From the NCBI RefSeq assembly GCF_021028995.1, contig NZ_JAJJZG010000018.1, positions 1-55,417 of the forward strand: a stretch of DNA of 55,417 bases. Reading direction: 5' to 3'. Position 1 is the stretch's first letter; each line of letters opens with the position of its first letter. The notes under the pieces are model-generated. The model did not search any database. It was given only the letters and a program-made list of their open reading frames with translations, and was not told where the DNA came from. The DNA is from Halobacterium sp. KA-4. GTDB lineage: Archaea; Halobacteriota; Halobacteria; Halobacteriales; Halobacteriaceae. Below, piece after piece: positions 1 through 55,417 of this stretch. A program made the position numbers and the translations under genes.

Positions 1-252
1 AGCACGCTGCTCACACTGGCGTACTTCGCACGGCTCGTCGAACGCATGTTCTTCCGCGAACCCAGCGTCGACCTCGAACCCGCCGCCAAGCGCGTCGACG
101 CGCGTGCTGACGGCGGCGAGGACGCGACCGGCGTCTCCTTCGGCATGCAGGCGACAGTGGTCGCTGCGGCCGTCCTCGCGGTCGCGCTCGGCTTCGCGGT
201 CTTCGGCTACAGCGTCGACCTCCAACCGACAATCGAGGCACTCCTCTCATGA
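1..252 (+). CDS. Mrp-type Na+/H+ antiporter subunit D, C-terminal end (partial)
   Basis: This is the tail of a coding region whose 5' part lies outside the window; it is open in frame 1 from base 1 and stops at 250-252. The visible 83 residues begin with a hydrophobic segment ending at LVERMFFREP, then a charged loop, then a final membrane segment (about 24 residues from MQATVV). The next gene starts inside its stop codon (ATGA overlap at 249) and is an MnhD-like proton-translocating subunit, so this is most likely another MnhD paralogue. Haloarchaeal mrp/mnh operons commonly carry several MnhD-type genes in tandem. The family call rests on context plus the short hydrophobic tail, not on catalytic motifs. 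Confidence 0.6.
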   Translation, partial: STLLTLAYFARLVERMFFREPSVDLEPAAKRVDARADGGEDATGVSFGMQATVVAAAVLAVALGFAVFGYSVDLQPTIEALLS

Positions 253-1865
253 CCGAAATCACTTCCATCCGGCCACTCGCTGCGGTGCTCGTGTCGGCAG
301 TCGCAGTCGCGCCGATTCTGGCGTCCAACGGCCGCCCGAACGCCCGCGAAGCGTGGACGATGCTGGCGGCGCTGGCGAAGTTCGGGCTGGTGGCCAGCAT
401 GGTGCCGGCCGCGCTCGCCGGCGACGTCTACGTTACCAAACTCGGCCAGCTCGTCCCGTACGTCGAATTCACGCTCCGCGCGGACTCGCTGGGCCTGCTG
501 TTCGCGCTGCTGGCGAGCACCCTCTGGATCGTGACGAGCTTCTACAGCATGGGCTACATGCGGGGGCTCGACGAGGACCACCAGACGCGGTACTTCGCTG
601 CGTTCGCGGGCAGCGTCTCTTCGGCGGTTGGCGTCGCGTTCGCGTCGAACCTCGTCGTGCTCTACGTGTTCTACGAGCTGCTGACGGTCGCGACGTACCC
701 GCTGGTCGCCCACGACGGCACCGACGAGGCGCGCGCCGCCGGCCGCAAGTACCTCGCGTACACGTTCGGCGGCGGCGTCGCCGTGCTCGCGGGCACGCTG
801 CTGGTCGTCTACCTCACTGGAACGACGGCGTTCACGACCGGCGGCATCTCGGCGCTCGCGTCCGCCGACCCGACGCTCGCTCGCGCGGCGTTCGCGCTGC
901 TGGTCACCGGCTTCGGCGTGAAGGCCGCGCTGATGCCGCTGCACTCCTGGCTGCCGGACGCGATGGTTGCGCCGACGCCCGTTTCCGGGCTGCTGCACGC
1001 CGTCGCGGTCGTCAAGTCCGGCGTGTTCGGCATCGCGCGCGTCCTCTTGGACGTCTTCGGCATCGACCTCGTCGCGGAACTCGGCGTTGGCGGCGTGCTC
1101 GCGGCGGTCGCCGCGTTCACCCTCGTCGTCGCCAGCGTCATCGCGCTCCGACAAGACCATCTCAAGCGCCGGCTCGCGTTCTCGACGATTAGCCAGCTCT
1201 CGTACATCGTCCTCGGCATCGCGGTCGCCGGAGCCGTCGGTCCCGGCGAAGCCGCGAAGTGGGCGCTCATCGGTGGACTCCTGCACATCCCGGCGCACGC
1301 GTTCATGAAGCTCACCCTGTTCTTCTGCGCGGGCGCGGTCCACGTCGAGACCCACGTCGACTACATCTCGGAGATGGCCGGCATCGGCAAGCGGATGCCC
1401 CTCACGATGGGCGCGTTCGCCGTCGCCGCCGCCGGTATGGCGGGCATCCCGCTGATTGCGGGGTTCGTCAGCAAGTACTTCCTGCTCATCGGGACCGTCT
1501 CCAGCGGCAACCTCGTGTTCACCGGGGCGCTGTTGCTCTCGGGCATCCTGAACATCGCGTACTTCTGGCCGGTCGTCTACACCGCGTTCTTCGAGAGCGC
1601 GGAGGGATCCGACGAGAAGCCGCTCGTCTCCGGGCCGCTCGGCGGTCGCTTTGGCGGCGAGGCCCGCACTGACGGCGGGCACGACCACGGCCACGGCGCG
1701 TTCGAGCGCCGCGCGCCGAACGGCGCCGAGTCGACGTGGTTCATCCTCGGCCCGATTCTGTTCGCGGCCGCCGGATCCGTCGTGCTCGGCGTCGTGCCGG
1801 ACACCGCGGTGTTCCTCCAGCTTGTCCGTGACGTCGCCAACACCGCAGTGGGGGTGGTGGCCTGA
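249..1865 (+). CDS. mnhD: Mrp-type Na+/H+ antiporter subunit D (proton-conducting membrane subunit)
   Basis: A 538-residue polytopic membrane protein of the NuoL/M/N-MrpA/D superfamily. Family hallmarks are visible. A membrane glutamate lies in FYELLTV (E143). The TM7 lysine is K225 in GVKAALMPLHSWLPDA, and the following segment SGLLHAVAVVKSG holds a second lysine. In the multisubunit Mrp complex these subunits carry protons that drive Na+ export at the cytoplasmic membrane. A His-rich hydrophilic stretch near residue 478 (GHDHGHG) is unusual and may be a local metal-binding loop (inference). It overlaps the gene before by ATGA, and the next gene starts at its last base, so the three are translationally coupled. 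Confidence 0.88.
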   Translation: MTEITSIRPLAAVLVSAVAVAPILASNGRPNAREAWTMLAALAKFGLVASMVPAALAGDVYVTKLGQLVPYVEFTLRADSLGLLFALLASTLWIVTSFYSMGYMRGLDEDHQTRYFAAFAGSVSSAVGVAFASNLVVLYVFYELLTVATYPLVAHDGTDEARAAGRKYLAYTFGGGVAVLAGTLLVVYLTGTTAFTTGGISALASADPTLARAAFALLVTGFGVKAALMPLHSWLPDAMVAPTPVSGLLHAVAVVKSGVFGIARVLLDVFGIDLVAELGVGGVLAAVAAFTLVVASVIALRQDHLKRRLAFSTISQLSYIVLGIAVAGAVGPGEAAKWALIGGLLHIPAHAFMKLTLFFCAGAVHVETHVDYISEMAGIGKRMPLTMGAFAVAAAGMAGIPLIAGFVSKYFLLIGTVSSGNLVFTGALLLSGILNIAYFWPVVYTAFFESAEGSDEKPLVSGPLGGRFGGEARTDGGHDHGHGAFERRAPNGAESTWFILGPILFAAAGSVVLGVVPDTAVFLQLVRDVANTAVGVVA

Positions 1866-3634
1866 TGGACGCCATCGTGCCGCCGTTCGTCCCCGTGCTG
1901 GTGGCGGCGCTACTGCTGCCGTTCCTTGGACGGCGCGTTGGCCACGCGCTCGGCGCGCTCGCTAGCGCCGCCGTCGTCCCCTATGTCTGGCTCGTCTCCG
2001 ACGGCGTCTACTTCCAGACGCAACTGTTCGGGTTCGACGCCGTGCTGTTCAACGTCGACCCGTTCTCGACGCTGATGGGGCTCATCTTCGGGTTCATCGG
2101 TGCCGCCGCCATCCTCTACTCGTACGCCAGCGGCGCCGAGAACCTCCAGAGCGCGTTCGCGCTCGGCTACGTGGGCACGAGTCTCGGCGCCGTCTTCGGC
2201 GGCGACTGGCTCACGCTCATTTTCTTCTGGGAGCTGATGGCCGTCACCAGCACGCTGCTGGTGTGGCACTACGGCGGGAAGGCCGTTCGCGCTGGCTTCC
2301 GGTACGCGCTCGCGCACGGCATCGGCGGCACGCTCCTGCTCGGCGCCATCGTCTGGCACTTCGCCGAGACCGGGACGTTCCTGTTCGCCTCGGTCCCCGG
2401 CGGCCCCGAAGCCGGCGGGCTCGCGGGACCGGTCGCGCCCGTGCTCGGCGCAATCGGCATCGGCGTCAACGTCGGGTTCATCGGGCTGCACGCGTGGCTG
2501 CCCGACACCTACCCGCGCCCGCACGTCGCCGCCAGCGTCTTCCTCTGCGTGTTCACCACGAAGACCGGCGTCTACGGCATGTACCGCGTGTTCCCGCAGG
2601 ACGGCAGCGTCGCCGTCGCGTACATGGGCGGCTTCATGGCCGTCTTCGGCGCGACGATGGCGCTGTTCCAGAACGACATGCGCCGGCTGCTCTCCTACCA
2701 CATCCAGTCGCAGGTCGGCTACATGGTCGCCGGCGTCGGCATCGGCTCGACACTCGCGCAGGCCGGCGCGTTCGCGCACGTCTTCAACCACATCCTCTAT
2801 AAGGGCCTGCTGTTCATGGCCGCCGGCGTCGTCGTCTACCGTACCGGCGAGGAGAGCCTGAAGAAGCTCGGCGGGCTCGCACGCGAGATGCCGCTGACCG
2901 CCGCCGCGTTCACCGTCGCGGCGCTCTCCATCGCGGGCTTCCCCGGGTTCAACGGCTTCGTCAGCAAGGGCATCGTCATCGCCGCCAGCCACTACGACTT
3001 CCACGGCGTCGTCCACGTCTTCGGCCGCACCGGGCTGGAGTGGCTGCTGTTGATTGGGGGTGTCGGGACGTTCATGTCGTTCATCAAATTCGGCTACTAC
3101 GCGTTCTTCCACGGCAGCTACGACGGCTCCGTGAAAGACGCTAACCGCGGCCAGTCGGTCGCGATGGTCACCGTGGCCGTGCTCTGTGTCGTCTACGGGC
3201 TCGCACCGGACGCCCTGTTCGCCGTGCTTCCCTACGACGTCACTAGCTCCGAAGTCGTCTCCCACGCCTACCACACCTACACCACCAGCCACATCCTCGA
3301 GGGCGTCGCGCTCGCCGCGGCGGGGCTGGTCGGCTTCGCGCTCGTGAAGAAGCCGCTCTCGAAGCTCGGCCGCGTCCCGGACGTCGACAACGCGTACAAC
3401 CCACTGACGTTCTACGCCACCCGGTATCTGGTCGTCGGCGTCACCGAACTGTACGCCGCCGTCGACCGCGCCGCCGTCCGCACTGCCGACGCGACTGCGG
3501 CGGTCGTCACCGCGCCGGGCGCTGCCGCCGGGCGGCTCGTCGGCGAGGACCGCGTCTCGATGCGCGCGGACATGAGCACGAGCATCCTGCTCGTCGTCGT
3601 GATGGTCGCCGTCGCGCTCGTGCTCGTGCTGTAA
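1865..3634 (+). CDS. mnhD: Mrp-type antiporter subunit D paralogue lacking the TM7 lysine
   Basis: A 589-residue membrane protein of the same superfamily as its upstream neighbour, with which it is co-translated. It keeps the membrane glutamate (E123 in FFWELMAV), the LHAWLPDTYP loop and a lysine in the following segment (FTTKTG). At the TM7 position, where the previous protein has GVKAA, this one reads GVNVG (N205? by alignment about residue 202), so the superfamily's key pumping lysine is absent. It may serve a structural or Na+-handling role rather than full proton translocation (inference). The C-terminus adds a last membrane helix after a hydrophilic loop. It ends the operon; a new promoter follows at about 3676. 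Confidence 0.85.
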   Translation: MDAIVPPFVPVLVAALLLPFLGRRVGHALGALASAAVVPYVWLVSDGVYFQTQLFGFDAVLFNVDPFSTLMGLIFGFIGAAAILYSYASGAENLQSAFALGYVGTSLGAVFGGDWLTLIFFWELMAVTSTLLVWHYGGKAVRAGFRYALAHGIGGTLLLGAIVWHFAETGTFLFASVPGGPEAGGLAGPVAPVLGAIGIGVNVGFIGLHAWLPDTYPRPHVAASVFLCVFTTKTGVYGMYRVFPQDGSVAVAYMGGFMAVFGATMALFQNDMRRLLSYHIQSQVGYMVAGVGIGSTLAQAGAFAHVFNHILYKGLLFMAAGVVVYRTGEESLKKLGGLAREMPLTAAAFTVAALSIAGFPGFNGFVSKGIVIAASHYDFHGVVHVFGRTGLEWLLLIGGVGTFMSFIKFGYYAFFHGSYDGSVKDANRGQSVAMVTVAVLCVVYGLAPDALFAVLPYDVTSSEVVSHAYHTYTTSHILEGVALAAAGLVGFALVKKPLSKLGRVPDVDNAYNPLTFYATRYLVVGVTELYAAVDRAAVRTADATAAVVTAPGAAAGRLVGEDRVSMRADMSTSILLVVVMVAVALVLVL

Positions 3635-3675
3635 CCCCCGCGAACCCCTCTCACGGTCGCGCTCGTTCCGTCACC

Positions 3676-3682
3676 TTTTATT
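3676..3682 (+). promoter_or_regulatory. TATA-like box for the hpt gene
   Basis: TTTTATT sits about 22-28 nt before the ATG at 3704. That spacing predicts a transcription start at or next to the start codon, giving a leaderless mRNA as is common in haloarchaea. No Shine-Dalgarno-like sequence precedes the ATG. Confidence 0.6.
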
Positions 3683-3703
3683 CGCGGCGCAAGTACTTCC
3701 GCC

Positions 3704-4270
3704 ATGGATAGGCTCAAACAGTCCCTGCTCGACGCGCCCATCATCGAGAAAGACGGCTACCACTACTTCGTCCACCCCATCAGTGACGGCGTCCCGATGC
3801 TGGAGCCGGAGCTGCTGCGGGAGATCGTCATCCGCATCATCCGGAAGGCGGAACTCGACGAGGTCGACAAAATCGTCACCCCGGCCGCGATGGGAATCCA
3901 CATCTCCACGGCGGTGTCGCTGATGACCGACATCCCCATCGTCGTCATCCGCAAGCGCGAGTACGGCCTGCCCGGTGAGGTCGCGCTCAGTCAGCAGACC
4001 GGCTACTCGGAGAACGAGATGTACATCAACGACGTGGAGGCGGGCGACCGCGTGCTCGTCCTCGACGACGTGCTCTCGACGGGCGGCACCCTGCGCGCCA
4101 TCACGGACGCTCTCGAACACATCGGCGCGGACGTCGCGGACGTCCTCGCGGTCATCAAGAAGGCCGGCCCGAACGAACTCGACGACACCGACACGGACGT
4201 GAAGACGCTCATCAACGTCGACGTCCAGGACGGCGACGTCGTCATCGTCGACGCTGAAGGCGACGACTGA
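3704..4270 (+). CDS. hpt: hypoxanthine/guanine phosphoribosyltransferase
   Basis: A 188-residue cytoplasmic enzyme of purine salvage that transfers the phosphoribosyl group of PRPP to hypoxanthine or guanine. The PRPP-binding signature [13 protein letters not shown] lies at residues 117-129, preceded by a flexible-loop region ([18 protein letters not shown]). Length and organisation match the archaeal HGPRTase group, which is related to adenine phosphoribosyltransferase; base specificity cannot be proven from sequence alone. It is monocistronic, with its own TATA-like box, and is followed by an independently promoted DJ-1 gene. The highly acidic C-terminus (ending VDAEGDD) is normal for a halophile. 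Confidence 0.9.
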
Positions 4271-4335
4271 GCCGACTGCCGGCGGAACTCGCAGCCTCGA
4301 CGGAGTTTTTCCCGCTGCCGCTCCACTGTTCGCGT

Positions 4336-5016
4336 ATGCCGTCTGCACTATTCGTCGTCAGCGAGGAAGGCTACTGGGGAGAGGAGTGCGTCGAACCGCT
4401 CACGACGCTCGACAGCGAGGGCTTCGAGATTACGGTCGCGACGCCGAGCGGGTCGCCGCCGGTGCTCGACGAGCGCTCTGCGGACCCGGAGAACGTTGGC
4501 GAGGAGACCGCCGAGTGGGTGCGCGACGTCCACGAGAACGACGAGCGCCTCAACGACCCGGTCTCGGTCACGGAAGTCGAAGCCGCGGACTACGACGCGG
4601 TCGTCTTCCCCGGCGGCCACGGCACCGAGTGGGACGTCAATCAGGACACTGACGCCCGCCGCCTCCTCCGGAATGCTGTCGAGGGTGATAGCGAGAAGGC
4701 GCTGGTCGTCTGCCACGCTGCTGGGATTCTCGCGTTCACGCGGGACAGCGACAACGATTTCCTCGTCGCCGGCCGCGACGTCACCGGCTTCCCGAACGAG
4801 TGGGAGGAAGGCATCGTCGACGACCACGACCGGATGCCCGACGGCCGCAAGCTCCCCTACTGGGTCGAGGACGAAGTGAAGGCCGCTGGCGGGAATTGGG
4901 ACGCCGAACTCGACGCCGACACCAGCGTCACCGTCGACGGCGACCTCCTCACCGCGCGCGGTCCCGGCTCGTCCAGCGCGGCCGCCCAGACCCTCCTCGA
5001 GGAACTCGACGTGTAG
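4336..5016 (+). CDS. DJ-1/PfpI family protein (class I glutamine amidotransferase-like)
   Basis: A 226-residue protein with the DJ-1/PfpI fold. The nucleophile elbow is VVCHAAG with the candidate catalytic cysteine at 126 followed by His127, and FPGGHGTEWD (91-100) forms the adjacent loop. The early glutamate pair (E16/E17) is where DJ-1 relatives place the residue that tunes the cysteine. Relatives include Hsp31-type glyoxalase III/deglycase proteins and class I amidotransferase-like hydrolases; length and the GYWGEE motif favour the Hsp31-like subgroup, but the substrate is unknown. A T-rich box (CGGAGTTTTT, 4301-4310) about 28 nt before the ATG gives it its own promoter. Confidence 0.8.
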   Translation: MPSALFVVSEEGYWGEECVEPLTTLDSEGFEITVATPSGSPPVLDERSADPENVGEETAEWVRDVHENDERLNDPVSVTEVEAADYDAVVFPGGHGTEWDVNQDTDARRLLRNAVEGDSEKALVVCHAAGILAFTRDSDNDFLVAGRDVTGFPNEWEEGIVDDHDRMPDGRKLPYWVEDEVKAAGGNWDAELDADTSVTVDGDLLTARGPGSSSAAAQTLLEELDV

Positions 5017-5085
5017 CTGGGGAGAACTCCCACACGGCGACCGAAACAGAACCCTTAACTGCGGCACCGGGCTACGATGGAATGC

Positions 5086-5160
5086 AGCGGGATGGGATAG
5101 CCAGGAGATTCCGCCGGGCTCATAACCCGGAGATCGGTGGTTCAAATCCACTTCCCGCTA
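5086..5160 (+). tRNA. initiator tRNA-Met (CAU)
   Basis: The cloverleaf folds cleanly. Acceptor AGCGGGA (5086-5092) pairs with TCCCGCT (5153-5159), with discriminator A at 5160. The anticodon stem is CCGGG/CCCGG (5114-5118 with 5126-5130) and the anticodon CAT is at 5121-5123. The T arm is GGTGG/CCACT with one G-U pair. The A1:U72 pair and the three consecutive G:C pairs in the anticodon stem identify it as the initiator rather than the elongator. No intron and no encoded CCA are present. The AT-richer stretch ACCCTTAACT (5051-5060), 25-35 nt upstream, is a plausible TATA element. Confidence 0.95.
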
Positions 5161-5176
5161 CTCCTCTGATACTCAC

Positions 5177-5226
5177 ACTCCGTAGCGTCGCCTCCGTGCG
5201 ACGCGTCACGTGAGATTGTACGGAGT
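5177..5226. terminator. nested inverted repeat between convergent tRNA and flippase genes
   Basis: Outer arms ACTCCGTA (5177-5184) and TACGGAGT (5219-5226) are a perfect 8-bp inverted repeat. Inside them GCGTCGC (5185-5191) and GCGACGC (5198-5204) form a perfect 7-bp hairpin with a 6-nt loop. It lies between the 3' ends of the rightward tRNA and the leftward flippase gene, so a bidirectional termination or processing structure is the simplest reading. No long T-run follows. Confidence 0.5.
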
Positions 5227-5248
5227 CGTGTCTACGGCTTGCAGCAGT

Positions 5249-6784
5249 TCAACGCGCCAGTTTTTCGCCGAGCGCCTCGCGGTAGCGGGCGGCGAGTTCG
5301 CGGACGACGAAGCGGTCGCGCGGGTCGACGCCGAGCACGTGGAGAGTACCGACGTAGACCGGGAGGCCGACGAGCACGCCGAGGGGAACGGCGACGATGC
5401 CGTCGACGGCAGTCCGAACGCCGGCGAGCACGGCGGCCATCACGATGCCGGCGGCGAGCGGGCGGAGGTAGGTCGCGTCGAACGGCCACAGGTCCTCGAA
5501 GCGCCGGAGAAGCACCACCTGAATGCCGTTCTGGACGGCGATGGCCAGCGAGGTGCCGAGCGCTGCGCCGACGAGTCCGAACTCCCGGACGAACAGGTAC
5601 GTGAGACCGACGTTCAGCACGGCGAGCAGCCAGTCGAGGGCCATGCGGGCGTACTGGTGGTCAGTCATCATCAGTAGCCAGCCGGTCGCGCCGACGGCGC
5701 TCCCGACGAAGACGCCGCCGAGGTAGACCGAGAGCGGGACGTACCCGCGGACGTACGTCTCGCCGAACAGCGCGAGGAGTTCCCGCCCGAACACGAGTTG
5801 GACGGCGAGAATTGGGACGACCGTAGTCACGATGAGCCGCGTGACCGACGAGTAGACGGCGTTCAGGGTCGTGGTGTCGTCCTCGGCGTAGAGTCGGGAG
5901 GCGACCGGCGGCAGCAGTTGGTTGAACGACAGCAGGGGAATCCACGCGATGGAGATGAGTACGAGCACGACGTTGTAGACGCCGGCCGCGACCGCGGTCA
6001 GGAGTGTACCGACGAGGAGGACGTCGACGCGGTTTTGGAACACCTTCCCGAGGCTGCTCATCGCGACCGGGAGCGCGTGGTCGTAGAACTGGCGGGCTTC
6101 GCTGCGCGCGCCGCGCAGCGACGGCCGGATACCGGTGACGCGCGAGGTGACCGGGTAGCCGGCGACGACCACGACGAACAGGCAGGCGACGAACGCGCCC
6201 GCGACGCCGACGACGGTGTAGCCGAGCGCGAGCGCCGCGAGCGCCCCGACGAGCCGCGTGGCTGGCCGCAGGAGTTTGTTGAACAGGACTTCGCCGCGAG
6301 CGGACCCGCCAGCGCGGAAGGTCGCGGCGTACACCATCACGAGCCCGAGCAGCACGACGAAGACGCCGAACAGCCGCATCGTCGCCGGGAACGCCGGGTG
6401 GTCGACGGTCGTCGCGTTGATCCACGGCGCGAGCACCCACACGCCCGCCGCGATGAGCGCGCCGACACCGATGGTGGTCGCGTACGCGAGCCCGGTCACG
6501 CGGGACTGCTTCGCGGGGTCGTCCTCGGCGGCGGGGAGGTAGCGCTGGAGCGTCGGCACGCTGCCGAACGTGACGAGCCGGGAGAGCAGTTGTGCGATGC
6601 GCCACGCGAGGGCGTACACGCCGTACGCGACGGGGCCGAGGCCGCGCGCGAGCACGAACTCCGAGGCGGTAATCAGCGCGCGCTGCGCGGAGACGCCGCT
6701 GGAGGTCACGACCGCGCCGTGCGCAATCGTCAGCAGCGCGTCGCGTTCCGCTTCTGGGACCTCCTCGTCGTGCGCGCGACTCAT
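5249..6784 (-). CDS. flippase / polysaccharide biosynthesis membrane protein (MOP superfamily)
   Basis: A 511-residue polytopic protein with about 12-14 hydrophobic segments, resembling RfbX/Wzx-type lipid-linked oligosaccharide flippases (polysaccharide_synt family of the MOP superfamily). Diagnostic stretches are the N-terminal helix region with ASEFVLARGLGPVAYG (fold-typical 'GxxxYG' after helix 1) and the middle segment LGKVFQNRVDVLLVGTLL. Such proteins move dolichol-linked glycans across the membrane for S-layer glycosylation or exopolysaccharide. No glycosyltransferase genes adjoin it, but the divergent DUF2298 gene encodes another GT-C-like membrane protein. A TATA-like stretch (minus-strand GGCTTAATG) lies about 30 nt upstream of the ATG. 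Confidence 0.85.
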   Translation of the reverse strand: MSRAHDEEVPEAERDALLTIAHGAVVTSSGVSAQRALITASEFVLARGLGPVAYGVYALAWRIAQLLSRLVTFGSVPTLQRYLPAAEDDPAKQSRVTGLAYATTIGVGALIAAGVWVLAPWINATTVDHPAFPATMRLFGVFVVLLGLVMVYAATFRAGGSARGEVLFNKLLRPATRLVGALAALALGYTVVGVAGAFVACLFVVVVAGYPVTSRVTGIRPSLRGARSEARQFYDHALPVAMSSLGKVFQNRVDVLLVGTLLTAVAAGVYNVVLVLISIAWIPLLSFNQLLPPVASRLYAEDDTTTLNAVYSSVTRLIVTTVVPILAVQLVFGRELLALFGETYVRGYVPLSVYLGGVFVGSAVGATGWLLMMTDHQYARMALDWLLAVLNVGLTYLFVREFGLVGAALGTSLAIAVQNGIQVVLLRRFEDLWPFDATYLRPLAAGIVMAAVLAGVRTAVDGIVAVPLGVLVGLPVYVGTLHVLGVDPRDRFVVRELAARYREALGEKLAR

Positions 6785-6887
6785 CGCTTACTCTCGGGGG
6801 TGTCGGGTGCGAGCATTAAGCCGTTCGGTCGCCGAGGAAGGGCGTGAACCCGAAAGCGTTTAGCGGCGGCTACATACGGTTCCACCG
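6785..6887. promoter_or_regulatory. divergent promoter region, flippase / DUF2298 gene
   Basis: This 103-bp gap separates two divergent starts. Rightward, GCGTTTAGCGG lies about 25 nt before the ATG at 6888. Leftward, GAGCATTAAGCC (about 6810-6821; reads GGCTTAATGCTC on the minus strand) lies about 30 nt before the ATG at 6784. Both arrangements fit leaderless transcription. Confidence 0.45.
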
Positions 6888-9269
6888 ATGGAGTACGGCG
6901 TCGTCGTTCGCTGGTGGCTGCTCTACCAGGCGTTGCTGATCGTCGGGCTGCCGTTCGCGGCGCGACTGCTGCCGGACGCCCCGGACCGCGGCGCGTCGCT
7001 GGCCGTGCCGACGGCCGTCGTGTTGCTGGCGGTGCCGACGCTGTGGGTCGGCCAACTCGCCTTCGGACTGTGGGTGGTCGTCGGCGTCGCAGCCGTGCTG
7101 GTAGCGGCGTCGGCGTGGCTGGCGCGCGGCGGCGTCGACGTGCCGAAGCGCCCGCTCGCGGAGGTCGTGGCGGTGTTCACCGTGGCGTTCCTCTTCCTGA
7201 TAGCGATTCGCGCCGCTGCGGACGGCGTCCACCCTCGCGGCGGCGAGAAGTTCCTCGACTTCGGGCTGCTACAGAGCCTCCTGCGCGCCGACCGGCTGCC
7301 GCCCCAGGACTTCTGGTTCGCGGGCGAGCGCGTGGTCTACTACTACGGCGGCCACCTGATGGCGTCGATACTCGCGCTCCTGTCCGGGACGACCGGGCGG
7401 TTCGCCTACGACCCAGCGCTAGCGGGCTTCTACGCGATGGCCGTGACCGCCGCGTACGGACTCGCGAGCACGATTATGGCTGGCCGGTTCGAGGACAGCG
7501 AGCCCGTCGAGGGGTCGATAGCGCTCGGCGTCGCGGCGGTCGTCTTCGCCGTGTTGCTCGTGACGCTGGGCGTGCCGTGGTACTACCTCGCCGTGCCCGC
7601 GGCGTTCGCGGCCGCCGTGCTCGCGGGGTCGACGCGGGTCCGCGCGGGGATTCTGGCGGCGTTCGTCTACGGGTTCGCGAGCAACCTCGTGACGCCGGTG
7701 CGCCTGCTCGCGGGCACCTACGACGTGGTGCGGCAGGCGGTCGTCGCCGCGGGCATCAAGTCGAACCGCGCGCCCACGATAACGCCGGCCGAGTTCGACA
7801 TGTGGCACGCGAGCCGCGTGGTGGAGACGGGTATCAACGAGTTCCCGCTGTTCGCGTACCTGAACGGCGACCTCCACGCGCACATGATGAGCGTCGCCGT
7901 GCTCTTTCTCGCGGTCGGCGTCGGGCTGGCGTACGCACGGACCCCCGAATCGGCGCGACGCCGCCGGCTCGCGTTGCTGTTCGGCGCGTTCCCGGTCGCG
8001 GCGGCGACGATTCTCACGGTGAACACGTGGAGTTACCCCGCCGTCGCCGGCGTCGCGATGCTGAGCGTCGCGCTCGCAGACGCCGACCCGCGAACGCTGC
8101 TGCCCGAGTCAGTCGCACGGCGGATTGAGCGGTCGAGCGCGGCCGCGCGAGAGGTACAGCGAGTCCTCCTCGGTGTGGGCGTCGCGGTCGCCGTCGTCAG
8201 TCTGGGGTTCGTCGTGGCGTTGCCGTTCGTGCAGAACGTCCTGCTCGCGGGCGCGAGCAACCAACATCCCGCGGCGTTCCCCGTTCCGACGCAACTCGGC
8301 GCGTTCCTCCTCGTGCACGGCCTGTTCCTCGTTTCGTTCGGCGCGTACCTCGTCTCCCGGGTCGCCCGCGACGGCTCGGACTGGGCCGCTGCGGGCCTCG
8401 CTGCCATCGCTGCGGTCCTGCTCGCCGCGACCGTCGACCCCGTGATTGCCGGCGTGCGCGTCGGCGTCGTCGGCGTCCTGCTCGCCGGTCCGATACTCGT
8501 GGGCGCGTGGCTGCTCCGGCGCCGGGACGCGGTCGGCTTCGAGGGCGTGCTCGTCGTCGCCGGCGCGGGCCTCGTCGTCATCATCGAGTACGTCTACGTC
8601 GCGGACGCCGCCTCCTACGAGCGCTACAACACGATTTTCAAGGTGTACGCGCAGGTGTGGGCGCTCTGGTCGGTGCCGGCCGGCGTCGCGCTCGCCGCCC
8701 TCGCTGCGCGCACGCCCGACGCGTCCCGCCTGCGGTCCGTCGGTGGCACCGCGCTCGCCGTCCTGCTTGTGGTGTCGGCGTCCATCTACGGCGGGTTCGC
8801 GGTCGCCAGCCACGTCGACAGCGCGGACGACGCGACCCTCGACGCCTTCGAGTACGTCAACGACGAGCGCCCCGACGAGGGCGCCGCAATCGAGTGGCTG
8901 AACGAGAAGCCCGGCCAGCCACACATCGTCTCCGCGCCGGGGACGACGCCGTACACGTGGCAGAACCCGGCGTCGAGTCTCACTGGAATCCCGACGGTCG
9001 CGGGCTGGTCGCACGCCGGCAACTACCACAGCGACTCCGCGTACCGGACGCGCGTCAGCGACGTCGGCGTGGTCTACGAGACCAGCGAAGCCGTCTCGCG
9101 GGCCATCGTCCTGCGGAAACACGACGTGCAGTACGTCTGGGTCGGGCCGGTCGAGCGCGAGCGCTACGACGTGCGCGTGACTGACGAGGAACCGGGCATC
9201 CGTGTCGCGTTCACGAACGAGAACGTGACCGTCTACGAAGTCACGCAGTCCGAACTCGTCGAACAGTAG
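6888..9269 (+). CDS. DUF2298 (YYY-domain) membrane protein
   Basis: A 793-residue protein with a dozen or more membrane segments and a soluble C-terminal part from about residue 640. The signature motif YYYGGH at 151-156, preceded by EKFLDFGLLQSLLRAD and DFWFAGE, matches the Chlor_Arch_YYY / DUF2298 family found in Chloroflexi and haloarchaea. The early acidic loop and overall topology resemble GT-C glycosyltransferases, so a membrane sugar-transfer role is possible but unproven. The C-terminal region (PGTTPYTWQNPASSLTG and beyond) looks extracytoplasmic. It is divergent from a flippase, consistent with cell-envelope glycan work (inference). Confidence 0.8.
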   Translation: MEYGVVVRWWLLYQALLIVGLPFAARLLPDAPDRGASLAVPTAVVLLAVPTLWVGQLAFGLWVVVGVAAVLVAASAWLARGGVDVPKRPLAEVVAVFTVAFLFLIAIRAAADGVHPRGGEKFLDFGLLQSLLRADRLPPQDFWFAGERVVYYYGGHLMASILALLSGTTGRFAYDPALAGFYAMAVTAAYGLASTIMAGRFEDSEPVEGSIALGVAAVVFAVLLVTLGVPWYYLAVPAAFAAAVLAGSTRVRAGILAAFVYGFASNLVTPVRLLAGTYDVVRQAVVAAGIKSNRAPTITPAEFDMWHASRVVETGINEFPLFAYLNGDLHAHMMSVAVLFLAVGVGLAYARTPESARRRRLALLFGAFPVAAATILTVNTWSYPAVAGVAMLSVALADADPRTLLPESVARRIERSSAAAREVQRVLLGVGVAVAVVSLGFVVALPFVQNVLLAGASNQHPAAFPVPTQLGAFLLVHGLFLVSFGAYLVSRVARDGSDWAAAGLAAIAAVLLAATVDPVIAGVRVGVVGVLLAGPILVGAWLLRRRDAVGFEGVLVVAGAGLVVIIEYVYVADAASYERYNTIFKVYAQVWALWSVPAGVALAALAARTPDASRLRSVGGTALAVLLVVSASIYGGFAVASHVDSADDATLDAFEYVNDERPDEGAAIEWLNEKPGQPHIVSAPGTTPYTWQNPASSLTGIPTVAGWSHAGNYHSDSAYRTRVSDVGVVYETSEAVSRAIVLRKHDVQYVWVGPVERERYDVRVTDEEPGIRVAFTNENVTVYEVTQSELVEQ

Positions 9270-9284
9270 GGTCGAAGCCGAGAA

Positions 9285-9551
9285 TCAGACCGCGAGGTCG
9301 CCGGCGCGCTTGTGGACGGTGACGTCGTCGGCGTCGACGGTGTCGACATCCAGCCAGTGCGGGATGAAGTTGCGCTTCTCGTAGTCCTCGAACTCGTCCT
9401 CGTCGCCGACGACACACCACAGCTGGACCTCGTCCGGGCCGTGCCAGTCGCCGTTGCGCGTCACCTGGAAGAGGACCTTCTCCTCGCCGTCGTACTCGAT
9501 GACGCCGTCACGGCGCACGCCGGGGTCGCCGTGGATGATGAGTCGCTTCAT
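9285..9551 (-). CDS. small haloarchaeal protein, HAH_0734-like
   Basis: An 88-residue acidic protein starting MKRLIIHGDPGVRRDG and ending HKRAGDLAV. It resembles the small HAH_0734-family proteins found across haloarchaea, whose function is not known. The start at 9551 is chosen because a much longer upstream extension in the same frame is Arg-rich antisense translation of the neighbouring gene, and because a TATA-like sequence (minus-strand GCGTTTAATCC) lies about 25 nt before this ATG. No catalytic motif is evident; one Cys and two Trp are present. It is convergent with the DUF2298 gene, with only 15 bases between. Confidence 0.75.
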   Translation of the reverse strand: MKRLIIHGDPGVRRDGVIEYDGEEKVLFQVTRNGDWHGPDEVQLWCVVGDEDEFEDYEKRNFIPHWLDVDTVDADDVTVHKRAGDLAV

Positions 9552-9598
9552 GGCTGCGGCTTCGGAGGGTGGCGGATTAAACGCTTCGAAGCCGGCCG

Positions 9599-10894
9599 TC
9601 ACGCGTCCGCGGCGAGCGCGGCCCCCAGCCAGTACGCGGGCAGCCCGAACACGGCGAGCAGGCCGACCCACGCGACGAGCAGGAACCAGAACAGCGCGCC
9701 CGGTCCGAGCAGTGCCACGACGCCCGCCAGCGGGGCGACCACGGCGACGAGCGGGACGACGGTCGTCCTGATTCCCTCCCACTCGCTCGCGCGCTCGATT
9801 CTGGTCGCACCGACGACGGCGAACGTCCAGACGTGCGCGGCGAGCAGGCCCGCCGAGAGCGCACGTCCCACGGTCCGGAGCGCAACCCCGGGGTGGGCAT
9901 AGGAGCCGACGACGGCACCGAGCACACCGAGCACGAGCGGTGTCCCGACTGCAGCGGCTGTGAGCAGCCGCGTATCGTCGAGCCGCCCGCTCGCAGTGAG
10001 TGTGCCGACGACGACCGCCGTGAGGGCGGTGAACAGCGCGGTCGTCCCGACGAGCATGAAGTAGGTGCTCGCTAGCCCGGTCACGAACGCAACGAGAGCG
10101 ACCAGCGTACCGGCTGCTGCGAACGCCACGCCGACGCGCTCGGTGTCGTCGGGTGTACCGACGCGGTCGACCAGTGCGCCGAACCCACGCAGGAGGCCCG
10201 CGAGCACGACGACTGGGACGGCGAGCACGAGCGCAGCGTTCGCGAGGAAGCCGGGGAGCACTTCGACGCCGATTGCGAGTTCGGTCGCGACGGTCGAGAC
10301 GACGCCACCGTCCGGCGCGAACGCGACGAAGTCGTCGTCTACGGAGTCGCCGGCCCGCCACGTTGCGACCGCGTCGCCGCTCGCGCCCGCGGTGATGGTG
10401 TAGCCGTCGGGCGCGTGCAGGCGGAAGGTGTCGGTGTCCACTTCCCAGCCGGTCGGCGTGTCGCGGAGTGCGTCCGCGAGCACGACGCCGCCGACGGACG
10501 CGTGCCCGAAGTCGGGGTCGGTGTACGTGATGCTGACGCGAGAGCCGTCAACAGAGAGGGTGGCGTCCTCGGGAACGGGTGCGAGTCCGTCGTCCTCGTC
10601 GGCGAGCGCAGCCACGACCGCGTCGGAGTGGTTCGCGACGCGCGCCGCGCCGTCGCCCGCGAGCTCGTCCTCGACGACGACACGTGCGCTCCCGTTCGCG
10701 CGAACGTGGACGTCCAGCGAGGATTCGACGACGGTGACCGGTTCGTCGGCTGCGTCGGCGGCGGACTCGAACGATTCGCCGCACGCGCCACAGACGTCCT
10801 CGGGCGGCGGTGCGGCCGCGGTGCCACCAGCGACGAGCGCGAGCACGACGACGAGCGCGACTGTGGGGAGGGCGAGCGTGCGACGCGGGGTCAT
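9599..10894 (-). CDS. secreted-domain / multi-TM membrane protein of unknown function
   Basis: A 431-residue protein. The start MTPRRTLALPTVALVV begins a signal peptide (cleavage likely after TAAA near residue 28), followed by an extracellular domain of about 170 residues containing CGACG (two cysteines) and many acidic residues, then about seven hydrophobic segments to the C-terminus. The layout recalls halobacterial surface-domain/membrane proteins without enzymatic motifs. The open frame runs further upstream but crosses the divergent ribosomal protein promoter; the ATG at 10894 lies about 27 nt from a TATA-like GGTTTTTGC on the minus strand, which fixes the start. I do not recognise a named family. 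Confidence 0.7.
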   Translation of the reverse strand: MTPRRTLALPTVALVVVLALVAGGTAAAPPPEDVCGACGESFESAADAADEPVTVVESSLDVHVRANGSARVVVEDELAGDGAARVANHSDAVVAALADEDDGLAPVPEDATLSVDGSRVSITYTDPDFGHASVGGVVLADALRDTPTGWEVDTDTFRLHAPDGYTITAGASGDAVATWRAGDSVDDDFVAFAPDGGVVSTVATELAIGVEVLPGFLANAALVLAVPVVVLAGLLRGFGALVDRVGTPDDTERVGVAFAAAGTLVALVAFVTGLASTYFMLVGTTALFTALTAVVVGTLTASGRLDDTRLLTAAAVGTPLVLGVLGAVVGSYAHPGVALRTVGRALSAGLLAAHVWTFAVVGATRIERASEWEGIRTTVVPLVAVVAPLAGVVALLGPGALFWFLLVAWVGLLAVFGLPAYWLGAALAADA

Positions 10895-11014
10895 AGTCGA
10901 ACCGTCGCGAGTGGGACGCAAAAACCTGTGTGTGCATTGGGGGTTCCGTCCCCGAAACCAAACGGATTTTAAGCAGCCACGTGTAACCGAGAGACAACAG
11001 AGCTGATTTAGCCT

Positions 11015-11296
11015 ATGGAGATGCCACGCCGATTCAACAGCTACTGCCCGCACTGTGACGAACACAACCAAATCGAGGTCGAGAAGGTCCGAACCGGCCG
11101 CTCGTCCGGCATGAAGTGGGACGCTCGCCGCACCAAGCGCGCGAACGCCTCCATCGGGAACCACGGTCGGTTCTCGAAAGTGCCGGTCGGCAACAAGCCG
11201 ACGAAGAAGACGGACCTCAAGTACCGCTGCAACGAGTGCGGGAACGCTCACCTCCGCGAGGGATGGCGCACCGGCCGTCTCGTCTTCCAGGACTAA
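11015..11296 (+). CDS. rpl44e: large ribosomal subunit protein eL44 (L44e)
   Basis: A 93-residue zinc-binding ribosomal protein starting [14 protein letters not shown]. The zinc ligands are C11/C14 and C72/C75 (YRCNECG), as expected for L44e, and the Arg/Lys-rich middle ([25 protein letters not shown]) contacts rRNA. Its length matches archaeal L44e, and the ATG at 11015 gives the usual 'M-x-MPRRF' beginning. It opens a translation operon: eS27 starts 2 nt after its stop codon. The promoter is probably GGATTTTAAGC near 10965, giving a short leader. Confidence 0.96.
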
Positions 11297-11298
11297 CA

Positions 11299-11472
11299 AT
11301 GGCGGGAGGATTCTTCAAAGTCGAGTGTCCGGATTGCGAGAACGAACAAATCGTCTTCGGTAAGGCCTCCTCGGAGGTCGCCTGCGCCGTCTGTGGAACG
11401 ACGCTCGCGCGTCCGACCGGCGGCGAGGCGGAGTTCACCGGTGAGGTCGTCGAAACCGTCGAGGCCAGATGA
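11299..11472 (+). CDS. rps27e: small ribosomal subunit protein eS27
   Basis: A 57-residue zinc-ribbon protein. Four cysteines (C10, C13, C29, C32 in CPDC and CAVC) make the canonical eS27 zinc site. The opening [18 protein letters not shown] and the following [18 protein letters not shown] are typical of archaeal S27e. It begins 2 nt after the eL44 stop, and its own stop (11470-11472) overlaps the start of the aIF2-alpha gene, so the three are translationally coupled. It is too short to be obvious in an ORF scan but unambiguous by motif and context. Confidence 0.95.
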
Positions 11473-12269
11473 AGTACGTCGGCTGGCCCGAGGAGGGCGA
11501 ACTCGTCGTCGGCAAGGTCGACGACATTGAGGACTTCGGCGTGTTCGTCGACCTCGAAGAGTACGAGGACAAGCGCGGCCTCGTACACGTCAGCGAAGTG
11601 GCCAGCGGCTGGATTAAGAACGTTCGCGACCACGTCAACGAAGACCAGACGGTCGTCGCGAAGGTGCTGGACGTCGACGAGTCCGCTCAGCAAATCGACC
11701 TCTCACTGAAGGACGTCAACGACCACCAGCGCTCGGACAAGATTCAGGAGTGGAAGAACGAGCAGAAGGCCGACAAGTGGCTGACGCTGGCGTTCGGCGA
11801 GGACATGGACGACGACCAGTTCCGCCGCATCGCCAACGAACTCCTCGGTGCGTTCGGCAGCCTCTACGAGGGGTTCGAGCAGACCGCGATTCACGGTTAC
11901 GAGGCCCTCGAGAAGACGGACCTCGACGACGACGAGCAGGACGCCATCGTCAAGACCGCACGCGAGAACGTCTCCGTGCCCTACGTCACGGTCACGGGCT
12001 ACGTGACGCTGACGTCGCCCGACCCCGACGGCGTCGACGACGTGAAGGAAGCCCTGCAGGCCGCCGAGGGGAACGGTGAGGTCCCCGACGAGGCCGACCT
12101 CGAAGTGACGTATGTCGGCGCGCCCGAGTACCGGATTCGGGTGCAGGCGCCGAACTACAAGACCGCCGAGGACCAGTTGGAAGCCGCCGGCGCTCGCGCC
12201 GTCGAGGAAATCGACGCGCAGGGCGGCGAGGGGAACTTCCACCGCGAGCGCCAGCTCGAAGAGGAATGA
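11469..12269 (+). CDS. eif2a: translation initiation factor aIF2 subunit alpha
   Basis: A 266-residue protein with an N-terminal S1/OB RNA-binding domain (about residues 10-82; [19 protein letters not shown], then [16 protein letters not shown]), a central helical domain, and a C-terminal alpha-beta domain that contacts the gamma subunit. As part of the aIF2 heterotrimer it helps deliver initiator Met-tRNA to the small ribosomal subunit. It overlaps the eS27 stop codon and is itself overlapped by nop10 (ATGA at 12266). The order eL44-eS27-aIF2a-Nop10-PAC2 is conserved in haloarchaea. Confidence 0.95.
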
Positions 12270-12448
12270 AGTCCGACATCCGGGTGTGTTCGGCGTGGCG
12301 CGACCGCCACGACCGCCCGGTGTACACGCTTTCTGCGGAGTGTCCCGACTGCGGAGCCGACGCCGTCAACAGCGCGCCGGCGCCGTTCGACCCGGAGGAC
12401 CCGCACGGGCGCTACCGACGCGCTCTTAAGGAACGCAGCCGCCCCTAG
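12266..12448 (+). CDS. nop10: H/ACA RNP component Nop10
   Basis: A 60-residue protein, [20 protein letters not shown], with C8 and a second CPDC pair (C26, C29) forming the zinc-ribbon region, followed by the short linear tail [19 protein letters not shown] typical of Nop10. In archaea it binds Cbf5 within the H/ACA guide-RNA pseudouridine synthase. It starts inside the stop codon of aIF2-alpha and lies 3 nt before the PAC2 gene. Its length is normal for the family; compared with many archaeal Nop10 proteins one N-terminal cysteine of the usual pair appears to be replaced (RVCSAW), as in other haloarchaea as far as I recall. Confidence 0.92.
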
Positions 12449-12451
12449 GGT

Positions 12452-13207
12452 ATGGACGAAATCGACATCGCGTGGGAATCCGAGCCGGAGCTGGACGACC
12501 CCGTGTTCGTCGAAGGACTACCCGGCGTCGGACACGTCGGGAAACTCGTCGCCGAGCACGTCGTCGATGAGGCGGACAGCGAACTTGTCGCGCGCGTGCA
12601 TAGCGAGCACTTCCCGCCGCAGGTCACGGTCGGGGACGACAGCGTCGCGGCGCTCGCGCACGCCGAGATTCACGCCGTCGACACGGAGGGCCGGGACCTC
12701 CTCGTGCTCACGGGCAACCACCAGGCCCAGGACAACGTCGGCCACTACCGCGTCACCGAGGCGTTCCTCGACGTCGCCGAGGACTTCGGCGCGAGTGAGC
12801 TGTACGCGCTCGGCGGCGTCCCCACGGGGGAACTCGTCGAGGAGCACGACGTCATTGGTGCCGTCTCCGAGGACGACCTCAAGGAGCGCCTCAAAGAAGC
12901 GGGCGTGGAGTTCCGCAGCGAGGAGCCCGCGGGCGGCATCGTCGGCTCCAGCGGCCTGCTGCTCGGGCTGGGCGGCCGCCGTGGCTTCGACGCCGCCTGC
13001 CTGATGGGTGAGACGTCGGGCTACCTCGTGGACCCGAAGGCCGCCAAGGCCGTCCTCGCGGTGCTCGAAGACATGCTCGGCTTCGACCTCGACGAGGAAG
13101 CCCTCGACGACCGCGCCGAGGAGATGGAGGAGGTTGTCAGCCGCCTCCGCGAGATGGAGGAGGGCCCGAGCCCCGGCGGCGAGGAAGACCTCCGGTACAT
13201 CGGCTAA
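12452..13207 (+). CDS. PAC2-family proteasome assembly chaperone-like protein
   Basis: A 251-residue soluble protein of the PAC2 family. Characteristic stretches are VFVEGLPGVGHVGKLVAEHVV (start of the Rossmann-like core), LLVLTGNHQAQD, and GGIVGSSGLLLGLGGRRGFDAACLMGETSGY. The C-terminal 50 residues are a charged helix rich in Glu. Eukaryotic relatives (PAC2/PSMG2) help assemble 20S proteasomes; the archaeal proteins are conserved downstream of nop10 but their direct role is not settled. It is the last gene of the eL44 operon. The PAN gene lies elsewhere in this window, so no local proteasome linkage is implied. Confidence 0.88.
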   Translation: MDEIDIAWESEPELDDPVFVEGLPGVGHVGKLVAEHVVDEADSELVARVHSEHFPPQVTVGDDSVAALAHAEIHAVDTEGRDLLVLTGNHQAQDNVGHYRVTEAFLDVAEDFGASELYALGGVPTGELVEEHDVIGAVSEDDLKERLKEAGVEFRSEEPAGGIVGSSGLLLGLGGRRGFDAACLMGETSGYLVDPKAAKAVLAVLEDMLGFDLDEEALDDRAEEMEEVVSRLREMEEGPSPGGEEDLRYIG

Positions 13208-13277
13208 CGGCGACTCACCTTTTCCTGTCTGCTCGCGGACCGCTGGACCTAACCCCATGTAGTGCCGACTGGGGGGC

Positions 13278-13973
13278 GTGAGCGACACTCCGTCGTGGCT
13301 GGCGTTCGGGGAGCGTGCCGCCTACCTCCCGGAGGCGGACGCGCTCGTGCTTGCTGACGTCCACGTCGGCCGGGACGCGGCCTCCGACGTCGCCCTGCCG
13401 CTGGGCGAGCGCACGGACCTCGTGGAGCGCCTCGACACCTTGCTCGCCGAGTTCGAGCCGGCGACCGTCGTTGTCGCGGGCGACCTCTTGCACGTCCACG
13501 GAACCATTCCCGACGGCGTCCGCAGTACCGTCGACGCCATCGAGACGGCGGTCCGTGGAGCAGACGCCGCGTTCCGCGTCGTGCGCGGGAACCACGATTC
13601 GATGCTGGATGCCGTCGGCATCGACGCCGAAGAGTCGGTCGTACTCGCGGACGGCACGGCGGTCTGGCACGGCCACGATGACCCGCCCGTGGACGCCGAG
13701 CGCTACGTCGTCGGCCACGAACACCCCGCGGTCGAAATCGAGGGGACACGCCACCCGTGTTTCCTCTACGGCCCGCGCCAGCACGAAGGCAGCGACGTCG
13801 TCGTGCTGCCGGCGTTCACGCGCCTCGCGCCGGGTACGCTCGTGAACGGCCTCCGACGCGACGATTCACTGTCGTCGATGCTCTCGGACCCGGACGGTTT
13901 CCGGCCCGTCGTCGTCAGCGAGGGCGAGACGCTGGCGTTCCCCGCGCTCGGCGACCTCCGAGGGCTACTGTAA
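13278..13973 (+). CDS. metallophosphoesterase (calcineurin-like)
   Basis: A 231-residue enzyme starting at a GTG codon. Metallophosphatase motifs are in order: DVH at 27-29, GDLLH at 68-72 (D69), GNHD at 104-107, a later WHGHD near 129, and GHEHP near 143. These build a two-metal site. The family (archaeal MJ0037-like, related to the SbcD/Mre11 fold) includes phosphodiesterases of unknown substrate. ACCTAACC, about 27 nt upstream, is a possible promoter element. Its 3' end overlaps the 3' end of the convergent FAD gene by 9 bases (13965-13973). Confidence 0.85.
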   Translation: MSDTPSWLAFGERAAYLPEADALVLADVHVGRDAASDVALPLGERTDLVERLDTLLAEFEPATVVVAGDLLHVHGTIPDGVRSTVDAIETAVRGADAAFRVVRGNHDSMLDAVGIDAEESVVLADGTAVWHGHDDPPVDAERYVVGHEHPAVEIEGTRHPCFLYGPRQHEGSDVVVLPAFTRLAPGTLVNGLRRDDSLSSMLSDPDGFRPVVVSEGETLAFPALGDLRGLL

Positions 13974-15257
13974 GTCTTCGCTGACCGCGTCGGCCGCCGC
14001 TCTTCCGCTCTCCAGTGCGCCGTTGATAGAGGCGTCGTGGGTGTAGTCGCCCGCGAGGTAGACCGCACCGTCTGGCGCGCGAGCGTCGGGGAGTCCCTCG
14101 TGGACGCCCGGCGGCTGCGCGAACTGCGCAAATGGGAGTCGGTCCGTGCGCAGCAACTCGAAGTCGCCCAGCGACGCCGCCGGATACCACGCGGAGAGGA
14201 TGTCTCGCGTCTGGGTTTCGAGGTCGCCGTCGGACTCGATTCGCACGTCGTCGCCGGCGTCCTCGTGGCCGACTGTCGTGGCGGCGACGAGCGCGCGGTC
14301 GTCGGGCGCGTACTCGGGAGCGACGCCGGACAGCGGCGCGACCGTCGTCGGCACCTCGCCGCCCGCGTTCAGGTGGATGCGGTCGCTGTTCGCGAGCGGG
14401 TGGCCAGACGGCACCGCGAAGTACTGGGTGACGCAGCCGCGGCCGTCGGTCGGAATCGCGTCGACGCCCGTGAGGTCGCGGCTGGACTTCGGATCCGCGG
14501 CGACCACGACCGCGTCGGCGTCGACGGTCTCGCCGGGAATTTGGACGTCGACCGCGGCGTCTCCCGGGGCGATTCCTTCGACCGGCGTCTCCGTGACGAT
14601 GCGCGCGTCCTGCGTAATCGCACGGTCGGCCAACTGGTCCGAGAGTTCGCCCATCCCGCCTGCTGGGACGACCGTCTTCCCCTCCGAGAGCATCTTGAAC
14701 GTGAATTCGAAGACGCGCTTGGAGGTGTCGAGGTCGCGGTCGAGCGTGATGCCGCCGTAGAACGGCCGCACGAACCGCTCGACGTACCGCTCGGAGAACC
14801 CGTACGTGTAGAGGTGCTGCTCGATGGTGGCGTCGGGTTCGGCGAAGATTTCCTCCACGGACTTCGCTCTGAGGTCCGCGCGCAGCCGGAGCGTGCGGAG
14901 TTTGTCCATCGTCGAAATCTCGGCGTTGAACAGTGTCTGCGTGAGCGCGCCGGGCTCCCGCAGCGGGTCGGCGAGCACGGAGCGCTGGTCGCCGCGGCAG
15001 ATGGTCGCGCCCGCCGAGAACGCGCGCAGGTCCAGCGCGCCGAAGTCCAGTTCACGCCGCGCCGCGGGGTACGCGGTGAACAACACCTGGAAGCCGCGGT
15101 CGAAAATGTAGCCGTCGCCGCGCCGCGAGCGCACGCGCCCGCCGACGTCCTCGTTGCGCTCGAACAGCGTCACGTCGAAGCCGTCCGCGGCGAGGTGGCG
15201 CGCCGCCGTGAGTCCGGCGACCCCGCCGCCGACGACCACGACCTGAGAGTCAGACAT
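13965..15257 (-). CDS. NAD(P)/FAD-dependent oxidoreductase (amine oxidase / phytoene desaturase-like)
   Basis: A 430-residue flavoprotein. The N-terminal dinucleotide fold is VVVVGGGVAGLTAARHL, followed by the FAD ribose glutamate and arginine-rich turn FERNEDVGGRVRSRR. The C-terminal FAD motif is VYLAGDYTHDASINGALESG. The family covers amine oxidases, protoporphyrinogen oxidases and carotenoid desaturases; length and the YDRGFQVLF-like segment (FDRGFQVLFTAYP) resemble the halobacterial proteins annotated as FAD-dependent oxidoreductase or protoporphyrinogen oxidase. Substrate unknown. The ATG at 15257 is chosen because it directly precedes the FAD fold; the longer open frame upstream is antisense to threonine synthase. 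Confidence 0.82.
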   Translation of the reverse strand: MSDSQVVVVGGGVAGLTAARHLAADGFDVTLFERNEDVGGRVRSRRGDGYIFDRGFQVLFTAYPAARRELDFGALDLRAFSAGATICRGDQRSVLADPLREPGALTQTLFNAEISTMDKLRTLRLRADLRAKSVEEIFAEPDATIEQHLYTYGFSERYVERFVRPFYGGITLDRDLDTSKRVFEFTFKMLSEGKTVVPAGGMGELSDQLADRAITQDARIVTETPVEGIAPGDAAVDVQIPGETVDADAVVVAADPKSSRDLTGVDAIPTDGRGCVTQYFAVPSGHPLANSDRIHLNAGGEVPTTVAPLSGVAPEYAPDDRALVAATTVGHEDAGDDVRIESDGDLETQTRDILSAWYPAASLGDFELLRTDRLPFAQFAQPPGVHEGLPDARAPDGAVYLAGDYTHDASINGALESGRAAADAVSEDLQ

Positions 15258-15356
15258 ACCTGGCTGTTCGCCCGCGGGCGACAAGAACGTGCGGGCTCCT
15301 GGGGCGACCGCGCCGGAAGGGACAGGGCTTTTCGCGCCCGCTACGAAGGCCCGCAC

Positions 15357-16550
15357 ATGGAGACGACGCCGGCGTTCGAGGGGCTTCAGTGCGTAGACTG
15401 CGAGGAGACGTTCGACCCGGACGAGGCGACTCATCGTTGTCCAGACTGCGGGGGCATCCTCGACCCGACCTACGACTACGACAGCCTCGACGTCACTCGG
15501 GAGACGTTCGAGTCGCGGCGCTTCGACTCGATGTGGCGCTACGAGGAACTGCTGCCGTTCTCGCGGGACGCCGCGGTGTCCATGGACGAGGGCGCGACGG
15601 CGCTCGTGTCGTGTCCGACGCTCGCCGACGAGATGGGCGTCGGCGAGGTGTACATCAAGGACGAGGGCCGGAACCCGACGGGGACGTTCAAGGACCGCGG
15701 GCAGACGGTCGCCGTGACCGCCGCCGACCAGCACGGCGCTAGCGACGTGGCGCTCGTCTCGGCTGGGAACGCTGGCCAGTCGGCGGCCGCGTACGCGGGT
15801 CGCGCGGACATCGACTCGCATGTCTTCCTGCCGTCGCGGTCCGGGTTCGCGAACAAGGCGATGGTGAACGTCCACGGCGGCGACATGACTATCGTGGAGG
15901 GTCGCATCGGGGACGCGGGCGCTGCCTTCGACGGCGCGATGGACGAGCAGGACGACTGGTACTCGGTGCGGACCTTCGAGACGCCGTACCGCCACGAGGG
16001 CAAGAAGACGATGTACTACGAGACCGCAGAACAACTGGACTGGGAGACCCCCGACCACGTCGTCTATCCGACCGGCGGCGGCGTCGGCCTCGTCGGCATG
16101 CACAAGGCGGCGAAGGAGCTCCGCGACCTCGGGCTCACCGACGACCTCCCGAAGATGTACGCCGCCCAAGCGGAGGGCTGCGCGCCCATCGTGCGCGCGT
16201 TCCAGGAGGGCCGTGACGTCCACGAGCCGTGGGACACACCGGACACCATCTGTGGCGGCATCGAGATTCCAGACCCCGGAGCCAGCCCGCTCGTGCTGGA
16301 GGCGCTCCGCGAGAGCGACGGCGGCGCAGTCGCGACCAGCGACGAGGAGATTCTGGACGCCGCGACGACCGTCGCCGCCCACGAGGGCCTGGAGATGGGT
16401 GCGACGTGTGCGGCCGCCGCTTCGGGTGCGTCCGCGCTCGCCGAGGACGGCGCGTTCGGCGAGGACGACACGGTCGTCATCCTGAACACGGGGAGCGCCA
16501 ACAAGGACGCCGACGTGCTGCGCTCGCACCTGATGAGCAAGGGCATCTGA
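15357..16550 (+). CDS. thrC: threonine synthase
   Basis: A 397-residue PLP enzyme that converts O-phosphohomoserine to threonine. It has an N-terminal zinc ribbon (C12/C15 and C28/C31: CVDC, CPDC) and the PLP-lysine motif NPTGTFKDRG with K112. The phosphate-binding glycine loop is TGGGVGL, and a serine/glycine stretch (SAGNAGQSAAAY) follows the lysine as in fold type II enzymes. The ribbon plus length match archaeal ThrC, though some paralogues of this shape act on other substrates. TTTTCGCGC at about 15329, 28 nt before the ATG, is a possible promoter element. It is convergent with the TRAP operon; a perfect hairpin lies between. Confidence 0.88.
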   Translation: METTPAFEGLQCVDCEETFDPDEATHRCPDCGGILDPTYDYDSLDVTRETFESRRFDSMWRYEELLPFSRDAAVSMDEGATALVSCPTLADEMGVGEVYIKDEGRNPTGTFKDRGQTVAVTAADQHGASDVALVSAGNAGQSAAAYAGRADIDSHVFLPSRSGFANKAMVNVHGGDMTIVEGRIGDAGAAFDGAMDEQDDWYSVRTFETPYRHEGKKTMYYETAEQLDWETPDHVVYPTGGGVGLVGMHKAAKELRDLGLTDDLPKMYAAQAEGCAPIVRAFQEGRDVHEPWDTPDTICGGIEIPDPGASPLVLEALRESDGGAVATSDEEILDAATTVAAHEGLEMGATCAAAASGASALAEDGAFGEDDTVVILNTGSANKDADVLRSHLMSKGI

Positions 16551-16589
16551 GGACGACCTCGCCTCGATACCCCAGAACGAGCGACGAAC

Positions 16590-16615
16590 GCCGTTCCGAC
16601 TGAGGTCGGAACGGC
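16590..16615. terminator. perfect 11-bp hairpin between convergent genes
   Basis: GCCGTTCCGAC (16590-16600), loop TGAG, then GTCGGAACGGC (16605-16615) form a perfect 11-bp stem with a 4-nt loop. It sits 40 bases after the thrC stop and 85 bases from the end of the convergent TRAP permease gene. Only a short pyrimidine tract (GTTTCTC) follows on the plus strand. It is the strongest hairpin I saw in an intergenic region of the window and may terminate transcription from both sides. The rest of the 16551-16699 gap shows nothing else clear. Confidence 0.6.
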
Positions 16616-16699
16616 ACGCCCTGGTGACGGTCGCGGTCACGTTTCTCGCAACGACGCAGAACAGTCCTAACGTAAAAATCGTCGACGACAGCGGCGCGC

Positions 16700-19402
16700 T
16701 CAGGCGGACGCTGTGTCGGGCGTCTCGCCGGTCGAACCGAGCTCCCGCCGGTTCTTCAGCGTGAGCGCGACGAACAGGACGAAGCCGACACCTCGGAGCG
16801 TCAGGTCGAGCAGTAGCGCGTTGGCCGAGACCGTAACGCCGACGAAGCCCAGCAGGTCGAACACCGACGTCGAGAGGAGAGCGGGAGCCATGAGGAGGAG
16901 AGAGCTGAGCGCGAAGCCCGCTCGCTCGCTCCGGTTGACGTCCGTGTACAGCGTGCCGATGACGGTCGCCCCGAGCGCGATGACGCCGAGGAAGACGCCG
17001 GCAATCGGCACCAGTATCTCGGGCACGGAGTACGACAGCTCCGCAAGGTCGCCGAAGTTGACCACGCGGTAGCGCTCCCGCAGCGGCAACTCGGCCGCGT
17101 TCGCCTTCTCCCGGAGGAGGACGATGCCGGGCGCGAGCACGAACGCGAAGGGGACGATTGCTTTGTTCAGCGACAGTGAGAATGCCTTCACGCCGGTCTG
17201 GAACGGGTCGGACTTCGCGACGCCGCTGGCGGCGTAGGCCGCGACGGCGACCGGCGGCGTGATGTCGGCGATGACGCCGAAGTAGAGGATGAACAGGTGC
17301 GCGGCCAGCAGCGGGATGCCGAACTCAACGAGCGGCGTCGCGAGCATCGAGATGAGGATGATGTACGTCACCGTCGTCGGCATCCCCATACCGAGGATGA
17401 TGCTCGCGACGGCGGTCACGAGCAGCATAATCACGATGGAGCCGCCGGAGAGCGCGAGCAGCAGCGAGGTGAGGTTCGGCCCAAGGCCGGAGACGCTGAT
17501 GACACCCGGGATAATGCCGGCAGCCGCGACTGCGATGACGACCGGGACGGCCGTCCGCGCGCCTTCGTCCATCGACTTGACGACAAAGGTGCCGGTGCGG
17601 AACAACTGGTTCTTGCCGAGGTCGCGTCCGGCGCGTTCGCCGGCGGATTCGGCGGCGTTCTGGACGGTCGGGTTCAGGTCCAGCAACGCCGACTGCACGT
17701 CCGTGTAGTACAGCATCGTCAGGACGCCAGCGAGCATCGCGTACCAGCCGAACCGCGGGACGACGATGCCGGCCGCCTCGCCGAGCGGGATTCCGGCACC
17801 GCCGGCACCGCCGAGGAAGCCCGTGACCGGGACGCCGGCGACGACGAAACTCAGGAGGTCAGCGCCGGCGATAACGGCCAGCGACCCGAGCAGGAAGGTG
17901 CGCGTCCGCTCGCTGTAGGCGGCGATGAACGTGATGAGTGCAACGAGCGCGACAAGCGTGAACCACGCCGAGCGGGAGACGGAGAGCCGCTCGATGATGA
18001 GGTAGTACAGCAACAGGAAGATGGGGACGAGGTAGAACCAGCCGCGCTTGAGGTGGTCGCGCATCGACGCGGTTTCGACGCTCTCGACGCCACCGATACC
18101 CTCCTGGACGGCTTTCAGGTGCACCATCACCCAGACGCCAAAGAAGAACACGATGGCCGGCACGGTCGCGAGGAGGATGATGTCGCGGAACGGCGTCGCG
18201 GTGTACTGGACCATCAGGAACGCCGCCGCGCCCATCACTGGCGGGAGAATCTGGCCGCCGGAGGACGCAGAGGATTCGACGGCACCGGAGAACTCCGGCG
18301 AGTACCCCGAGCGCTTCATCAGCGGGATGGTGAACGCGCCGGTGGTGACCGTGTTCGCGATTGACGACCCCGAAATCGTCCCCATGAAGCCGCTCGCGAG
18401 GATGCTCGCCTTCGCGGGGCCGCCCTTGCGCTTGCCGGTCGCGGCGTACGCGAGGTCGATGAACCACTGGCCGGCGCCGCTCATCTCGAGGAACGAGCCG
18501 AACAGGATGAATATGTAGATGAAGCTCACGGAGACCGTCACCGGAACCCCGAAGACGCCGTTCTCCGTGTTGTACCAGAGGTTCTGCACGATGTCCGGCC
18601 AGGTCAGCCGGGGAATCGCAAGCAAGCCCAGGAACGGCGTGTCGCTACTGATGAGGAATCCCCAGCGTGCGTACACGATGAACGTCGCGACGATAATCAT
18701 CAGTGGGAGCCCGAGCGTCCGACGCGTCGCTTCGAGCACGAGGGCGATGCCGATTGCGCCCAACAGTAGCGCGTACGAGAACTCGCTGACGAACGGCACG
18801 CCGCCGAGAACCGGTTCGAGGAACGGGTAGACGCCCGTGACCGGCCGACCGGACTCCAGCCCGAACACGCGCATGTCTCGTATCTCTCCGAACTCGGTGA
18901 GGAAGTACAGCGCGGTGAGTACCGCGAAGCCCATACAGACCACGTCGAAGGGCGTGACGCGACTTCGGCTGGGGTCGACGAATGCCCAGCGAGCGACGCC
19001 ACGGAGTCTGTCGAGAACGCGTGCGACAGGGTTCGCCGAGCCGAGCCGGGCGGCCGCTGCGTCGACCGCGGTCCCGAGGCGCTTGGAGAAGACCCCCTCG
19101 CCCATCGTCGCGGGGAACATTAGGAACGTCAACACCAGGGCGAACGCCACGTGGATGGCGTTCGCCTGCAGGAGCTGTAATCCCACTTCGATGTCGGCGA
19201 CCAGCGGAAGCGGAATCGTGAAGTAGAAGCTCTGGGCAGCCAGAATCAACTGGAACAGCGAGAAGAGAATCCCTATCGCTGAGACGGCGAGGGCGGCGAG
19301 CCCCTTCAGCGACCGCCGCCGTTCGATTTCGTCGATGAGCTCATCGGCCTCTTCTCTGGAAAGCTCCGCTTCGTCACTGTCGTCTGGGTTGTTCGTGCTC
19401 AT
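16700..19402 (-). CDS. TRAP transporter fused permease (4TM/12TM, TAXI type)
   Basis: A 900-residue membrane protein with an acidic N-terminal cytoplasmic leader (about 35 residues), an N-terminal small-subunit-like region of about 4-6 segments, and a large DctM-like core of about 12 segments. Core hallmarks include GFMGTISGSSIANTVTTGAF, SASSGGQILPPVMGAAAF and GMGMPTTVTYI, all typical of DctM. Fused permeases of this type work with TAXI binding proteins to import organic acids using a cation gradient. The gene overlaps the DUF1850 gene by ATGA (19399-19402), and the matching TAXI binding protein is two genes upstream, so the cassette is complete. Substrate is not predictable; some relatives are associated with glutamate or dicarboxylates. 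Confidence 0.92.
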   Translation of the reverse strand: MSTNNPDDSDEAELSREEADELIDEIERRRSLKGLAALAVSAIGILFSLFQLILAAQSFYFTIPLPLVADIEVGLQLLQANAIHVAFALVLTFLMFPATMGEGVFSKRLGTAVDAAAARLGSANPVARVLDRLRGVARWAFVDPSRSRVTPFDVVCMGFAVLTALYFLTEFGEIRDMRVFGLESGRPVTGVYPFLEPVLGGVPFVSEFSYALLLGAIGIALVLEATRRTLGLPLMIIVATFIVYARWGFLISSDTPFLGLLAIPRLTWPDIVQNLWYNTENGVFGVPVTVSVSFIYIFILFGSFLEMSGAGQWFIDLAYAATGKRKGGPAKASILASGFMGTISGSSIANTVTTGAFTIPLMKRSGYSPEFSGAVESSASSGGQILPPVMGAAAFLMVQYTATPFRDIILLATVPAIVFFFGVWVMVHLKAVQEGIGGVESVETASMRDHLKRGWFYLVPIFLLLYYLIIERLSVSRSAWFTLVALVALITFIAAYSERTRTFLLGSLAVIAGADLLSFVVAGVPVTGFLGGAGGAGIPLGEAAGIVVPRFGWYAMLAGVLTMLYYTDVQSALLDLNPTVQNAAESAGERAGRDLGKNQLFRTGTFVVKSMDEGARTAVPVVIAVAAAGIIPGVISVSGLGPNLTSLLLALSGGSIVIMLLVTAVASIILGMGMPTTVTYIILISMLATPLVEFGIPLLAAHLFILYFGVIADITPPVAVAAYAASGVAKSDPFQTGVKAFSLSLNKAIVPFAFVLAPGIVLLREKANAAELPLRERYRVVNFGDLAELSYSVPEILVPIAGVFLGVIALGATVIGTLYTDVNRSERAGFALSSLLLMAPALLSTSVFDLLGFVGVTVSANALLLDLTLRGVGFVLFVALTLKNRRELGSTGETPDTASA

Positions 19403-19911
19403 AGGAATACGTCGGTCAACGTCCGCCGTTCGACGTGAATGCGGACATCACTCGCGTTCGTCTGCGCCACCAAGTCAATCCGTCGGTCGTCGACGATTAG
19501 TGTGTGGTTCGCAACCCGACCAGGGGACACTGAGAGCGTCTCGAGGATCATGATTGGTTCCGGCGGGTCGTAGACGAACGTTCCGTTGACGTTCGTGACG
19601 TTGACCCGCGATGGGAGCCCCCAGCCGTAGGATTCGAACTCCATTCGCGTGTTGACGAGCGTCTCGCCGTCGATGCGATACACGTCGTTCACTGGCGTCT
19701 TCTCGACACTGTGCATGTACCGTAGTTCGACGGTGCTGCCCGTCTCGACCGGCTCCGTGACGTATCGTTCGCCCGTGTCGAGGTCTTCGACCACGAGCAC
19801 CTGCCCGGTCGAGATACCTGCTGCTCCGCCAGCGAGAGCGACCAGTAGCACGGCGACGACGGCTACCAGCGCTACCACGACCCGCTTTCGTCGGAGGATT
19901 CGGTGAATCAC
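19399..19911 (-). CDS. DUF1850 protein of the TRAP cassette
   Basis: A 170-residue protein with one N-terminal membrane anchor (about residues 9-33) and an extracytoplasmic domain. The signature stretch LRYMHSVEKTPVNDVYRIDG matches DUF1850, a family nearly always encoded with TAXI-TRAP transporters in bacteria and archaea. It overlaps the permease start by 4 bases and follows the TAXI gene with 78 bases between, so all three are probably one transcription unit. The function is unknown; an accessory role at the outer face of the transporter is inferred from gene order only. Confidence 0.8.
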   Translation of the reverse strand: MIHRILRRKRVVVALVAVVAVLLVALAGGAAGISTGQVLVVEDLDTGERYVTEPVETGSTVELRYMHSVEKTPVNDVYRIDGETLVNTRMEFESYGWGLPSRVNVTNVNGTFVYDPPEPIMILETLSVSPGRVANHTLIVDDRRIDLVAQTNASDVRIHVERRTLTDVFL

Positions 19912-19989
19912 GATGGGTAGTGGAGGGGATTACCGCGACGGCACCGAGGAGGAAGCGAGTGTCGGCGCCGCGATGGCTGTCTGTGTGGT

Positions 19990-21012
19990 TTACGCGTCGA
20001 AGTACGCCGCTGCGCCGTCGTGGAGCTCGATGGACATCCCGTCCTGCGCACTGTCCGCGGAGATGAAGTCCGTCTTGATGGTTAGCTCGTCGACGTTGTC
20101 GAAGATGGCCGCGGTGACCGTTTCGACGGTTTCGGCAGCCACGCCCGAGTGTGTGGCAATCATCGCCTGCACGGCGACAGTCTCGACGGCCTGGTCGACG
20201 CCGGTGTACGTCCCGGCCGGAATCGTGTCGTCGGCGAACCACGAGGCGGCGTCCTTGACGGCCTGCCGGTTCTCGCCCTGAATCGGGACGATCTGGACGT
20301 CGTTCGTGTTCGCGAGGTCCTCGATTGCGCCGACCGGCCAGCCGCCGACGACGAACGCCGCGTCGATGTCGCCGTTCGCGAGCTGTTCGGACGCCTGGGA
20401 GAAGCCGGCGTTCTGCTCGTTGTAGTCGGTGATGCCGACCGCTTCCAGAATCTGGTTCGCGTTGACCTGCGTCCCGGAGCCGAGGTCGCCGGTGTTAATC
20501 GTCGCGCCGCTGAGGTCGCTCAGCGTCTCGATGCCGGTGTCCTGCAGCGTCACGACGGTGATCGTTTCGGGGTACAGCGTCGCCACGCCCTGGAGGTTCT
20601 CGATTGCGTTGCCCTGGAACGTATCGATGCCTGTCCCGTTCTTCGCGAAGTACGCGATGTCGTTCTGGATGAGTGCGAAGTCCGCGGAGCCGTCCGAGAG
20701 GCTCCCGACGTTCTCGACGCTGGCACCCGTGGACTGGACGTTCAGCGAGAAGTCGGTGTTTGCCTCGACGATGGTCTTGATTTCGTTCGAGAGTGGGTAG
20801 TACGTGCCACCTGTGCCGCCCGCGTGCCAGCTCAAGCGGTTGCTCCCGCCGCCACTCTGTGTTGTCGTCGAGTCGCTGTCCTGTGTCGTCGAGTCGCCGT
20901 CCTGTGTCGTCGAGTCGCCGTCGCCGCCATTCCCGCTGCAGCCAGCGAGCGCCGCAACGCCAGCAATACCCGCTGCTTCGAGGAACCGACGACGCGTCTT
21001 TTCGGATGACAT
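19990..21012 (-). CDS. TAXI-family TRAP transporter solute-binding lipoprotein
   Basis: A 340-residue exported protein. The twin-arginine signal RRRFLEAAGIAGVAALAGC ends in a lipobox (LAGC), so it is a Tat-exported lipoprotein anchored outside the membrane. A Ser/Thr/Asp/Gln linker with a repeated STTQ unit follows, then the TAXI domain beginning LSWHAGGTGGTYYPL with the family's GGTGGTYY loop. It captures the solute for the fused permease downstream. The start at 21012 (MSSEKTRRRF) is preferred over an in-frame codon at 21024 because a TATA-like box at about 21036-21045 predicts transcription to begin near 21014. Confidence 0.9.
   Translation of the reverse strand: MSSEKTRRRFLEAAGIAGVAALAGCSGNGGDGDSTTQDGDSTTQDSDSTTTQSGGGSNRLSWHAGGTGGTYYPLSNEIKTIVEANTDFSLNVQSTGASVENVGSLSDGSADFALIQNDIAYFAKNGTGIDTFQGNAIENLQGVATLYPETITVVTLQDTGIETLSDLSGATINTGDLGSGTQVNANQILEAVGITDYNEQNAGFSQASEQLANGDIDAAFVVGGWPVGAIEDLANTNDVQIVPIQGENRQAVKDAASWFADDTIPAGTYTGVDQAVETVAVQAMIATHSGVAAETVETVTAAIFDNVDELTIKTDFISADSAQDGMSIELHDGAAAYFDA
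20864..20926. repeat. three 21-bp tandem repeats in the TAXI linker
   Basis: Three direct copies of a 21-bp unit (20864-20884, 20885-20905, 20906-20926) encode the repeated D-S-T-T-Q-(D) linker between the lipobox and the binding domain. Copies 1 and 2 differ at one base; copy 3 diverges in its last 4 bases. In-frame units of 7 residues allow linker length to change without a frameshift. Confidence 0.85.
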
Positions 21013-21035
21013 ACTATGACACAAAACGCCCGGCA

Positions 21036-21046
21036 GGTTTATATCA
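21036..21046 (-). promoter_or_regulatory. TATA box of the TAXI-DUF1850-TRAP operon
   Basis: On the minus strand the sequence reads GTGATATAAACCT, a strong haloarchaeal TATA element, centred about 29 nt before the ATG at 21012. It supports a nearly leaderless transcript. The 182-bp gap to the divergent DtxR gene also holds that gene's palindromic operator; the part between (about 21050-21160) shows no clear feature. Confidence 0.65.
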
Positions 21047-21165
21047 CTATCGAGTACCGCCCGTCAATGGCCGGAACGCCCAGCCGCGGCGCGCACGGTG
21101 CACGGGCGTACAGAACACGGACGCGGACTCCACACGCCAGGGTAGTTCGCTAACGCCAACTATTT

Positions 21166-21183
21166 GTTTAGACGCGTCTAAAC
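21166..21183. promoter_or_regulatory. perfect 18-bp palindrome over the promoter of the MntR-like gene
   Basis: GTTTAGACGCGTCTAAAC is a perfect palindrome ending 11 bases before the ATG at 21195. The AT-rich left arm (TTTGTTTA, 21163-21170) is where a TATA box would lie for a leaderless transcript. DtxR-family dimers bind palindromes of this size, so this is a likely autoregulatory operator that would block TBP binding when occupied. The binding protein is inferred from position, not shown. Confidence 0.7.
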
Positions 21184-21194
21184 TACGACAACGA

Positions 21195-21869
21195 ATGCTC
21201 TCGGACGTCATGGAGGACTATCTGAAGGCGGTCTACGTGCTCCAGCGCGAGCATGGCCCGCCGGTCAAGACCTCCGCCATCGCCGACTACCTCGACGTCA
21301 CGCCCCCGACGGTCACCAGCATGGTGGGGAAGCTCGAAGAGCGCGGGCTCGTCGCCCGCGAGAAGTACAAGGGCGTCGAACTCACCCCCGAGGGCGAGAC
21401 GGTCGCGCTGGAAGTGTTGCGCCACCACCGCCTCCTGGAGTCGTTTCTCGCGGACCACCTCGACTACGAATACGACGAGGTCCACGACGAGGCCGACGCG
21501 CTCGAACACCACATCAGCGAGGAGTTCGAGCGCCGCCTCGCCCGGAAACTCGACGACCCCACCGTCGACCCGCACGGCGACCCAATTCCGAGCGCGGACC
21601 TCGAACCGCCCGAACACCCCGACACCACCGCGCTCGCCGACCACGTCGCCGGCGACCGCGTCGTCGTCGCGCGCGTCGACGACCGCAACTCCGAGGAACT
21701 GCGCTACCTCACCGACGCCGGCATCGAACCCGGCACCGAGCTCTCTGTCCGCGAACACGCCCCCATCGGGCTGTTCGTCGTCGACGTCGACGGCGAGGAC
21801 GTTCACCTCCCGGACCGCGTCGCGGCCGTGATTCGCGTGCGCTCGCTCGACGAGGTGTCCGAACCGTGA
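21195..21869 (+). CDS. DtxR-family metal-dependent regulator, MntR-like metal site
   Basis: A 224-residue regulator: N-terminal winged helix (residues 1-65, with VTPPTVTSMVGKLEERGLV as recognition region), metal-binding dimerisation domain (66-145), and a C-terminal FeoA/SH3-like domain (150-220). By alignment to DtxR and MntR, the primary-site residues are D8 (Met10 in DtxR, Asp8 in MntR), D101 (Cys102 in DtxR, Glu99 in MntR), E104 and H105. The ancillary ligands H78, E82 and H97 also remain. The absence of Met/Cys and presence of Asp favour Mn2+ over Fe2+ sensing. It overlaps the GDT1 transporter gene by 4 bases, and a perfect palindrome covers its promoter. Confidence 0.9.
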   Translation: MLSDVMEDYLKAVYVLQREHGPPVKTSAIADYLDVTPPTVTSMVGKLEERGLVAREKYKGVELTPEGETVALEVLRHHRLLESFLADHLDYEYDEVHDEADALEHHISEEFERRLARKLDDPTVDPHGDPIPSADLEPPEHPDTTALADHVAGDRVVVARVDDRNSEELRYLTDAGIEPGTELSVREHAPIGLFVVDVDGEDVHLPDRVAAVIRVRSLDEVSEP

Positions 21870-22576
21870 CCGGCTTCGCGGAACTCGCCGGCATCGCGTT
21901 CGCCGCCCAACTCGCGGTCCTGCCGGGCGAGAAAGTCCAATTCATCATCGCGGGGCTGTCCACGCAGTACGACCCGAAAGTCGTCGTCGCCGCCGCCACC
22001 ACCGCGTTCGCCATCTGGACGGCCGCCGAAATCCTCGTCGGAAACGCGCTCCGGAACGCGCTCCCCGGCGTCTACCTCGACGCCATCACGGGCGCGCTGT
22101 TCTTCGTGTTCGGCGTGCTCCTGTTGCGCTCGATGCCCGCCGACGGCAACCCCGGGCCGATGCAGGGCGATGGCGGCATTGTCGCGGTCGGCGGCCGCTT
22201 CGAGCAAGCCACAATCTTCGGGCGCGCCATCCCGACGTACTTCGGCGGGTTCCTCCCCATCTTCGCGATGATGTTCGTCGGCGAATTCGGGGACAAGACC
22301 CAACTGGTCACCATCGGACTGGCCGCCCAGTACGGCGCGGCACCGGCCATCTGGGTCGGCGAGATGGCCGCCATTATCCCCGTCAGCCTACTGAACGCGA
22401 TGTTCTTCGCACGGTTCTCCCAGAGCTTCGACGCGCGCCGCGCGCACCTCGCGGCCGCCACGCTCTTCTTCTTCTTCGCGGGGGACGTCGCGCTGCAACT
22501 CCTCTTCGACGTCTCCGTCTGGGAGGGCATTGTCGGCGCGGTCGCTCGCGCGCTCCCGGTGACGCTGGCGGCGTAA
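21866..22576 (+). CDS. GDT1/TMEM165-family transporter (candidate manganese exporter)
   Basis: A 236-residue membrane protein with about six hydrophobic segments in two repeats, starting at a GTG inside the stop codon of the regulator. The second repeat carries the family signature E-x-G-D-K-T (E140-FGDKT-145). The first repeat has a decayed copy, LPGEKV at 19-24, in which the leading Glu and the Thr are lost and Asp is Glu. UPF0016/GDT1 proteins exchange Mn2+ or Ca2+ for H+ (yeast Gdt1, human TMEM165, bacterial MneA). Co-translation with an MntR-like regulator points to manganese export. The asymmetric motif is unusual for the two-motif family. Confidence 0.85.
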   Translation: MTGFAELAGIAFAAQLAVLPGEKVQFIIAGLSTQYDPKVVVAAATTAFAIWTAAEILVGNALRNALPGVYLDAITGALFFVFGVLLLRSMPADGNPGPMQGDGGIVAVGGRFEQATIFGRAIPTYFGGFLPIFAMMFVGEFGDKTQLVTIGLAAQYGAAPAIWVGEMAAIIPVSLLNAMFFARFSQSFDARRAHLAAATLFFFFAGDVALQLLFDVSVWEGIVGAVARALPVTLAA

Positions 22577-22613
22577 TCGGCGGCTTTTTCGCGGCCTGCG
22601 ACTATCTGTAGTC

Positions 22614-23246
22614 GTGTTCGACGTTGCCGTCTCCGTGATTGCTGGGCTCGCCCTCGGACTGTCGCTGGCCGCGCCGCCGGGCCCGATGAACGCCGTCATC
22701 GCCGAGGAGGCCGTGACTCGCGGCTGGCGTGCGGGCTTCTTCGCGGGCCTGGGCGCGATGGCCGCCGACGCGTGCTTCTTCGTGCTCGCGCTCGTCGGCG
22801 TCGTCGCCCTCATCCACGACGCCCCGGCCGTCGAGACAGTGATGGTCGGTATCGGCGGCGTGCTCATGCTCTACTACGCGTACGGCGCCTTCCAGGACGC
22901 CGGATCGTTCTCCGACGCCGAGCCCGCAGAAGGCCGCGGCTTCCGGAAGGCGTTCGTGCTCGCGCTCGCGAACCCCTACCAGATGACGTGGTGGCTGACC
23001 GCCGGCGTCGCCCTCCTCAACCCGACCGAGATTTCGGCGTTCGGCCTGCAGCTGGCCGCGGGCAACGGCGCGCTCACCATCGCCGGCTTCTTCGCCGGCA
23101 TCTTCCTCTGGGCCGCGGGGTTCCCGGCGTCGCTGCGCGCGGCCGGCGAGCGCGTCGACGCGTTCGGAAAAGCAGTCGCGTACGTCAGCGCGGGCGCGCT
23201 GGCAGTCTTCGGCGTCCTCTTCCTGAAGACGGCGGCCGGGCTGTAA
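22614..23246 (+). CDS. LysE/RhtB-family exporter
   Basis: A 210-residue membrane protein with six hydrophobic segments. The opening GLALGLSLAAPPGPMNAVIAEEAVTRGWRAGFFAGLGA is the LysE family signature (PPGPxN in the first helix region), and ALANPYQMTWWLTAG matches the fourth-helix NP motif. LysE relatives export amino acids or, in related families, metal ions; the substrate here is unknown. A TATA-like GGCTTTTTCGC about 28 nt before the GTG start gives it its own promoter, although readthrough from the regulator-GDT1 pair 37 bases upstream is likely. The 3' ends of this gene and the HD gene are adjacent and convergent. Confidence 0.85.
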   Translation: MFDVAVSVIAGLALGLSLAAPPGPMNAVIAEEAVTRGWRAGFFAGLGAMAADACFFVLALVGVVALIHDAPAVETVMVGIGGVLMLYYAYGAFQDAGSFSDAEPAEGRGFRKAFVLALANPYQMTWWLTAGVALLNPTEISAFGLQLAAGNGALTIAGFFAGIFLWAAGFPASLRAAGERVDAFGKAVAYVSAGALAVFGVLFLKTAAGL

Positions 23247-23921
23247 CTACTCGCGCATCCCCGGCACTTCGGCTTCCAGCCACTCCCGGAACCACCGCAC
23301 GCGCTTGATGCGCTGGTGGGCGATGGAGTCGGCGGTGTCGCTCTCCACGCGCTCGGCGGCGTTCTCGCCGCGTTCGAGCACGCGGTCGACCATCTCCGCG
23401 GCGTCGACGTGCGTGCGGGCCTCGTACCCCATCCGCAGTAACATCAGCGCCGCGCCGTTCGCGCCCGCCTTGTCGAGGACGTCGGCCTCGATGAGACACC
23501 GCGTCTCCAGCGGCAGTTCCGAGAGGTCGCCCTGGTGGGAGTGGTCGGCGATGGCCGCACACACCTGGTCGACGAACGACGGCGCGAAGTCGCCGTGGGT
23601 CTCCAGGTACTTCCGCGCGATGCGCGCGCCCTCGTCGGCGTGCTCCTCCTGCTCGGCTTCCAGTTTCGCGATGTCGTGGAACAGCGCCGCGACGCGAACG
23701 ACGTCGATGTCCGCGCCCTCCTCGCTCGCGATGCGCTCGCCGAGCTCGACGACGTTACGGATGTGGGTGAAGCGGTACTCCGCGGAGTGCCACGGGTACC
23801 ACCGCATTCGCCCGCCGTCGTCCTCGTTCTCCACGCTCGCTTCGAGGTAGTCGCGGACGAACGCCGCCATCTCGTCGAACTGCGGCTCGGAGACCGGCGA
23901 CTCCTTTATCTCGACGCCCAC
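23247..23921 (-). CDS. HD-domain phosphohydrolase
   Basis: A 224-residue protein with an HD fold: H53 (RFTHIRNV), the HD doublet H82-D83 in ALFHDIAKLE, a later histidine in EEHADEGA, and a conserved aspartate in ADVLDKAGANG. HD proteins of this size (YedJ/uncharacterised archaeal subgroup) hydrolyse nucleotides or phosphoesters with divalent metals; the substrate cannot be assigned. Trp-rich residues (WYPWHS) precede the first histidine. The start at 23921 gives MGVEIKESPV. The upstream gap (23922-24023) has a T-rich stretch (TTTCTCTCTTTAGCC) but no other clear signal. Confidence 0.82.
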   Translation of the reverse strand: MGVEIKESPVSEPQFDEMAAFVRDYLEASVENEDDGGRMRWYPWHSAEYRFTHIRNVVELGERIASEEGADIDVVRVAALFHDIAKLEAEQEEHADEGARIARKYLETHGDFAPSFVDQVCAAIADHSHQGDLSELPLETRCLIEADVLDKAGANGAALMLLRMGYEARTHVDAAEMVDRVLERGENAAERVESDTADSIAHQRIKRVRWFREWLEAEVPGMRE

Positions 23922-24023
23922 AGTCTCACCTCCGTTGGCCGGCGTACACGTACTGTCATTACTACAACGAAGGCTTGTTTCTCTCTTTAGCCTTTTGCAG
24001 GTCTCCCGAGACCGGCCGAACGG

Positions 24024-24332
24024 TCAGTCGAGGTCGTACTCGGCGACCGCCGCCTCGCAGTCCCGCATCGCCTCGAAGCGCTCCTCGTCGGGGTCGTCGA
24101 TGGCGACCGACTCGACCTCCAGCCAGCCATCGTCGTACACCAGCCCCCTCACCCAGTCGTCGGTGCCGAGGATGACGCGTTCGGTGATGACGACGGGCTC
24201 GCGGGTGTCGGCCTCGACGGCGTCCTCGCGGTCGACGGGCACCACCAGCGAGAACGCGTCGGCGTGGTTGAGCGCGGTGACTTCCTGCTGTCGCAGCGGG
24301 CGGTCCGGCAGCGACTCCAGCGTATCGCTCAT
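24024..24332 (-). CDS. conserved haloarchaeal hypothetical protein
   Basis: A 102-residue acidic protein with no membrane segment. It starts MSDTLESLPDRPLRQQEV and contains a probable beta-rich core (FSLVVPVDRED, PVVITERVILGTDDWVRGLVYDDGWLEVESV). No catalytic or metal motif is visible; the single cysteine lies in MRDCEAA near the C-terminus. Codon use and acidity match its neighbours, which supports it being real. I do not recognise the family with confidence. It is transcribed in the same direction as the HD gene and lies 102 bases upstream of it. Confidence 0.6.
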   Translation of the reverse strand: MSDTLESLPDRPLRQQEVTALNHADAFSLVVPVDREDAVEADTREPVVITERVILGTDDWVRGLVYDDGWLEVESVAIDDPDEERFEAMRDCEAAVAEYDLD

Positions 24333-24414
24333 ACGCGCTGGAGGCGGCCGCGACGGTTAGGCCGTTCGCTCTGTGGGCTCCTGAGGCCTATTTATTCACG
24401 ACGGTACAATACAC

Positions 24415-24430
24415 ACAAAACATATATACT
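24415..24430 (+). promoter_or_regulatory. TATA-box region for the small zinc protein gene
   Basis: The 24333-24454 gap is unusually AT-rich near its right side. AAACATATATACT (about 24417-24429) forms a strong TATA-like element about 30 nt before the ATG at 24455, predicting a leader of under 10 nt. A second AT-rich stretch, CTATTTATTC (24387-24396), lies further upstream. Confidence 0.55.
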
Positions 24431-24454
24431 GGCACTTCATCGCCTTCAATCGAG

Positions 24455-24610
24455 ATGCCGCTCTGCCAGAACTGCGAGTCGTTCGTCACCAAAGACTACG
24501 TCCGCGTGTTCACCCCGCCCGGCGTCGAACAGCCACGCGTCTGCCCGGACTGCCCCGACATGGTACGGGACGGTGCGGACGTCCGCGAGGCTCGCGCCAC
24601 CCGGTCGTAA
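24455..24610 (+). CDS. small zinc-finger protein (DUF7563-like)
   Basis: A 51-residue protein starting MPLCQNCESFVTKDYVRVF with two CxxC pairs (C4/C7 and C30/C33 in CPDC), forming a likely single zinc site. It ends in an Arg/Asp-rich tail. Small zinc proteins of this exact shape are widespread in haloarchaea (I recall them as DUF7563), and related one-domain zinc microproteins can have large regulatory effects, but this one's role is unknown. It is short but supported by its strong TATA box, intact cysteines and position. It converges with cspA, 22 bases apart. Confidence 0.8.
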   Translation: MPLCQNCESFVTKDYVRVFTPPGVEQPRVCPDCPDMVRDGADVREARATRS

Positions 24611-24632
24611 CGGCGAAGAATCGACGCGCCCG

Positions 24633-24827
24633 CTACAGGCGCGTGACGTTCGTCGCGCGCGGTCCCTTCTCGCCCTCCTCGATGTCGAACTCGACTTCCT
24701 GACCTTCTTCGAGGTCCGCGCCACCGACGTCCTCCATGTGGAAGAACACGTCGTCGTCGGCGTCCTCGGTCTCGATGAACCCGTACCCCTTCTGGTCGTT
24801 GAAGAAGTCGACGGTGCCGGTTGCCAT
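24633..24827 (-). CDS. cspA: cold-shock domain protein
   Basis: A 64-residue single-domain cold-shock protein, MATGTVDFFNDQKGYGF. RNP1 is KGYGFIE (13-19) and RNP2 is VFFHM (27-31), the single-stranded nucleic acid-binding motifs. It is more acidic than bacterial CspA, as expected in a halophile. The family melts RNA structure and acts as a transcription/translation modulator. The start at 24827 is chosen by homology and by GGAG, 7 nt upstream; a longer in-frame start at 24863 lies at the TATA region. A 20-bp interrupted palindrome lies immediately upstream and partly covers the Shine-Dalgarno. Confidence 0.93.
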   Translation of the reverse strand: MATGTVDFFNDQKGYGFIETEDADDDVFFHMEDVGGADLEEGQEVEFDIEEGEKGPRATNVTRL

Positions 24828-24836
24828 AGTGGGACT

Positions 24837-24856
24837 CCACGAGAGTGCTCTCGTGG
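24837..24856 (-). promoter_or_regulatory. hairpin / interrupted palindrome upstream of cspA overlapping its SD
   Basis: CCACGAGA and TCTCGTGG (8-bp arms, 4-nt centre) form a perfect interrupted palindrome. Read on the minus strand, the last two bases of the 3' arm (GG) are the first two of the GGAG Shine-Dalgarno that sits 7 nt before the ATG. A TATA-like GGTTAAGTG lies at about 24861-24869. If transcription starts above 24856 the mRNA leader would hide half the SD; if it starts near 24840 the element can act only as DNA (operator). Confidence 0.5.
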
Positions 24857-24895
24857 ACGACACTTAACCGCTCTGCCCGCGCCGGGCGTGCGCGG

Positions 24896-26770
24896 CTACT
24901 GCGCGGCGTCGGCGCGCTCGACCAGTCCCACGCCCGTGATTTCGAAGCGGGCGCCGTCCTCGCTGTCCGCGACGCTGACCGACCAGCCGTGCGCGTTCAC
25001 GATTTCCTCGACGATGGCGAGCCCGAACCCGGTGCCGTCGTCGCTGGTCGTGTACCCGTGTCCGAAGACGGCCTCGCGCTCGTCCTCGGGGATGCCCCAG
25101 CCGTCGTCCTCGACGTAGAACCCGTTGCCGTCGTCGAGGCGGCCGACGCGCACCGTGATACCCTCGCCACCGTGTTCCACCGCATTTCTGAAGAGGTTCT
25201 CGAACACCTGCTGGAGGCGGTCGCGGTCGCCACGGACGGCGAATTCGTCGACCACGTCCAGCGTTGCCGACGTGTCGGCGACGCGCGCCCAGCACTGCTC
25301 GGTAACGTCTGTGACGTCGACGTGCTCGCGATCCGAGACTGCCTGTCCTTCCCGGGCAAGCGTCAGCGTGTCCTCGATGAGCGTCTCCATGCGGTCCAGC
25401 GACGCCGAGACCGCTTCGAGGTGTTCGCCGTCGCGCTCCTCGCGAGCGAGCGCCAGCCGGCCACTGGCGACGTTCAGCGGCGCTCGCAGGTCGTGGGAGA
25501 CGATGGTCGCGAATGCCTCGAGGCGCTCGTTCTGGCGCTCCAGTTCCTCCGTGCGCTCACGGAGTTGCTGCTCGGACTCCAGACGCGTGAGCGCCTCCCG
25601 CGCGTGGCCCGCCAGCAGTTCCGCCAATTCGCGGTCCGTCGCGCCGAACGCTTCCGGCTCGCGCGAGACCGCCTGGAACGTCCCGATGTCCGCAATCGGC
25701 GTCGTCAACGCCGACCGATACTCGGGGTCCGCGGGCGTAATCTCGAACTTCCGGAGGTCGTCGACGACGATGGTCTCCTGGCGCTTGTACGCCCGCGTCG
25801 CGAACGTATCCTCCTCCAGCGGCGTCACCTCCCAGTAGCCCTCCGTGTCTGCGTCCAGCGACCACGCCGCCTGCACGAGCGCGTCGTCGTCGTCGTAGAC
25901 GTCCACCGCCACCAGGTCGAAATCGAGGATGTCCTCGGCGGCGTCCACGAGAATCTCGTACACCTCGTCTTCGGTGTCCGCCGCCTCCAGGTCCGTCGCC
26001 GCGTCGTGCAGCGCCGCCAGCGCCTCCCCGCGCTCCCGGTTCTGCGTGATGTCGCGCACGGTACAGACGAGTTCGTCGTTCTCCGTCAGCGCCAGCGTGT
26101 GGTCCTCGACGAACGTCTCGCCGTCCGCCCGCAGCCCCGTCGTCTGCCCGCTCCACACGCCGGCCTCCCTGACCTGCGGGAGGATTTCGTCCTCGACGAG
26201 CGACACGGCGTCATCCGGGTACAGCACCCGCCAGTGCTCGCCGACGAGGTCCGCGCGCTCGTAGCCGTAGAGGTCGGCGTACGCCTCGTTCACGTAGATG
26301 AACTCGCCGTCCTCGTCGAGGATGCTGATGCCCTCCTTCGCGGCCTCGATGGCGTCCAACTGCCGCTGCCGCTGGGACTTCGCGCGCGCCGTGTCGACGT
26401 AGTTCAGCACGCGGTTCGCCAGAATCGTGTACTGGTCGGTGCCAGCCTCCTTCTGGAGGTAGTCGGTCGCACCTGCCGAAATCGCTTCGCTGGCGACTTC
26501 TTCGCTACCCTTCCCCGTGAACAGCACGAACGGTAACTCGGGGTACTCCTCCCGCACGGCTTCGAGGAACTCGATGCCGTTCTGCCCCGGCATGTCGAAG
26601 TCCGAAACGACGCAGTCGATGTCTTCGTCGGCGAGTATCGAGTGTGCGTCGCTGGCGTTCGAGGCGGTCACCACCTCGATGCGGTCGTCCTCGCGTTCGA
26701 GGAATTCGCCCGCCATCTCCGCGAACCCGGGCTCGTCGTCGACGTGGAGCACGCGGATGGAGTCAGTCAT
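24896..26770 (-). CDS. histidine kinase with N-terminal receiver, PAS and GAF domains
   Basis: A 624-residue soluble signalling protein. The order is REC (1-120; phosphoacceptor D57 in VVSDFDMPG, K107), PAS (about 135-245), GAF (about 250-395), HisKA (about 405-475; phosphorylatable H426 in IVSHDLRAPLN) and HATPase_c (about 510-615; N box NLFRNAVEH, G boxes DDGWGIP and GTGFGL). All catalytic residues are present. No membrane segment exists, so the signal is cytoplasmic. Hybrid kinases with N-terminal receivers are typical of haloarchaea; the upstream kinase feeding D57 and the output are unknown. It lies alone, between cspA and tRNA-Gln. Confidence 0.9.
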   Translation of the reverse strand: MTDSIRVLHVDDEPGFAEMAGEFLEREDDRIEVVTASNASDAHSILADEDIDCVVSDFDMPGQNGIEFLEAVREEYPELPFVLFTGKGSEEVASEAISAGATDYLQKEAGTDQYTILANRVLNYVDTARAKSQRQRQLDAIEAAKEGISILDEDGEFIYVNEAYADLYGYERADLVGEHWRVLYPDDAVSLVEDEILPQVREAGVWSGQTTGLRADGETFVEDHTLALTENDELVCTVRDITQNRERGEALAALHDAATDLEAADTEDEVYEILVDAAEDILDFDLVAVDVYDDDDALVQAAWSLDADTEGYWEVTPLEEDTFATRAYKRQETIVVDDLRKFEITPADPEYRSALTTPIADIGTFQAVSREPEAFGATDRELAELLAGHAREALTRLESEQQLRERTEELERQNERLEAFATIVSHDLRAPLNVASGRLALAREERDGEHLEAVSASLDRMETLIEDTLTLAREGQAVSDREHVDVTDVTEQCWARVADTSATLDVVDEFAVRGDRDRLQQVFENLFRNAVEHGGEGITVRVGRLDDGNGFYVEDDGWGIPEDEREAVFGHGYTTSDDGTGFGLAIVEEIVNAHGWSVSVADSEDGARFEITGVGLVERADAAQ

Positions 26771-26865
26771 TATCCTCGGTAGGGGCTACAGATTAACGGG
26801 TTTGCTGGTCTGCTCGCTTCGAAGCACGACGTCCCTTTAGTTCTTCACGTCGCCGCGAAAATCTC

Positions 26866-26905
26866 GGTAGCGGGTTCGGTTCGTTGCTCTGCTACCGGGT
26901 TCAAA
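26866..26905. other. inverted repeat in the gap between kinase gene and tRNA-Gln
   Basis: CGGTAGC and GCTACCG form a 7-bp inverted repeat with a loop of about 20 bases, in the 177-bp gap 26771-26947. It could be a terminator for tRNA-Gln transcription reading leftward, or part of the kinase promoter; the kinase ATG is at 26770 and AT-rich CAGATTAACGGG lies about 20 nt upstream of it. Nothing else stands out in this gap. Confidence 0.3.
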
Positions 26906-26947
26906 GTAGTGGAGAACGACACCCAAGCCGTATAAGAAAATTGACAA

Positions 26948-27049
26948 TAGTCCCGGGCGGATTCGAACCGCCGTCATAGGCTGTCTTTCCGGTACGCAAA
27001 CCCGCACCGGTCCAAAGGCCCATATGATTGGCCACTACACCACGGGACT
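26948..27049 (-). tRNA. tRNA-Gln (UUG) with a short intron
   Basis: Read on the minus strand, acceptor AGTCCCG (27049-27043) pairs with CGGGACT (26955-26949), with discriminator A. The anticodon loop CTTTGGA holds anticodon TTG. Exon 1 spans 27049-27012 and exon 2 26982-26948; together they make a normal 73-nt tRNA with T arm GGCGG-TTCGAAT-CCGCC. About 29 nt (26983-27011) interrupt the gene after position 37, the usual archaeal site, and can form the bulge-helix-bulge cut by the splicing endonuclease. From memory, Haloferax tRNA-Gln(UUG) has a similar-sized intron. The exact splice points are uncertain by 1-2 nt. Confidence 0.88.
26983..27011 (-). other. tRNA-Gln intron (about 29 nt)
   Basis: Intron between G37 and A38 of tRNA-Gln. 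It contains CCGGT...ACCGG arms (minus strand), which pair to make the central helix of a bulge-helix-bulge substrate. It is too short to code for anything. Confidence 0.75.
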
Positions 27050-27090
27050 GCATTCGACGGTAACCGGCGGGCACACAATAAGATTGCTCT

Positions 27091-27834
27091 TCACGGATTC
27101 CAAGAGGGGAGCGCCACGTCACCGTCCTCGACGCGACGGTGACACGACCGACAGAGACAGACCACGTTCTCTAGGTGGTGGGCGTCCTCGGGGTCATCGA
27201 AATCCCGAACGCGGTCGAGGTGATGGACGTCCGGCTTCCGACCCAGTTCCTCGACCCCGGCGCCGCAGTTCTGGCACTCGTACTCGTCACGAACCAGTGC
27301 CGCACGCCGGACTTGCCACCACGAGGAACCATAGGGAATCGTCCCACCCTCCCACTGGTGGTGGGACTCCCCGACGACGTTCTCTGACAGCCACTCACCG
27401 TAACATTCGAGGTCGCAGAACTCTCCGTACGACGCCGACTCGACGCGTGATGGGTGCCGTTCTAACGTCTCTCCACAGTATTCACACTCGACTTCGACGT
27501 GCGGGACAGGCAAACTTTCGCCGGGGAGTAGACCGTCCGCGTCCTCGACGCACCCCGAACAGTAGACGCCGTCCCTGTTCGACGGGTAGTAGTCGAAGGT
27601 GTCGCCGCACTGCTCGCACTCGGTCGTCTCTTTCGCACCGCTGTAGTTCCCGTTTTTCTCCCCCGCCTGAGAGTAGCAGTCGTCGCAGTACGTGCGCCGC
27701 GACTTCGGGTCGTAGAATTCAGTACCACAGTCCGCACAGGTCCGGTTCGGGAGTGGTTCGTCGTGGACTTTCGTATGGTGCTGGCGCATCCCTCGCTCCG
27801 TCGAGAGCGCCTTCCCGCAGGTCGGGCAGTCCAT
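27091..27834 (-). CDS. HNH endonuclease with N-terminal C2H2 finger and several CxxC zinc knuckles
   Basis: A 247-residue protein. Residues 3-24 are a C2H2 finger (C3, C6, H19, H24). CxxC pairs follow at 33/36, 50/53, 73/76, 92/95 and 117/120, with C140/C144 completing further zinc knuckles. The HNH domain occupies about 180-240: CQNC (187-190), VHHLD (H204, H205), LENVVCLCRSCHRR with N223 and ligands C228, C231. The active site looks intact, so it is a probable metal-dependent DNA nuclease. Such proteins are free-standing homing endonucleases or defence nucleases in haloarchaea; target unknown. It lies 41 bases from a tRNA gene, is transcribed in the same direction, and its base composition is less GC-rich than its neighbours. 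Confidence 0.82.
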   Translation of the reverse strand: MDCPTCGKALSTERGMRQHHTKVHDEPLPNRTCADCGTEFYDPKSRRTYCDDCYSQAGEKNGNYSGAKETTECEQCGDTFDYYPSNRDGVYCSGCVEDADGLLPGESLPVPHVEVECEYCGETLERHPSRVESASYGEFCDLECYGEWLSENVVGESHHQWEGGTIPYGSSWWQVRRAALVRDEYECQNCGAGVEELGRKPDVHHLDRVRDFDDPEDAHHLENVVCLCRSCHRRVEDGDVALPSWNP

Positions 27835-27886
27835 ACGGACGCCACGCGCGGACCCGACTAGAAATTTAGCCCACTTAAAGAACCGC

Positions 27887-28321
27887 TCAGTCGTCGGCTT
27901 CGATGCCTTCCTCGACGAGCAGGCCGCAGGCGTCGGCTTCCGCGTCGAAGCACTCCGGACACTGCGGCTCGCGGTCGATAATCATGTCGAGGCGGTCCGC
28001 GACCGTCTCGTCGATGACTGGCTCCAGTTGTCGGGCTTCCGCGCGGAAGTCGTCGACGTCGAGGACGTTCGCGAGGAAGCGTTCGAGGATGCAGTACGTC
28101 TGCAGCGCCTCGCGGGCGCGGGCTTCGCCGTCGTCGGTGACGGTCGCACCTTTGTACTTCTCGTGGGCGACGAGCCCGCGGTCTTCGAGTTTCCCCACCA
28201 TCTCGTTGACGCTCGCCGGGCTGACGCCGAGGCGGTCGGCGAGCTCGCCGGTCGCCGCCGGGCCATCTTCGAGCTGCTCGACGAGGAAAATCGTCTTCAA
28301 GTACTGGTCGGCAGTATTCAC
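27887..28321 (-). CDS. DtxR-family regulator (SirR-like) with degenerate metal site and Cys cluster
   Basis: A 144-residue regulator: winged helix (GVSPASVNEMVGKLEDRGLVAHEKYKG) plus a short helical domain, without the C-terminal SH3 domain of the paralogue 7 kb away. By alignment (numbering from this start), the DtxR ligands are replaced: Met10 by Gln6, Cys102 by Arg97, His106 by Pro101; only Glu100 remains. The C-terminus instead has CPECFDAEADAC, three cysteines that could bind Zn, Fe or an Fe-S cluster. The GTG at 28321 is preferred over the in-frame GTG at 28330 because GGAGGTG (28328-28334) lies 6 nt upstream. It follows a ferritin-like gene, and the suf operon is next. Confidence 0.85.
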   Translation of the reverse strand: MNTADQYLKTIFLVEQLEDGPAATGELADRLGVSPASVNEMVGKLEDRGLVAHEKYKGATVTDDGEARAREALQTYCILERFLANVLDVDDFRAEARQLEPVIDETVADRLDMIIDREPQCPECFDAEADACGLLVEEGIEADD

Positions 28322-28327
28322 GCGACA

Positions 28328-28334
28328 CACCTCC
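28328..28334 (-). promoter_or_regulatory. Shine-Dalgarno that fixes the start of the SirR-like gene
   Basis: GGAGGTG on the minus strand, 6 nt before the GTG at 28321, is a strong match to the archaeal 16S tail. The alternative upstream GTG (28330) is part of the SD itself, so it cannot be the main start. Confidence 0.65.
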
Positions 28335-28358
28335 GCTGTGGGGTCGGTTGTTCCGTGC

Positions 28359-28853
28359 TCATGCGCGGGCCTCCATCAGTTTCGCGACCTCTTCGACGCC
28401 CTCGGCTTCCGCGTGGCGGATGTCCCGGAGCGTCTCCAGGACCGCCTCGCGGTCGACGCCGAACGTGGCGTCGCTGGCTTCGACGGCGTCGATGAGGTCG
28501 TCGTAGAATTTGTACGCGGTCTCCTCGCCGTGGAGCTGGTCGTAGAGTACGCCGTCGAAGTCCTCCGGGCCGGTCTGCCCGTAGCTTCCCGCGACGAGCT
28601 CTTTGACATCCTCGAAAGGGATGCTGTCGGCGTCAAGGTCCTCGACGAGCGATTCGAGTCGGCGGCGGTGTTCGGCGGACTCCGCGCTGGCCTCCGAGAG
28701 CAGCTCCTCGATGGCTTCGTCGCGCTCCTCGACGGGCAGCGACTGGTAGTGTCTGTGCGCGCGGGCCTCCACGACCTCTTCGAGCACGATGCCGATCTGG
28801 AGGAGGCGCGCGAGCTGGTCGTCGGAGTCGACGCGGGCCGCGACCGAACTCAC
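28359..28853 (-). CDS. ferritin-like / rubrerythrin-fold protein
   Basis: A 164-residue, mostly helical acidic protein with the ferritin-like pattern of metal-ligating residues: Glu in VLEEVVEARAHRHY, ExxH in SAEHRRR, Glu in HGEETAYKFYDDL, and a last helix with RHAEAEGVEEV. It could store iron or act as a peroxide-reducing di-iron protein; the exact reaction is unknown. The GTG at 28853 is chosen because GAGGTG (28860-28865) lies 6 nt upstream, the same spacing as in the next gene. A TATA-like GGTTTAAGTCC at about 28910-28920 gives a leader of about 35 nt. It is co-transcribed with the SirR-like gene, 37 bases downstream. Confidence 0.8.
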   Translation of the reverse strand: MSSVAARVDSDDQLARLLQIGIVLEEVVEARAHRHYQSLPVEERDEAIEELLSEASAESAEHRRRLESLVEDLDADSIPFEDVKELVAGSYGQTGPEDFDGVLYDQLHGEETAYKFYDDLIDAVEASDATFGVDREAVLETLRDIRHAEAEGVEEVAKLMEARA

Positions 28854-28859
28854 GGCGTA

Positions 28860-28865
28860 CACCTC
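28860..28865 (-). promoter_or_regulatory. Shine-Dalgarno that fixes the ferritin-like start
   Basis: GAGGTG on the minus strand, 6 nt before the GTG at 28853. The other in-frame GTG (28862) lies inside this SD. This gene and its downstream partner are leadered, unlike many leaderless genes in the window. Confidence 0.55.
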
Positions 28866-28969
28866 GACGGCGGTACTCCGGTCATACTACTCGTAACTGA
28901 GAGAGAAGCGGACTTAAACCGTTCCCTCCGACGACGGCGCGACAGTGGCCGTCCTCAGAGCGCGAACGC

Positions 28970-30193
28970 CTACTGCAGGCGCTCGTGGATGCGCGTCTGG
29001 AGGTCCTCGCGGAGCTCCTCGACTTCGACTTCCTCGAGCACCGGCACGAAGAAGCCCTCGACGAGCATGTCCGTGGCGAGCTGCTCGGGGACGCCGCGGT
29101 TCTCCATGTAGAACAGCGTCTCCTCGTCGACCTGACCGACGGTCGCGGAGTGGCTGGCCTCGGTGTCGTGGTTGTTGATGATGAGCTTCGGGGAGGCGTC
29201 GGCCTCGCTCTCGTCGCTCAGCATCAGCGTGTTCTCGCGCTGGTAGCTGGAGGTGTCCCAGGCGTCTTCGCCGACGTCCTGGACGCCCTCGTACACCGAG
29301 CGCGCGTCGTCGTCGATGACGCCGCGCGTGACGAGGTCGGCGGTCGTGTGTTCGCCGCGGTGCCAGACCTTCGAGTCGAGGTCGAAGTGCTGGCCGTCGT
29401 GGCCGAAGAACGCGCCGACAATCTTCGTCTCACTGGAGTCACCGTTGAGTTCCGTGGAGACGCTCGTCTTCGTCAGGCGGCTGCCGAGGTTGCCCTCGAT
29501 CCAGTCGACCGTGCTGTAGGTGGTCGCGTCGCCGCGCTTGACGGTGTAGTTGTACGTGTCCTCGTCGAAGTCCTGCAGGCTCCCGTACTGGACGTAGGAG
29601 TTCTCGCCCGCGTCGACTTCGACGACGCCGGAGTAGTACCGGCCGTCGTCGACGGCTTCGGCGTCGTCGCTCGTGTCCTGGCGCTCCAGGATGGTCACCG
29701 AGGAGTTGCTTTCGGTGACGACGAGCGTGTAGTTGAACAGCGACCGGGAGGTCATTGACGTCCGAATCTTCACGTCCTCGGCGTCGACGCCGGCGGGCAC
29801 GTAGACGACCGTGCCGGTCGTGAACAGCGCCGTCGACAGCGCGGTCAGGCGGTTCTGCTGCGGGTCGACGATGCTGCCGAAGTGCTCCTCGACGAGTTCG
29901 GCGAGGTCATCGTCCTGCAGGGCCTCGTGGAACGACGCGACTTCGACGTCCTCGGGGCCGACCTGGTCTTTCTGCTCGGTCTGGGTGAGTGGGTCGACCA
30001 GCGCCTCGAAGTCGAGGTCCTCAAGGTTCGTCCACTTGCGGCCGGGCGTCTCGATGACGCTCGGATAGTCGAGGTCTTCGAGCGCGTCGAGGGCGTCCAG
30101 TCGCGTCTGGAGCAGCCACTCGGGCTCGTCGTGCTCGTCGGCGAGCTGTCGTACGGTCTCTTCGCTGATGTCCTGGTGCAGTTGGGTGCTCAT
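28970..30193 (-). CDS. sufD: Fe-S cluster assembly protein SufD
   Basis: A 407-residue protein, the last gene of the sufCBD operon. It has the SufBD beta-helix core (TGTVVYVPAGVDAEDVKIRT, DSKVWHRGEHTTADLVTRGVI) and the C-terminal helical domain ending in VEVEELREDLQTRIHERLQ. A conserved histidine-containing stretch (NHDTEASHSATVGQVDEETLFYMENRG) matches the SufD/SufB C-terminal motif. SufD pairs with SufB and with the ATPase SufC to build [4Fe-4S] clusters in the cytoplasm. It starts 1 base after the SufB gene ends, so the two are coupled. The start at 30193 is set by the MSTQLHQDIS beginning. Confidence 0.92.
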   Translation of the reverse strand: MSTQLHQDISEETVRQLADEHDEPEWLLQTRLDALDALEDLDYPSVIETPGRKWTNLEDLDFEALVDPLTQTEQKDQVGPEDVEVASFHEALQDDDLAELVEEHFGSIVDPQQNRLTALSTALFTTGTVVYVPAGVDAEDVKIRTSMTSRSLFNYTLVVTESNSSVTILERQDTSDDAEAVDDGRYYSGVVEVDAGENSYVQYGSLQDFDEDTYNYTVKRGDATTYSTVDWIEGNLGSRLTKTSVSTELNGDSSETKIVGAFFGHDGQHFDLDSKVWHRGEHTTADLVTRGVIDDDARSVYEGVQDVGEDAWDTSSYQRENTLMLSDESEADASPKLIINNHDTEASHSATVGQVDEETLFYMENRGVPEQLATDMLVEGFFVPVLEEVEVEELREDLQTRIHERLQ

Positions 30194-30194
30194 G

Positions 30195-31625
30195 TTATCC
30201 GAGGCTCCCCTCCATCTCGAGTTCGATGAGGCGGTTGAGCTCCACCGCGTACTCGATGGGCAGTTCCTCCGTGATGGGCTCGATGAAGCCCGCGACAATC
30301 ATCTGCTTAGCGTCGTCGTCGTCGAGGCCGCGAGACTGGAGGTAGAAGACGTCCTCGTCGCCGATCTTGCCGACGGTCGCCTCGTGGGCAACGTCCACCT
30401 TCGACTCGTTAATCTCCATGTACGGCATGGTGTCGCTAGTGGACTCGTTGTCGAACATCAGCGCGTCACACTCGACGGACGTCGAGGAGTTCTCGGCACC
30501 GTCAGCGATGTGGACGAGGCCGCGGTAGTTCGTGCGGCCGCCGTCTTTCGCGATGGACTTGGACTCGATGGTGGACTTCGTATCGGGCGCGTTGTGGTAG
30601 ACCTTCGCGCCGGTGTCGATGTCCTGGCCCTCGCCTGCGAACGCGATGGTGATGTGGTTGTCAGTCGCGCCGCGGCCCTTCAGAATCGACGAGGGGTACA
30701 GCATCGTCGCCTTCGACCCCATGGAACCGGAGACCCACTCCATGGTGGCGTTCTCCTCGACGATGGCGCGCTTCGTGTTGAGGTTGAACGTGTTCTTCGA
30801 CCAGTTCTGCACGGTCGAGTACTGCACGTGAGCGTCCTCTTTCACGAAGACTTCGACGCCACCGGAGTGGAGGTTGTGGCTGCCGTACTTCGGCGCCGAA
30901 CAACCTTCGATGTAGTGCACTTCCGAGCCTTCCTCGGCGATGATGAGCGTGTGCTCGAACTGACCCATGCCCTCGGAATTCATCCGGAAGTACGCCTGTA
31001 CGGGCATGTTCACGGTCACGTCCTCGGGGATGTGCACGAAGCTCCCGCCGGACCAGACTGCGCCGTGGAGCGCCGCGAATTTGTTGTCGCTGGCCGGCAC
31101 GCACTTCGTCATGAAGTGCTCTTTGACCAGTTCCGGGTACTCCTGCACGGCTTCGTCCATGTTACAGAAGACGACGCCCTTCTCCTCCCAGCGCTCCTGC
31201 ATGTTCTGGTAGACGACTTCGGACTCGTACTGGGCGCCGACGCCGGAGAGCGCCTCGCGCTCGGCCTCGGGGATGCCCAGCTGTTCGAACGTGTCCTGAA
31301 TCTCGTCCGGGAGGTCCTCCCACTCGTCCGCGCCCGAGCGCTTGTCCACGTCGGGGCGGATGTAGGGAACAATCTCTTCGACGTCGAGTTCGGAGAGGTC
31401 CGGCTGGCCCGGCCAATCCGTCGGCATCGGCATCTTCTTGTACTGCTCGAGGGCGCGCAGGCGCCGGTCGAGCATCCACTCGGGCTCGTCTTTGTCTTCG
31501 GAGATGAGCCGAATGGTCTCCTCAGTAAGGCCTTTCTCGGACTTGAAGGCGGACTTCTCCTCCTTCTTGAATTCGAATCGGGCCTCGGTGTCGGTTTCTT
31601 CGAGGTGGTCTTGGTCTGAGCTCAT
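30195..31625 (-). CDS. sufB: Fe-S cluster assembly scaffold SufB
   Basis: A 476-residue SufB. Family features: the N-terminal RLISEDKDEPEWMLDRRLRALEQYKKM region, the beta-helix core with GAVWSGGSFVHIPEDVTVNMPVQAYFRMN and IEGCSAPKYGSHNLHSGGVEVFV, and the conserved C-terminal stretch VAHEATVGKIGDEDVFYLQSRGLDDDDAKQMIV. The Cys in EGCSAP is the candidate sulfur acceptor in the scaffold, as in other SufB proteins. It forms the SufBC2D complex that assembles Fe-S clusters. It is very acidic at the N-terminus. It starts 9 bases after sufC. Confidence 0.95.
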   Translation of the reverse strand: MSSDQDHLEETDTEARFEFKKEEKSAFKSEKGLTEETIRLISEDKDEPEWMLDRRLRALEQYKKMPMPTDWPGQPDLSELDVEEIVPYIRPDVDKRSGADEWEDLPDEIQDTFEQLGIPEAEREALSGVGAQYESEVVYQNMQERWEEKGVVFCNMDEAVQEYPELVKEHFMTKCVPASDNKFAALHGAVWSGGSFVHIPEDVTVNMPVQAYFRMNSEGMGQFEHTLIIAEEGSEVHYIEGCSAPKYGSHNLHSGGVEVFVKEDAHVQYSTVQNWSKNTFNLNTKRAIVEENATMEWVSGSMGSKATMLYPSSILKGRGATDNHITIAFAGEGQDIDTGAKVYHNAPDTKSTIESKSIAKDGGRTNYRGLVHIADGAENSSTSVECDALMFDNESTSDTMPYMEINESKVDVAHEATVGKIGDEDVFYLQSRGLDDDDAKQMIVAGFIEPITEELPIEYAVELNRLIELEMEGSLG

Positions 31626-31634
31626 GATTGTGGT

Positions 31635-32543
31635 TTACGCAGTCTCGTAGACCTGGTCGCGCACCCAGTCGTACCCCTTGTCTTCGAGCTTCTCGGCGAG
31701 CTCGGCGTCCCCTTCCATGACGACTTCGCCGTCAAGCATGATGTGGACGCGGTCGGGTTCGACGTAGTCGAGGATGCGCTGGTAGTGGGTGATCTGGAGG
31801 ATACCCGTGTCCTGTTCGTCGCGCAGTGCGTTGATGCCCTTCGCGACGTCCTGCAGACGGTCGATGTCGAGGCCCGAGTCGATCTCGTCGAGCACGGCAA
31901 TCGACGGTTCGAGGATGGCAGCCTGGAGGACCTCGTTCTGCTTCTTCTCGCCGCCGGAGAAGCCGGCGTTGAGGTAGCGCGTCGCGAACGACTCGTCCAT
32001 GTCCAGGGCTTCCATCTTCTCGGAGAGGAGTTCCTGGAACTCCGCGACGCCGACTTCGCCTTCGTCGGCGGGGCCCTCCATCGGGGAGGTCTCGTAGCCC
32101 TCGTCGTCTTCTTCTGCTTCCTCGTCCTCACCGAAGAGGAGTTCGTCGCGCTCTTCGAGTTTTGCGTTGAGCGCGGTGCGGAGGAAATTCACGAGCGTGA
32201 CGCCCTCGATTTCGGCAGGGTACTGGAAGCCGAGGTAGATGCCGAGCGCGGCGCGCTCGTTCGGCTCCAGTTCGAGGAGGTCCCACGTCCGTGCGTCCTC
32301 CGGCAACTCGGCGACGTCGTCGAAGTCACCCTCCTCGAGGTGGAGGAGGACTTCACCTTCGGTGACGTCGTAGGCCGGGTGGCCGGCGATAATCTTCGAG
32401 GTGGTCGACTTCCCCGAGCCGTTCGGGCCCATCAGGGCGTGGATTTCGCCCGACGGGATTTCGAGGTCGACGCCTTCGAGAATCTGCTCTCCGCCCTCTT
32501 CTGCGACTTTCGCGTGTACGTTTTTGAGTTCGAGCGTAGCCAT
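31635..32543 (-). CDS. sufC: Fe-S cluster assembly ATPase SufC
   Basis: A 302-residue ABC-type ATPase. Walker A is GPNGSGKST (39-47), the signature is FSGGEKKQNEVLQ, and Walker B with switch is IAVLDEIDSGLD. It powers the SufBD scaffold. An acidic insertion of about 30 residues (around 140-172, rich in E/D, containing EDEEAEEDDEGYE) is not present in bacterial SufC and is common in halophilic homologues. It is the first gene of sufCBD; the divergent promoter region upstream has two tandem inverted repeats. Confidence 0.95.
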   Translation of the reverse strand: MATLELKNVHAKVAEEGGEQILEGVDLEIPSGEIHALMGPNGSGKSTTSKIIAGHPAYDVTEGEVLLHLEEGDFDDVAELPEDARTWDLLELEPNERAALGIYLGFQYPAEIEGVTLVNFLRTALNAKLEERDELLFGEDEEAEEDDEGYETSPMEGPADEGEVGVAEFQELLSEKMEALDMDESFATRYLNAGFSGGEKKQNEVLQAAILEPSIAVLDEIDSGLDIDRLQDVAKGINALRDEQDTGILQITHYQRILDYVEPDRVHIMLDGEVVMEGDAELAEKLEDKGYDWVRDQVYETA

Positions 32544-32607
32544 TGCCTCAGTCGTCTGTAGGGAGGGGCGTGGGACGCATAACGGTTACGGAATTCACGG
32601 GTTCCGG

Positions 32608-32645
32608 TTCGCGTTTGCGAAAAAACTGTTTTCGTTTGGGAAAAC
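32608..32645. promoter_or_regulatory. two tandem inverted repeats in the suf / SDR divergent promoter
   Basis: TTCGC-GTTT-GCGAA (32608-32621) and GTTTTC-GTTTGG-GAAAAC (32628-32645) are two perfect inverted repeats. They share the core CGTTTG followed by GAA, and their centres are 22 bp apart, about two helical turns, so two dimers could bind the same DNA face. They lie 65-102 bases upstream of the sufC start and 88-125 before the SDR start. The binding protein is unknown; the neighbouring SirR-like regulator is a candidate. Confidence 0.5.
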
Positions 32646-32732
32646 CTAAACCCCTGAACGGGTCGTGATGGGGACCTGTTTTCGCCGCAGACTCGGCCAA
32701 CTATCAAGCCCCTCGCTGCCGTTCGGCCGCAC

Positions 32733-33476
32733 ATGGTCTCAGCAGGACTCAACGGCGAAGTCGCCATCGTCACCGGTGCCAGCAGCGGCATCGGCGAAGC
32801 CACGGCGCGCGTGCTCGCTCGCGACGGCGCGACAGTCGTGCTCGCCGCACGCCGCCGCGAACGCCTCGAAGCGATTGCCAACGATCTCGCCGCCGAACAC
32901 GACGCCGACACCCACGTCGTGCCGACGGACGTGACGAACGAAGCCGAAGTTCAGTCGCTCGTGGCCGCCACCGTCGAGGAGTTCGGTGGCGTCGACGTGC
33001 TCGTGAACAACGCCGGCCTCGGCCGCGGCAGCGACGTTGAGAGCCTCGACACGAGCCAGTACCGACAGATGATGGACGTCAACTGCGACGGCGCCTTCTT
33101 CGCGACGCGGGCGGCGCTCCCACACCTCCGCGAGGCCGACGGCAACCTCATTTTCGTGGGGAGTTTCGCTGGCCAGTACCCGCGGCCGTCGAACCCCGTC
33201 TATGCCGCGACGAAGTGGTGGCTGCGCGGGTTCGCTCACAGCGTCGAAGCCGCGTACGGCGACGACGGCCTCGCGGTCACCGTCGTCAATCCCACGGAGG
33301 TCCGCTCGGAGTTCGGCAGTGAGGACGGCGACACCTTCGAGGAGGTGTTCGAGCCCGGCGAGGTCACCGAGCCAGTCGAAATCGCGGAAGCCATTGCGTT
33401 CGCCGCTCGGCAGGAAGCGCCGACGACGACCAGCGAAATCGACGTCTACCGCCGCGACAAATTCAGCCACTTCTGA
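32733..33476 (+). CDS. short-chain dehydrogenase/reductase (SDR)
   Basis: A 247-residue NAD(P)-dependent oxidoreductase of the classical SDR family. The cofactor loop is TGASSGIG (14-21), an NNAG motif lies at 92-95, and the catalytic triad is S144, Y157 and K161 (YAATK). The arginines after the first strand (AARRRERL) favour NADPH. The substrate is unknown; relatives include 3-ketoacyl reductases and YdfG-like serine/3-hydroxy acid dehydrogenases. It is divergent from sufC, sharing the intergenic repeats. The 147-base gap that follows (33477-33623) contains an AT-richer stretch, GACAATATGATTC. Confidence 0.88.
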   Translation: MVSAGLNGEVAIVTGASSGIGEATARVLARDGATVVLAARRRERLEAIANDLAAEHDADTHVVPTDVTNEAEVQSLVAATVEEFGGVDVLVNNAGLGRGSDVESLDTSQYRQMMDVNCDGAFFATRAALPHLREADGNLIFVGSFAGQYPRPSNPVYAATKWWLRGFAHSVEAAYGDDGLAVTVVNPTEVRSEFGSEDGDTFEEVFEPGEVTEPVEIAEAIAFAARQEAPTTTSEIDVYRRDKFSHF

Positions 33477-33549
33477 CCGCCGCCGGCCGGACGAACGACC
33501 AGAAATTCGCCGGACACGAAACCTTCTTGCTGGCTATCGTTCTATGCTA

Positions 33550-33570
33550 ACGTGTGACAATATGATTCGT
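33550..33570 (+). promoter_or_regulatory. AT-rich promoter-like stretch before gshA
   Basis: In a GC-rich neighbourhood the segment around GACAATATGATTC (about 33555-33567) is AT-rich and could hold the promoter of the glutamate-cysteine ligase gene. That would give a leader of about 40 nt to the GTG at 33624. No SD precedes the start codon. Confidence 0.3.
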
Positions 33571-33623
33571 GCGGGCCTGACCGCGAGTCGAACTGGCGAC
33601 TGAGCACACTCACACACAGGACC

Positions 33624-34730
33624 GTGTCAGCACGCGAATCAGAGCCGATACGACGGAGTATCGAGGTCGAATACTGGGTCATCGACGAGGACGGCCGACT
33701 GACCGAACCCGGCGCGCTCGTCGACGCGGAGGGTGCAGAGCGGGAGTTCGTCGAACCGGTGCTGGAAGTCAAGACGACGCCCTGCGAGACGTCGGCTGAA
33801 CTGCGCGCGACGCTGCTCGACCGTCTCCGGACCGTACTCCGCCATGCGGACGACGCCGGGAAGCGCCTCGTCCCGCTGGCGACGCCCGTGAACCACGACG
33901 AAATAGCCGAGCGGACGAGCGACCGCACGCGCATCCAGAGCCGGGCGGTCGGCGAGCGCTTCGACTACGTCCGGCCCTGTGCGGGCACGCACGTCCACGT
34001 CGAACAACAACCCGGCCACGAGGTCGCGCAGTTCAACGCGCTCGTCGCGCTCGACCCGGCGCTGGCGCTAGTCAACTCCTCGCCGTACTTCCGGGGCGAA
34101 CGCGTCGCCGCCGGCGCGCGCTCGAAGTGCTACCGTCGACTGGCCTACGACGCCCTCCCCGAGCAGGGCGAACTGTGGCCGTACGTCGAAGACCCCGCCG
34201 ACTGGGAGGACCGCCTCGACCGCCGCTACGAAGAGTTCGTCGATGCCGCCGTCGACGCAGGCGTCGACCGACAGACGGTGGAGTCGACGTTCGACCCGGA
34301 GAACGCCGTCTGGACGCCAGTGAAGTTCCGCGAGGAGTTCGGCACCGTCGAGTGGCGCGCGCCCGACACCGCGCTCCCGAGTCAGGTGCTCCAACTCGCC
34401 GACGACGTCGTCAGCGTTGTCGAGCACGTCCGCGAGGACGGGTTCCGGGTCGGGGAGGACGGCGGAATCACCGAGCGCGGCGTCGTCGCGCCGGCGTTCG
34501 ACACCGTCCGCGAGTACGTCGACGCCGCGATTCGCGACGGACTCGATTCGTCGGCCGTCCGCGCCTACCTCGAACGCATGGGGTTCGACGTCGACGCGTA
34601 CGACCCGATAACCCACGAAATCGACGGAGACAGAACAGTGTCGCGCGAGCGAGCCAGGGCGCTCCGCCTGGAACACGCCGACCGGCTCGAACGCGACGTC
34701 CAGCGGGCGCAGTCGATCCACGGCGACTGA
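33624..34730 (+). CDS. gshA: glutamate-cysteine ligase (GCS2 type)
   Basis: A 368-residue ATP-dependent ligase starting at GTG. The family opening IRRSIEVEYWVIDEDG (13-28) with the EVEYW glutamate cluster, the HVHVEQ segment (CAGTHVHVEQQPGHEVAQF) and FGTVEWRAPDTAL are typical of carboxylate-amine ligases of the GCS2 family. Haloarchaea use gamma-glutamylcysteine instead of glutathione as main thiol, and GshA is the enzyme that makes it from glutamate and cysteine. It ends 13 bases before the convergent polB stop. Confidence 0.85.
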   Translation: MSARESEPIRRSIEVEYWVIDEDGRLTEPGALVDAEGAEREFVEPVLEVKTTPCETSAELRATLLDRLRTVLRHADDAGKRLVPLATPVNHDEIAERTSDRTRIQSRAVGERFDYVRPCAGTHVHVEQQPGHEVAQFNALVALDPALALVNSSPYFRGERVAAGARSKCYRRLAYDALPEQGELWPYVEDPADWEDRLDRRYEEFVDAAVDAGVDRQTVESTFDPENAVWTPVKFREEFGTVEWRAPDTALPSQVLQLADDVVSVVEHVREDGFRVGEDGGITERGVVAPAFDTVREYVDAAIRDGLDSSAVRAYLERMGFDVDAYDPITHEIDGDRTVSRERARALRLEHADRLERDVQRAQSIHGD

Positions 34731-34743
34731 CGCCCCTGGCGCT

Positions 34744-37700
34744 TCACATGAAGTTGCCGAGCCCGGTCTGGGTCTGCCCGCTCTTGACCTCGTCCCAGGA
34801 GATGTCCAACGCTTCGAGGATGCGCTCGATAGGGCCCTTGAGGGTCTTGTCGAGCATCACGTCGTAGTCGATTTCGAACGACTCGGGAATCTGGTCGGCG
34901 TACTCGTAGCAGATGACGTCGTGGTCAGTCTTGAACTCCACGTACAGCGGGTCGTCGCGGATGTCCGGGTTCTCGCCCTCCAATTCGCGGAAGAACTCCG
35001 GATGCACCTTCTGCAGGTAGACGCGCTTGGGCTTCGAGCCGCGCTGGAAGTTCGTGCCGAGCAGGAGGTTCGCGTACTTCGCGCCCCGAACCTGCGCGGT
35101 GTCCGTGTCGTAGTTGTCGAGGCGCTTGCCGATGCCACCCGGGATGCCGATGTCGTCGAGGTCGACGTCCCCGTCCTGGTACTCCTCGATGACGTCGTGG
35201 ACGTACTCCTCAACGGCGTCGACGTCGCCCTCCTTGACGATTAGTTCGATGACGCGCTTCTGCACGCGCTTCGTGATGGGCGCGATGTCCGAGCGCTGGT
35301 ACTCGAAGCCCGTGATGTCGATGTCGTCGACGTCCTTGCCCTCCTTCCAGACGATGTGGCCGGCGTAGCGCTTCTTCTTGCCCGCCTGGAAGAACCGTCG
35401 GTAGAGCTTCTCGAATTCGATCTGGAAGCGGTGCTCGTCGGCGTTCAGTTCCTCGCTGGCGAAGTCGTCGTAGGCCGCGTTGATGTGGTCCTCGATGTCG
35501 AAGGACTCCTCGATGGCCTCCTCCGTGGTGACGTCCCCACCGAGTTCCAACATCACGCTGTCCGTGTTGTGGAGGACGATTCCGCCGACGGCGTCTACGA
35601 AGTTGTCGTTCTCCGCGACGCTGAGGTCGTACACGTAGCCGTCGTGTTCGGCTTCGCTGACGACCGGGTCGTGGCCCGACCGATAGTAGTCGCAGGTTCG
35701 AACCGTGTACGAATCCTTCTCGTCCCGGTACTTGAGCGAGTGCTTCTTCCCGCGCTGCGTGAGCAGCATCGACAGTCCGGCTGCCAGTTCCCGACTCGTC
35801 GTCTCGTAGTCGAAGTTCCACTCAGCGTACTCGTCGCTGTAGCGTGGGAATTCTCTCGACCCGTCCCCCTCAATAAGGACGTCGAGGAACAACTCTTGGA
35901 GGTCGTCGTCGAGGTGGTAGACGAACGACGGAATTCGCTTGCCGCGTGACGTCTGTCCCGCGAACTCCCGGAAGAACACTGCCGAGAGTTCGTTCATCAT
36001 CTGGAGTTTCCGCGTTGTGTCGCCGTACGAGACCTCACTCTCGCCATCCGCGGTGCTGTATCCAACTGTTCGTTCGTCGCTCGAATCGCTCGAGATCACG
36101 CTAACTGTCGCGTTTTCGAACAGCCTATCGTAATCTTCCTGCAGCCCTTCGAGCCAGGGACGCCGGGATTCAGCTATGCTCGCTCCGAACTTCGATTCGG
36201 CGGTTTCCTTCGTCGTAGCGCTTCCTTCGGTGACGTACGCGGCGAGGAGCCGGACCAGCGCCCGACCGTCCTCGCTGTGTACGTCGACGTGGCGCTTGAC
36301 CTTAATCGTGGAGTTGAGGTTGCCGTGATGCTCGTGGCCGAACCAGACGTACTCGTCGTCGGCGTGGACGCGTTTCACTTTCTGTTCGGCGTCAGCCGAC
36401 CCGACGCTCCGGCCGTCCTCGTAGGTCCGCGTGTACCCCGACAGTACCTCGTACACGTCGATCTCTGCTACCTCGTCGACGTCGGCAAATCCGGGGATTC
36501 GGAGCGGCTTCGAGACATCCTCCGGCGACATCTCCACGTATTCGTCGCCATCCTCGACGACGTACGAGTGGTCGCGGGTGGTCGTGGACTCACCGAACTT
36601 GTGCTGGAGGTTCAGCACTGGCTTGTCGGTCTCGTGGCGGATGGCTTGCTGGATCGGCTGCCACTCCGGTTCGCCGCCGTCGCTCAGCGACAGTGCTTCC
36701 CAGCCCTCCAGTGACCGCCGCGTCTTCCCCGGCGTCGCACTCGCAACGACATCCCCGTCCGCGGCGATGAGGACTTCGGACTCCGTCTCGCCGTGCTCGA
36801 AGAGGTCCTCGATCGGGAGAATGCGGACACGCCCGTCCGGGTCCCGGATGACGACCGGCCGGTCGCCAGTGACGCTGTCCCCGTACGCGACTTCGTGGCC
36901 GACCTCGTTGGCGGCCTCCTCCGTGAACGAGATGACTTCGCGGCCCGTCGCGGTGACCGCCGCGCCCATCTCCTTGTCGTAGAGGCGGAAGCGCTCCCAG
37001 CCCAGCACGCCGTAGAGACTGTTCATGATGACCTTCACTGCGGCCTGCTGGCGATCGTAGCGGTCGTAGTCCTCGCTCTCTGGGTCGTGCTCGTTTCTGA
37101 GGGCTTTCTTCTGCTCGCGCTCCGCGAGCGTCTCGTCGATAATCTCCCGGATGATGCCGTCCGGCTCCTTCCGGAAGTGCGTCCCGTTGGGCGCGCGGTA
37201 TGTCTCCCCGTCGTAGGCCTCGCGGTCGACTTTCGTCTCCGGTGACGCGTTCGTCGTCACCATGCACATCGGGTAGAGGCTCTTCAGGTCGAGCACCGTG
37301 ACGTTCTCGCGGACGCCCGTAATCGGGTCGAACACCGCGCCGCCCTCGTAGTCCTCGGACTCCTGCTGGCCCTTCGACGGCAACACGAACCGGCCGTACG
37401 CCTTGTGCAGGATGTACACGTCCACCGCGTCCCCGGGCGTGGTCGCGTCTTCGAGCTTGCAGCCGACGAACTCCGCGACCTCCTTCCAGAACGGGACGAT
37501 GTTCTGCTTGCGGTCGATCTCCACGCAGAGCTCCACGTCCCTGACGTTGTACTCCAGCAGGCGCTCGGGGTCGTTCTCCCAGAGGTCGCCGATGTCGCCC
37601 GTGTAGCGCTCCTTGCCGGCGTCCAGCTCTTTCTCGCCGACCGCGTCCAGCCGGTAGGAGTCCAACTCGGAGCGCTGCATCCGCTGGTAGCCGTACAGCA

Positions 37701-38790
37701 GGTCGAAGACGACCCGCCCCTTCACGTTCGGGCCGCCCCAGCCAGACGTCCAGACTTCGTCCACGCGCGAGAGCCTGTCCGAATCGAGGTCGTGGTCGGT
37801 GTACGGGTCGAGTTCGTCCAGCCGGTCGATGTAGTACGGCGCGTCGAAGTCGTCGAAGTTCCAGCCCGTGAGCACGTCCGGGTCGGTCGTATCGAGGTAG
37901 TCGACGAACGCCTCGTGCATCGCCTCCTCCGTGTCGAACGCCCGGACTTCGAGGTCCGCGCTCTGGTCCATCAGGTCGTGGTCGACGAGTTCCTCGGGTG
38001 AGGGTGCGGTCGCCTCGGGCGCCTCGTAGAGCCACGCGATGTACTCGTCGTCGTAGGAGTCGTGGCTCGTCAGGCACAGTATCGGCTCTTCGCCCTCCTC
38101 GGGGAATCCGGAGCGGTCGTCGACCTCGATGTCGAAGGTGTTGACGCGGACGTCGGCGTCGACTTCGGCGGTTTCGATTTCGTCGTGGTGGACGTAGACC
38201 GCGTCGTCGTCGTCGGCGCGACGCTCGGGCACGCGCATGCCGCTGGTGATGTCCTTGTCGATGAGCAGGCGGTTCGGGAACAGGATGTCCGCCTCGTAGT
38301 GCTCGAAGCGGTCCCGGACGTTCCCGACGTCGCGGGGCGTGCGCCCGAAAATCTTCGTGAGTTTCTCGCCGCGGATGGACTTATAGGGGTCGCCGTTCTC
38401 GTCGGTCTCCTCGGAGCCCGTGATGACGTCCTGCGCGAGGTCGTCCTCGTCGATGCTGTCCGTGGGTGCGTAGAAGTACGGCCGGAACCCGTGGACGCGG
38501 ACGTGCTCGGCGGTGTTGTCGGCGGTACGGCCGAACACGTGGACGACGGGGCGCTCGCGGTCGCCGTCGCCCTCGACGGTGTAGTCGACCTGCGTGACCA
38601 TCAGTTCGACGTCGCCGTCGGCGTCCGGGAGCGCGTCGGCTTCCGCGGAGACGATTTCGTTCACGACGGGGTCGCCGTCCCCCGCGACGACTTCCGCTTC
38701 CGCGCGGACCGTGTCGTCGGGGACGTCCGCCGCGTCGTCGGCGGCGTCGCTCCCCTCGTGCATGAACTCGGAGAGGTCCGTGTCTTCCAT
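34744..38790 (-). CDS. polB: DNA polymerase family B, interrupted by an intein
   Basis: The 1348-residue precursor contains a replicative B-family polymerase of 911 residues plus a 437-residue intein. Extein motifs are intact: exonuclease I FDIEVDD (219-225), II WNFDDFDAPY (310-319), III YNVRDVEL (414-421); polymerase A DLKSLYPMCM (501-510), B KVIMNSLYG (586-594), C YGD|TDS, rejoined after splicing from D638 and T1076. The acidic N-terminal 65 residues are a halophile extension. A TATA-like GAGTTTTTAGG on the minus strand lies about 26 nt before the ATG, so it is probably leaderless. A perfect palindrome, ATTACGTAAT (38789-38798), overlaps the start codon. Confidence 0.95.
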   Translation of the reverse strand: MEDTDLSEFMHEGSDAADDAADVPDDTVRAEAEVVAGDGDPVVNEIVSAEADALPDADGDVELMVTQVDYTVEGDGDRERPVVHVFGRTADNTAEHVRVHGFRPYFYAPTDSIDEDDLAQDVITGSEETDENGDPYKSIRGEKLTKIFGRTPRDVGNVRDRFEHYEADILFPNRLLIDKDITSGMRVPERRADDDDAVYVHHDEIETAEVDADVRVNTFDIEVDDRSGFPEEGEEPILCLTSHDSYDDEYIAWLYEAPEATAPSPEELVDHDLMDQSADLEVRAFDTEEAMHEAFVDYLDTTDPDVLTGWNFDDFDAPYYIDRLDELDPYTDHDLDSDRLSRVDEVWTSGWGGPNVKGRVVFDLLYGYQRMQRSELDSYRLDAVGEKELDAGKERYTGDIGDLWENDPERLLEYNVRDVELCVEIDRKQNIVPFWKEVAEFVGCKLEDATTPGDAVDVYILHKAYGRFVLPSKGQQESEDYEGGAVFDPITGVRENVTVLDLKSLYPMCMVTTNASPETKVDREAYDGETYRAPNGTHFRKEPDGIIREIIDETLAEREQKKALRNEHDPESEDYDRYDRQQAAVKVIMNSLYGVLGWERFRLYDKEMGAAVTATGREVISFTEEAANEVGHEVAYGDSVTGDRPVVIRDPDGRVRILPIEDLFEHGETESEVLIAADGDVVASATPGKTRRSLEGWEALSLSDGGEPEWQPIQQAIRHETDKPVLNLQHKFGESTTTRDHSYVVEDGDEYVEMSPEDVSKPLRIPGFADVDEVAEIDVYEVLSGYTRTYEDGRSVGSADAEQKVKRVHADDEYVWFGHEHHGNLNSTIKVKRHVDVHSEDGRALVRLLAAYVTEGSATTKETAESKFGASIAESRRPWLEGLQEDYDRLFENATVSVISSDSSDERTVGYSTADGESEVSYGDTTRKLQMMNELSAVFFREFAGQTSRGKRIPSFVYHLDDDLQELFLDVLIEGDGSREFPRYSDEYAEWNFDYETTSRELAAGLSMLLTQRGKKHSLKYRDEKDSYTVRTCDYYRSGHDPVVSEAEHDGYVYDLSVAENDNFVDAVGGIVLHNTDSVMLELGGDVTTEEAIEESFDIEDHINAAYDDFASEELNADEHRFQIEFEKLYRRFFQAGKKKRYAGHIVWKEGKDVDDIDITGFEYQRSDIAPITKRVQKRVIELIVKEGDVDAVEEYVHDVIEEYQDGDVDLDDIGIPGGIGKRLDNYDTDTAQVRGAKYANLLLGTNFQRGSKPKRVYLQKVHPEFFRELEGENPDIRDDPLYVEFKTDHDVICYEYADQIPESFEIDYDVMLDKTLKGPIERILEALDISWDEVKSGQTQTGLGNFM
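35566..36876 (-). mobile_element. intein in polB (pol-c site), with LAGLIDADG homing endonuclease
   Basis: Residues 639-1075 of the polB product form a class 1 intein between YGD and TDS in polymerase motif C. It starts with Ser (block A SVTGDRPVV), has block B TTRDHSYV (736-743), block F YVYDLSVAENDNFV (1052-1065), and ends HN (1074-1075) followed by Thr+1. Two dodecapeptide endonuclease motifs are present: LLAAYVTEGS (848-857, acidic E at the catalytic position) and DVLIEGDGS (970-978, D conserved). Both active-site acids remain, so the homing endonuclease may be active. Base composition is lower in GC than the flanking extein. Ser1, HN and +1 Thr match the Vent-type pol-2 intein site (family knowledge). 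Confidence 0.92.
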
Positions 38791-38891
38791 TACGTAATCG
38801 TTCGGTCCTGTCGCCTAAAAACTCGCCCTTCCGGGCGGCGAAATCGGACATCGGGAGAAGGCTTATGGTATGCTACTTCCTACCACAGATC

Positions 38892-38898
38892 GAGGTGA
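38892..38898 (+). promoter_or_regulatory. Shine-Dalgarno that selects the GTG start at 38904
   Basis: GAGGTGA lies 5 nt before the GTG at 38904. It supports this start over the in-frame ATG at 38865, which has no SD. Confidence 0.6.
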
Positions 38899-38903
38899 CA
38901 GAC

Positions 38904-39089
38904 GTGACTGACCACGCAGCGGGCGACACGCACCGCCACAATGACGTCCCACAGCTGCCCGAGGCCGAGGAGGCCCGAGACTCCGTGGAGTCCTACGACA
39001 CAGAGGACGGCGTCGTGTTCTACGACGCCGACAATCCGCTCGCGTGGCTCAAAGCGACGAACGCCGTGTCGCTGGGCGACGTGCTCTGA
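38904..39089 (+). CDS. small haloarchaeal protein (DUF7331-like)
   Basis: A 61-residue acidic protein with a conserved C-terminal half, DGVVFYDADNPLAWLKATNAVSLGDVL. I recall this shape as DUF7331, a haloarchaeal family of unknown role; the name is not certain. It starts at GTG (38904) because a GAGGTGA Shine-Dalgarno lies 5 nt upstream. Extension to the ATG at 38865 would add 13 residues (MVCYFLPQIEVTD). Divergent from polB. Confidence 0.65.
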   Translation: MTDHAAGDTHRHNDVPQLPEAEEARDSVESYDTEDGVVFYDADNPLAWLKATNAVSLGDVL

Positions 39090-39128
39090 TAGGCAACGCT
39101 TTTCCACCGACGCCGCCCTTCTCCGAGC

Positions 39129-39467
39129 GTGTTCGACGAGTCCGAAGCGGACGGCGACCACGACTTCCTCGACGACGAACCCAGCGACGCCGAGCAGGAG
39201 CTCGCGCCCGAGGTCGACGTCCCGTCTGTCGACGCGCCCGAGATTCCGGACGGCTCGGACGCACCCGCGGGCCTCCGCCGGAAGTTCTGGACGCTCGTCG
39301 CCACGTTCAACGTCGCGCTGCTCGCCGTCAGCCTCGGCCTGATGTTCGTCGCATTCCGCGGCCGCTGGCAGTACGGCGGCCTCGCGGTCATCCTCGGACT
39401 CGTGCTGTTCGCGTTCGGCTACTGGCGCTACCAGCGCTACACCGGCGACGAAACCGACGGCGAGTGA
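39129..39467 (+). CDS. small membrane protein (DUF7322-like)
   Basis: A 112-residue protein starting at GTG. An acidic soluble N-terminus of about 48 residues (rich in D and E) precedes two membrane helices (FWTLVATFNVALLAVSLGLMF and about YGGLAVILGLVLFAFGYW) separated by RGRWQY, with a short tail. A two-helix anchor with acidic head is typical of a haloarchaeal hypothetical family I recall as DUF7322. The function is unknown. GGCAACGCTTTTCC (about 39094-39107), 25-30 nt before the start, is a possible promoter element. Confidence 0.6.
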   Translation: MFDESEADGDHDFLDDEPSDAEQELAPEVDVPSVDAPEIPDGSDAPAGLRRKFWTLVATFNVALLAVSLGLMFVAFRGRWQYGGLAVILGLVLFAFGYWRYQRYTGDETDGE

Positions 39468-39509
39468 CACCCCGGAAGGCCTAACGCCACGCGCCCGCTC
39501 GTTTCTCAC

Positions 39510-39935
39510 ATGCGTACGGTTCGCGACGACGACGGCAACCACTATCTCCTCCTCAAGCAGAGCAGCGACAGCAGTCTCGTCCGCGACCCCGAGACCGGTG
39601 ACGAGCGCCACGTCCCGAACGACGACCTCGAACCCGCGGACGGCGACGCGCCCCTCGACGCGCTCGCGACCGCCGTCCCCGAGCCCGCGCGCCGCGTCGT
39701 CACCGCCTGCCACGACGACTGGCTGCTCGGCCTGCTCGTCGATTTGGCGGACCGCGGCCCGTTGGCCGCCCGCGAGATGCTCGGCGCGTACGACACCTGC
39801 GAGAGCGACCTGCTTGGTGGCGTCACCGAACTCCGCGCCGCCGGCCTCGTCGCGGAAGCGACGGTGAACGGCGAGCGCGGCTACCAGCTCACCGAGACGG
39901 GGAGAGACGGCATCGATGCGCTCCGTCAGAACTAG
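39510..39935 (+). CDS. winged-helix-like haloarchaeal protein (DUF7346-like)
   Basis: A 141-residue acidic protein starting [20 protein letters not shown]. The C-terminal half ([48 protein letters not shown]) looks like a winged helix: helix, recognition helix and a beta-wing, the arrangement of MarR/PadR-type DNA-binding domains. I recall the haloarchaeal family as DUF7346. Its stop codon overlaps the end of the convergent rad50 gene by 4 bases (39932-39935). Haloarchaea often keep this gene next to rad50, so a link to repair is possible (inference). Confidence 0.65.
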
Positions 39936-42595
39936 TCCGCCAGCACTTCCTCGGCGTCCCGCACCACGCGGGAGCGGTTCGTGGTCGCGTCTTTCTCCAC
40001 GCGCACCACGTCGTCGGCGGCGTCCACGAGTTCGTCGTCGTGGCTCACCACGACAATCTGCTCGACGCCCATGCGGCGCATCTGCTCGACCAGTTCGACG
40101 AGCTGCGAGACGTGCCCCGAATCGAGGAACACCGTGGGTTCGTCGAGGATGAGCGGCGGGAGCGGTGCCTCGCCGTCGATGCCCTCCGCGAGCAGCCGGT
40201 AGATGGCGCACCGCAGGCTGAGGTTGAACAGCGCGCGCTCGCCCCCAGAGAGTTGCTCGGGTTCGAGTGGTTCGCCGTCCTTCTGGTAGACGGTGAGTTC
40301 GTAGTCCCCGGAGAGTTCGATGCGGGCGTACGAGTCGTTCTGGTACACCAACTCGAACGTCTCGTTCAGCAAGCGCTCCAGTTTCGCGACGTTCTGCTGG
40401 CGCAGTTCCGCGCGCAGGTCGCCGTACATCGACTCCAATTCGGAGACCTCGTCGTGAATTTCTTGGAGTTCGTCGAGGCGCGCGGCGACCGTCTCGCGCT
40501 GGTCGCGCAACGCCTCCAGTTCCTCAATTGCGTTCTCCGCCGCGCCAATCCGGCCCTGTAGATCGTCGCGGCGCTCGTGGAGGTCGTCCAGTCTGGGTTC
40601 GACCTGTTCGAGGTAGTCCTCGGCGCGTTCCTTGTCCGCCTTCGCCGCCTCGATGCGGTCCTCGTCGAAGTCGGCTTCGAGGCGCTGCTTGCGCTCCCGG
40701 AGGTCGCTGAGGCGGTCGCGGCGCTCGCCGTTCCGGTCCTTGAGGCTCGCGCGCTTCTCCGCGAGTTGGTCGGCGGCCTTGCGGTGGTCCGCGGCCTCCT
40801 CCAGTACGTCCACGAGGTCGGCCAGCCGCTCGATGCGTTCCTTGAGCGTGGACTGTTCGGCGTTCAACTCCGCGAGTTCCTCGCGCTTGGCTTCGGCCTG
40901 CTCGCGCTTGGACTCGGCTTCCTCGCGAGCGTCCTCGGCGTCGGCTTCGAGGTCGTCGGCTTCCTCGCGCTTGGACTCGGCTCCCTCTCGCGCTTCGCTC
41001 GCGGCGTCCTCGTGGTCGTCGCGGCGCTCGACGGCCAACTCGCGGTTGCGTTCGAGGTCGGCGACCTCACGCTCGCACTCCACAAGGCCCTCGGTGCGGT
41101 CGATGCGCTCGGTCACGTCCGCGACATCTTCCTCGATGGTCTCCAGTTCGGCTTCGAGGTCGGCGACGCGCTCGCGGTACTCGTCAACGCTCTCGACGTG
41201 CGGCGACCCCTCGATTGGCTGGCCGCACTCCGGGCACTTCCCGGCGTCCAGTAGCTTCTCGGCCTCTGCCACGCGGTCCTCGGCGGACTGGAGGTCCGCG
41301 CGAACGCCCTCGCGGCGCTCCCGGAGGTCGTCGAGGTCCGCGTTCAGCGAGTCGAGGTGTGCTTCGGCGTTCCCGAATTCGACTGGTGCGTCCTCGAACG
41401 CCGCCTTCGCCTCCGCGATTTCCCCGTCCAACTCCTCGATGCGCTCGATGGCTTCCTCGCGCTCGGCCTCGAGTTCCTCGACCTCGTCTTCGAGGTCGTC
41501 GGCCGCCTCCCGGAGGTCCGCTACGCGGGCTTCGAGGTCGTCGGCGCGCTCGGCGGCGTTGTCGGCTTCCGTCGATAGTTTCGACACCTCGGGTGCGACC
41601 TCGGAGACGCGCTCGGTGACGTTCTCGCGCTCGGCGGCGAGTTCCTCGCGCTTGCTTTCAGCGGCTTTGGCGTCCGCCTCGTTCAGTTTGGTCTCCGCGA
41701 CCAGCTCGTCGGCCTCGGCTTCGAGTTCGTCGGCCTGCTCGCGGTGCTCGCCGATTTCGTCGGCGAGTTCCTCCCGTTCGCTCTCGGTCTCCGCGATGGC
41801 CTCCCGGACGTCGCTAATCGTCTCCGCGACGTCGTCCAGTTCCGCGCGCTTCTCCTCGTAGGCTTCGAGGACGCTCTCGGCGTCCTCGAGCGTCTGGCGG
41901 GCGGTCTCGCGCTGGTCCTCGTAGTTCTCGATGTCCTCGGTGACGTCCGCGAGTTCGGACTTCAGACTCGCGAGCGCGTCGTGGGGATTCTCGGACTCCT
42001 TGGCCTCGATTTGCTCGTCGAGCTGGTCGAGCTTGCCCGCGACGTTGCTCCTGACGTCCTCCACCCCGAGCCGCGCGTCGCCGGCGCGCTGGCGGTAGTC
42101 CTCCAACTTTCCGAGCTGGAGGAGGTCGTCGAGCATGTCCTGGCGCGTGCTTGGGGAGGCGTTGATGAGCTTGTTCACCTCGCCCTGCCGGACGTACGCG
42201 CAATTCACAAACGCCTCCGCGTCCATCCGCAGCAGGTCGCCGACGTACTCCTCGACGTCGGTGACGCCGTCGATACTCCCGGACGGCGTTTCGAGCGTGC
42301 AGTCCGGCGTCGACGCGCGCTCGCCCGTGTTCCGGACGCGCCGGTGGACGTGGTAGTCGCTGCCCGCGTGCGTGAACCAGAGGTCGATTTCGGCTTCTTC
42401 CGAGCCGATGGTGACGATTTCGTCCAGCGTCTTGTCGAGCGCGCTCGCGCCGTACAGCGCGAAGAAGCAGGCCTCGAGGAGGCTCGACTTCCCGCTGCCG
42501 TTCAGCCCGTGGATGACCGTGACCCCGCGGTCGAGGCGTACGTCGGCGTCTTCGTAGCACTTGAAGTTCCGCAGGGAGACGCGCGTGAATCTCAC
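39932..42595 (-). CDS. rad50: DNA double-strand break repair ATPase Rad50
   Basis: An 887-residue SMC-like ATPase. Walker A is GLNGSGKSS (30-38). Two long coiled coils, about residues 160-440 and 470-740, flank a zinc hook CPECGQP (near residue 453). At the C-terminus the signature is [20 protein letters not shown] and Walker B is [11 protein letters not shown], followed by [10 protein letters not shown]. Dimerised by the hook, it tethers DNA ends with Mre11. It starts inside the mre11 stop codon (ATGA at 42592-42595). It is more acidic than bacterial homologues. Role in repair in haloarchaea is known for the Mre11-Rad50 pair. Confidence 0.95.
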
Positions 42596-43776
42596 GAGAA
42601 GTCCTCCATGGTCGTCGCCTGCGCTTGCTCGGCCGGTTCGTCGTCAGCGTCAGTGTCAGCGTCGGCGCCGGACTCGGTCGTCGGTTTGTCGTCGAGTACG
42701 GCTTCGACGCGCTGTTTCACGCGCTCGCGGACGTTCGAGTCCGCGAGGTCGCCGTCGCGGACCGTGTCGTCGATGTCGAGGCTCGCCTCCCGAAGCCCGA
42801 GGTCGCGGACGCGCTCCCGGACGGCCTCGTCGGGGTCCGCGAACGACACCTCGACCTCTTCGTCGGCCTCGACCTCGCGGCGGTCGTTGACGCGCGTAAG
42901 TAGCGCGCCGCGTTCGTCGCCGAACCGCTCGACGTCGGCGGGCGTCACTGTATCGCCGTCGCCCTCCACGGTGACCACGACGACGGCGTCTTCGAGGTTG
43001 CGCTCGCGGAGGCGCTCGCGGACGTACTCGGTGCCGTCCTCCGGCCCGAGGTCGACGTCCACGAATACGAAGTCCCGCGTCTCGATGCCCTTCCGGGAGA
43101 TGGCGACGTCGCCGTCGTCGAACTCCACGACGTTGTAGCCGCGGGGGTCGCGCTCGCTGGCGCTCGCGCGTTCCGTCGACCCGCAGTACGTGACCCACGT
43201 GTCGCCGACTTGCGCGGTGTCGGCGGCGTGGTTGTCGCCAAGGAGGACGGCGTCGAAGTCGACGTTCGACTCGCCGAGCACTTCGTCGAGGTCCCAGTTG
43301 GCGTGCGCGAACGGCGTGAACAGGCCGTGGGAGACGAGCGCGGTGTGCTCGACGTCGGGTTCGGCGAAGTCGTAGTTGAGGTCGAGGCGCTTCGACTCGG
43401 GGACGTAGTCGAGGCCGTAGAACATGGTGTCGTCGACGCGGCGACCGGTCTCGTCGAGGCGCTCGGCGAGCCCCAGCGTCTCGAAGAGGTCGAGCCACTG
43501 GGCGTCCCGCGTCCCCTCGTGGTTGCCGACGATGGCGAGGAACGGGATGCCAGCTTCGCGGAGCGGCCGCAGCACGTCGATGGTGCCGAGGATGTCGCGG
43601 AGGCCGGGACGCCGGTCGTGGTAGAGATCGCCGGCGTGGACGACGGCGTCTACGTCGGCCGCGACGGCGTCCTCGACGACCGACTCGAAGGCGTCGAGGA
43701 AGTCCTGCCGGCGCTCGGGGGAGTGGTACTGGCGGTAGCCGAGGTGGGTGTCCCCCGTGTGGATGACGCGAACCAT
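42592..43776 (-). CDS. mre11: DNA double-strand break repair nuclease Mre11
   Basis: A 394-residue nuclease of the metallophosphoesterase fold. Motif I HTGDTHLG (D9, H11), motif [13 protein letters not shown] (D50), motif III GNHE (84-87, N85, H86), and later HGLFTPF and LLGDNHA supply the two-Mn2+ site. The C-terminal 130 residues are a capping and Rad50-binding region ending in an acidic tail. It is the first gene of mre11-rad50. A TATA-like CCTTTATCCG on the minus strand (43801-43811) lies about 28 nt upstream, suggesting a leaderless mRNA; a 10-bp palindrome lies at 43789-43798 between them. Confidence 0.95.
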
Positions 43777-43788
43777 TACTGTGGGGAT

Positions 43789-43798
43789 GTAGCGCTAC
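43789..43798. promoter_or_regulatory. 10-bp palindrome at the mre11 promoter
   Basis: GTAGCGCTAC is a perfect palindrome 13-22 bases upstream of the mre11 ATG, just inside its TATA box (about 43801-43811). It could bind a repressor or be chance. The rest of the 146-base gap (43777-43922) shows no clear signal. Confidence 0.3.
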
Positions 43799-43922
43799 GC
43801 CGGATAAAGGTTCGGCGCTTCTTCGGGGTAGTGGAGGGTGTTCCGACTCTGCGAACGAGAGACGGGACGAGAGACAGGAAGTAGACCTGGCCGGGGGCAG
43901 ATTGCGGCAGAACGAGCCCGAA

Positions 43923-44165
43923 TCAGGCGAGCGTGTAGATGCGCTTGCGCGCGTCGGAGAACGAGAACCGGGACTCGACGATATCCTGTTCTTCGAGGCG
44001 GGTGAGCGCGTACCGGACGGTACGGGCGGGCAGTAGTGTCTCCTCGGCAAGTTCGCTCTGCGTGAGAGTGTCGTTGTATTCGAGGACTTTCGCGACGAGC
44101 TTCGCGCTCGGGGGGAGGTCTTCGAGTGCTTCGGCCGTCTCCGTGTCTTTGGCGGTGGCGCTCAT
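43923..44165 (-). CDS. small winged-helix (MarR-like) regulator
   Basis: An 80-residue protein starting MSATAKDTETAEALEDLPPSAKLVAKVL with a helix-turn-helix: TLTQSELAEETLLPARTVRYALTRLEEQDIVESRF followed by a short beta-wing (SDARKRIYTLA). The arrangement matches the small MarR/TrmB-like regulators of haloarchaea. The ATG at 44165 is preferred to an upstream GTG at 44186 because an AT-rich stretch (CCATTATCTAAG on the minus strand) lies about 27 nt before it. It is divergent from PAN and shares a short promoter region containing GATAA...TTATC (5-bp arms), so it may regulate itself or PAN. Target unproven. Confidence 0.75.
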   Translation of the reverse strand: MSATAKDTETAEALEDLPPSAKLVAKVLEYNDTLTQSELAEETLLPARTVRYALTRLEEQDIVESRFSFSDARKRIYTLA

Positions 44166-44186
44166 ACCCACCCATTCCGGATGCAC

Positions 44187-44288
44187 TTAGATAATGGTTT
44201 CGTTATCGAAAATGCACAACGGTTATTCTCAACGCGAGGTGTTGGGTCACCCGAAGCCTCTTATGAACTAACACCCTACCCAGAAGTG
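44187..44288. promoter_or_regulatory. divergent promoter, HTH protein / PAN
   Basis: 102 bases between two divergent starts. GATAA (44190-44194) and TTATC (44203-44207) form a 5-bp inverted repeat near the HTH promoter. Rightward, CTCTTATGAAC (44257-44267) lies about 25 nt before the PAN ATG at 44289, with GAAGTG directly before it. Confidence 0.45.
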
Positions 44289-45503
44289 ATGACTGAGACC
44301 GCAGAGGACGCCGAGCTGCCTTACGACGACGGCGCCTCTCTCCAGGAGAAAATCGAGGCCCTAGAGGAGCAGCTCTCCGCCCTCGAGGACGAGAACGAGG
44401 AGATGCGGGACCGCCTGCTCGACGCCAACGCCGAGAACAACAAGTACCAGCAGAAGCTCGAACGGCTCTCCCACGAGAACAAGAAGCTCAAGCAGTCGCC
44501 GCTGTTCGTGGCCACCGTCCAGGAACTCAACAACGACGGTGCCATCATCAAACAGCACGGCAACAACCAGGAGGCGCTCACCGAGGTCACCGACGACCTC
44601 CGCGACGACCTCGAACCCGGCGCTCGGGTCGCGGTCAACAACTCACTCTCTATCGTCGAACGCCTCGACGACGAGGCCGACGTCCGCGCCCGCGTCATGG
44701 AAGTCGACGAGTCCCCAGAGGTCGGCTACGAGGACATCGGCGGGCTCGACGAACAGCTCCGCGAGGTCCGCGAGACCGTCGAACTCCCGATGAAGGAGCC
44801 CGAGATGTTCGACACCGTCGGCATCGACCCGCCGAGCGGCGTGCTCCTGCACGGGCCGCCGGGCACCGGGAAGACGCTGATGGCGAAAGCCGTCGCAAAC
44901 CAGACGGACGCGACGTTCATCAAGATGGCCGGCAGCGAACTCGTCCACAAATTCATCGGCGAGGGCGCGAAGCTCGTCCGCGACCTCTTCCAGGTCGCCC
45001 GCGACCACGAGCCCGCCGTCGTCTTCATCGACGAAATCGACGCCATCGCCTCGAAGCGCACGGACTCGAAGACCTCCGGCGACGCCGAGGTGCAGCGCAC
45101 GATGATGCAACTACTCTCCGAGATGGACGGCTTCGACGAGCGCGGTGACATCCGCATCATCGCCGCCACCAACCGCTTCGACATGCTCGACCGCGCCATC
45201 CTCCGCCCCGGCCGCTTCGACCGCCTCATCGAGGTGCCGAACCCCGACGAGACCGGCCGCGAGAAGATCTTCCGCATCCACACGCGGAGCATGAACCTCG
45301 CCGAGGACGTGGACTTCACGCGCCTCGCCGCGGAGACCGACGACAAGTCCGGCGCGGACGTCGCCGCAATCTGCACGGAAGCAGGGATGTTCGCCATCCG
45401 CGACGACCGCGAGGAAATCACGATGCAGGACTTCGAGAACGCGCTGGAGAAGCTCGAACAGGACACAGACGCCAGCGCCGAACCCACGCGAACCTTCGCG
45501 TAA
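44289..45503 (+). CDS. pan: proteasome-activating nucleotidase PAN
   Basis: A 404-residue AAA+ ATPase. Coiled coil (about 16-69), OB domain (about 70-130), and AAA module with Walker A GPPGTGKT (189-196), Walker B VVFIDEID (244-251) and the arginine-finger helix (ILRPGRFDR). It unfolds proteins and feeds them to the 20S proteasome as a hexamer. The C-terminus reads RTFA, so the last three residues (TFA) do not match the canonical HbYX pocket-insertion motif (hydrophobic-Tyr-X). The ATG at 44289 gives the family's normal MTET-acid beginning; the longer open frame crosses the HTH promoter. Haloarchaea usually have two PAN paralogues; the second is not in this window. Confidence 0.95.
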   Translation: MTETAEDAELPYDDGASLQEKIEALEEQLSALEDENEEMRDRLLDANAENNKYQQKLERLSHENKKLKQSPLFVATVQELNNDGAIIKQHGNNQEALTEVTDDLRDDLEPGARVAVNNSLSIVERLDDEADVRARVMEVDESPEVGYEDIGGLDEQLREVRETVELPMKEPEMFDTVGIDPPSGVLLHGPPGTGKTLMAKAVANQTDATFIKMAGSELVHKFIGEGAKLVRDLFQVARDHEPAVVFIDEIDAIASKRTDSKTSGDAEVQRTMMQLLSEMDGFDERGDIRIIAATNRFDMLDRAILRPGRFDRLIEVPNPDETGREKIFRIHTRSMNLAEDVDFTRLAAETDDKSGADVAAICTEAGMFAIRDDREEITMQDFENALEKLEQDTDASAEPTRTFA

Positions 45504-45594
45504 CGCTCCTCTCTCGTCCTCTCCGGTTCGACGCCGCGTAGCTGGCGCTCTCGCCTGATTTTACGTGACGAGGATTTTGTACGCTAGTTCCTGC

Positions 45595-45732
45595 TCACAG
45601 CGCCGTGAAAATGGCGTACGGCACAAGGAACAACAGGACGGTCATCGCGAGCAGGACAAGCCCGTAGCTCGCGAACGTGGCCATCGCCGTCACCCAGGAC
45701 GGATGGTCGAAGTCGGGGAGCGTCGCGGTCAT
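45595..45732 (-). CDS. 45-residue single-helix membrane protein
   Basis: A very short coding region: MTATLPDFDHPSWVTAMATF, then a hydrophobic helix of about 21 residues (GLVLLAMTVLLFLVPYAIF), then TAL and stop. It lies between PAN (convergent) and the DUF5800 gene. Support comes from an acidic first turn and one clean transmembrane span ending near the stop. Small anchors like this occur next to proteasome genes in haloarchaea as far as I recall, but I cannot name the family. No function is assigned. Confidence 0.5.
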   Translation of the reverse strand: MTATLPDFDHPSWVTAMATFASYGLVLLAMTVLLFLVPYAIFTAL

Positions 45733-45770
45733 ACTCGCTGATGGCCGCGCTCGAACCTAAAAGTTCGCGT

Positions 45771-45965
45771 CTAGACGATGTCGCCGATGCGCCGCGGTTC
45801 GCCGGAGAGCGAGGGGTCGCGCTCCACAAGTTTGAGCACCTCGTGGTCGGTGACTTCGTGGTAGTTCTTGCCAGTGGCTTCCTCGATAAGTTCGCGCTCC
45901 ATGCGGAACTCCGTGCCTTCGTAGACGATGTCGACGCCGTCGTCTTCGAACGAGAGCGTAGTCAT
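45771..45965 (-). CDS. DUF5800 family protein
   Basis: A 64-residue acidic protein, MTTLSFEDDGVDIVYEGTEF, followed by RMERELIEEATGKNYHEVTDHEVLKLVERDPSL. This matches the haloarchaeal DUF5800 family, of unknown function. The ATG at 45965 is used because the longer frame upstream is antisense translation of the bactofilin-like gene. It reads in the same direction as the 45-residue gene. Confidence 0.75.
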   Translation of the reverse strand: MTTLSFEDDGVDIVYEGTEFRMERELIEEATGKNYHEVTDHEVLKLVERDPSLSGEPRRIGDIV

Positions 45966-46061
45966 ACCATCGAGTAGGCGACGAGCGGACAAAAGCCCGC
46001 CGTCCGACGGTTGGCGTGCGCTCTCGCGGGGTTTATTGGCGTGCGGGATGATTGGACGGGT

Positions 46062-46907
46062 GTGCTCGGCCCGAACCCGATAGACGAACTCGTCGTGCCC
46101 GACGGAACCACCGTACAGGAACACGACGTCGTGGTGGACGGCGACGTGCTGGTCGGCGGCCAGTCCACGGTCGAACTCGGAGTTCGCGGCCACAGCGTAA
46201 TCGCGGGCGAACGCGTCTCCTTCGCCGGCGACATCGAGGCCGACGGCGACTGCCGGCTGGACATGTGGTGCGACGTGGACGGGAACGTGCTCGCCAGCGA
46301 GGACGCTTACCTCGGCGAGCGCGTCCACATCACGGGCCGGCTGGTCGTCGGCGGCGACCTCGACATCGGCGACGACGTCGACATTGAGGAGGGGTTCGAA
46401 GCCTCCGGCTGGATCGTCATCCGGAACCCGATGCCCACCATCACGTTCTTCGTCGTCTACCTCACCCACCTCCTCCAAATCGGCGAGGAGGAGGAAGCCG
46501 AGGAACTCGTCGACCAGTTCGCTGCCAGCGGCGACGCCCAGCCGCTTACGATCCCGCGCTCCGGGAGCGTCTCCGACGACGCGTGGCGCGTCTCCACGCC
46601 CGCCACCATCGGCGACGACTGCCGGCTGCACGGCAACATCCGCGCGACCAGCATCGACGTCGGCGAGGACAACAACATCTTCGGCAGCCTGCGCGCACAA
46701 GACGACGTGAGCGTGGGTTCGGGCACGAAGATTCACGGCGACGTCACCACACGCAACGGCGACGTTCGCGTCGAACCCGGTGCGGTTGTGCTCGGTGACG
46801 TCTCCGGGCAGGACGTCCACGTCCACCCGGACGCCGACGTCGACGGCGTCATCCGCGCCCGCGGCGAGATGCACCTTGGCAGCCGCGCGGACCGCGACCC
46901 CGAATAG
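46062..46907 (+). CDS. bactofilin-like (polymer-forming) protein with two domains
   Basis: A 281-residue protein with two right-handed beta-helix regions (about 12-115 and 165-270; repeated short strands such as DGDVLVGG, GDLDIGDDVDIE, IHGDVTTRNGDVRVEPG) separated by a hydrophobic segment TITFFVVYLTHLLQIG (about 126-141) and an acidic helix. It is annotated in haloarchaea as a polymer-forming cytoskeletal protein, and the archaeal bactofilins include the halofilins of Haloferax, which control cell shape. Which halofilin group this belongs to is not clear. The GTG at 46062 is chosen from the conserved opening LGPNPIDELVVPDGTTV; an upstream frame from 46011 contains the TATA-like GTTTATTGG (46031-46039). 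Confidence 0.72.
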   Translation: MLGPNPIDELVVPDGTTVQEHDVVVDGDVLVGGQSTVELGVRGHSVIAGERVSFAGDIEADGDCRLDMWCDVDGNVLASEDAYLGERVHITGRLVVGGDLDIGDDVDIEEGFEASGWIVIRNPMPTITFFVVYLTHLLQIGEEEEAEELVDQFAASGDAQPLTIPRSGSVSDDAWRVSTPATIGDDCRLHGNIRATSIDVGEDNNIFGSLRAQDDVSVGSGTKIHGDVTTRNGDVRVEPGAVVLGDVSGQDVHVHPDADVDGVIRARGEMHLGSRADRDPE

Positions 46908-46936
46908 TTTAGTTGGCTCCTCGACCAGTCCGCCCT

Positions 46937-47248
46937 ATGTCTGACTCGCCCTCGAGCGGCGATGCCGACACGGGCAATCCCCACGTTCCCGAGCGCGGCG
47001 AATCCGACACATCCCCGTCGCCGCTCGTGGTCGGCGTGAGACTGTGGCGCGAGGGACTCGTCGCGTTTCTGGGCCTCGTTGCGCTGCTCACCGGTGTCAA
47101 CGGCTACTGGTTCGTGCTCGGCGGTGGCCTCGACGAGTGGGGGTACACCGCGCTCAATCTCGCTGGCGACCTCGCGTTCCTGCTCGCGGGCGTTTTCCTC
47201 CTCGTCGTCGCAGTCGGGAGCGTCGCGACGCGCCTGCGAGCGCATTAA
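46937..47248 (+). CDS. two-helix membrane protein of unknown function
   Basis: A 103-residue protein, MSDSPSSGDADTGNPHVPER, with an acidic N-terminus of about 35 residues and two transmembrane helices (LWREGLVAFLGLVALLTGV and LNLAGDLAFLLAGVFLLVVAV). No enzymatic motif. Its stop overlaps the stop of the convergent CNNM gene (TTAA at 47245-47248). I do not recognise a family. The extra frame upstream of 46937 adds only a short unlikely N-terminus. Confidence 0.55.
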   Translation: MSDSPSSGDADTGNPHVPERGESDTSPSPLVVGVRLWREGLVAFLGLVALLTGVNGYWFVLGGGLDEWGYTALNLAGDLAFLLAGVFLLVVAVGSVATRLRAH

Positions 47249-48312
47249 CGCTCGTGTTCGTCGTCGAGCGGGTCCTCGACCTCGCCGGCGATGGCTTCCA
47301 GTGCGTCCGTGACCGTGACGAGGCCGACGACGCGGTCGTCCTCGTCGGTGACGAACGCCAGCTCCTGGCGCTCCGACTGGAAGCGGTCGATGGCGTCACT
47401 GACGGGTAGTGACGCCGGAATCGTCATCGGCGGCTGGGCGACGTCCTCGAGGGTGTCCTCGCCCGACCGGAGGTCGTCGAGGTCGCGGAACACCGCCGGC
47501 AGGTAGATGATGCCGCGGAAGTCGTCCAGGGTCTCGCCGACCAGTGGGTACCGGACGTGGGGCGTCTCGCTCATCCGCTCGAGGTTCTCCTTGAGGCCGA
47601 CGGTCGTCGACAGCGCGACGACGTCGTCGGCGTCGACCATCACGTTCTCGATGGGCATCTGGTCGATGTCGAGCGCGCCCAGGACTTCCTCGCGGCGCTC
47701 CTGGGTGAGGTCGGACTCGCCGAGCACGGACCCGAGGCGGTTCCGGAGGTCGGCACGTGACTCGATGACGTCCTCCTCGGTCTCCAGCCACGCACCCGTC
47801 ATCTCGACGCCGAACAGCTTCAGCGTCCCCTTCGCGACGCCGTCGCCGAGCTTGATAATCGGCGAGATGGCGAAGTGGAACCAGTACAGCGGCCCGGCAC
47901 CGTACTTGGAGACGAACCGCGAGCGCTCCACGCCGAGGTAGGTCGGCGTCTGTTCGCCGTGCGTGAGGTGGACGAGGTTGATGATGAGGAACGCCAGCAC
48001 CGCTCCGGCGCCGACCGATGCGAGCCACGTGTTGTGGAACACCGGCTCGAAGATGGCTGCGAGCGCCGGCTCGGCGACGATACCGACCGCAATCGAGGAC
48101 GCTGTGATGCCGACCTGGCACGTCGTCAGGTAGAGCTCGAGGTCGTTGGTCATCTCCCACGCGCGTTCCAGAGAGGGGTTGCCGTCGACGAACTCCTCCT
48201 CGGTGAATTGGCGGGCGCGGGTCAGGGCAAACTCGATGGCGACGAAGAAGCCGTTCGCGAGAATCAACCCGAGCCCCGCGACCAGGCGGAGGGTGACCTC
48301 TAGGGTGTTCAT
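47245..48312 (-). CDS. CNNM/CorC-type transporter-associated protein with CBS pair
   Basis: A 355-residue membrane protein of the hemolysin C/CNNM type. The N-terminal DUF21 domain has about four hydrophobic segments (opening MNTLEVTLRLVAGLGLILANGFFVAIEFAL, containing the family asparagine and the CQVGITASSIAVG motif); a CBS pair occupies about 215-345 (IENVMVDADDVVALSTT and AFVTDEDDRVVGLVTVTDALEAI). CNNM relatives export Mg2+ or regulate it, and the CBS pair binds ATP. The role here is unproven. It is divergent from the YchF-like gene, with about 90 bases between them. Confidence 0.85.
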   Translation of the reverse strand: MNTLEVTLRLVAGLGLILANGFFVAIEFALTRARQFTEEEFVDGNPSLERAWEMTNDLELYLTTCQVGITASSIAVGIVAEPALAAIFEPVFHNTWLASVGAGAVLAFLIINLVHLTHGEQTPTYLGVERSRFVSKYGAGPLYWFHFAISPIIKLGDGVAKGTLKLFGVEMTGAWLETEEDVIESRADLRNRLGSVLGESDLTQERREEVLGALDIDQMPIENVMVDADDVVALSTTVGLKENLERMSETPHVRYPLVGETLDDFRGIIYLPAVFRDLDDLRSGEDTLEDVAQPPMTIPASLPVSDAIDRFQSERQELAFVTDEDDRVVGLVTVTDALEAIAGEVEDPLDDEHER

Positions 48313-48402
48313 CGTCCGGATGGTTCCGTCGCGCGCCGAATATCGCTTGGGGTGGGTCGCCCAACCGAAAGCCATTCTTCCGCGCTCGCGCTACCACGTG
48401 GT

Positions 48403-49584
48403 ATGCTCTCTATCGCGCTTGCCGGGAAGCCGAACGCCGGCAAGTCGACGTTCTATACCGCCGCGACGCGCTCGGAGGTGGACGTCGCGAACTACCCGTT
48501 CACCACTATCGACGCGAACCGCGGCATCACTCACGTGCGCACGGAGTGCCCGTGTCTCACCCGCGAGGAGCGCTGCGGGCACGAGAACTGCCACGACGGC
48601 AAGCGCTACGTCCCCGTCGAACTGCTGGACGTAGCGGGTCTCGTGCCGGGCGCACACGAGGGGCGTGGACTCGGCAACCAGTTCCTCGACGAACTCACGA
48701 ACGCGGACGTTATCGTGAACGTCGTGGACGCCGCGGGTGCGACCGACGAGGAGGGCGAACCCGTGGAGGTCGGCACACACGACCCAATCGAGGATATCGA
48801 CTTCATCGAGGAGGAGATGGACCTCTGGCTGGCGGGCATCGTCGACCGCAACTGGGAGACCGTCGAGCGCCAGTCCCGCAGCCCCGGATTCGACATCGAG
48901 GAGGCCGTGACGGACCTGATGACGGGGTTCGGCGCGACCGAGTACGACGTCGCTGCCGTCCTGCGCGGGATGGACTACTCCGAGGACCCGGTGCAGTGGA
49001 CCACCGAGGACCGCGAGGCGCTCGCACGTGGCATCCGCCAGCGCACGAAGCCCATCGTCGTCGTCGCGAACAAAATCGACGTCGCGCCCGCTGAGAACGT
49101 CCAGCGCCTGCTTGACCTCGACAAGCCGGTGATACCCGCGACTGCGCAGGGAGAACTCGCGCTCCGGCGCGGCGTCGACGCCGGCTTCCTCGACTACGAC
49201 CCGGGCGACGAGGACTTCGAGATAACGGGCGAAATCAGCGAGGGCCAGCGCGAAGCCCTCGACGAACTCCGCGAGACGATGAGCGAGTACGGCGGCACGG
49301 GCGTCCAGGCGGCGCTGAACCACGCGGTCTACGACCTGCTGGACATGGTTACAGCTTACCCCGTGCAGGACCAGTCGAAGTGGACCGATGCGAGGGGAAA
49401 CGTCCTCCCGGACGCGTTCCTCTTGGAGCACGGTTCGACGCCCGTGGACCTCGCGTACGCCGTCCACTCGGACATCGGCGAGGGCTACCTCCACGCGGTG
49501 AACGCCAAGACCAAACGCGAGGTCGGTGAGGGTTACGAAGTCGAAGAGGGCGACGTTATCAAAATCGTCTCCACCGCGAAGTAG
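48403..49584 (+). CDS. YchF/OLA1-like translation-associated NTPase
   Basis: A 393-residue P-loop NTPase: Walker A GKPNAGKST (8-16), G3 LLDVAGLVPGAHEG, and a TGS domain at the C-terminus (DAFLLEHGSTPVDLAYAVHSD to VEEGDVIKIVSTAK). The base-specificity loop reads ANKID, the classic NKxD of GTP-specific enzymes; bacterial YchF/OLA1 has an altered loop and prefers ATP, so this archaeal form may use GTP. Cysteine-rich CPCLTREERCGHENC (about 47-61) could bind a metal. It is probably ribosome-associated. The ATG at 48403 matches the start of the G domain. It is adjacent to the convergent methyltransferase, with no bases between the stops. Confidence 0.85.
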   Translation: MLSIALAGKPNAGKSTFYTAATRSEVDVANYPFTTIDANRGITHVRTECPCLTREERCGHENCHDGKRYVPVELLDVAGLVPGAHEGRGLGNQFLDELTNADVIVNVVDAAGATDEEGEPVEVGTHDPIEDIDFIEEEMDLWLAGIVDRNWETVERQSRSPGFDIEEAVTDLMTGFGATEYDVAAVLRGMDYSEDPVQWTTEDREALARGIRQRTKPIVVVANKIDVAPAENVQRLLDLDKPVIPATAQGELALRRGVDAGFLDYDPGDEDFEITGEISEGQREALDELRETMSEYGGTGVQAALNHAVYDLLDMVTAYPVQDQSKWTDARGNVLPDAFLLEHGSTPVDLAYAVHSDIGEGYLHAVNAKTKREVGEGYEVEEGDVIKIVSTAK

Positions 49585-50361
49585 TCACCCCGACGCGACG
49601 AACACGCCCACGGACCGTTCGACGACGAACCTGTCTTCGCCGATTTTCTCGTGGAACTTCTTTTCCAATTCGAAGGCGTCGGCGCCGTCGAAGCCCGGCA
49701 GCGAGAGCAGGTACGCGACCAGCGGCTCGGACTTCGTAATCTCGAGTTCGTCCTCGAAGCCCTGGCGTTCGACGCTCGCGAACTGCTCGCGCAGTTGTGC
49801 TTCGCCGTTCTCCAGCGCGAACCCGTCGTCCGCGGGCCGGCTACCGAACTCGGCGACCGCGTCGAAGACGGCGGCGAGGTCGTCGGTCCCGGTCGTCGCC
49901 GCGTACAGCGTCCCGTCGGGCTTCAGCACGCGCCGAATCTCCGAGAGTGCCTGCTCGCGGTCCGCGTCGGTGAGGTGGGAGAGCACGAAGTGGGCGGTGA
50001 CGGCGTCGAAGGTATCGTCCGGGTAGGGGATGTTGCGGGCGTCGACCGAGTCGAAGTCGAACTCGCGGCCGACGTCCTCCAGCGCCTCCATCGCGTCCAT
50101 CATCATCCCCGCGGAGTTGTCCGTCACGGTGACGTCCCAGCCCGCGGCAATTCGGTCGGCGTTGGCAGTCCAGAGCGCGCCGTGCCCCGAACCGAGCGAG
50201 AGCACGACGGCATCCACGGGGAGGTCGAACTGGTCGAACAGCCACTCGTGGGGAGAGCGGTCGGCCGTGGAGAACCGCGCGTGCAAGACCTGTCGCGCGG
50301 CGAGGTTCGACGCGTCCGCGTACTGGTCGGCGAGCGCGTCGTCGTCCTGCCAGGCGTCCAT
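49585..50361 (-). CDS. class I SAM-dependent methyltransferase
   Basis: A 258-residue protein. Motif I LSLGSGHGALW (54-64, the SAM-binding glycine loop), acidic residue at VTVTDNSAGMM (motif II region), DFDSVDARNIPYPDDTFDAVTAHFVLSHL (motif IV/post I) and EIRRVLKPDGTLYAAT follow the usual order of the UbiE/ubiquinone-type methyltransferases. The substrate is unknown. It begins 44 bases upstream of the end of the UbiA gene, in the same direction; the two genes might act together on a membrane isoprenoid, but only proximity suggests it. Its stop abuts the stop of the YchF-like gene (49584/49585). Confidence 0.82.
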   Translation of the reverse strand: MDAWQDDDALADQYADASNLAARQVLHARFSTADRSPHEWLFDQFDLPVDAVVLSLGSGHGALWTANADRIAAGWDVTVTDNSAGMMMDAMEALEDVGREFDFDSVDARNIPYPDDTFDAVTAHFVLSHLTDADREQALSEIRRVLKPDGTLYAATTGTDDLAAVFDAVAEFGSRPADDGFALENGEAQLREQFASVERQGFEDELEITKSEPLVAYLLSLPGFDGADAFELEKKFHEKIGEDRFVVERSVGVFVASG

Positions 50362-50404
50362 AGCCGTCCAGACACCGCCCGCACCCTTCAGCACACCGCT
50401 CTCG

Positions 50405-51256
50405 CTATGCGAGTGGCCGAAACCAGACCGCGGCGACCAGCACCGCGAGGAAGATGTAACAGCCCCGCACGAGCAGCATCGTCGCGACCGTGGGTTCGGA
50501 GCGCGCCGCGAACCACGCGACGACGGCGAACGCGACGACGGCGAGCACGGCGCTCGGCGGGAAAACGGCGAGTGCGGCGAGCGCCACCACACCACTCATC
50601 GCGGCCGCCATCAGGCTGTACGCGAGTTGTCGTGCGCCTGGCTTCCCGAGCACGACGGCGACGCTACGCTTGTCGATGGAGCGGTCGTAGTCGTAGTCCT
50701 GCGCGTCGTCGACGACCTTCACGCCCGAGAGCAACACGAGCAGGACGCCCGCGAACGCGACGGGGCGAACCGCCAGCGACTGGGCTTGCGCGTAGTAGCC
50801 CCCGACGAGCGCGACGGCGATGCCGAGCGGGTAGCCGGTCGTCGTCGTGACGGGGTTCGTGTCCAGTTGGGGCGCGTGGTGGTACCCGACGAGCCACGCG
50901 GGCACGGCGAGCGCGGCGGCACCGGGGCCGACGAGCCACCAGAGGCCGGCGACACAGGCGAAGAACGACAGCGACGCGCCGCGGATGGCGAGCCGGCAGC
51001 CCGCCACGGTGAGCGGGTGGTCGTCGTCCTCGCCGCGCACGTGAAAGTCCACGTAGCCGTCCTTGACGTGGGCGGTGTAGACGGCGCAGAACATCGCGGC
51101 GAGATGGACGCCCACGACGGCCAGCGAGAACTCGCCCGCGAGCACGGCCCCGAACCCGGCCGCGGCCAGCGGCGGCAGCATGAACACCGGGTGGACCTGC
51201 GACGCCAACGCCGCGACAGCCGCGTGGCCCCCACGCCCGTGCCGCGTGATGTGCAT
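50405..51256 (-). CDS. UbiA-family prenyltransferase
   Basis: A 283-residue membrane protein with about eight hydrophobic segments. The first Asp-rich motif is HVKDGYVDFHVRGED (63-77) and the second is VVDDAQDYDYDRSIDKRS (181-198). Together they bind the Mg2+-prenyl diphosphate as in UbiA. Relatives attach prenyl chains to aromatic acids or make DGGGP in archaeal lipid synthesis; the exact acceptor is not deducible. The ATG at 51256 gives an N-terminus of MHITRHGRGG and a clean first helix. It lies next to a SAM methyltransferase. The upstream gap 51257-51335 has no clear signal. Confidence 0.8.
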   Translation of the reverse strand: MHITRHGRGGHAAVAALASQVHPVFMLPPLAAAGFGAVLAGEFSLAVVGVHLAAMFCAVYTAHVKDGYVDFHVRGEDDDHPLTVAGCRLAIRGASLSFFACVAGLWWLVGPGAAALAVPAWLVGYHHAPQLDTNPVTTTTGYPLGIAVALVGGYYAQAQSLAVRPVAFAGVLLVLLSGVKVVDDAQDYDYDRSIDKRSVAVVLGKPGARQLAYSLMAAAMSGVVALAALAVFPPSAVLAVVAFAVVAWFAARSEPTVATMLLVRGCYIFLAVLVAAVWFRPLA

Positions 51257-51335
51257 ACACGTACCAAAGAACGCGGGCGGCATAACTGTCAGGGAGCGAA
51301 CTACGCGACCCGTCAGGGGGAGCGAGAAAGAGACC

Positions 51336-52484
51336 CTACTGGAGTGCGTTCGTCGCCTCGCGCATGATGTCAAGGGCCTCGCGGAGCTGTTCAGTGTCCG
51401 TAGCGTAGGAGATACGGGCGTAGCCCTCGCCGTGCTCGCCAAACGCCTCACCGGGCACGACGACGACGCCGCGGTCGATGACCTCGTCCACCCAGCCGTC
51501 GGGCACCTTCGGCATCGCGTAGAACGCGCCCTCCGGCTTCGGCACATCCAGGCCCATGTCTTCGAGTTCGTCGAGCACGAGGTCGCGGCGCTGCTCGAAC
51601 TCCGCGACCATCTCGTCGACGACGTCTTGTGGGCCGCTGAGCGCGGCTTCCGCCGCATACTGGGCGGGCGCGCTGGCGCAGGCCTGCGAGTACTGGTGGA
51701 CGCGCAGCATGCGCTCGGCGCGGCGCTCGCTGGCGGCGACCCAGCCCAGCCGCCACCCAGTCATCGAATACGTCTTCGAGCACGCGCTCACCACGACGAC
51801 GTTGTCCGTCTCCGCGAACTCCATCGGCGAGCGGTGTTCGCCGTCGAAGACGATGTGCTCGTACACCTCGTCGGAGATACAGAGCACGTCGTGCTCGTCG
51901 GCGATGCGCGCGAACTCCCGCATGTCCTCCGGGGACTGCACCGCGCCCGTCGGGTTCGCGGGCGAATTCACGACGAACGCCGCCGTGTCCTCGGTGACCC
52001 GCTCTTCGACAGTCGCGGGGTCGAGTGTGAGGTCCTCGCGCAGCGGCAGGCCGACCGGCTCGCCGCCCGCGATGCGCGTTAGCGCGTCGTAGGAGACGAA
52101 CCCAGGGTCCGGGAACAGCACTTCCTCACCGGGGTCGACGTGAGCTTCCAGCGCGAGGTGGAGCGCTTCGCTCCCGCCCGAGGTCGCAATGACGCCCTCC
52201 GGCGCGATTTCGAGACTGTTGTCGCGCTCGTGCTTCTGGACGATGGCGTCAACGAGTTCGGGCGTCCCGCGGTTCGACGTGTACGCGTCCGCATCGCCCG
52301 CCTCAATGGCGTCGACGGCGGCCTGCCGGGCGTGCTCGGGCGTCGGGAAGTCGGGCTGGCCGAGCCCGAGGTTGATGGCGTCCTCGCCGGCCGCCTCGAA
52401 CACTTCCCGGATGCCGCTGATGGAGATGGCTTCGACTCTCTGGGGGAACTCCGTCATACGAACGACCCGGGCGTCGGACGACAT
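51336..52484 (-). CDS. pyridoxal-phosphate-dependent aminotransferase (class I)
   Basis: A 382-residue fold type I aminotransferase. The PLP-lysine is K237 in SACSKTYSMTGWRLGW, with N173 in NSPANPTG, D205 and Y208 in ISDEVYEH, and the GLGQPDFPTPEH opening typical of aspartate/aromatic aminotransferases of this archaeal group. The amino-donor specificity is unknown. The ATG at 52484 (MSSDARVVRM) is chosen because a strong SD, GGAGG, lies 4 nt before it (52489-52493); a second ATG at 52457 starts a shorter common form MTEFPQRV. It is divergent from the LLM gene, with 69 bases between the starts. Confidence 0.88.
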   Translation of the reverse strand: MSSDARVVRMTEFPQRVEAISISGIREVFEAAGEDAINLGLGQPDFPTPEHARQAAVDAIEAGDADAYTSNRGTPELVDAIVQKHERDNSLEIAPEGVIATSGGSEALHLALEAHVDPGEEVLFPDPGFVSYDALTRIAGGEPVGLPLREDLTLDPATVEERVTEDTAAFVVNSPANPTGAVQSPEDMREFARIADEHDVLCISDEVYEHIVFDGEHRSPMEFAETDNVVVVSACSKTYSMTGWRLGWVAASERRAERMLRVHQYSQACASAPAQYAAEAALSGPQDVVDEMVAEFEQRRDLVLDELEDMGLDVPKPEGAFYAMPKVPDGWVDEVIDRGVVVVPGEAFGEHGEGYARISYATDTEQLREALDIMREATNALQ

Positions 52485-52488
52485 AATT

Positions 52489-52493
52489 CCTCC
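52489..52493 (-). promoter_or_regulatory. strong Shine-Dalgarno of the aminotransferase gene
   Basis: On the minus strand, AGGAGGAATT is followed at once by ATG (52484). The GGAGG core lies 4 nt from the start codon, and a TATA-like GAGAAAACGG at about 52524-52533 would give a leader of about 18 nt that contains it. It decides the start in favour of 52484. Confidence 0.7.
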
Positions 52494-52553
52494 TGTCCGG
52501 CGGCCACCTTCCGCGAGCCGAACCGTTTTCTCCCGCAATCCACGAACGGGAAC

Positions 52554-53582
52554 ATGGACCTCTCTGTCGTCGACCTATCCCCGGTCCCCGAGGGCGGCAC
52601 CGCGACGGACGCCTACGCGAACACCGTCGAGGCCGCCCAGCAGGCCGAACGCCTCGGCTACTCGCGCTTCTGGGTCGCCGAGCACCACGGCATGGGCGAC
52701 ACGCTCGCCGGCACCACGCCCGAAGTGTTGCTTGGCCACCTCGCCGCCGAGACGGACGAGATTCGCCTCGGCTCGGGTGCCGTCCTCCTCAACCACTACA
52801 GCCCGTTCAAGGTCGCCGAGCAGTTCGGCGTCCTTGACGCGCTCGCGCCGGGCCGCATCGACGCCGGCCTCGGGCGCGCGAACGGCTCGCCAGCCGTTGA
52901 CCGAGCTCTCGGCACCGAGCGCCACGTTCCGAACCCGGACGAGGACCACCGCGAGAAAATCGAGGCCGTTGTCAACCACCTCTACGACGACTACCCCACC
53001 ACACACGCCTACAGCGACGTCGAGATTCCGCGCTCCAGTGAAGCGACCCCCGTTCCGTGGGCGCTCGGCTCCAGCCCCTCCAGCGCAAAAATCGCGGGTG
53101 AACTCGGCCTGCGGTACTGCTTCGCGGCGTTCATCCGCCCGCAGTTCGCCACGCACGCCTTCGAGGAGTACCGCGAAGCGTTTCAGCCCTCGCAGTTGGC
53201 CGGAAGCGTCGACGAACCGGAGGGAATAGTCGCCGTCAACGCCGTCTGCGCCGAGTCCGACGAGGAAGCCGCGCGACTTCGCGCGACCGCGGAAGCCTCC
53301 TTCAAGCGGATGAAGCGCGGCGTCACCGGCACCGCACCGTCCGTCAAGGAAGCCATCGACGAACTCGGCGGCGTCCCCGAGCCGACACCCGAGACGCTCG
53401 CCGAGGACGAGTGGCCGCGCGCAATCTCCGGTAGCCCGGCGACGCTGAACTCGCTCTTAGAACAACTGGCGGACCGCGTCGGCGTCGACGAAGTGATGAT
53501 TCAGCACGTCGTCGCCGACCACGACGACGCGCTCCGCTCGCACGAACTCCTCGCCGACGCCGTCAGCCTTACGCCGCGCTGA
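52554..53582 (+). CDS. LLM-class flavin-dependent oxidoreductase
   Basis: A 342-residue protein of the luciferase-like monooxygenase superfamily. The TIM-barrel features are visible: MDLSVVDLSPVPEGG, RFWVAEHHGMGD, IRLGSGAVLLNHYSPFKVAEQFGVLDALAPGRIDAGLGR. The last is the family's FMN-binding and substrate-loop region, and SPSSAKIAGELGLRYCFAAF is the C-terminal helix segment. It is an FMN- or F420-dependent oxidoreductase; haloarchaea use F420, but the cofactor is not resolved. CCGTTTTCTCCC (52522-52533), about 26 nt before the ATG, is a TATA-like element. Confidence 0.85.
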   Translation: MDLSVVDLSPVPEGGTATDAYANTVEAAQQAERLGYSRFWVAEHHGMGDTLAGTTPEVLLGHLAAETDEIRLGSGAVLLNHYSPFKVAEQFGVLDALAPGRIDAGLGRANGSPAVDRALGTERHVPNPDEDHREKIEAVVNHLYDDYPTTHAYSDVEIPRSSEATPVPWALGSSPSSAKIAGELGLRYCFAAFIRPQFATHAFEEYREAFQPSQLAGSVDEPEGIVAVNAVCAESDEEAARLRATAEASFKRMKRGVTGTAPSVKEAIDELGGVPEPTPETLAEDEWPRAISGSPATLNSLLEQLADRVGVDEVMIQHVVADHDDALRSHELLADAVSLTPR

Positions 53583-53669
53583 CCATCGTTCGACAGGACG
53601 GTCATATCGGTAGCAGCGCGGAAAATCGCCCCCTCAAGGATGGGCGCCTGACAGAGGTAATCGCTCGTC

Positions 53670-55283
53670 CTACGCGACCTGCTCGTCGACCGGTCGGCCC
53701 GTGTCGGTCTCGACGCCCGAGAATTCGAAGCGCGTGCCGCCAGCGTCGCTCTCCGTGATTGTGACATCCCAGCCGTGCGCATCGGCGATGCTGCGGACGA
53801 TGTTGAGCCCGAACCCGGTGCCGTCCGGGTTCGTCGAGTAGCCCACGTCGAACACCGTCTCACGGTCTGCTGGCGAGATGCCGGGCCCGTCGTCAGCGAC
53901 GTAGAAGCCGTCGGCGTCGTCGAGGTTGCCGACGGAGACGGTGACGTCGTCGTCGGCGTGTTCGATAGCATTTCGGAAGAGGTTCTCGAACAGTTCGCGG
54001 ATGCGGCTCTCGTCCCCGGAGATCGTGCCGAGCGACGGCTCGGCGTCGAGTGTCGACGCCTCGGTCTCGGTGGTCGCCCACGCGTCCTCGACGACCGTCC
54101 GGAGGTCGACGCTGTCGAACTCGCTCACCAGTTGGCCGGTCCGCGCGAGCGCCAGGATGTCCTCGACGAGTTCGTTCATCCGCGTGAGCGCGTCCGCTGC
54201 CCGCTGGAGCGCGTCGCTGTCGCGGTCCTCACGCTCCAGAGAAATCGAGCCCTCCGCGACGTTCATCGGGTTGCGGAGGTCGTGGCTGACGACCGACGCG
54301 AACTCCTCCAGACGGTCGTTCTGACTGGCCAACTCGCGCTCGCGACGGCGGAGTTGCTCGCGGGCTTCCAGCGAGGTGATGGCGTGCCCGATGGTCTCGC
54401 CGAGTTCCATCAATACCTCCCGCTCGGGCTCGTCGAAGACGTACGGGCGGTCGGCATACACGCTCAGAATCCCATGGACGGTGTCACCGTCCACGAGCGG
54501 GACGACCGCCACCGACTCGACGCCGTGCTCGGCGAACAGCTCCCGCCACGGCTCCATCGACGGGTCCGTCGAGACGTTCTGCGAGCACTGGATCTCGCCC
54601 GTGCGGACGGCGCGCCCGCCGGCACCCTTCCCGTGGGCGTCGTCCCCGTCGACGGCGATGACGACGGATTCGTAGTACTCATCGTCCAAGCCCGCCCACG
54701 CGTCCGGCTGGAGTTCGCTGTCTTCCGGGTCATAGCGCCCGATCCACGCAGACTCGTACGGCTTGGACTGCTGGAGGCGCTCGCAGACCTGTTGTTCGAG
54801 TTCGTTGCGGGTGTCCGCGTTCACGATTTCCCGTGTCGCGATGCGGAGCGTGTTGTTGATGCGGTTCAACTGGTCGACCTGGACCTGCTGTTCGCGGCGG
54901 CGCGCGTCGTAGACGCCGACCAGGTAGCCGATGAGGCCGCCGAGTGTCGAGGCGTTCAACAGCGTCAGCGTGGCGTTCGCCGGCAGCGGTCCGGTGACGA
55001 GCACGCTCGCGAACAGCCACGCCGTCGCCGCGGCGAGCACGATGACGCCGACGACTACCCATGAGAGCACGCGCGTGACGAACTGGTCGGCGACCACGTC
55101 GTTGCGCACGAGTTGCACGCCTGCGGCCACCACGAACGCGGCCAGCACTAACGGGAGGATTCCGTTCACGACGACGCGAGCCGGCGCGCCCCACAGCACG
55201 CCGACGGTCCGCACGTGGAACGCGGAGAGGACGAGGCCGAGCACCACGATGGCGGTACCGCCCGTCCGGGTCGAGAGAGACAC
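53670..55283 (-). CDS. membrane histidine kinase with GAF domain
   Basis: A 537-residue sensor kinase. The N-terminal region has four hydrophobic segments (about 9-24, 38-58, 70-95, 101-125), then a cytoplasmic GAF domain (about 150-305), HisKA (with H334 in SVVSHDLRNPMNVAEGS) and HATPase_c (N box ENLFRNAIEHADDD, G boxes DDGPGISP and GTGFGLNIV). All catalytic motifs are present. The signal is unknown. The start at GTG 55283 begins VSLSTRTGG, followed by the first helix; the frame is open further upstream to 55391, which is within the IS end and unlikely to be native. There is no adjacent response regulator. The upstream 90 bases hold an IS5-type element. Confidence 0.85.
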   Translation of the reverse strand: MSLSTRTGGTAIVVLGLVLSAFHVRTVGVLWGAPARVVVNGILPLVLAAFVVAAGVQLVRNDVVADQFVTRVLSWVVVGVIVLAAATAWLFASVLVTGPLPANATLTLLNASTLGGLIGYLVGVYDARRREQQVQVDQLNRINNTLRIATREIVNADTRNELEQQVCERLQQSKPYESAWIGRYDPEDSELQPDAWAGLDDEYYESVVIAVDGDDAHGKGAGGRAVRTGEIQCSQNVSTDPSMEPWRELFAEHGVESVAVVPLVDGDTVHGILSVYADRPYVFDEPEREVLMELGETIGHAITSLEAREQLRRRERELASQNDRLEEFASVVSHDLRNPMNVAEGSISLEREDRDSDALQRAADALTRMNELVEDILALARTGQLVSEFDSVDLRTVVEDAWATTETEASTLDAEPSLGTISGDESRIRELFENLFRNAIEHADDDVTVSVGNLDDADGFYVADDGPGISPADRETVFDVGYSTNPDGTGFGLNIVRSIADAHGWDVTITESDAGGTRFEFSGVETDTGRPVDEQVA

Positions 55284-55344
55284 AAGTATGCGGCTCTGGT
55301 GAATCGCTGGACAGCGTCGGCTTCGACCGTCAGAACTAGTGGAA

Positions 55345-55390
55345 TGAAGCGGGAAACCGCCGATGCCTATGTCGAAGATTTCCCGCTTCA
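55345..55390. repeat. perfect 12-bp inverted repeat around the transposase start codon
   Basis: TGAAGCGGGAAA (55345-55356) and TTTCCCGCTTCA (55379-55390) are exact inverted copies with 22 bases between. The ATG of the transposase (55369) lies in the loop and the right arm covers its codons 4-8. In an mRNA read in from outside, the arms would pair and could hide the start. Confidence 0.8.
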
Positions 55391-55417
55391 CGAAGAAAGC
55401 GGTTCAGTTAGCTAAAA
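55369..55417 (+). CDS. IS5-type transposase, first 16 codons (partial)
   Basis: The open frame runs off the window edge. The visible product is MSKISRFTKKAVQLAK, which matches the conserved N-terminus of haloarchaeal IS5-family transposases as I recall (MSKISRFT...VQLAK). An insertion sequence of that group therefore begins just left of here; its left end probably falls between about 55325 and 55345. It is next to, and divergent from, the membrane kinase gene. The exact terminal inverted repeat cannot be defined without the other end. The 12-bp inverted repeat around the start is described separately. Confidence 0.6.
   Translation, partial: MSKISRFTKKAVQLAK

Follow-up and report, generated by a model that had tools for sequence, protein, structure and literature searches.

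The described proteins closest to the regulator studied here are DtxR-family regulators of haloarchaea. PMC11349517 ties three DtxR proteins to iron homeostasis in Haloferax volcanii and identifies one of them, HVO_0863, as TroR, which the literature names the primary iron regulator of this species. Another family member, SirR, is reported as Mn-dependent in Halobacterium (PMC3600143). Outside the family, PMC7762939 describes RirA as a cluster regulator that responds to iron and Fe-S.

Here we analyze a TroR-type regulator encoded in a 55,417-nucleotide stretch of Halobacterium sp. KA-4 (contig NZ_JAJJZG010000018.1; hereafter, the window). Iron regulation by TroR as such is already known, and the identity of the protein was missing from an earlier note made from the DNA of the window. 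In a model archaeon TroR is regarded as the main regulator of iron, yet its sequence contains none of the metal pockets to which the family's iron sensing is ascribed. The new part is what looks like an exchanged sensor in a known regulator.

Table 1. Positions of the regulator, its neighbors, the cysteine codons and the promoter elements in the window
Feature	Position	Strand	Remark
HNH endonuclease gene, several zinc-ribbon-like CxxC motifs	27091-27834	-	directly downstream of the regulator
TroR-type DtxR-fold regulator, 144 aa	27887..28321	-	GTG start at 28321, stop 27887
Cys132 codon	27926..27928	-	invariant in 81/81 orthologues
Cys124 codon (CPxC)	27950..27952	-	invariant in 81/81 orthologues
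Cys121 codon (CPxC)	27959..27961	-	invariant in 81/81 orthologues
Cys77 codon	28091..28093	-	helix α4, DtxR Arg80 position; invariant in 81/81
Ferritin-fold (Dps/bacterioferritin-like) gene	28359..28862	-	directly upstream of the regulator
sufD	28970..30298	-	TIGR01981
sufB	30195..31625	-	TIGR01980
sufC	31635..32543	-	TIGR01978
Conserved sufC promoter element AATTCCGTAACCGTTATG	32578..32595	-	at this place in 55/57 loci
TTAGGTTTTCCCAA, weakly matching the iron operator TTAGG-N4-CCTAA	32636..32649	-	2 mismatches
Perfect 16-bp palindrome TTTAGACGCGTCTAAA	21167..21182	+	ends 12 nt upstream of the SirR-type gene
Canonical-site, FeoA-containing (SirR-type) paralogue	21195..21869	+	Pfam Fe_dep_repr_C, Fe_dep_repress, FeoA; ligand row DKHREHEDEHDPG-

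Orthology to TroR and the gene neighborhood

The earlier note had placed a DtxR-family protein at 27887-28321, and the open reading frame found there contains both Pfam domains of the family: the N-terminal winged HTH domain Fe_dep_repress (PF01325; E = 6e-18, 65 bits against a cut-off of 26) and the dimerisation domain Fe_dep_repr_C (PF02742; E = 5e-10, 39.6 bits against a cut-off of 27). A domain search for the Rrf2 domain of the RirA/IscR family gave no match at E ≤ 0.001. The AF2 monomer (pLDDT 88) adopts a two-domain DtxR-type fold, with a confidence of 68 over residues 131-140. Its PDB matches include DtxR, IdeR and MntR, the best being DR2539 (Z = 15.0, with DtxR at 13.9), and an Arg80Ala structure of DtxR is also among them; past residue 115 the register of the structural aligner is ambiguous.

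The scan of one genome collection yielded 80 orthologues with 69-92% identity, giving an alignment of 81 rows. In a sample of 293 haloarchaeal genomes that are at least 90% complete, the TroR type is present in 287. A misread frame or lineage-specific decay of the gene is ruled out by this distribution and by conservation in 81/81 rows.

A primer published as targeting 'up/downstream of HVO_0863' (PMC6801745) matches three Haloferax genomes, about 560 bp before the regulator orthologue in each. The gene order there is sufC-sufB-sufD, ferritin-like gene, regulator orthologue, with the primer before the ferritin-like gene, and the orthologue is the only match to the target protein within the published amplicon length behind this forward primer. 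None of the three genomes has a match to the amplicon's reverse primer, and they are possibly not from H. volcanii. The Haloferax proteins are 66-69% identical to the regulator and have the same ligand losses and the same four cysteines; together with the shared gene order and the flank primer, there is no essential difference in the features compared. By these sequence comparisons the regulator is very probably the orthologue of TroR (HVO_0863), and is therefore not an unknown protein.

The link to a ferritin-like gene and to suf, first noted in the window alone, recurs across the orthologous loci. The ferritin-like gene lies immediately upstream of the regulator in 79 of 79 scorable loci, with a median gap of 34 nt (minimum -4), and the two are probably co-transcribed. 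It has no confident Pfam match. The best 50 matches to its AF2 model (pLDDT 90.6) all belong to the ferritin superfamily (Dps-like, thioferritin and bacterioferritin; best Z 16.2); Foldseek E-values are weak, the best being 0.0019, so it is the ferritin fold that is supported and not the function. Upstream of the regulator in the window lies sufCBD, and sufD and sufB are near it in 69 of the 80 loci, the remainder comprising some at contig ends and others with suf elsewhere. On the other side of the regulator, a gene similar to the HNH endonuclease occurs at 13 of the 80 loci.

Lost metal sites and four invariant cysteines

Ligand equivalents were taken from a profile alignment to the solved DtxR, ScaR, SloR and MntR sequences, using the DtxR ligand numbering (M10, H79, R80, E83, H98, C102, E105 and H106). 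In the primary site, M10 is replaced by Q6, C102 by R97 and H106 by P101, and E105 is kept as E100, so that the canonical set (M10/D8, C102/E99, E105, H106) is absent. The ancillary site (H79, E83, H98) is likewise gone: H79 corresponds to Y76 in 81/81 rows and H98 to R93, which is found in most rows, leaving E83 alone, kept as E80. The canonical site is absent from all 81 aligned TroR-type orthologues, in which position 101, the H106 equivalent, is occupied by S, A, P or G, with no row having H. The earlier note had read Gln, Arg and Pro at the metal-ligand positions, and the alignment bears this out as Q6, R97 and P101, with the standard site lost; it had overlooked the loss of the ancillary-site histidines. 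E80, E95, E100 and D104 are conserved among TroR-type orthologues, and a differently built carboxylate metal site could possibly be formed from them.

Residues that never vary in the 81-row alignment are Q6, Y76, C77, E80, E95, D104, C121, P122, C124, F125, D130 and C132. The C-terminus of the protein reads C121-P-E-C124-F-x6-C132, that is, CPxC-x7-C. This tail cluster, too, had been pointed out before, on the understanding that poor conservation in orthologues would speak against it; the three cysteines hold in 81/81, and a fourth, C77 in helix 4, which had been missed, is equally invariant. The protein thus has four conserved cysteines, enough to coordinate a cluster. In 15 long genes of the window the cysteine content is only 0.44%, and the probability of at least four in 144 residues is about 0.004 for one sequence, so four invariant cysteines are not background. 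An isolated Cys-rich tail was ruled out, as C77 co-occurs with the tail cysteines across clades.

DtxR has an anion-binding site next to its ancillary metal, made up of Arg80, Ser126 and Asn130. The profile alignment places C77 at Arg80 and C121 directly after the residue aligned to DtxR 125, and the cysteine set therefore lies in the neighborhood of the anion site. DSSP assigns strands to residues 125-126 and 131-132 of the predicted model, which suggests that C132 is carried toward the CPxC pair by a hairpin. C77 would be close in space to C121, C124 and C132, and the four probably constitute a single metal or cluster site.

We consider it more likely than not that this site is the iron sensor, though what it binds can be read in several ways. 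One is a single Fe2+/Fe3+ on the four cysteines, as in rubredoxin, which would sense iron directly. TroR is already known as an iron regulator, and its four invariant cysteines include a CPxC knuckle; rubredoxin sites, however, usually have two CxxC knuckles, whereas one of the TroR cysteines stands isolated in a helix, and this reading seems to us improbable. Alternatively, the cysteines could act as a thiol redox switch, in which a disulfide between helix 4 and the tail senses peroxide or the redox state. Cysteine pairs could form such disulfides, and PMC5605881 reports a peroxide phenotype among haloarchaeal DtxR-family mutants, for sirR and not troR. The invariant cysteines are four rather than two, though, and the known role of TroR is in iron regulation, leaving a thiol switch distinctly improbable.

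Paralogues, dual-site homologues and the order of gain and loss

Four DtxR-type proteins are encoded in the Halobacterium genome. The paralogue 7 kb from the regulator is of the same family but retains D/H/E/H/D/E/H ligands and a FeoA domain and has no Cys tail, in keeping with the clear difference between the two that the earlier note had drawn; it fits SirR. Its palindrome TTTAGACGCGTCTAAA is matched only once in the window at ≤3 mismatches (0.11 expected) and, from its sequence and position, is a probable autoregulatory operator of this paralogue. Compensation by the SirR-type protein was rejected: the paralogue is canonical, and neither the suf promoter nor the ferritin-like promoter contains the palindrome.

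The other two paralogues, on other contigs and missing from the earlier note, are without canonical ligands and have a cysteine where TroR has C77, together with a tail rich in cysteine (KRC...HPCTGRC..ECC and RQC...DDCC..DDC). By elimination, they may be Idr1 and Idr2. Since many haloarchaea have several DtxR paralogues, TroR might have no ligand of its own and serve as a constitutive DNA-binding partner whose activity is set through heterodimers with Idr-type paralogues. The Idr-like proteins also lack the canonical site, however, so that iron sensing would stay unexplained and four invariant cysteines would be left without a role; we regard such an arrangement as highly improbable.

Of the six genomes without the TroR type, four (G009, G011, G012 and G039) contain a homologue with both kinds of site. 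These dual-site homologues combine the full canonical set M/H/E/H/C/E/H with all four cysteines in 20 of the 20 rows collected (KHC...FHDEAC..EH...CPDCY...C). They can be called positional counterparts of TroR in G009, G011, G025, G037 and G048, where they stand behind the same ferritin-like gene; in other genomes the dual-site homologue is a second copy beside the TroR type. Loci L131-L143 (genera g5, g10, g40 and g49) have the TroR type and a dual-site homologue without a ferritin-like neighbor. Across all collected DtxR-type rows, those with C77 have at least two tail cysteines in 86/86 cases and at least three in 85/86, and lack the canonical triad in 66/86, whereas rows without C77 keep the triad in 30/35; the rows are related, so these counts are not independent events.

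Finding the cysteine set alongside an intact canonical site would be compatible with a structural role as well, and this is the main rival to an Fe-S sensor. Zn2+ bound by the four cysteines would staple the hairpin to helix 4 and replace the ancillary site, with iron sensed elsewhere, perhaps by a partner protein or at carboxylates rebuilt into a metal site. Zinc knuckles commonly show a CPxC pair with a hairpin cysteine, structural zinc is also bound by CPxC pairs, and E80, E95 and E100, which could contribute to a carboxylate site, are conserved. TroR and the Idr-like proteins, on the other hand, have lost the canonical ligands yet kept the cysteines, so something besides the canonical site must sense iron, and the orthologue alignment has no other invariant His or Met cluster at the old metal sites. 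A structural zinc is unlikely in our estimation.

The dual-site homologues also bear on the order of events. In the relatives that can be aligned from 30 further genomes of the phylum, C77 and C124 are both missing, although C121 and C132 are present in many; the haloarchaeal step is thus the joint gain of C77 and C124. In the tree, canonical proteins and the dual-site group lie at one end and TroR and Idr-like proteins at the other. Each group is itself well supported, but the branch parting the two ends has modest support (82/64) and does not establish that the canonical site was lost only once. Since homologues with both sites exist, the cysteine set seems to have arisen before, and not after, the loss of the canonical site. 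Going by the sequences, one gain of the four-Cys set followed by loss of the canonical site appears to be the simplest history. If the four-Cys site is the sensor, the dual-site proteins would be a rare living record of sensor replacement within one regulator fold.

Candidate iron sensing, promoter elements and known systems

TroR, Idr-like and dual-site proteins have just one conserved unit in common that could bind a metal-type cofactor, the four-Cys set, and it is absent from the canonical group. We favor an Fe-S cluster sensor because TroR is an iron regulator without the canonical site and this set is the sole shared unit. In the mechanism we propose, TroR would act as a dimeric winged-helix DtxR-fold regulator of iron genes in which both DtxR metal sites are gone. 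It would read iron status through Cys77 of helix 4 and Cys121, Cys124 and Cys132 of the C-terminal CPxC hairpin, a site roughly where DtxR binds its anion (Arg80/Ser126/Asn130). A labile Fe-S cluster, supplied by the neighboring SUF system, would be the likeliest cofactor. When iron is sufficient, the cluster would hold the DNA-binding form, with uptake repressed and storage supported; its loss or breakdown would release TroR, a direction of the allosteric switch that we infer by analogy with RirA, a protein of a different fold.

An Fe-S cluster as the cofactor has, in our judgment, an even chance at best, and the full reading, in which TroR senses iron through the four-Cys site with such a cluster as the likeliest ligand, comes very close to evenly balanced. 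More tentatively, and at somewhat less than even chance, haloarchaea may represent the first Fe-S-sensing branch of the DtxR family. The Cys site would have arisen while the Fe2+ site was intact, TroR and Idr would then have dropped the Fe2+ site, and the iron network would read Fe-S status rather than free Fe2+, only SirR having kept direct metal sensing. Should the four-Cys site be the sensor, haloarchaeal iron sensing becomes testable with four point mutations.

Haloarchaeal iron promoters contain a palindrome, TTAGG-N4-CCTAA, that resembles the DtxR box. In the Halobacterium genome it stands 13-28 nt upstream of three genes, whose products are a FecCD permease, a Peripla_BP_2 binding protein and an extracellular solute-binding protein, and in five other genomes the sites outnumber those of a reversed control (12/1, 22/1, 20/10, 16/3 and 22/1). 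Allowing ≤1 mismatch, it precedes sufC in 17 of 56 cases and in none of the shuffles. The genera with the palindrome immediately upstream of sufC are Haladaptatus, Halorussus, Halomicrococcus and, in some of its members, Halobacterium, the window having only a 2-mismatch version. Its presence before sufC suggests that suf probably belongs to the iron regulon in some haloarchaea. The ferritin-like promoter has the palindrome in 0/80 cases (≤1 mismatch), and a TroR operator there was rejected; by eye, this promoter has only a BRE/TATA-like GGGAAC..TTAAGT.

Several further sites were observed. The motif TTAGGTGAACCTAA, or a version with 1 mismatch, ends a few nt before the sufC start in L002-L008, L012, L014, L015, L017, L020, L023, L027 and L051, and also precedes iron-transport genes of the window's own genome. 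TTAGG-N4-CCTAA sites are often paired in G031, G171, G310 and G024, with starts 36 bp apart, a spacing that suggests that two dimers bind cooperatively. At G024:C1:681992 (L244), TTAGGGTAGCCTAA stands some 130 bp upstream of the DtxR-type paralogue at 682136, suggesting cross-regulation among paralogues.

A second element upstream of sufC has the form RATNCGNAASSRTTATG, about 50-60 nt before the gene, and is often the perfect palindrome AATGC-GAAA-GCATT. It spans the core promoter and is much better conserved than the TTAGG-N4-CCTAA palindrome, with several positions invariant across haloarchaea. Genomes with the exact pattern have it almost exclusively at suf, and the element could be an operator that is specific to suf and overlies the core promoter.

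Among known systems, the proposed likeness to the Rrf2 Fe-S sensors RirA and IscR and to SufR is a cluster on a winged-HTH dimer that reads iron or Fe-S status, with control near suf and iron genes (for RirA, PMC7762939). These belong to a different protein family, and RirA is thought to use three Cys ligands; in TroR a cluster is proposed. MntR, ScaR, SloR and DR2539 share the two-domain core, DR2539 being the best structural match (Z 15.0), but TroR lacks the MntR-type Asp/Glu/His ligands and has the Cys site. DtxR and IdeR, from Corynebacterium and Mycobacterium, have the same winged HTH and dimerisation domain, give strong fold matches and share the equivalents of E83 and E105. TroR differs from them in having lost the equivalents of M10, C102, H106, H79 and H98, in having no SH3 domain, and in bearing a cysteine at the Arg80 position and the CPxC-x7-C tail.
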